A DNA stretch of 24,500 bases, taken from Chromera velia (taxonomy: Eukaryota; Sar; Chromeraceae). Position numbers and translations under genes: made by a program. Positions within the stretch are counted from its first letter, which is position 1. The number at the start of each line of letters is the position of its first letter. Location of the stretch: assembly GCA_018398765.1 (NCBI GenBank), contig JAHBMJ010001915.1, positions 1 to 24,500 on the forward strand. Direction: 5' to 3'. Under the pieces are notes generated by a model. The model ran no database searches. It was not told the DNA's origin and saw only the letters and a list, made by a program, of their open reading frames with translations. Shown piece by piece: positions 1 to 24,500 of this stretch.

Positions 1-17
1 CTCTCTCTCTCTCTCTC
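1..17. repeat. CT dinucleotide repeat at window edge
   Basis: The window opens in a run of CT, so the full length of the microsatellite is unknown. It is followed by CAG, so a plus-strand splice acceptor at 18-19 is conceivable. No coding frame downstream supports one. Confidence 0.8.
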
Positions 18-1156
18 AGCTGCCCGCTTGCCTCCTAATTGGAGACAGGAAAGGCGAGACGGTGTCCTGCCGTCCTAAAAAAAAAGACATTCACAGTCCG
101 AAGCTTGCACGCAGACGAAAAAGGGAATGGAAAGATGGATGAAGGAGAGGGAAAGGGAGGGATTGACAGAATAAAAAGATGAAGGGCAACGAGACTTCTG
201 CGATGAAACAACATGCCGCAAAAGAGTCTTTCTCAACGCATGAAATTAATCATTTGCATCTAGCTTCAGCCTCACACAACCTCAACAGCAGTGAGTGATG
301 GGGGGTTCAGGCCAGACACACAGACAGCGAGGATTCCGAACCTTCGGCGCACAGCTCCTCATTCAGACGGAAAAAACAGGCAGACGAACAGAGACCTGCC
401 TCAACAAATGAAGCGAGACAAGAGAACAACAACTGAAGGACTCAAACTTGCCTGCCTGCCTGCCTGCCTGCCTGCCAAAAGAGGCTCACCTTCTCACTCA
501 CCCTGTCAAGGAGCCAGCCTTCCGACGTGTTCCCACGCTGCGTTCTTCCCCTTTACCCAACTTGTCCTTTCGACTCTCGAATCGTACCTTGCCGAAACTC
601 TTTTGCTACTCCTCTTTGGAGAAGGCAAAAGACTGCCCTGCCCGAAAGTCTGGCCTGGTCCGTTCATCCCCTTTCTACGTACAACCCCCCAATCCGATTC
701 TCGAACAAATTTAGTGCTGAGAACGCACTCCCCCCCCTCACCCCCCTTCCTCACCAGGCTTTTGGACGTGTTGAATTTTACGGGATGCGTGGAATGGATG
801 ACCAACAAAATCTGCCCCATCTTGTTTGAACGAGACAATTGCATTCGGTACAAACTTGAAGGAGAGACGAAAAACCAACTACTTCTCTTAATTCCTTCTC
901 TACACACCCGCTCTCCACTCTCTTGGCCACCCTACTTTCTGGCACCACACAGCTGCCTAACTCTCCTCCAACTTGTTCTTCCTCTGATCAACTTCATCAC
1001 TTGAGCAATGCACTCATCTAGTTGAACGGGACGTCCCGTCTCCTTTTTCATAGAGAAATCTTTTCCAAGATCTGAACGCTTTCTACCGCCAGTGTAAACA
1101 AAGACCACTGACAGCCCAAAAGACCTGCCCCTCCCCGCCCACCAATAGCCCCTGCC
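18..1156. other. No supportable gene; downstream flank of the COX16-like gene
   Basis: Open frames exist on both strands, the longest at 291-1004 (+), which starts at GTG. Their translations are compositionally odd and match no family I know, and no splice-linked exon chain was found. The stretch contains a TGCC tetranucleotide run and loosely repeated pyrimidine-rich phrases around 545-590 and 665-710. It probably includes the 3' UTR of the minus-strand gene ending at 1157. Confidence 0.5.
449..476. repeat. TGCC tetranucleotide microsatellite
   Basis: About seven tandem copies of TGCC. The same motif recurs at 4793-4815 inside an intron of the CC2D1-like gene, so it is a common simple repeat in this genome. 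Confidence 0.85.
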
Positions 1157-1549
1157 TCATATTCGAGGTTCCTGTCTAGGGAGGGGCACTGAATTGTCCA
1201 CAGTGTGAATGTCATCCGTCTCCGACAAGAAGCGCATCAAGTTGTCGTGCTCTTCCTGCAACGCCATCTCCCTCTGCCCTATAGACCGAACCCTCAGGTC
1301 GCGCAGCTCAAACTGCCTGTCCATCATCAACGTCATCACAGCCGTGGAGGAGGCCATGATGATAAATAGCGGAATTCCGGAAGAGAGAAGCCCCGTGCGG
1401 TGATCGAACCTCTGCATTCGATGCACCGTCCTTCTGTACTGCCAACAAGCTTTCTGGACAAACCGCGTCTTATAAAGAGGGTCAAGCGCCTCGTGAATGA
1501 AGTCAAAGAAGCGCCTTCGCCGTTTGGGGGCGGGCAGACGGGTTGTCAT
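1157..1549 (-). CDS. COX16: COX16-like cytochrome c oxidase assembly protein
   Basis: A 130-residue single-exon frame, with ATG at 1549-1547, an in-frame TAA four codons upstream and TGA at 1159-1157. The first 45 residues are basic (PKRRRR near residue 8), compatible with mitochondrial targeting or matrix exposure. A hydrophobic segment at about residues 53-75 (SGIPLFIIMASS) is followed by R-x-x-E-L-R-D and then an EE-rich helix ending EEHDNLMRF near residue 107. This is the layout of the COX16 family: a short single-pass inner-membrane protein with a conserved G-x-P at the start of the membrane helix, then a charged helix with a Glu-rich end. COX16 is known to act in COX2 maturation and complex IV assembly. 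The length is close to the family norm of about 100-140. The assignment rests on motif layout, so another small inner-membrane protein remains possible. The flank at 1550-1948 is noncoding and presumably holds the promoter. Confidence 0.6.
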   Translation of the reverse strand: MTTRLPAPKRRRRFFDFIHEALDPLYKTRFVQKACWQYRRTVHRMQRFDHRTGLLSSGIPLFIIMASSTAVMTLMMDRQFELRDLRVRSIGQREMALQEEHDNLMRFLSETDDIHTVDNSVPLPRQEPRI

Positions 1550-1954
1550 GATGAATGCTTACGAGTTGATTGGGAATGCTACCCACACAAGAAAAAAAAA
1601 ACAGTCTTTCGGTCTTTTCCGCTCGACGAGGTCGTACCGCGATGCCGATGTTCAGACAGAAGTGAAATGATGGTCAGAACTCATCACTGTCAGAGATTCG
1701 TTGGATGGCTCGAGCACTAGCTGTGAAATGCTGTGCTGCCTGTACGTGCACTGAGGATCACTTCATGAGTCAGTACGTAGCGAAGAGCTCCGGCCTGCGA
1801 TTTTCTGCATGCCGTACGTCTCCATGCAGCAATCTCCAGTGGCGGGCCGGCTGGCCGCGGGGCCGGATGATGGGGGAAACCGCCCGGGCGCCGGAGAGAC
1901 AGAGAGACAGCGGTGCCAGACCGGACCCCTACACTCACAAATATACTGAGTGTG

Positions 1955-1998
1955 ACTATCTGTGACCATAAAGACTCACAGATGGTCACAGGGATAGT
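1955..1998. repeat. Inverted repeat (hairpin) near a putative element end
   Basis: ACTATCTGTGACCAT at 1955-1969 is matched by the inverted ATGGTCACAGGGATAGT at 1982-1998 with a two-base bulge and a 12-base loop. Parts of the same words recur around 2881-2904. Confidence 0.7.
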
Positions 1999-2044
1999 AC
2001 CCCCAGGGTGGTGGTTAGAAAGCCGTTTTTGAAATGGGAAGATG

Positions 2045-2212
2045 CCGGTGGGCCGAAAGCCTACCGGAGAAGTTTCTGGTAGGCGCTGTAGGTGCCACCG
2101 AGAAACTGCCGGTAAGCGCCGAAGGCACTGCCCGGACACTGCTGATAGGTGCCAAAGCGCTGCCTGCATGGACCTTACCGATGAGCGCCGAAGGCCGGCG
2201 CCACTTGCATAG
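2045..2212. repeat. Degenerate ~33-bp tandem repeat
   Basis: Four to five imperfect units begin near 2045, 2078, 2111, 2144 and 2177. Each carries a GGTAnGCGCC-like core, for example GGTAGGCGCT at 2078 and GGTAAGCGCC at 2111. Because 33 is a multiple of three, a plus-strand frame (2034-2276) stays open through it and shows an 11-residue period. Nothing else suggests that it is translated. Confidence 0.6.
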
Positions 2213-2539
2213 ACCTTGTCGGAGGCATGATGTGACATGTGTATGGACGTATGCATACATGTATATCATTCGTTGATTGTTGGTGTTTGTGCATAAGTCC
2301 CGATAAGTCCAGTCTCTTATGTTTTTCAATGTCTTCTCATGTTTTTTCCATCAACTTGGCAGTCTACACCAAAGGCTCCGGAGCCGAGACCAAAGCCAAA
2401 ATGAAGATAGTAAGTAAGTTAAGTAGTAAGTGTTCTACCCAGCCTTTCTTTGTAACTTGTAGAGGGAGGGACTAAGCCGTCTCCTTCTGTCAGAATCCAT
2501 CTCCGTCCATACCTGCTAGCGTAAGGGAAATGCGGCCAG

Positions 2540-3260
2540 ATGCAGCAAGATGTTTCAATGGAGGATAAATGAGTTCAAATTTCTTTTTTAGGAAAAATTC
2601 TAAAAAAAGATACTTTAAAATGATTTTAATATATCATTTTATAATATAATATTTAGTTACTACTACTCTACTAGAACCATGTCATTATTTTTATAAACTT
2701 CTTTTTCACTACATATATGTATAATAATATAAATACTTATAAATATTATTGTTTGGGGAAAATTCGGTATAAAGCGGTTTTTGAGTGGGAAACTGCCGGT
2801 GGTTTGTTTTTTCCATGGGAAAAGGCCAGTAAGTAGTATAAAAGAGCCTACAAAATCTAATTAGCATACGGGGGGTAAGGGATAGTCACACTGTCACAGA
2901 TGGTGGCTGGTCCTGTGTAAACATCTACAGAAAGTAAAAAAGCCTTCTAAAATTATCTAAAAGATCCCTTATCTAGTATTTACTTATATTTCTAACTTTC
3001 TTATTCAGTTTTATTCAGTTTTCATAGTAAAATTAAAGGAGATCAAATATTATTAAAACTGTTAGCAACGATTTACAATTCATTATTCTAATCACTCTAA
3101 AAACGTAGCAGGAAGCTATTAAAATAAATTGAAAAAAAATTAAAGCCACCGGAGTGAAAAACAGAAAGAGAAAGAGAACTAAAAAAGAAAACCAAAGAAA
3201 ACAATAATTAAAAAAAGAAAAACACTATACTAGTATCTTTGCCCAAACATCTAACCAAAA
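2540..3260. other. AT-rich island without a gene
   Basis: About 700 bases are strikingly AT-rich compared with both neighbours. They contain runs such as ATATATAATAAT and poly-A/T stretches but no frame of useful length. No organelle gene was recognised in it. Confidence 0.7.
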
Positions 3261-3529
3261 CCTAAGGGGTGGCTGACTGGTAGTCAGCGGCTTTCACCGG
3301 AATACACCGGAACCATTCGTTTACTGATATGCAAAGTTGCATACTTAAGTTGCGAAAATGTTTTCAAAACCTGATGTGCACAGCTGCCATGCATTCCCAA
3401 GGATATGCGTTAAACGGGTGTATACCCCTAGGTATACCCCATCGACCCACTTTTCTATTCATCAAAAACATATGCATGGAGAGTCGAGCGCTACGAATTG
3501 CGAACCACTCCGATCGATCAACAAATGCA
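3261..3529. other. Intergenic, downstream of the CC2D1-like gene
   Basis: No coding frame is supported. The stretch should include the 3' UTR of the minus-strand gene that ends at 3530. Confidence 0.5.
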
Positions 3530-6500
3530 TCAGGCACCTCCCGCAAGAGCTTCCTGCATCACGCAGGCGAAACCAGAGTAAGGCATTGTGCCGGCTGAGC
3601 GAGGAGAAGGAACGCAGATATGCCACCACGGTGATTTAACGAGGACACAAAGGGAAAAAGGAAAAGCCGGAACGACTAGAAACACACCAGCCAGCCAGCA
3701 AGCAAGCAAGCAAGCATGCAAACAGGCGAGGAAGCAAGCAGGCTAGATTCAGAGAGAGGCTCAAAGAAATAAACAACAGCGGGAGAGAAAACGACTGAGA
3801 GGGAGAAACTTTAAGACATACACCAAAAATGAGCCGAGCGTGCTGGGAGGGTGGAGGGATGGGCGAGGACGGGGGACCCAATCCAGCCCCACCTTCCTTC
3901 ATTCACTCGTCGGATCATACACAGAGAAAGAAGTCAAACGAAGCCTCGATCCTCCACTCACCTTCATCACTTTCACGCGTCTGAAAACGAGGGCGGCCTC
4001 CTTCTTTCGTTGCGCTTTCAGCAACAGACGTGCAAGCTGCAGCAAGAAAGAAGAAAAGAAAGAGAGAAAGAGAGAAAGAAATAAAGATCCAAAGAGGGAG
4101 AGAGAGACACACCCACAGGAGGAGGTGATCCATCAGCCCTGTACTAAACAAAGGACACGAATATCCTCGCTCGATCAGACTCATGAGACTGTCAGACTGA
4201 ACTCACGTACAGTAACGCTCTTTCGCAATGGAGGACCTACTTCGAGTCTCTCTTTTTTTTCCTTTTGGACGCATGAAAGACGCGACAATAAAGTCATGAC
4301 TCTTTTACCCAAATGAAGCAGACAAAACCGGGAGAACAGAGAGCTCACGGGACATGGCGTGGAGGGAAACCTTCAGACAGAAATGAGGAGATATCGGAGA
4401 GAGAGACAAAGATACATATCTCACTTTCTCCCCCTATCTGTCTGACAGACCTGCGTGTCTCTCTCCACCGCAGCATTACATCTCTGAACGTAATCCTCCA
4501 TGGAAATCTTCCCGCCCTGCAGCGTCAGTAGCAAGCAAGAACACAACTATCCATCCGTCAACACAGAAAGAACATCCAAGTCTCCTTCGCGAAGGGGCAG
4601 ACCAGTGGACGAAAAAGAAAAACCAGACCAGCACAGAAAGAAACACATGCAGTCAAAGCAAGCACCTCATTACTCTCATCTGCTGATCGAACCAGACACC
4701 AACCACCATTTGAAACAGAGGTGAGGTGCAGAGAGAGAAGACCCCACGCGGCCTTCTCTCTGCAGGTTTGGAGTTGTATGTCACTCTGAAACTGCCTGCC
4801 TGCCTGCCTGCCTGCGTGACGGACCCCAATTGCCTCTGCGATGCCTTCCATCTTCATCTGTGCCTGTCCGAGGAGTTTGTCCTGGATCGACTGTGGAAGC
4901 TCTGCCAGTCGTTTGTTCGCAATTAAGTCCTCCAGAACCTGAGTGAGTGAGAGGGAAGGAAAGGAACGCGTGTCAAGGCGGATATGCACTTCCTCTCAAA
5001 TGCTTTTCAATTCGTCGAGAAGGTAAAAGAAAGGAGGGAAGCCACAAGGAGGGGCGACGGGAAGAATCCCGTGAAGCCAAAACAAAAGCGCACAATCCAG
5101 TCGACGGAAGGAACTCGACATGAAAGTTCGAACCATACTGATCAGTTATTAACTGTTTGAATGAAATCATGCTTAAATTGCGCGTTGCTTGCCTAGCTCC
5201 CTGTACTTCGTTCTGCTTTCCTTCTATGAACCGACCGACTGACCTCATAAGAACAGATCAGGCCGATGTCAAGCGGGCATGCCATGGCCTCCTCTGCTCC
5301 AATGACACCCGATACGCCCCCCTCAGCAGCACCTGCGGCTTCCCCGTCTCCTTCCGTACGAGGGGAAGCCGCGGGGGGCGAGGAGGACGCTGCAGCCGCA
5401 GCTGCGGGCTGTTCTTTTTCTTCTTTCGGAGGGTCGGTGGTTCTCGGTCGGATGCCTCGGAGGGTGGCAGGCAAGGGTTCGACAAGCGCAACACAGGGGA
5501 TAGGGACTGCCTTCATCTCCTTTCCCACGATCGGCCTCTTGAGAAGCATCGTGATCTTCAACCTCGGCTGCTCCCGTGCAAAGTCCTGAACAGTCACTGC
5601 TCCGCTGTGCTCCATCAGTTCTTCCAGTTTCACATTTCGGGAGACTCTCCCAAGACTCTTGTAACCTCTAATCAGAGCGAAAGTTCGAGGCTTGAAGACC
5701 TCCAGCTGTACTCTGGATCGTTGGAAGTATCTCTGGAGCTGTCGACTTTCATAAGAAGAGAGGGGGAAATCCACAAAAGCTTCGTCTCCTGCGGAAGGGG
5801 GAAGTTGGACGGACTTGGACACAGGGGTGGGGAACTGGAGAGTGACCTCGACATACGACCCTTTCGGAAGGCTCACACCTCCCTCCTCGCTGCTTGGGCG
5901 AGACGCCCCCGCACCGCCTGCGCAACACGCCATAGAAGCGTGGACAGGCGAACTTCCTGCCTTGCTGAGTCTGTCTCTCTCTGCAGCCACCAGCCTTGCG
6001 AGGTCGGGTTCCAGGGGGAGGACCTCTGAGGGTTCATCGTTCGTCAGTTGGAGCACAAAACGGATGGTAGCCTCAGGTACCTCTTCGTTCGTCACCTCCA
6101 TGGTTCGAATCAGGGACACCTCCTTCACTTCGGGAGGCAGCTGCGTGCGTCAATCAGTCACGTCACAGTCAGAGGCAGAAAGAAATGGGCGGCTGAAGTA
6201 CAAAATTCAGATGGAACTGTTCGACACAATGAATAACAGAGAGGCCCGGCACAGCGTTTCTGATTGCTGTGCTGAAGTGCTGCATCTTTAGCGATGAGTG
6301 CGAGGAAGAAGGAAGGTTGCGGAATGCGTCTGTGGGATGAAGGAGGCAGGAATGGACGCTTTTCTCTTTTTTCACAGACAGAAGAAAGGCTGGGAAGGGA
6401 AACAGTCACGCTATACGAAGGGAAAGAGCTAGTCCGCCCTCATTCAAACTGTTCTCTCACCTGGAGTGAATCCTTCTTGGCTTTCTCAGTGAATTTCGCC

Positions 6501-7121
6501 CACTCCTCGCACCGCTTCCTCCAGCTGTTCAAAACGACAGCCTGCAGGCAGGAAGACAGCTTGAAGAAGAGATCTGTGATTGTTTTGTCCACAAACGTTC
6601 ACCTCTCAGTCTTTGGAGCGGCAAAGAAGAGCGTTTCAAACAAGCACTTTGGTGCAACAGAGGGACCGAAATCAAACGATCGAACGACACGGAAGAAGGG
6701 AAGACCAACGGAGGAGGAAGCAAAGCGGAATTGAACGTCACGTCATGAACGGAGTACACGCAAAAGATCGACAGGCAGCTAGCCATTACTCGTGACGGAC
6801 CTCTTCTTTGAATTTTCCGGATGCATCCAGATTGAGTGCGTAGAGAGCGTGTGCCTTCAGAGTCTCTGCCTGCTGCTGGAGGCTTGCCTCTATTTCCTGC
6901 ATCATGGAATGGGGAGGGAGGGAGAGGGGGAAAGGGGAAAGGTCACACAGTGCCATGAACATGGAAGCTCGAAAACTCTCTCTTGAACAGGAGGGAAAGG
7001 ACTCAACTCTCTCTTCTCTAGTCCGAGAGAGGTCCTAAGCACCTTGTTTACAGGAATGAACAATGTTCCTCTTCCTTTCGCTCGGCGGCAATCCCCCCCC
7101 ACCCGTATTCAAACACACACA

Positions 7122-7172
<51 letters not shown>

Positions 7173-9078
7173 AGAGAAAGAGAAAGAGAAAGAGAAAGAG
7201 GGAGGGAGAGACGCCCTTCTGACTGCCTGCCTGACGTACCCACCGTGAGAGAGGCCACTCTATGTTCCTCGCTCATGCCCATCAGCACCGACTGTTTGAC
7301 TTCAGGAGGGACCTCTCTTTCCGCAAGCCACGTGGATGTTCGGACTTTGGCCGCCAGTTCCGCTGCAGCCCCGGGTCTTTTGAGGCTGTCCGCCTGGTCC
7401 TTGATCTTCTTTGCAGCAATCAGCATGTCCTTTGCTCTACCCACATTCCCTGCCTGCAGAGTGAATGAATCAAGGCAAAGGGGGAAAAAAGAAATGAGCT
7501 TCAGCAAGAAGACACCAGTGTACAACAGGAATCAATGTGCAATCCAACAGCGACAGAGAATCAGAGCGAGGTGCGTACGGGTGAAGATGGAATGATGCAA
7601 TGAAGATGACATAGGAGAAAGGGACTTCGTATTTGCGCTCTTTTTTCTTCTAATTGTGACCGCGCTCACCTGGATCCACATATCTGACGCCTTCTTGTAC
7701 TCGTCCAGCCTTTGCATCAGCGCAGTCACGAGCTTATCCCTCGCCGCTTCCTGCTCGGCTGTCGCTCCTGCAGTCCCCCCTGCCTGCTGCTGCTCCATCA
7801 TCTGCAGGTTGGCTGCTGTCAACGTGGCGCTCCCCTGTCTGCTGAACTCCCGTGAGTCCGCATGCATCACAGGGCCCCTCTCCGCTCTCCCCGAGTTATC
7901 CACCACCTCCTTCAACTCCGCAGTCGCGATGTCAATCCGTTTCTGCACTGCCATCGCGTCCTCTGTCCTGCCGGCCGCCTTCAGAGCCCGCATCAGTTTG
8001 CGGTCGTCTTGACACCTGACCTTGACCTTCTGCAGGTACACCTCAGGAGTCAAAATTCCTCTCTGGCTCTCCATCTCCATCGTCAAAGCCTTCAACTTCA
8101 CAGACTCTAGGTTGTCCTCCACCTGCATGTGCACAGCGTTCATTCAACAATCCATCACACACGGGGAAAAAAGAATCACCCATCACCAGTGTTGTGGGTC
8201 AGGTGTAATGAGGAAGGAAGGACGTTCAAACTTTGCAGTCGTACACTCAAAGCTGTTTTGAACCGGCACACAAGCATCTGCGTGGCACTACACATTCACT
8301 CACACGGACGAAAAAAGACGAAAAGGACTGGGACAAACAATAGCAACTGACAAATTCCCTTTCTTCGTCATCTTCAGGCAGCGCATCCAGTCTCTTCTGG
8401 AGCACATCTCTGGCAGCGTTCAGAACGTCAAACGACTCCATGATGTCGGAATTCCACACTAACTCCATCTCCATCTGAAGAGTATCGTCAATAGACACCA
8501 GAGAAGAAGCACGCTCATATCCCTGACGACTCGACGCCCCCCCTGCAGTTGAAGGTGCTTTCGCCCCCCCTGCCGCAGATTGAGACGATGAAGGGGGGGC
8601 GTTGGTGTTTGCCTGGGACGATGAGGGTCCGTTTTTCTGCCTCTGTTCCGTTGTCTCTTCCCCTCCTCCCGCGAGAGCTGCATACTCAGCCATCAGAGAG
8701 TCATCCACTTCCATTTCATCCAAGTCCCCTCCCGTCTCCTCAGTACCCCCTCCCCCCTTCAGCAGAGCCTGCACGTCAACACCTCCACCACCACCACCGC
8801 CACCCATCATGGCCTCCATCTCCGCAAGCTCTGCGCCTTCATCCTGCCACCCGAGCGCTGCCTGCAAACACAAAAAGGAAAGGGACAAAGGTATAAATCT
8901 ACGCAGGCGTCTCCGAATTCTGTGAATTCAAACCATCAAGCAGCCCCTTTCCTTCCCCACGACCCTTCTGACCTACCAGTTCCTTCTCAAGGGAGGGATC
9001 GTTCAGGTTCACTTCTTGAACACCACCAACCCCAAGGAAGCCAGCGCCCCCACCCTTCTTCTTTTGAGCAGTTGCCAT
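3530..9078 (-). CDS. CC2D1: CC2D1/Lgd-family protein (coiled-coil, DM14 and C2 domains), 11 exons
   Basis: Exons on the minus strand, 5' to 3': 9078-8977, 8861-8352, 8122-7670, 7453-7244, 6896-6801, 6541-6461, 6140-5244, 4938-4825, 4516-4451, 4036-3962, 3553-3530. They join in one frame to about 875 residues, near the 950 of animal CC2D1A. Every exon length is a multiple of three. All introns are GT-AG, and most acceptors read TGCAG. Domains: Gly/Glu-rich N-terminus (1-200); a helical segment at about 225-275; DM14-like helical hairpins at about 333-383 (LMQRLDEYKKA, then AGNVGRAKDM) and about 430-475; a C2-like beta sandwich at about 578-709 (VQLEVFK, then YKSLGRVSRNVKLEEL, then LKITMLLKRPI); an Ala/Pro linker; and a C-terminal helical region at 772-868 starting SYEVLEDLIANK. 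In animals, Lgd/CC2D1 binds the ESCRT-III protein CHMP4/Shrub and supports endosomal sorting; that role is inferred here from family. The 24-bp last exon is the weakest piece. Confidence 0.85.
3687..3717. repeat. CAGC/GCAA tetranucleotide repeat in last intron of CC2D1-like gene
   Basis: Short tandem runs of CAGC and then AAGC lie inside the intron at 3554-3961. Confidence 0.75.
4793..4815. repeat. TGCC microsatellite immediately inside an intron donor
   Basis: The run begins ten bases inside the intron that starts at 4824 on the minus strand (donor GTCCGT). On the transcript it reads as a GCAG run next to the 5' splice site, which could create decoy AG dinucleotides. Confidence 0.75.
7112..7209. 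repeat. AC then AG/GAGAAA microsatellite in a CC2D1-like intron
   Basis: (AC)n at about 7112-7139 passes into (AG)n and (GAGAAA)n up to about 7209. It lies wholly inside the intron at 6897-7243, starting about 35 bases from the donor. Confidence 0.85.
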
Positions 9079-9310
9079 CTTTCTTTCACTGTCTCGTGAT
9101 CACGTGTCCTGTATCAATATCACCAGGACGATATCAGCCGCTTCAACGTCGTTTCGTAAGAAGTGGAAAGGTAGACAGACGAATGCCTCAGATTGCAATG
9201 ATCAGAATGTCCGCAAATTGTTGGCATCTTATGGTTAGAAGGAAGAGCTAGCTGCCATGGGTGCAGCAGCGAAACTTTCCGCTCTCATGAATGCACTAGC
9301 TTAATAGCTG
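9079..9310. other. 5' flank of the CC2D1-like gene
   Basis: No gene is seen. The stretch should hold the minus-strand promoter and 5' UTR of the gene starting at 9078. A TCACGTG word lies near 9107-9113, but no TATA-like element is convincing. Confidence 0.4.
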
Positions 9311-9426
9311 GGTAAAAAATGGGCGCCGCCCCACAAGCGCTGCATAATCCAGGGGAGTCCCTGCGTTCGGCGTCGGGCGCCGCGGGAGCGCTGGAGGGTT
9401 TAATATTTTTAGGTCAGTTTTTTACC
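9311..9426. mobile_element. Short inverted-repeat element with GC-rich centre (MITE-like)
   Basis: GGTAAAAAA at 9311-9319 is matched by TTTTTTACC at 9418-9426. With flanks, the ends are CTGGGTAAAAAATG and, inverted, CTGGTAAAAAACTG. The interior contains two direct copies of GGGCGCCGC followed by AGCGCTG, beginning at 9321 and 9375. At about 116 bp with no coding capacity it resembles a miniature inverted-repeat element, though no target duplication is clear. Confidence 0.4.
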
Positions 9427-10020
9427 AGACCTGAATCATTTTTCTACATGGTCTCATCTCTAGTCAGTTCCAGGCTCGTTACTTTTACTAGTACTTTTAT
9501 TTCCTTCTAATTGCTCTTAGCCAACCTTCTGAATACCTTTCAATTTTGTAAAAGATCTAAAAAGAACGTACTACAGATGTGTTGGTTTTAAGCATGATCT
9601 ACGGTATTATCGTTGTAATTACTGTCTTACTTATTTAAGTGTCTTTTAACAAAAATTCTCTGACTCCACACGACCCTAATAGAGAAATACAATTCATCCC
9701 TATACAAACAGAGCAGACAAGTGATTTATATATGAAAATTTTTTCTTTAAACTGTTTTCAAACCTACATACTATGCTATGCTATATTATGCTATGCCATA
9801 CATATATAATCAATCCAAAAAAATATGCTGACATTGCTGTAAACTATGAGTTTATAAAAACTTGACATGTAGTGTAATACTACTATCAAAATAAGCTAGT
9901 CACCAGATCATGTGAGTTTAGAACACATCGTTCAGAGTACTGGCTGTTGAAACCGTCAGGCTCAGCATCAGTATTCCAACCTAGTCCCCAATACATTTTG
10001 CGAGTCTACATAAGGTACTA
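9427..10020. other. AT-rich island without a gene
   Basis: A second AT-rich stretch contains a short imperfect tandem of ATGCT near 9771-9800. No frame of note was found. Confidence 0.6.
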
Positions 10021-10602
10021 CCCCATAACAACGACCATGCAGACCGTCACGAAAGGGAAAAATACAGATACGGATGATACGACGTAGACGTACAGATAAG
10101 CATGCAGGCCCATGGATTGCGGACACACGATTGTAATGTATGACGGGCAGGCTCGTACGCGGGCAATGAGACCTCGTGGGAGCGGAGGACGGGCGAGAAG
10201 TAACAACAAGACGGAAACACAGGGAACTCTGTAGAAACGGTAACTAATAGGAGAGGGCAGGATACAAAACAGCGTCTGACAGCCACGTAGAAATGATAGT
10301 GGTCGGATGACATTCTGATTGACGTGGTACCCAGTGTGGACGAACAGACACATGCATACAGACACACACGCACATAGGTCTATACACACTGACAGCAGGG
10401 CGACTATACATACGTGCGTAGGGCGCGACGGACTTTTGCTTCTGTCCCCTTCCTCCCAATTCACTCACTTGGATGCACGGACGAAACTGAGAGACACATA
10501 GCACCAAACACACAAATGGAGAACCAAGTGGAGGAAGTAGAAAGAAGGGACAAAAGCATGAGGGCTTATGTCAGTGTCTACAAGAAATGTTCAGAAATAT
10601 TG
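10021..10602. other. No supportable gene
   Basis: Minus-strand frames here translate to Cys/Val-rich sequence shaped by CA/TG repeats. No splice-linked exons were found. Confidence 0.5.
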
Positions 10603-10635
10603 AAAAAACACACATACACACACACACATACACAC

Positions 10636-10666
<31 letters not shown>

Positions 10667-10722
10667 TACACACACACACATACACATACACACACACACA
10701 CATACAAGCACGCACACACACA

Positions 10723-10777
<55 letters not shown>

Positions 10778-10820
10778 AGAGAGAGATAGACACACACACA
10801 CATACACACACACACACACA
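10603..10820. repeat. Long CA/CATA microsatellite
   Basis: About 215 bases of CA repeat with scattered TA interruptions and one short GA run near 10774-10786. All frames here, on either strand, are artefacts of the repeat (Thr-His or Val-Cys dipeptides). Confidence 0.95.
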
Positions 10821-10992
10821 CCCCGATCTATCTTGATGCCTAATTACCATTTCAACCTGGTGTCCGTAATGACTCCGCGTGCAGATAATTCTTTGTCGTT
10901 CTGCAGCTCGATTGCTTTCGGAGGCCCAAGGATGCCCAAGGGAGGGAGGCGAAGGCCTGTTGGAAAGGGAGAGTATGACGAATCGTGAACAG

Positions 10993-11037
10993 GTACGAGC
11001 GGCCGGTCGGCAAGCTGACCTGCACGGCCGCTCGTAC
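10993..11037. repeat. Perfect 12-bp inverted repeat (stem-loop)
   Basis: GTACGAGCGGCC at 10993-11004 pairs exactly with GGCCGCTCGTAC at 11026-11037 across a 21-base loop. The arms are GC-rich. It belongs to no gene I can identify. Confidence 0.75.
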
Positions 11038-11079
11038 GAGGGTTTGCAGGAGATATGCCTTGCTGGCCTGGCATCGACG

Positions 11080-11305
11080 TACCTCCTCTCCCTCCCATTC
11101 ATTCCCCACACCTCATCCCACTCTCTTGACTCAACTGCATTCCTTCCATCCATCCAACTCCTTGGGCTACCTACCATCTATTCTACTCACTTTACTTCGC
11201 TGTATTCTGTCGGTCCTTTCATCGATCCATCCATTCATCTATCCATCCATCCATTCCTCAATCCATCCATCCATCCATCCATCTATCCATCCATCCATCT
11301 GTCGG
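11080..11305. repeat. Pyrimidine-rich tract ending in TCCA microsatellite, left flank of E1
   Basis: CT-rich sequence resembles the array at 17837-18730; GTCAACTGCATTC occurs in both. It turns into a (TCCA)n run at about 11224-11300 that directly borders the first retroelement-like unit. Confidence 0.7.
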
Positions 11306-11525
11306 GTAGCGTACAGGGCTCATAAGATTAAAGTTCTGTCATACAAAGTCACTACTGCAATCTCTTGGGTTCAAGCTAAACAACAGATGACTTGCTATTG
11401 ACTGCATGCGAGCACCATTAATTCTGCATGCATGCTGTATGGTGCGCTCGACGCCGCGCCCACCGTAGACGCAGTCCTGACACGAATGCTTGTTATAGTC
11501 ACACTCTAACCTCCACAATGCTACG
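11306..11525 (-). repeat. E1 3' terminal direct repeat (LTR-like)
   Basis: 220 bp, matched over its full length without gaps by 14492-14711, with nine differences that are all transitions. It is bordered inside by a polypurine tract and outside by a few unrelated bases and then TCCA microsatellite. Confidence 0.85.
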
Positions 11526-11540
11526 TGCCCCCTCCCTCCA
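11526..11540 (-). other. Polypurine-tract candidate of E1
   Basis: On the minus strand this reads TGGAGGGAGGGGGCA, directly before the 3' terminal repeat. This is where plus-strand priming occurs in LTR elements. The same 15 bases lie at the equivalent place in E2 (14989-15003). A second, internal copy of the tract is at about 12259-12274. Confidence 0.55.
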
Positions 11541-12666
11541 GAGTGGCGTCCCTGCCACTTAAATTACATGGGGCAGTCATGCCATACACACTGTCAGTGC
11601 TAAGCAGAACAGAGTTAAAGGATCGCGTTGGCTATTGATTAAGCTCACAACCGTTAACTCAAGGCGGGGTCTCTTCTGTTACATGAAGGGCAAAGTTGAA
11701 AATTGCTCACAGGCTAGCTCACAGGACTCAAACCTGTAGTTCAGCAGTGCAGGAGATATGCGGATTGTATAATTGGTTTGTCCACAACCAACCCAGTCAC
11801 CTTTGCCTAACTTCAACTCTCGTCCTCTCTCCTCTCCGATCGATCTGAGTGTCAGCCTTCTTCTCGTAATCACACTGCGCTGACAGCAAAGAATTGTCTG
11901 TCTTTCTCTTTTCTTTGTTCCTTTCCTGTTGAAGCACTTCTACCGTTGGCATTTGTGCAAAAGGGCATCGAGGTCAGTCTTTTTTCTCGAAGACAAAGAT
12001 CGTGAATTCGATTATCGATGCGAATGATTGTTCTGACAGCCAGCCCAGCATGAAACACACACATGGTTGACACAACCATCCAAATTCTCTCATCGCTCCT
12101 TTGTCGTCTCGCCTTTCTTTGCAGTTTGTTTCTTTTCATTACTACGATAGCTTCTCGTCTTGATTCCCTTTCATCTTTCTTTCCATCCACACCTTTCTCT
12201 CTCCTCTTGCCACATGCTTCTTCTCTCTCTGAGAACCACTCACACCCATATGAACCCACGTGCCCCCTCCCTCCTGACCACGTCCCCGCGGTCTAAGCAC
12301 GCAAAAGACTTAGTGCCAAGACACGTATGACGGGTAAAAAAACTCTGGACAAACAACGTAAGATCAGGTGCCGACAGAATCTGACAGATACCCTGACAGA
12401 TTGATCACCAAACGATCAAACGGATGAAGGAAACAGAAATGAACTGCAAGCCAAACACGAGTGTGAGGTCTCCCTTTCCATTAATACTCTTTCAACAGAA
12501 ACTGATAGCTCGATCAAAGAAGACAATAGGTAATGTTCCTTACACTGGTAAGAGCAGGCAAAGAAAACGAACCAGATACGTCACAACGAGGCGAAGTAAA
12601 ATGTAGATGGACAAACCAAAGCAAACGAGCACACGACAAAGCCAGGGCTCAAACGATCATGAAGCT

Positions 12667-14140
12667 TTAATTCTCCATTTCTGCAGGCTTCACTGGCACT
12701 GGGAGGTCTTGAATCATTTCCGGAATACCCGCTCGTGCCAGTTGACCAACCTCTTTCCAATACTCCCTCTTCTTCTCTTTGTAGAGCAGTACTGCTTCGC
12801 TGTCTCCCTTCTGAGGCAGCAGCGTGAACACCTGCCGGGAAGAATGCGTTGGCATCATCTTATGCTTTCGTCCGAGACTCTTGGCCTCGAGTTTCTCTGC
12901 ACGAGCCTTCTCTTTCTCCTGTTTCATTTTTTGTTTCTTTGTTGGCTTGGGCCTAAGTTCCCGCCTTTTGCCTCCATCACCTTTGACTACCACCGATTCT
13001 TTCACTTTCTGTTCTTTCACTTCCTTCCATTCATGGTCTCCGCCCACCTCTTGTGACTGAATGTCAATGGAGTTGACCGGCAACTCGGCAGGCTTCGACA
13101 TTCCACCTTTCTTCTCCACTCTTTCTCCTACCCTAATTTCTTTCACAACGTTCCTCTCTTCCTCACTTCCTTGCACCATCTCCGGCCCGGGGCAACAGAG
13201 ATTGTCATCGTCGAACTGCACTTGACTTAGGATGGATTCAGTTGACAACATCCCACTCCTCTCTCTTCCCACTGCGTCGCTGTCTCATTGCGTAGAGAGA
13301 CAGGCTAACGATGCAGGACGTGATGTTTCACTTTCGATCGTGCGATCCTCTCCCACTTGCACCTGTTCGGGACTGAAGTTGGCAGGCGTATTGCGGAGCT
13401 ACTCAGTGACACCCATCCCCTCGGCGACTCTTCTTACTGCTCTCCACTCCGCACCCCTCTTTTTTTCCCTTTGTGCTTCTTTTCTCCTTCTCCTCCCTTC
13501 GAGGACTGCTGTTCTCTCTGGGTCTTCCCCACCTCGAGGAGCGACATGCTGATCGGATTGCCGAACAGAGCGGAACTGGAATAGGTCCACTCTCGGCATG
13601 ACTTGGTTGCCAAAACTCCTCGTCTCCTCGCGCAGCCACCCTGGGTGCTCAAACAAAATCCCCGACCAAATACGCTCCTGTCTGATCGAATGGAGCTCGG
13701 CCTGATATCTCTTCTCACTCTTTGTTTCCCTTTTCCTTCTCCTCTTCTCCCTCATCCTCTCTGCTTTTCCTTTTCTCTTCAGCTGGATATGGACCCTCTG
13801 CTGCTGTTATTGTAATTTGTCCATCCCCTCCGGCCAAAGCCATCATCGGGGAACCGGAACTTAAGTCAAACGACGTCCTTGGCTCCACTTCTGGAAATGC
13901 ACCCGTAGGCAAACCTGCAGGCAGAACAGGCTGCAACTCTTTCTCTTCTCTTCCTCTCTCCTCAAAAACTTCTTCAGAACTGTCATCGAGCTGAGCAGCG
14001 GCGGGATGCTGCAACCATTGCTTTACGGAGAATCGGGGGGCTCTTCTTGCTTTTCTTTTCTTTTTCTCCTTCGCTTCTGCCTCTTGTGGCTCTCTCTCTC
14101 TCTCTCTTCTCAGGCTTCTCTCCCTCTATGCAAGGCATCG
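12667..14140 (-). pseudogene. E1 ORF2 relic: Lys/Arg-rich orphan protein
   Basis: Reading frames on the minus strand resemble E2 ORF2 but do not form one open frame. An acidic segment (down to 13715, frame of DDSSEEVFEE) overlaps the start of a basic segment in another frame (13755 down to 13399). That frame then continues to 12667 after TAG (13399) and TGA (about 13286). Shared words with E2 include RKRETKSEKRYQAELHSIRQ against RKRERKKEAKHQAQLYTIRQ. An intron at 13412-13272 (GT to CAG, phase 1) would remove both stops, so splicing is possible. Otherwise the gene is decayed. No known domain was recognised. Confidence 0.45.
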
Positions 14141-14153
14141 CAGCAGAGAGCAG

Positions 14154-14315
14154 TCAGGGTCTCAACTCTTCTGCAAGCTCTGAGAGACCCACATCAACAG
14201 CGTCACCCTTCTCCTTGACCGCACCGACCGAGACGTTGCAAAGTTTATCGGCAATGTCGATCACAGAGGCAACTGCCACCAATCTTTCAGCCCCTTTCCC
14301 TTTCTGTCCTACCAT
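14154..14315 (-). CDS. E1 ORF1: small orphan protein, 53 residues
   Basis: ATG at 14315-14313 and TGA at 14154. It aligns with the 57-residue ORF1 of E2: NVSVGAVKEKG with LSELAEEL here, against HISFLKVHKNG with GKKLAEKL there. Both have a similar length and sit first after the 5' repeat, which supports real coding in the ancestor. The pattern of a strand, then G, then an LAE-L helix faintly recalls Alba-type nucleic-acid-binding folds. That is speculation only. Confidence 0.4.
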   Translation of the reverse strand: MVGQKGKGAERLVAVASVIDIADKLCNVSVGAVKEKGDAVDVGLSELAEELRP

Positions 14316-14468
14316 TTTTCTTAAGTATAAAAACTTCCAAGGCTCACAATCTATGCATACAAAAGAATTCTCTTTGGTGCAGAAGATAAGCTGACAACTG
14401 TTGTTCGATCGATACAGAGAGTCGTCTCGTATCAAGATTCAATAGAAGAGCAGCAGTCTGTGGTCGAA

Positions 14469-14485
14469 CTCTGCTCTGCTAACCA
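14469..14485 (-). other. Primer-binding-site-like sequence of E1
   Basis: TGGTTAGCAGAGCAGAG begins six bases inside the 5' terminal repeat. The complement of the 3' end of many eukaryotic initiator-Met tRNAs is TGGTAGCAGAG, so this matches with one inserted T. Confidence 0.5.
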
Positions 14486-14491
14486 CGTCAA

Positions 14492-14711
14492 GTAGTGTAC
14501 GGGGCTTATAAGATTAAAGTTCTGTCATACAAAGTCACTACTGTAATCTCTTGGGTTCAAGCTAAACAACAGATGACTTGCTATTGACTGCATGCGAGCA
14601 CCATTAATTCTGCATGCATGCTGTATGGTGCGCTCGATGCCGCGCCCACCGTAGACGCAGTCCTGATACAAATGCTTGTCATAGTCACACTCTAGCCTCC
14701 ACAATGCTACG
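14492..14711 (-). repeat. E1 5' terminal direct repeat (LTR-like)
   Basis: Partner of 11306-11525. It would contain the element's promoter. On the minus strand a CTTATAAGCCCC word lies about 20 bases before its inner end. Confidence 0.85.
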
Positions 14712-14740
14712 CCATCCATCTATCTATCTATCTATCCATC
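14712..14740. repeat. TCCA/TCTA microsatellite between E1 and E2
   Basis: Only about 29 bases of tetranucleotide repeat separate the two elements. The same motif borders E1 on its left and E2 on its right. Confidence 0.9.
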
Positions 14741-14988
14741 GTAGAGATGTGGGCCCTCAGCTAGTCGTATCTGGGATCAGCTCTTACATATGGATAAAGG
14801 TTCTGTCATGCATGAGTAGTTCTGCTATCTCTATTCTATGAGACAAACAACCGATGTCTTCATTAAGACTGCATGCTGCATATTAATTCCTGGCCATGCA
14901 GCATACATGCATGCGCCCTACGCACGTTATGCACGCGTACTTCATTTTATCCTGACACAACTGCTTGTTAGACCTTCACAACGCTATG
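14741..14988 (-). repeat. E2 3' terminal direct repeat (LTR-like)
   Basis: Partner of 17476-17724. Differences are mostly transitions plus a few small indels. It abuts microsatellite on the outside and a polypurine tract on the inside. Confidence 0.85.
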
Positions 14989-15003
14989 TGCCCCCTCCCT
15001 CCA
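14989..15003 (-). other. Polypurine-tract candidate of E2
   Basis: On the minus strand this reads TGGAGGGAGGGGGCA, identical to the E1 tract and in the same place relative to the 3' repeat. A related internal tract lies at about 15488-15501. Confidence 0.55.
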
Positions 15004-16197
15004 GAGTAACGTCCCGCCACTTCATCAGCATGAGGCAATTTGATCTCAAAAAGGCGTGGTCTATACAGAACGGTCTCGAATTTATGCAAATCACCTCAAG
15101 TCATTTTTTCTCTCTTCCAGCCTTTGCTGCTGATTAGGCATATGACGACTGATTCCAAAGCAGGCTCTCTTTTTTCACATGAAAAGCGGAATGAAGAATC
15201 GTTCACAGGATTTGAACTTGGAAAGCAGCAGCACATAAGATAAACTGTTTCTCTGATTGGCTAATTTGTAGCCAATGCAGTCATCTCTACCTACTTCAAC
15301 TCTTGTTCTCTCTCTTTTCCAATCGATCTGAATGTTTGCCTTATTTCAGCCATCATACTGCGCAAATAGAGTCTTCCCTTTCTGGCCGTCACTCACTGTC
15401 AACTCTTCTTCTCTTTCTCTCTATGTTTTCTCTCCTTATTGCGTGTCATCTGCTCTTCTGTCTCCTCCCTTCCTCTCACCCAGACCATGCCCCCTTCCTC
15501 CAACGCCGTGCCCCACGGCTGAGCAAAGGCACACAACGATTGAAACGATCACAAAAAAAAAAAATTCCTACCGAGCGCAGACAGACATTCCCTTATCAAA
15601 CCAAACGACAACCACTGCAAGAATTCGATTCCCCAGGATAGACAAACAGGCCAAGATGACTGTTCAAACGAAAAGAACGAATGCAAATAGACGAGATCGG
15701 ACAGTCATGCAACAAGACTGAACAAAGACACACGCCGTCTCCATGCCTGCATGATCACTTACTACGTTACACCCCCATCAATTGTCTCTTCCCTGCACGA
15801 TGCCTTCTGCTTACTCTCCTGCTCAGTAAATAGGTATTCCTATCGCATATCGTGCCCAAGATTCTTGGAAAAGTGCCTAGACAGACGGAGGCAATTCTTC
15901 TACTCTGTACCCCTCATGCTGTGTGTTCGGTGTGTGCTCTTGATCGGATTGATGGATGCTGCTGATTCTCCTTGGCGGGGCAACGCTTCTCAGCGGAGGC
16001 GTGGAACTCCCAAGCCCCCTTGTTTCTCGCACACCTTCCATTTCGACATATCCACGGAGGCGAATGGAGCCAAATCTACGAGGAGCGGTCTCCGAAGCTG
16101 GCAAAGGTTCTCTAAGGCGAGGCACTGACTGATTGCCAAAACCCCTCGCCTCTGTCTACTCCTGTCGAATTGTTTTGATTTTAGCCCTCCGCGTCTC

Positions 16198-17106
16198 TTA
16201 TTTCTTCCACTCTTTTCGCGTTTCCTTCTTCTCTTTACGGCCTTGAAGGATAGCCGCTCTTCCTATTACGTCCTGCACTGTAGATCCCCTACGCAAACCT
16301 GTACGCACATAAATGCTCTCCCCCTGCATCTGCACAGCTACCTTCTGAGGGGAACCACCGAGGGTCGTCTGGTGATCCCCTGTTCGAGTTTGTCTGATTG
16401 TATACAACTGTGCTTGGTGTTTAGCTTCTTTCTTTCTCTCCCTCTTCCTCTGCTGCTTAGCGGTCCTCCTTTCGGCTCTTTCTGGTTTCTTTTGCGTTTG
16501 CAAAGTGGAGTGCAGAACACCAAGCAACATAAGAACTACCTCTTCGTTCTGTGAATATCCCCCGGCTGGAGCAATCACAGGGGGAAAATCAGAAGGACCC
16601 ACAGACTGCATCTCCAGCTGCATCTCTCCACTTGCGGGATGGTGCATATTCACGTCCTCCTGGTCTGTCGCCGGTCGACCAGTGTATAAAAACGGGTCTT
16701 CTGTCTCTGTTACTTCTCCTTTGCTATTCCCTGATGCTCCTACGAATGTTCTTGGGGGCAGAGCACGCAGACCACTCACTTCTGTCTCAACATACTCTTC
16801 CTGACTGGGTGGGGCATCAGGAACAGACGCCACAGGCCTCCACCCACTTCCTCTGCACGGGCTCTTCTCTTTCTTTCCATCTGCCTGCGATGATGGCAAC
16901 ACGGACAAACGATCTGCACTTTTGTTTTTCTTCCCCGAAGATGTTATCAACTTTGGTGCATTCTCTTCATTCGTCTTGCTTGATTGCTTGCGGGCCCAGG
17001 CTCTTCCTCTCATCTTTTTACTTCTGCGAGTCTTATTCTTCGTGACACCCTCTGTATTGGTGGAGGGCGGTGTTGTTGAAACGGAAAAGTTGGGCTTCTG
17101 CCGGGA
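16198..17106 (-). CDS. E2 ORF2: Lys/Arg-rich orphan protein
   Basis: The frame continues from ORF1 past a TAG at 17107-17109. The first ATG is at 17013, giving 271 residues to a TAA at 16198. It is rich in Lys, Arg, Glu and Gln, with a mid-section of Pro/Gly/Thr and a basic C-terminal half (QRKRERKKEAK, then LYTIRQ, then GRKEKKETRKEWKK). After the TAA the same frame continues to 15877 through one TAG (16156-16158), with resemblance to E1 (ARGFGNQSVPR against TRSFGNQVMPR). The original protein may therefore have been longer. No domain was recognised. It could act as a nucleic-acid-binding structural protein, but this is inference from charge only. Confidence 0.4.
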   Translation of the reverse strand, partial: SRQKPNFSVSTTPPSTNTEGVTKNKTRRSKKMRGRAWARKQSSKTNEENAPKLITSSGKKNKSADRLSVLPSSQADGKKEKSPCRGSGWRPVASVPDAPPSQEEYVETEVSGLRALPPRTFVGASGNSKGEVTETEDPFLYTGRPATDQEDVNMHHPASGEMQLEMQSVGPSDFPPVIAPAGGYSQNEEVVLMLLGVLHSTLQTQKKPERAERRTAKQQRKRERKKEAKHQAQLYTIRQTRTGDHQTTLGGSPQKVAVQMQGESIYVRTGLRRGSTVQDVIGRAAILQGRKEKKETRKEWKK

Positions 17107-17280
17107 CTACAGAGTCTCTAAGTTGCCCCCTGCAGCAACAAAGAGCTTCTCTGCAAGCTTTTTTCCTTCGTTGAGAAGGGATCGACCGTTCTTGTGCACT
17201 TTGAGAAAAGAGATATGCTTAAATTTCTCGAGTCTCTCGACAGCAAGAACAAACTCCCCGAAGCGATCAGGCACCGACAT
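17107..17280 (-). CDS. E2 ORF1: small orphan protein, 57 residues
   Basis: ATG at 17280-17278 has an in-frame TAA just upstream, and the ORF ends at TAG 17109-17107. It aligns with E1 ORF1 at the C-terminal half. Because E1 ORF1 also ends at a stop at nearly the same place, the TAG is probably a true ORF1 stop rather than a random lesion. Readthrough into ORF2, which is in the same frame, is possible. Confidence 0.4.
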   Translation of the reverse strand: MSVPDRFGEFVLAVERLEKFKHISFLKVHKNGRSLLNEGKKLAEKLFVAAGGNLETL

Positions 17281-17460
17281 CGAAATAAACTTTTAAGGGA
17301 AAAGAAAGACGTGGTTCTTTACTGATTACGGACTTCAAGATGTGGCTGTATGCAGGCGACAAAAGTTAATCCGTAACTTTGCACTCGCACAGCAGAAGAT
17401 GGACTGTTCATATGTTTAATCGATGAAACGAGAGCACGCAAACCCACTGAGGCCAGTTCA

Positions 17461-17474
17461 GGCTCTCGCTACCA
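17461..17474 (-). other. Primer-binding-site-like sequence of E2
   Basis: TGGTAGCGAGAGCC starts one base inside the 5' repeat. It matches the initiator-Met tRNA complement TGGTAGCAGAG with one inserted G. Confidence 0.5.
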
Positions 17475-17475
17475 C

Positions 17476-17724
17476 GTAGAGATATGGGCCCTCAGCTAGT
17501 CGTAGCTAGGATCAGCTCCTACATATGGATAAAGGTTCTGTCATACATGAGTAGTTCTGCTATCTCTATTTTATAAGATAAACAACCGATGTCTTCATTG
17601 AGACTGCATGCTGTACAATTAATTCCCGGCCATGCAGCATACATGCATACGCCCTACGCACGTTATATGCACATACTTCATTTTATCCTGACACAACTGC
17701 TTGTTAAACCTTCACAACACTACG
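17476..17724 (-). repeat. E2 5' terminal direct repeat (LTR-like)
   Basis: Partner of 14741-14988. The outer end runs straight into TCCA microsatellite. Confidence 0.85.
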
Positions 17725-17836
17725 TCCATCCATCCATCTATCCATCCATCCATCCATCCATCTATTTATCCATCCATCCATCCATCCATCTATCCATCCA
17801 TCCATCCATCCATCTATCTATCCATCCATCTATCTC
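17725..17836. repeat. TCCA/TCTA microsatellite, right flank of E2
   Basis: About 110 bases of tetranucleotide repeat. The same repeat class is found at the left of E1 and between the elements. Confidence 0.95.
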
Positions 17837-18730
17837 CTCTCCCCTCCCCTCCCCTCCCCCAGACCCATCTGCCATCTACCCCCCAGATTTGAACCCATTC
17901 CACGATGACCTTTCTAACTGTACTGGAGTCTTGCAATCTATCCGCTAGTCTATCCGTCTCTTTTCTCCCTCGTCACCTGCCAGCTCTCTCCCATCTCTCT
18001 CCCAACTCTTTCAGATCCTGAGTCAACTGCATTCTCTGCAGGGTATCTGCCTCCTCTCCTCTTATCTCATTCTACCCATCTTGCTTCACGGCGGTTGCAT
18101 TCTCTCCATCCATCTGTTTCCTCTCCTCTCTACCCCACTGATCTGCCGCCCCCCTCTCTGCTCGTTCCACCTCTCGTATACTTTGATGCATGCATCCTCT
18201 CTCAGCTTCCATCCGTGTCATTTTCTTTTCATTATCAATGATCTGCCGCCTCCCCCTCGACTTATTCCACCCACCTTGCTTCCTTGCGTTGTTTTCATCC
18301 ATCCGTCTCCTTTTTTCCCCACTCAGCTGCCAGCTTTCTCCCTGGTCATTCCAACATGAGGCGCCGCTATACTTTAAGAATTCCTGTCGTCCGTCCCCTT
18401 AGGTGATGATCTCAGGCCTGCCCATTTCACCCCCTTTGCGTTACTTCTGTCAATCACGTGCTATGTCTTTTGTTCTTCTTTCTTACGATGCACCTAACTC
18501 GCGCTTTGACTTCCTTGATATTCATTACACCCATGCCTAGCACCCATGCATCTGCTCCAATCCCATTTTCTTGTCCGTCTCCATGCCTGCGTACCTCATT
18601 CTTTTGACATCCCCGTTCTCCCGATCTCTCATCCACTCACTTTGTCTCTCCACAATGCACCCTCTTTTCTCTACTCACCTGCTTACCCAATGGTATACCG
18701 GGTCGCCTTCAGCACACCGCCATCTTCACA
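17837..18730. repeat. Pyrimidine-rich degenerate tandem array
   Basis: Strong strand bias to C and T. Phrases recur about 100-195 bases apart: CTTGCTTC with ATCCATC, TGATCTGCCGCC (near 18138 and 18239), and CTGCCAGC with TCTC. Minus-strand frames here (18072-18302, 18454-18636) are Arg/Glu-rich translations of the repeat, and I do not accept them as genes. Confidence 0.6.
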
Positions 18731-20036
18731 CGATCCGTCGCAGTTTGTGCCGGTACTCCATGCACTAGACATGCGTATTCCTGCCGCGGATCCTGCGCTC
18801 TGCTGTGCCAAAAGCTGCGGGCGAACAGAATGTAATGAGAATTTGGGCCAGCTCAGAATCGACAGGGGGAAGTGACTGCACAGCAGTGCATAGTGAGATG
18901 ATCATAGCGATCGAAGGCATAGAATTAAGACTAAATCTCACCTCCTGCATCTCCCGCCGTCTCCTTCCACACATGATCACAGATCGACTTCTCTAGGTGC
19001 AAGACGGCCTTTAGTCCGACATAATCGGACCATTGTGCTAGGCAGGCAGACGACTGGACCAGAAAAACCAAGCTCATCACATTTATGGTGCAAAGCTATG
19101 GCTGCTATGCGGAGCTTGAGCAAAATTCTATGATCGATCAGCAAGGGAGGTGCCAGAGTTTGGCCCGCGGAAGTCCTGAGTTCGATCTCCAGCAAGGTGT
19201 TTTTTTGTTTGGAAAGCTGTGAGGGCCCTGGCATGAACGGTTACATTTTGGATCATAGCGCACGGTCTACGAAACCGTTTTCAAATTTTTTGATACCGTT
19301 GTGCTGTGCAAAATTTTCTGCGTCGGATGGTACATTCCGTTTTGTTCTATCGTTTATGGTTCGCGAGAAAATGTTATAACCCCCATGTTTGCTCGGAGGC
19401 ACTTGACTCGTGATTTTGAGACCCCGCCCTTCTGGGCCCGCGGTGGGGCGCCGGGCAGGGGGAACCTGCAAAAGATGACATCCCCTAACCCCCCGGCGTC
19501 CATCGAGTAAAAAATGTATGGGCAGTACGTCCAATTAAAGCCCCCATCAACTATACCACGCGCCGCCGCTTTCGTGCTCGTGAAATTCTCGTTTCAGGCC
19601 TACAGAGGCTGGTCCGTTCGTGATGTTACGCTGGTACCTCCCCTTTTAAGAGGTGTTTCCCACGATCGCCGGCTTGGAGGCCACGCGTATGGAAAGTGTA
19701 CATCAATCAGAGTACCCGTCCAGGGGCAGTATTGAACATCCAACCATGCCGCGTGGTAGGCTTTGCTCCACTTAAGCCTAATGGGAACAGAGACCTTTCG
19801 CTTTGCACCAACCGGCCGGGTGGCACGCAGCGCTCTCGTGAGAGCCTTTCCCTATCTCCAGTCATGCACTTGTCGTTTGCGACTCTTAGCACTTGACACC
19901 CTAGCGAAGCGTGTCTGATCATCTCTGAATCAAGGTCAGTCGATCACTTGTCGTCACCAGACTGAGTCGCGAGGCTGCCACCAGCTGTATACAGCTGAGT
20001 CATGCTACCAACGTAAGCCACAACGTCCATCGGTCT
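18731..20036. other. No supportable gene
   Basis: A B-box-like GAGTTCGATCTCC lies near 19179-19191 with a TGCCAGAGTTTGG word about 25 bases upstream. This recalls a decayed tRNA-derived SINE head, but no tRNA folds. A GTCCGA/TCGGAC hairpin is at about 19015-19031. A minus-strand frame at 19253-19534 ends with a protein-like stretch but starts at TTG and is unrecognised. Confidence 0.4.
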
Positions 20037-20240
20037 TTACCAGTCTTCGCACTCATCGAAAGCCATGTATAGACGCTCACAGATCAATTTCATGTGCTTT
20101 TTGCGTTTTTCTCTAGTTTTTCTTGGATAAAGCTTCATGATCATACACATTCGAGTCTGGTGTTGGAGTTCTGCATATTCCTTTTCCTGCTTTTTCCATT
20201 TCTCCCACATTTTGATGTTAATTGTCTGACTTACCGGCAT
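20037..20240 (-). CDS. Small Lys-rich orphan protein overlapping the ORF upstream
   Basis: 67 residues from ATG 20240-20238 to TAA. It is highly charged, with an amphipathic look (MWEKWKKQEKEYAEL). Its first 23 bases overlap the 3' end of the larger minus-strand frame in a different register. A donor-like GTAAGT sits at its third to fourth codons, so this could alternatively be intron or part of a spliced extension of that frame. Confidence 0.35.
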   Translation of the reverse strand: MPVSQTINIKMWEKWKKQEKEYAELQHQTRMCMIMKLYPRKTREKRKKHMKLICERLYMAFDECEDW

Positions 20241-21906
20241 GGTCTCCGGGAGGACAGTCAGGCGATATTTGATCGTGCGCGGCTATAAACGTCCACGTCC
20301 CTCCATTCCCTTGGATTATGCTTCTCTTCAGTAAGTTTGCAAACTGGGTGGGATGAGAAATAAAATTTAAGTTTTGGAGGAGCTGCCGGATCTCCGCATT
20401 CCTTTTGAGAAAAAAAAAAGGAGAAAGATCGCAGAAACTTGATGTGTGCATCAGATTGTCCGAATTGACTTTTAGCGGGTGCAGTAAAAAACTAAGTGCC
20501 TTCTCTATCCTTGGACACAATTCATCTTTAAGGTCCCTCCCAATGGTTTCGAGACGGTTGTCTTGGATCCAAAATCTCGTGCCTCCGGCAGTGCATCGTG
20601 TGATCCGCTAGAATTCCCAGGGATCAACGTGTGTGTCTCTGTTGTTGATGGATTTCCACGTATAAGATTGCATTAAGGTTGGAATGTACGCAATGTTTGG
20701 GTGTCGAACTCCGTACGCATTAGAAAAAACACCTCCATTTAGGGTCAAGAGGTCTTTGAGTAGAAAAAGTGCTAAAGGCAGCCCGTTGTCGTGGTCCAGA
20801 GCATTCAATAAGTGCTTTACGTCGAAGTCAACTGGCTTAACGGCAGTGTAGCTCGGCATCTTGCTCCGCAGCGCGTTTATGACTGCCTCTTTCTCCGTCA
20901 GGTCAAGTTTGGACATAGAAGTATGCCAGTCTGGCTGCTCATCTTCAGATGTCTGATACAGCAGACGATATACGCCTCCCCTGTTAGTGAGATAGGATAA
21001 CTTCCGCTGCAGTAATGAGTCGCTTTCTTGTGACACGTACTCACACAGCATCTCTTCTTTTGTCTGCTGCAGGTGCTCGATGGGAGACGGCATCACTGTG
21101 GCATTGTCCGTGATAACCGGTAAGCCGAGCTCCTCTGTCCAAGTCCCAATTAGGCCTCTTACACTCTTGCGGGGCCGTGTCGGAATGAATTCGATTTTTT
21201 TTTTGCGATGGGCTGGCGGTACGGCCAAAACTGGATCAGACTTCCAGCTGCTCTCCGTTTTTATTTCAGTTTCTTCTTGGAATGCCGATGACACTAGGCT
21301 TCTTGGTATCGTGTCTCCTATTTGTTCGATAAGGGAAGACTGTCTGAAATGAAGTGCCGCCATCGGATCATCTAGACCTCTGCTTGCAGTATCGTTGGCA
21401 ATGCTAAGAAAAGGCAATTCATTGAGGCCCTCAACCACTTCTGCTGCTGCTGTCATGTCTTTTTTGCAAACTTCATGGCCCCTTCCTTCTTGACTCAAGC
21501 GTGAAGTTCCTTCAGTCTGATGAACAGGCCGGCCCGCTTTAAAAGAACAGACTGCTTGTTCTATCGTATCGACGTGGTGATGTCTTTCGGATCTCTTATC
21601 TGCTTTTCCTTCAGGTAGCACTTCAGGCTGCTCCGTTGCCGCCACCGCCAAAGAAGGCCCTCTTTTTGGAAGGCCCGAGTTGTCGTCGGCCGGCATGTTG
21701 TGATCGTCTTCCCTGCTGGACGGTAAAAGGTCTGGTACTGCTTCGTTATCTTCTCTTTCTATGCTGAAAGAAATTCCCCGTGAAACGATGTCCTCCTCAA
21801 CGGCTCTGGACGATGTTTGCAGAAAGGCATTCGAGTCGTTATCGGTGTCCGTCTGAATTTCTGCGTCTTTTGTGCATGGTTTTTCGGTTTGCGTTCCTGC
21901 CTCCAT
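20218..21906 (-). CDS. Orphan protein of ~560 residues, one in-frame TAG
   Basis: ATG at 21906-21904, open to TAG at 20610-20608 (432 residues). The same frame then runs on to TAA at 20218, with 129 more protein-like residues (FWIQDNRLETIGRDL, then LLQNLNFISHPTQF). The N-terminal 200 residues are acidic and low-complexity, with TQTE and IQTD words. A basic patch KKKIEFIPTRPRK lies near residue 236. The remainder is a globular-looking Leu-rich region (HLLNALDHDNGLPLALFLL). No domain was recognised. Either the gene is newly inactivated by TAG, TAG is read through, or a short intron spans it. The 21-base GT-to-TAG stretch just before it is in phase but improbably short. Confidence 0.5.
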
Positions 21907-22077
21907 GGTAAGAGAGACAGTCGGTAGCAGAATGAGCTTCAGGAGGTTGTTGGTGTCCGCTCCTCTATCAGCTGTTGTTGGTCTCCTATCCCCACCTTGA
22001 GGCGACGTCGTCGTCTGGCAGCTTTCTGTCTTTTTCTTTCTATAAGCTGTATTACTAAAGGTAACTACCGATGTAGC

Positions 22078-22554
22078 TTAAGTGTCCTTCTCTGCTGGCA
22101 CTGCAGGAGCACCGTACGATGACCGCGACGGCACTCTACGTGGAAGAGGCTCCAAGGGTCGCCTGTCGTTCTTGGAGAAAACGACCGTAACTGTCTCGCC
22201 CATTGGCTCGGGAGGAGAAACCCTGGGTGCCAGAGGAGCTGGAGCTTCTTCAGTCCGCTGCTGTTGCTGCAGACATTGTGAAAGCATATCCTGCACTCGC
22301 TGCAGAACCTCATCTTTGAGGTCAGTCATCTGCTTTTGCGTTTTGACCATGTTATTTTGGTTTTCAAGCAGTTGGATCAGTCTCTAGTTTTTCTCGCAAA
22401 GCTCTTTCTCGAGGTCTTCATGCCTCTGCGGGCACGATCAAAGATGTTGGTTGAGATACCTGGAGTCCTTACACAGTGACTGTCTGCTACAGTGTTGGCA
22501 TACGCTGAACTGGGCCAACGGAGTTGTCGCAATCGCCACTGCTGCTGCACTCAT
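22078..22554 (-). pseudogene. Cys/His-rich plus coiled-coil reading frame with two stops
   Basis: From ATG 22554-22552 one frame runs 158 codons to TAA at 22078, interrupted by TGA (22440-22438) and TAG (22386-22384). The N-terminal part has C-x2-C at residues 19 and 22, then C28, H37, C41 and H45, which suggests a zinc-binding module. Next comes a heptad-like coiled coil (LIQLLENQNNMVKTQ onward, with a Gln run) and a Pro-rich tail. Sequence character is continuous across both stops, so the frame was once intact or is decoded unusually. The first clear ATG after the stops is at 22350, giving 90 residues. It lies 171 bases upstream of the ~560-residue frame on the same strand. The family is unknown. 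Confidence 0.4.
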
Positions 22555-22624
22555 CGTTTTATTCCTTTTTTTCTCATGGCTCCGTCATGTCTTTAGATCA
22601 AAAATGCACGTACAGGGCCTCAGC

Positions 22625-22990
22625 TTGTAGACCCGCCCCCCCTGCCACATAGATCTTCCAAAGACCCTTGCTAGACACCCCCTCCAGCCTGCCGCACAGA
22701 TCTTCCGAAGAAACACGTTGGCGCCTGCCCAGACGCACCCTAGATCTCTACAGGACTCCCCTCCTTCAACGTTCCTCGCCAGCTCTTCTCTGCACGCTAC
22801 CCAACGTTGCCCATCATGTAGGGCTTTCATTGATCCCCCAATGTTGCCCACCAGACCTTCTCCCAATGCTGCCTACCATACAGATCTTGTCGATGCAGTT
22901 GCCTACCAGACCTAGACCCCCACAACGTTCAACTTGCCCGCCAGATCTTCTGCAAACCCCCCAGGTTGCCTGCCCAACGTTCGTATTTTC
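22625..22990. repeat. Degenerate ~25-37-bp minisatellite
   Basis: About ten imperfect units are built on TTGCC, CACCAGATCTTC and CCCCCAACG words (for example near 22800, 22850, 22885, 22930 and 22970). Frames here on both strands are repeat artefacts. Confidence 0.6.
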
Positions 22991-23099
22991 AAACTCCTGG
23001 CTTTTCCCATCAAGATCAGAGCGGCAGCTGCCTTTTACCGCGCTGCTCATCAATCAAAAGACCAAATGCAAGAAAGAAGTCTTCTGTGTTTTTGGTTTG

Positions 23100-23330
23100 C
23101 AGGTGTGGAGGTCCTGGTTGAGGCGCAAGTGGGATATAGAGTTGGGGACTGGAGTGCAGAGTGGGAGTTGAGGGTTCAGCAGGAGCGGGATGCACAGCGG
23201 AGGCTGGGTGTTGAGCGCAAGTGGGGTACAGGGTTTGGGACCGGGCTGCAGACTCTGAGTAGGGTCGGGGTACAAAGTGAGAGTGGGGTATAAGGAAGCA
23301 GCGGGTATGTAAAGCGGAAGTGGGACACGT
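23100..23330. repeat. G-rich degenerate tandem repeat
   Basis: GCGCAAGTGGG occurs at about 23123 and 23215, with shorter GTGGGGTAnA-type words throughout. The minus-strand translation shows a Pro/Leu-rich period of about 12 residues, which I read as the repeat and not as a gene. Confidence 0.55.
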
Positions 23331-24500
23331 TGACGGGATTTCACTAGGTCTGTCTTCTTCGTAAACTAAGTCTGAAGTGGTCCAGAAAATGCTAAGGTTG
23401 TTGCGTGTCTATTCCGATCGAAGGTCGTGCATGGACAGTTTTAGCGTCTCTGCATACATGCATCCCGCCCTTCTGCTTGTTTCAAAAATTGCAGGTCTGC
23501 CGCAGCACAGTTAAGGAAGGCCGTGCCGAGGTCCAACAACTGTGTGTTAACAGCTGCATGTCATGAACGCCTGTGCCGCAACGACTGCGCCAAATCTCCG
23601 AGGTACGTCTCATGTTCAGTGCTTGCCTTCGTACTATGTATGCTTCCCGGGTACGCACCTGGATACGCACCTGGGTATACACCCGGGCGTGCACCTGGGT
23701 AGACAGACACTCTTTGGTGGGCCCGTTCAGTTTTGCTCTCTTGAGTCGTCGGGTGCCGTCCGCTTCCACTCGTTTTTTTGGATGTGGTGCGAAGCCTTCG
23801 GTCTCTTTCACTCGGCATGCTCTATGCCGAGACCCTGCAGGCATGCATGCTGACCGATCGAGACCTTGCGCTTTCTGTCTCCAGATCTTGTTTGCAGGGG
23901 TCCGGCAGAAGAGGGATGTGTCAGGTCCCTCTCTTTTACGCTTTTTCCCCTCTCCAAGCCTTGGCTCGTTTTTGTCCTGCTCCTCTCGAACCGTCTGTAT
24001 TCGTTCTTTCTGGCCCGTCATGGTGCTGATGCATTCGATTCCGCCCTTTTGATCCTCCGGGAATTCCATGCGATCGGGGTCTTATGGAGATCCCCTGTGA
24101 GATGCTTACAGCTGAAGGCATTTCGGAGGTGCCGGCGGGTGCTTGAAAGGAGTCGAAGGGGGTATCTGCAAGCCATGCACAGGGTACATCGGCCAGCGGC
24201 CGGGAGACCTTTGCGTCTTCCTCACCCCCATTTCTTTCGGCGCGTGTCGAGACTCGAGCTTTCTGGCTCTTAGACTGCACTCCGTCTCTCGTTTACCTGC
24301 TTACAGGTCTCAAGCACCATCTGGCTGGGCATGATGGCTGAGCTGCAGAATACGGTGAATCGGCGGCTGTCTCCGCTAGGTTGTGCGCTCTCGCAGTGCG
24401 CCGGTTTTCTGATTTGCTAGTTTGAGTCGAGGCTGCAGTCATCTGCAGTTCCCAGTGTGCCCTTCCCCTTGGCACCTAAAGGCGCACGTACTCCCTCTTG
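23331..24500. other. No supportable gene at the right end
   Basis: Frames of up to 195 codons exist on both strands (for example 23482-24069, -), but none shows a recognisable domain, and overlapping frames are equally long. A gene split by the window end cannot be excluded. Confidence 0.4.
23649..23708. repeat. 12-bp tandem repeat
   Basis: GGGTACGCACCT at 23649 is followed by close copies at 23661, 23673 and 23685, with a partial at 23697. On the minus strand it would encode an A-Y-P-G repeat. Confidence 0.8.

Follow-up and report, generated by a model that had tools for sequence, protein, structure and literature searches.

TR-GAG elements of plants are gag-only, non-autonomous LTR elements with a single ORF that carries a gag domain; TRIMs are small and non-coding, and LARDs are large and non-coding. 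The RLG_Quinta/RLG_Cereba pair is reported to comprise a gag-only, non-autonomous element mobilised by its partner (PMC11302176). Non-autonomous LTR elements that use the machinery of a partner are already known, and what differs in the elements described here is a gene without a recognised gag domain.

The window analysed, a 24,500-nt stretch of DNA from Chromera velia, contains two adjacent LTR retroelement copies, A and then B, both on the minus strand. Like TR-GAG and RLG_Quinta, they have the LTRs, primer site and polypurine tract (PPT) of a working element together with one gene and no pol; they differ from both in the lack of a recognised gag domain, in a host that is a photosynthetic alveolate, and in a helper that is only proposed. 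TRIMs and LARDs likewise combine LTRs, primer site and PPT with the absence of pol, but the C. velia copies are neither very short nor built around a large non-coding interior: they are mostly 2.9–3.5 kb long, with a gene of 414–555 aa that is conserved between families. Retand elements of plants resemble them in an extra protein of unknown role and in some non-autonomous members; the extra Retand ORFs, however, are antisense and lie between pol and the 3' LTR, whereas the C. velia gene is sense and stands alone (PMC11963269). The A and B families form a real non-autonomous LTR superfamily, and we put at about 0.85 the probability of the full reading, in which A and B are non-autonomous LTR retrotransposons of C. 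velia with a helper-driven life cycle and exchange of a common chassis.

Anatomy of the two elements and their genomic copies

Element A spans 11300–14711 (3412 bp) and element B 14740–17724 (2985 bp), and each contains one LTR pair, flanked by a 5-bp target duplication, together with a tRNA-primer-like site, a PPT and a single broken gene. LTR boundaries were fixed by comparison with other genomic copies, which moved the outer limit of A from the 11306 of an earlier note to 11300 and left the limit at 17724 in place. The A LTRs (3', 11300–11525, first bases CGTAG; 5', 14486–14711) are both 226 bp and 94.7% identical; those of B (3', 14740–14988, 249 bp; 5', 17475–17724, 250 bp, CGTAG...CTACG) are 91.6% identical. 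The two direct-repeat pairs recorded earlier, one per unit, are present, with these figures replacing 220/220 bp at about 96% and 248/249 bp at about 92%. The repeats are also more alike within a unit than between units, A and B LTRs being roughly 55–70% identical (100-base bins, other copies). Because each copy has its own later changes, the window A 3' LTR is less similar to its partner (about 94.7–96%) than to certain LTRs elsewhere in the genome (98%).

Both elements inserted into a CATC/GATG microsatellite, of which 28 bp (14712–14739, CATC/TATC) lie between them and contain one duplication of each element. The duplication of A reads GATGG on the minus strand at 11295–11299 and is repeated exactly at 14712–14716; that of B reads ATGGA on the minus strand at 14735–14739, with an exact partner at 17725–17729. 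In both elements the minus-strand order is LTR, primer-like site, gene, PPT, LTR, as the earlier note had described. The primer-binding-like sites, TGGTTAGCAGAGC at 14473–14485 in A and TGGTAGCGAGAGC at 17462–17474 in B, directly adjoin the 5' LTRs. The terminal PPT GGAGGGAGGGGGCA occupies 11526–11539 in A, directly adjoining the 3' LTR, and 14989–15002 in B; beside it lies a terminal hairpin (11540–11559 in A, AGTGGC-AGGGAC-GCCACT; 15003–15022 in B). An upstream polypurine tract, PPT2, is found at 12261–12274 in A and 15488–15501 in B, again with a hairpin (12275–12294, a stem enclosing a GGGGAC loop, and 15502–15521, respectively). The broken genes, with limits taken from the sequence, lie at 12667–14315 in A and 15823–17280 in B (type B1), all of these features being on the minus strand. 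Searches for host genes in the window found nothing.

A and B are both repetitive. For the LTR-pair test, 40 loci were cut out and 8 with only one full LTR excluded; the 34 two-LTR copies tabulated comprise 16 A and 18 B. The plan of repeat, primer site, gene, PPT and repeat recurred in 32 other genomic copies, and the arrangement in the window is therefore not due to chance. Target duplications were exact in 24/34 copies and had at most one mismatch in 28/34, compared with 0/1122 and 24/1122, respectively, in a cross-pairing control. Three apparent solo LTRs were also seen, with a target duplication that is exact in L050, exact in L047 (an assembly gap lies alongside) and matched at 4 of 5 bases in L046. 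The LTR ends are mostly (C/T)GTAG...CTACG or ...CCGACG rather than TG...CA; ends other than TG/CA do occur among known elements. The inner 5' LTR ends were badly set in A L045, B L052 and B L064, which were excluded from the substitution count. Among 15 diverged relatives of the A-type gene, a same-strand primer-site match lay upstream in 8 and a same-strand PPT match downstream in 11.

The trinucleotide TGG adjoins the 5' LTR in 30/34 copies (14/16 A, 16/18 B), and a PPT directly precedes the 3' LTR in all 34. In B1 copy L062, comparison by hand of the primer site with tRNA-Met gene L072 (its 3' end with CCA added) gave agreement at 13 of the first 15 bases; among the tRNA genes available no exact match was found, the two Met-tRNA genes recovered matching imperfectly only. 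The PPT-adjacent hairpin is conserved, a second hairpin-PPT unit lies 0.5–0.8 kb upstream, and these units are retained even between A and B. Pairing held in 289/300 cells and dropped to 20–67% with the register slid by 1–3; in 4 of 5 pairs there were changes on both sides (in one of these, in 2 cells only), demonstrating covariation. Sireviruses also have multiple PPTs upstream of the 3' LTR, but the upstream PPTs there are described as lacking an inverted repeat, whereas both PPT copies in C. velia have a covarying hairpin just upstream.

A conserved gene without a recognised gag or polymerase domain

Intact copies encode one coiled-coil-rich protein, in genes of 555, 484 and 414 aa; the intact A gene is that of copy L037 (555 aa) and the intact B1 gene that of L062 (484 aa). 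Against these, the window A gene has 3 stops and 2 frame-shifting indels, and the window B gene has 4 stops. What the earlier note took for several small ORFs per unit are pieces of a single gene in each, and that gene is not small. Its suggestion that the genes are conserved was borne out by relatives within the same element framework in diverged families. Two protein searches found no named relatives outside Chromera.

Within families, dN/dS was 0.61 for A, 0.65 for B1 and 0.43 for B2 (29/34 copies; five with long internal regions were skipped, and A copy L045 aligned badly). Simulation of pure C-to-T decay gave 0.56, 0.59 and 0.54, respectively, so these values do not demonstrate selection among copies and we rejected them as evidence of it. 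Stop codons common to several copies were likewise not used as proof that broken genes spread, since C-to-T change can strike one site independently in different copies. Indels in multiples of three made up 19/29 in the gene versus 19/52 outside it (28 copies), which is weak evidence. Between B1 and B2, the two gene types of B, protein identity is 44% and pN is 0.36 versus a pS of 0.71, with synonymous sites near saturation; the gene is under constraint between these types. Copy L057 has identical LTRs, yet its gene has 2 stops, which suggests that the gene may be dispensable in cis.

Among the matches listed, the 34 copies contained neither gag nor reverse transcriptase nor integrase, and the complement of an autonomous element (gag, protease, reverse transcriptase, integrase) was not found in the sequences tested. 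None of the RVT_1, RVT_2, rve or gag places among the matches listed (150 each; 150 of 1759 candidates for RVT_1, 150 of 514 for RVT_2 and 150 of 438 for gag) lay inside any of these copies, and no element with a reverse transcriptase and A/B-type LTRs was seen among them. Five loci whose internal regions are long (L035, L039, L041, L042 and L060) were considered as autonomous partners and rejected: 10 further ORFs from L035, L039, L041 and L060 gave no Pfam match at 0.01, and L042 contains 5000 N. Long ORFs in L042, L044, L047 and L061 were rejected as evidence of pol because these loci contain long N runs.

Primer-site matches numbered 111, of which 100 were listed, with about 21 expected by the reversed control. 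Among those listed, 3 had an RVT_1 start 2.1–2.2 kb downstream and 2 a Retrotrans_gag start 0.08 and 0.43 kb downstream, all on the same strand; the chance expectation, in distance windows chosen after the data were seen, is about 0.13 within 3 kb for RVT_1 and about 0.04 within 1 kb for gag. For RVT_2 the count within 12 kb of these 100 sites was 0 among the matches listed. A Ty3/gypsy element is our best guess for the helper, the link being a common primer site, as seen among the matches listed, which unrelated elements may also use.

The repeats could in principle be independent SINE-like or MITE-like units that flank the genes by coincidence, as the existence of single LTR copies might suggest. 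In the tabulated copies, however, it is at the outer ends of an LTR pair that the duplications match, and the primer site and PPT lie at the inner sides of the pair, a plan retained in all 34; we rejected the SINE-like reading and consider coincidence extremely improbable. These further copies, the apparent solo LTRs and the gene relatives in the same framework uphold the non-autonomous LTR interpretation first offered in the earlier note. An ordinary origin is a more serious competitor: the gene could be a decayed or fast-evolving gag of a Ty3/gypsy element that has lost pol, making the elements gag-only deletion derivatives comparable to TR-GAG and RLG_Quinta. The gene comes first after the primer site, its product is basic (pI 9.6–10.4), long helices are predicted in low-confidence models (mean pLDDT 46 and 53), and gag-only partners are known (PMC11302176). 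Nevertheless, a Pfam search with E up to 1 matched none of the three intact proteins (P0001–P0003), in line with the lack of a gag or pol match noted earlier, while Retrotrans_gag matched 150/150 scored places (of 438 candidates) in the same genome. No CCHC knuckle was found in the protein, and a capsid-like fold was not apparent in the poor models. We consider a derived gag unlikely, although the strongest of the alternatives. Protein P0015, part B2 and part Retrotrans_gag, was not accepted as a true Gag fusion and is assumed to be a joined gene model like Cvel_24806, which joins both window elements.

A chassis common to B1 and B2

B1 and B2 share their LTR and 3' region, which together with the two hairpin-PPT units we call the chassis. 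LTR identity is 92.2% within types versus 92.0% between them, and over the last 480 internal bases the values are 92.5% and 91.6%; over the first 700 internal bases, by contrast, they are 92.5% and 58.4%. Similarity between the types breaks at the LTR/PBS junction on the 5' side (B L052 and L064 left out of the profile) and 60–75 nt upstream of PPT2 on the 3' side (B L056, L057, L064 and L069 left out, where the strict PPT2 pattern failed). Just past PPT2, between-type identity falls to 59% (79% within types). The positions of these breaks suggest template switching during shared reverse transcription.

This likeness could instead reflect constraint imposed by one helper, without exchange, given that signals read by shared proteins are constrained, that the hairpin-PPT units persist even between A and B, and that the 3'-region tree shows some clustering by type (equally low values arose in 28 and 35 of 500 shuffles). 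Such constraint would have to hold the whole LTR as similar between types as within them despite near-saturated synonymous sites. Moreover, B1 and B2 formed separate groups in 0% of 200 bootstrap trees for both the LTR and the 3' region; the LTR tree requires 5 label changes and the 3'-region tree 4, with at least 2 demanded by well-supported branches. Constraint alone appears improbable, and we favour exchange of the chassis. A precedent is found in non-autonomous pararetroviruses, whose coding parts differ while shared non-coding control sequences evolve in concert, homogenised by recombination (PMC5491270). The C. velia elements differ in that they are LTR retrotransposons and their exchange unit has its limits at the LTR/PBS junction and near PPT2.

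Proposed life cycle and its meaning

We infer a cycle in which transcripts of the element enter the particles of an autonomous helper, an LTR element for which Ty3/gypsy is the likeliest type. A tRNA at TGG(T)TAGCAGAGC and the polypurine tract would prime reverse transcription, and the helper integrase would insert the copy, producing the 5-bp target duplication. Families that each have their own version of a basic, coiled-coil-rich protein would exchange the chassis (LTR, 3' region and two hairpin-PPT units) by template switching during copying. The probable role of the protein is to bind nucleic acid, its own or that of the helper; that it aids packaging or copying is a guess. More speculatively, the gene could represent a novel type of retroelement protein, related to neither Gag nor Pol, that admits a polymerase-less RNA to the replication of another element, with several such genes carried on one interchangeable chassis continually homogenised by template switching.

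The C. velia genome paper gives element totals (PMC4501334). Public protein sets list the genes described here under the label 'uncharacterized proteins', and one model spans two elements, so they may inflate gene counts and lists of orphan genes. The paired hairpin-PPT provides a testable RNA signal. If the proposed cycle is correct, a community of polymerase-less elements in this photosynthetic relative of Apicomplexa uses one common replication 'vehicle', and its families illustrate a possible route to persistence, in which exchange keeps the replication signals up to date and the gene, still constrained, continues to diverge.

Element anatomy and genomic copies

Element A (11300–14711, minus strand) has two LTRs of 226/226 bp at 94.7% identity, and element B (14740–17724, minus strand) has two of 250/249 bp at 91.6%. 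A spacer of 28 bp of CATC microsatellite separates them, and each is flanked within this microsatellite by its own exact 5-bp duplication. In both, TGG(T)TAGC... adjoins the 5' LTR, GGAGGGAGGGGGCA immediately precedes the 3' LTR, and a single broken gene is present, in agreement with the minus-strand order proposed in the earlier note: repeat, primer-like site, coding part, polypurine tract (PPT), and repeat. Instead of TG...CA, the usual LTR termini are (C/T)GTAG...CTACG for B and ...CCGACG for A. Microsatellites (CATC, CATT, TG, AATC) surround several copies, in the window at 11220–11299, 14712–14739, and 17725–17834, and in the flanks of loci L055, L062, and L063. The window also holds a 432-aa open frame without a Pfam match (20608–21906).

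The genome search covered 177.8 Mb in 4040 contigs, the window's being C1911. All 40 scored candidates matched for the A LTR (best 40 of 58 found; 24 contigs including the window's) and for the B LTR (best 40 of 98 found). Forty loci were excised, 20 chosen for B and 20 for A, the latter from all A contigs except C2475, C3887, C950, and the window's. Both LTRs occurred in 32 of these loci (15 A, 17 B), giving 34 tabulated copies with the two in the window; the remaining eight, with one full LTR each (L046–L050, L061, L068, and L070), were left out. Exact target duplications were found in 24 of the 34 copies (10/16 A, 14/18 B), compared with 0 of 1122 in a cross-pairing control. A search for solo repeats had been suggested, and among the five A loci left out, three look like solo LTRs: L050 with an exact duplication, L047 with an exact duplication and an assembly gap close by, and L046 with agreement at 4/5 bases. 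The two 246-bp LTRs of L057 are identical, so this insertion is recent. An A and a B copy are neighbours at C3755:22775–28731 (partly L031) as well, in opposite orientation with about 0.3 kb between them. Near an A copy, L049 carries a 722-aa open frame (sense 4500–6665) resembling, by eye, a LINE-type reverse transcriptase (FADDTTLL).

Two PPTs are each closely preceded by a stem of about 5 or more pairs with a GGGAC-like loop: the terminal one and a second tract, PPT2, which lies ahead of the 3' LTR by 0.73–0.77 kb (A) or 0.51–0.53 kb (B) and was detected in 26 of the 34 copies by a strict pattern. Across 60 hairpins of five pairs each, 289 of 300 cells were paired and all five pairs formed in 50, in a register set by eye, the second one tried; sliding it by 1–3 bases left 20–67% paired. 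At four of the five pair positions both sides have changed, at one of these four in just 2 cells; as all counts derive from related copies in four classes, independent changes are few.

Genes without a recognisable polymerase

Family B comprises two gene types, B1 (the window's) and B2. Intact genes, open from ATG as in the genome, encode P0001 (A, 555 aa, L037), P0002 (B1, 484 aa, L062), and P0003 (B2, 414 aa, L067). None of the three had a Pfam match at E up to 1, which bears out the claim that no gag or pol family is recognisable; neither did ten more ORFs, taken from four copies whose internal regions are longer, at 0.01. The genome is rich in retroelement domains, with at least 150 places each for RVT_1 (150 listed of 1759 candidates), RVT_2 (of 514), integrase (rve; of 635), and Retrotrans_gag (of 438). 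Of these 600 listed places, none was inside the 34 copies, and five shared contigs with them (RVT_1 and rve on C1216, RVT_2 on C3607, rve on C504, gag on C2406).

The three proteins are related to one another by BLASTP: B1 and B2 at E 5e-52 (38% over the alignment), A and B1 at 2e-9 over 143 aa, and A and B2 at 6e-6 over 107 aa. Between B1 and B2, pS is 0.71, pN 0.36, and amino acid identity 44%; across families, pN is roughly half of pS and synonymous sites approach saturation, so the protein was constrained during family divergence. The proteins are basic (pI 9.6–10.4), lack CCHC and D(S/T)G motifs, and gave low-confidence models, mostly unordered with long helices. Of 7995 candidates scored in a profile search of 5.8 billion proteins, 11 matched at E up to 0.01: ten from Chromera velia and one from JGI contigs. 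A single-sequence search with the A gene returned 3 similar proteins, all from Chromera velia CCMP2878, including Cvel_24806. This record contains B fragment 16198–17013 followed by A fragment 13715–14014, so the public annotation fuses both insertions into one gene model, a B exon joined to an A exon (13715–17013). Public sets hold genes of these elements as uncharacterized proteins. Another Chromera record, P0015 ('Retrotransposon gag domain-containing protein'), combines 193 aa of the B2 gene (82% identity) with a Ty3-like gag; it may be a nested insertion, a joined gene model, or a real fusion. Passages of the Chromera velia genome paper (PMC4501334) treat its transposable elements as totals, and we do not claim that the A and B families are absent from repeat libraries.

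Distant A-gene relatives (15 places among 37 search rows, 35–55% identity) are located between the same signals, with a same-strand primer-site match upstream in 8 (among 100 listed of 111), a same-strand PPT match downstream in 11, and recurrent spacing in most. L054 contains part of one such relative with a similar hairpin-PPT. For 15 of 28 B-type places picked from 57 search rows, close copies included, a primer-site match on the same strand lay no more than 9 kb upstream. Genome-wide, the primer-site pattern matched 111 times versus 21 for a reversed control, and the PPT-LTR pattern 80 times versus 7.

Common ends of the B1 and B2 types

By their first 700 internal bases, the B copies divide into 8 B1 and 10 B2, with identity of 92.5% within types and 58.4% between (at most 60.9%). 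The LTRs are alike within (92.2%) and between (92.0%) types, as is the 480-base stretch preceding the 3' LTR (92.5% and 91.6%). On maximum-likelihood trees, the type label requires 5 (LTR) or 4 (3' region) changes, shuffled labels giving about 6, and at least 2 changes are forced by well-supported branches. Shuffles as low numbered 102–119 of 500 for the LTR and only 28–35 of 500 for the 3' region, indicating that some B1/B2 clustering is left in the latter.

At the boundary of LTR and primer site, B1–B2 identity drops from 91 to 66% (16 copies). It climbs from 40 through 66 to 92% over the stretch from 90 to 60 nt ahead of PPT2 (14 copies), dips again to 59% (79% within types) a short way past PPT2, and then returns above 90%. 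Simple constraint as the source of the likeness in LTR and 3' region fits poorly. A single template switch near PPT2, with the 5' LTR then regenerated from the 3' LTR in the usual way, would leave the observed breaks; this inferred course fits copying by LTR-type reverse transcription.

Decay, primer, and helper

Comparing the two LTRs within each of 31 copies gave 317 differences, of which 295 are transitions and 22 transversions. C/T-type differences occur in every context (CG 11.7%, CHH 8.2%, CHG 5.1%) and on both strands, and, with the badly aligned L045 excluded, most stops are CAG, CAA, CGA, or TGG altered by C-to-T or G-to-A. Such changes explain many broken genes and render within-family dN/dS uninformative. 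From the LTR pairs alone, the pattern looks like methylation-driven or RIP-like repeat decay in Chromera.

A pattern search located two Met-tRNA genes that carry GGGCTCATAACCC. For one of them (L072), the 3' end plus CCA reads TGG-G-TGCAGAG-CCTGG as reverse complement, compared with TGGTAGCAGAGCCTGA in the B1 copy L062, so tRNA-Met may be the primer.

Downstream on the same strand of the 100 listed primer-site matches (of 111), RVT_1 starts at 2.1–2.2 kb for three (C764, C1474, C2224) and Retrotrans_gag at 0.08 and 0.43 kb for two (C2292, C229), and no listed RVT_2 lies within 12 kb. Gag-to-RT spacing in the genome is about 1.8–2.9 kb (13 pairs, among the RVT_1 matches listed). As candidates for the helper, the autonomous element presumed to mobilise A and B, these associations suggest Ty3/gypsy elements whose primer site and, presumably, LTR end would resemble those of A and B.
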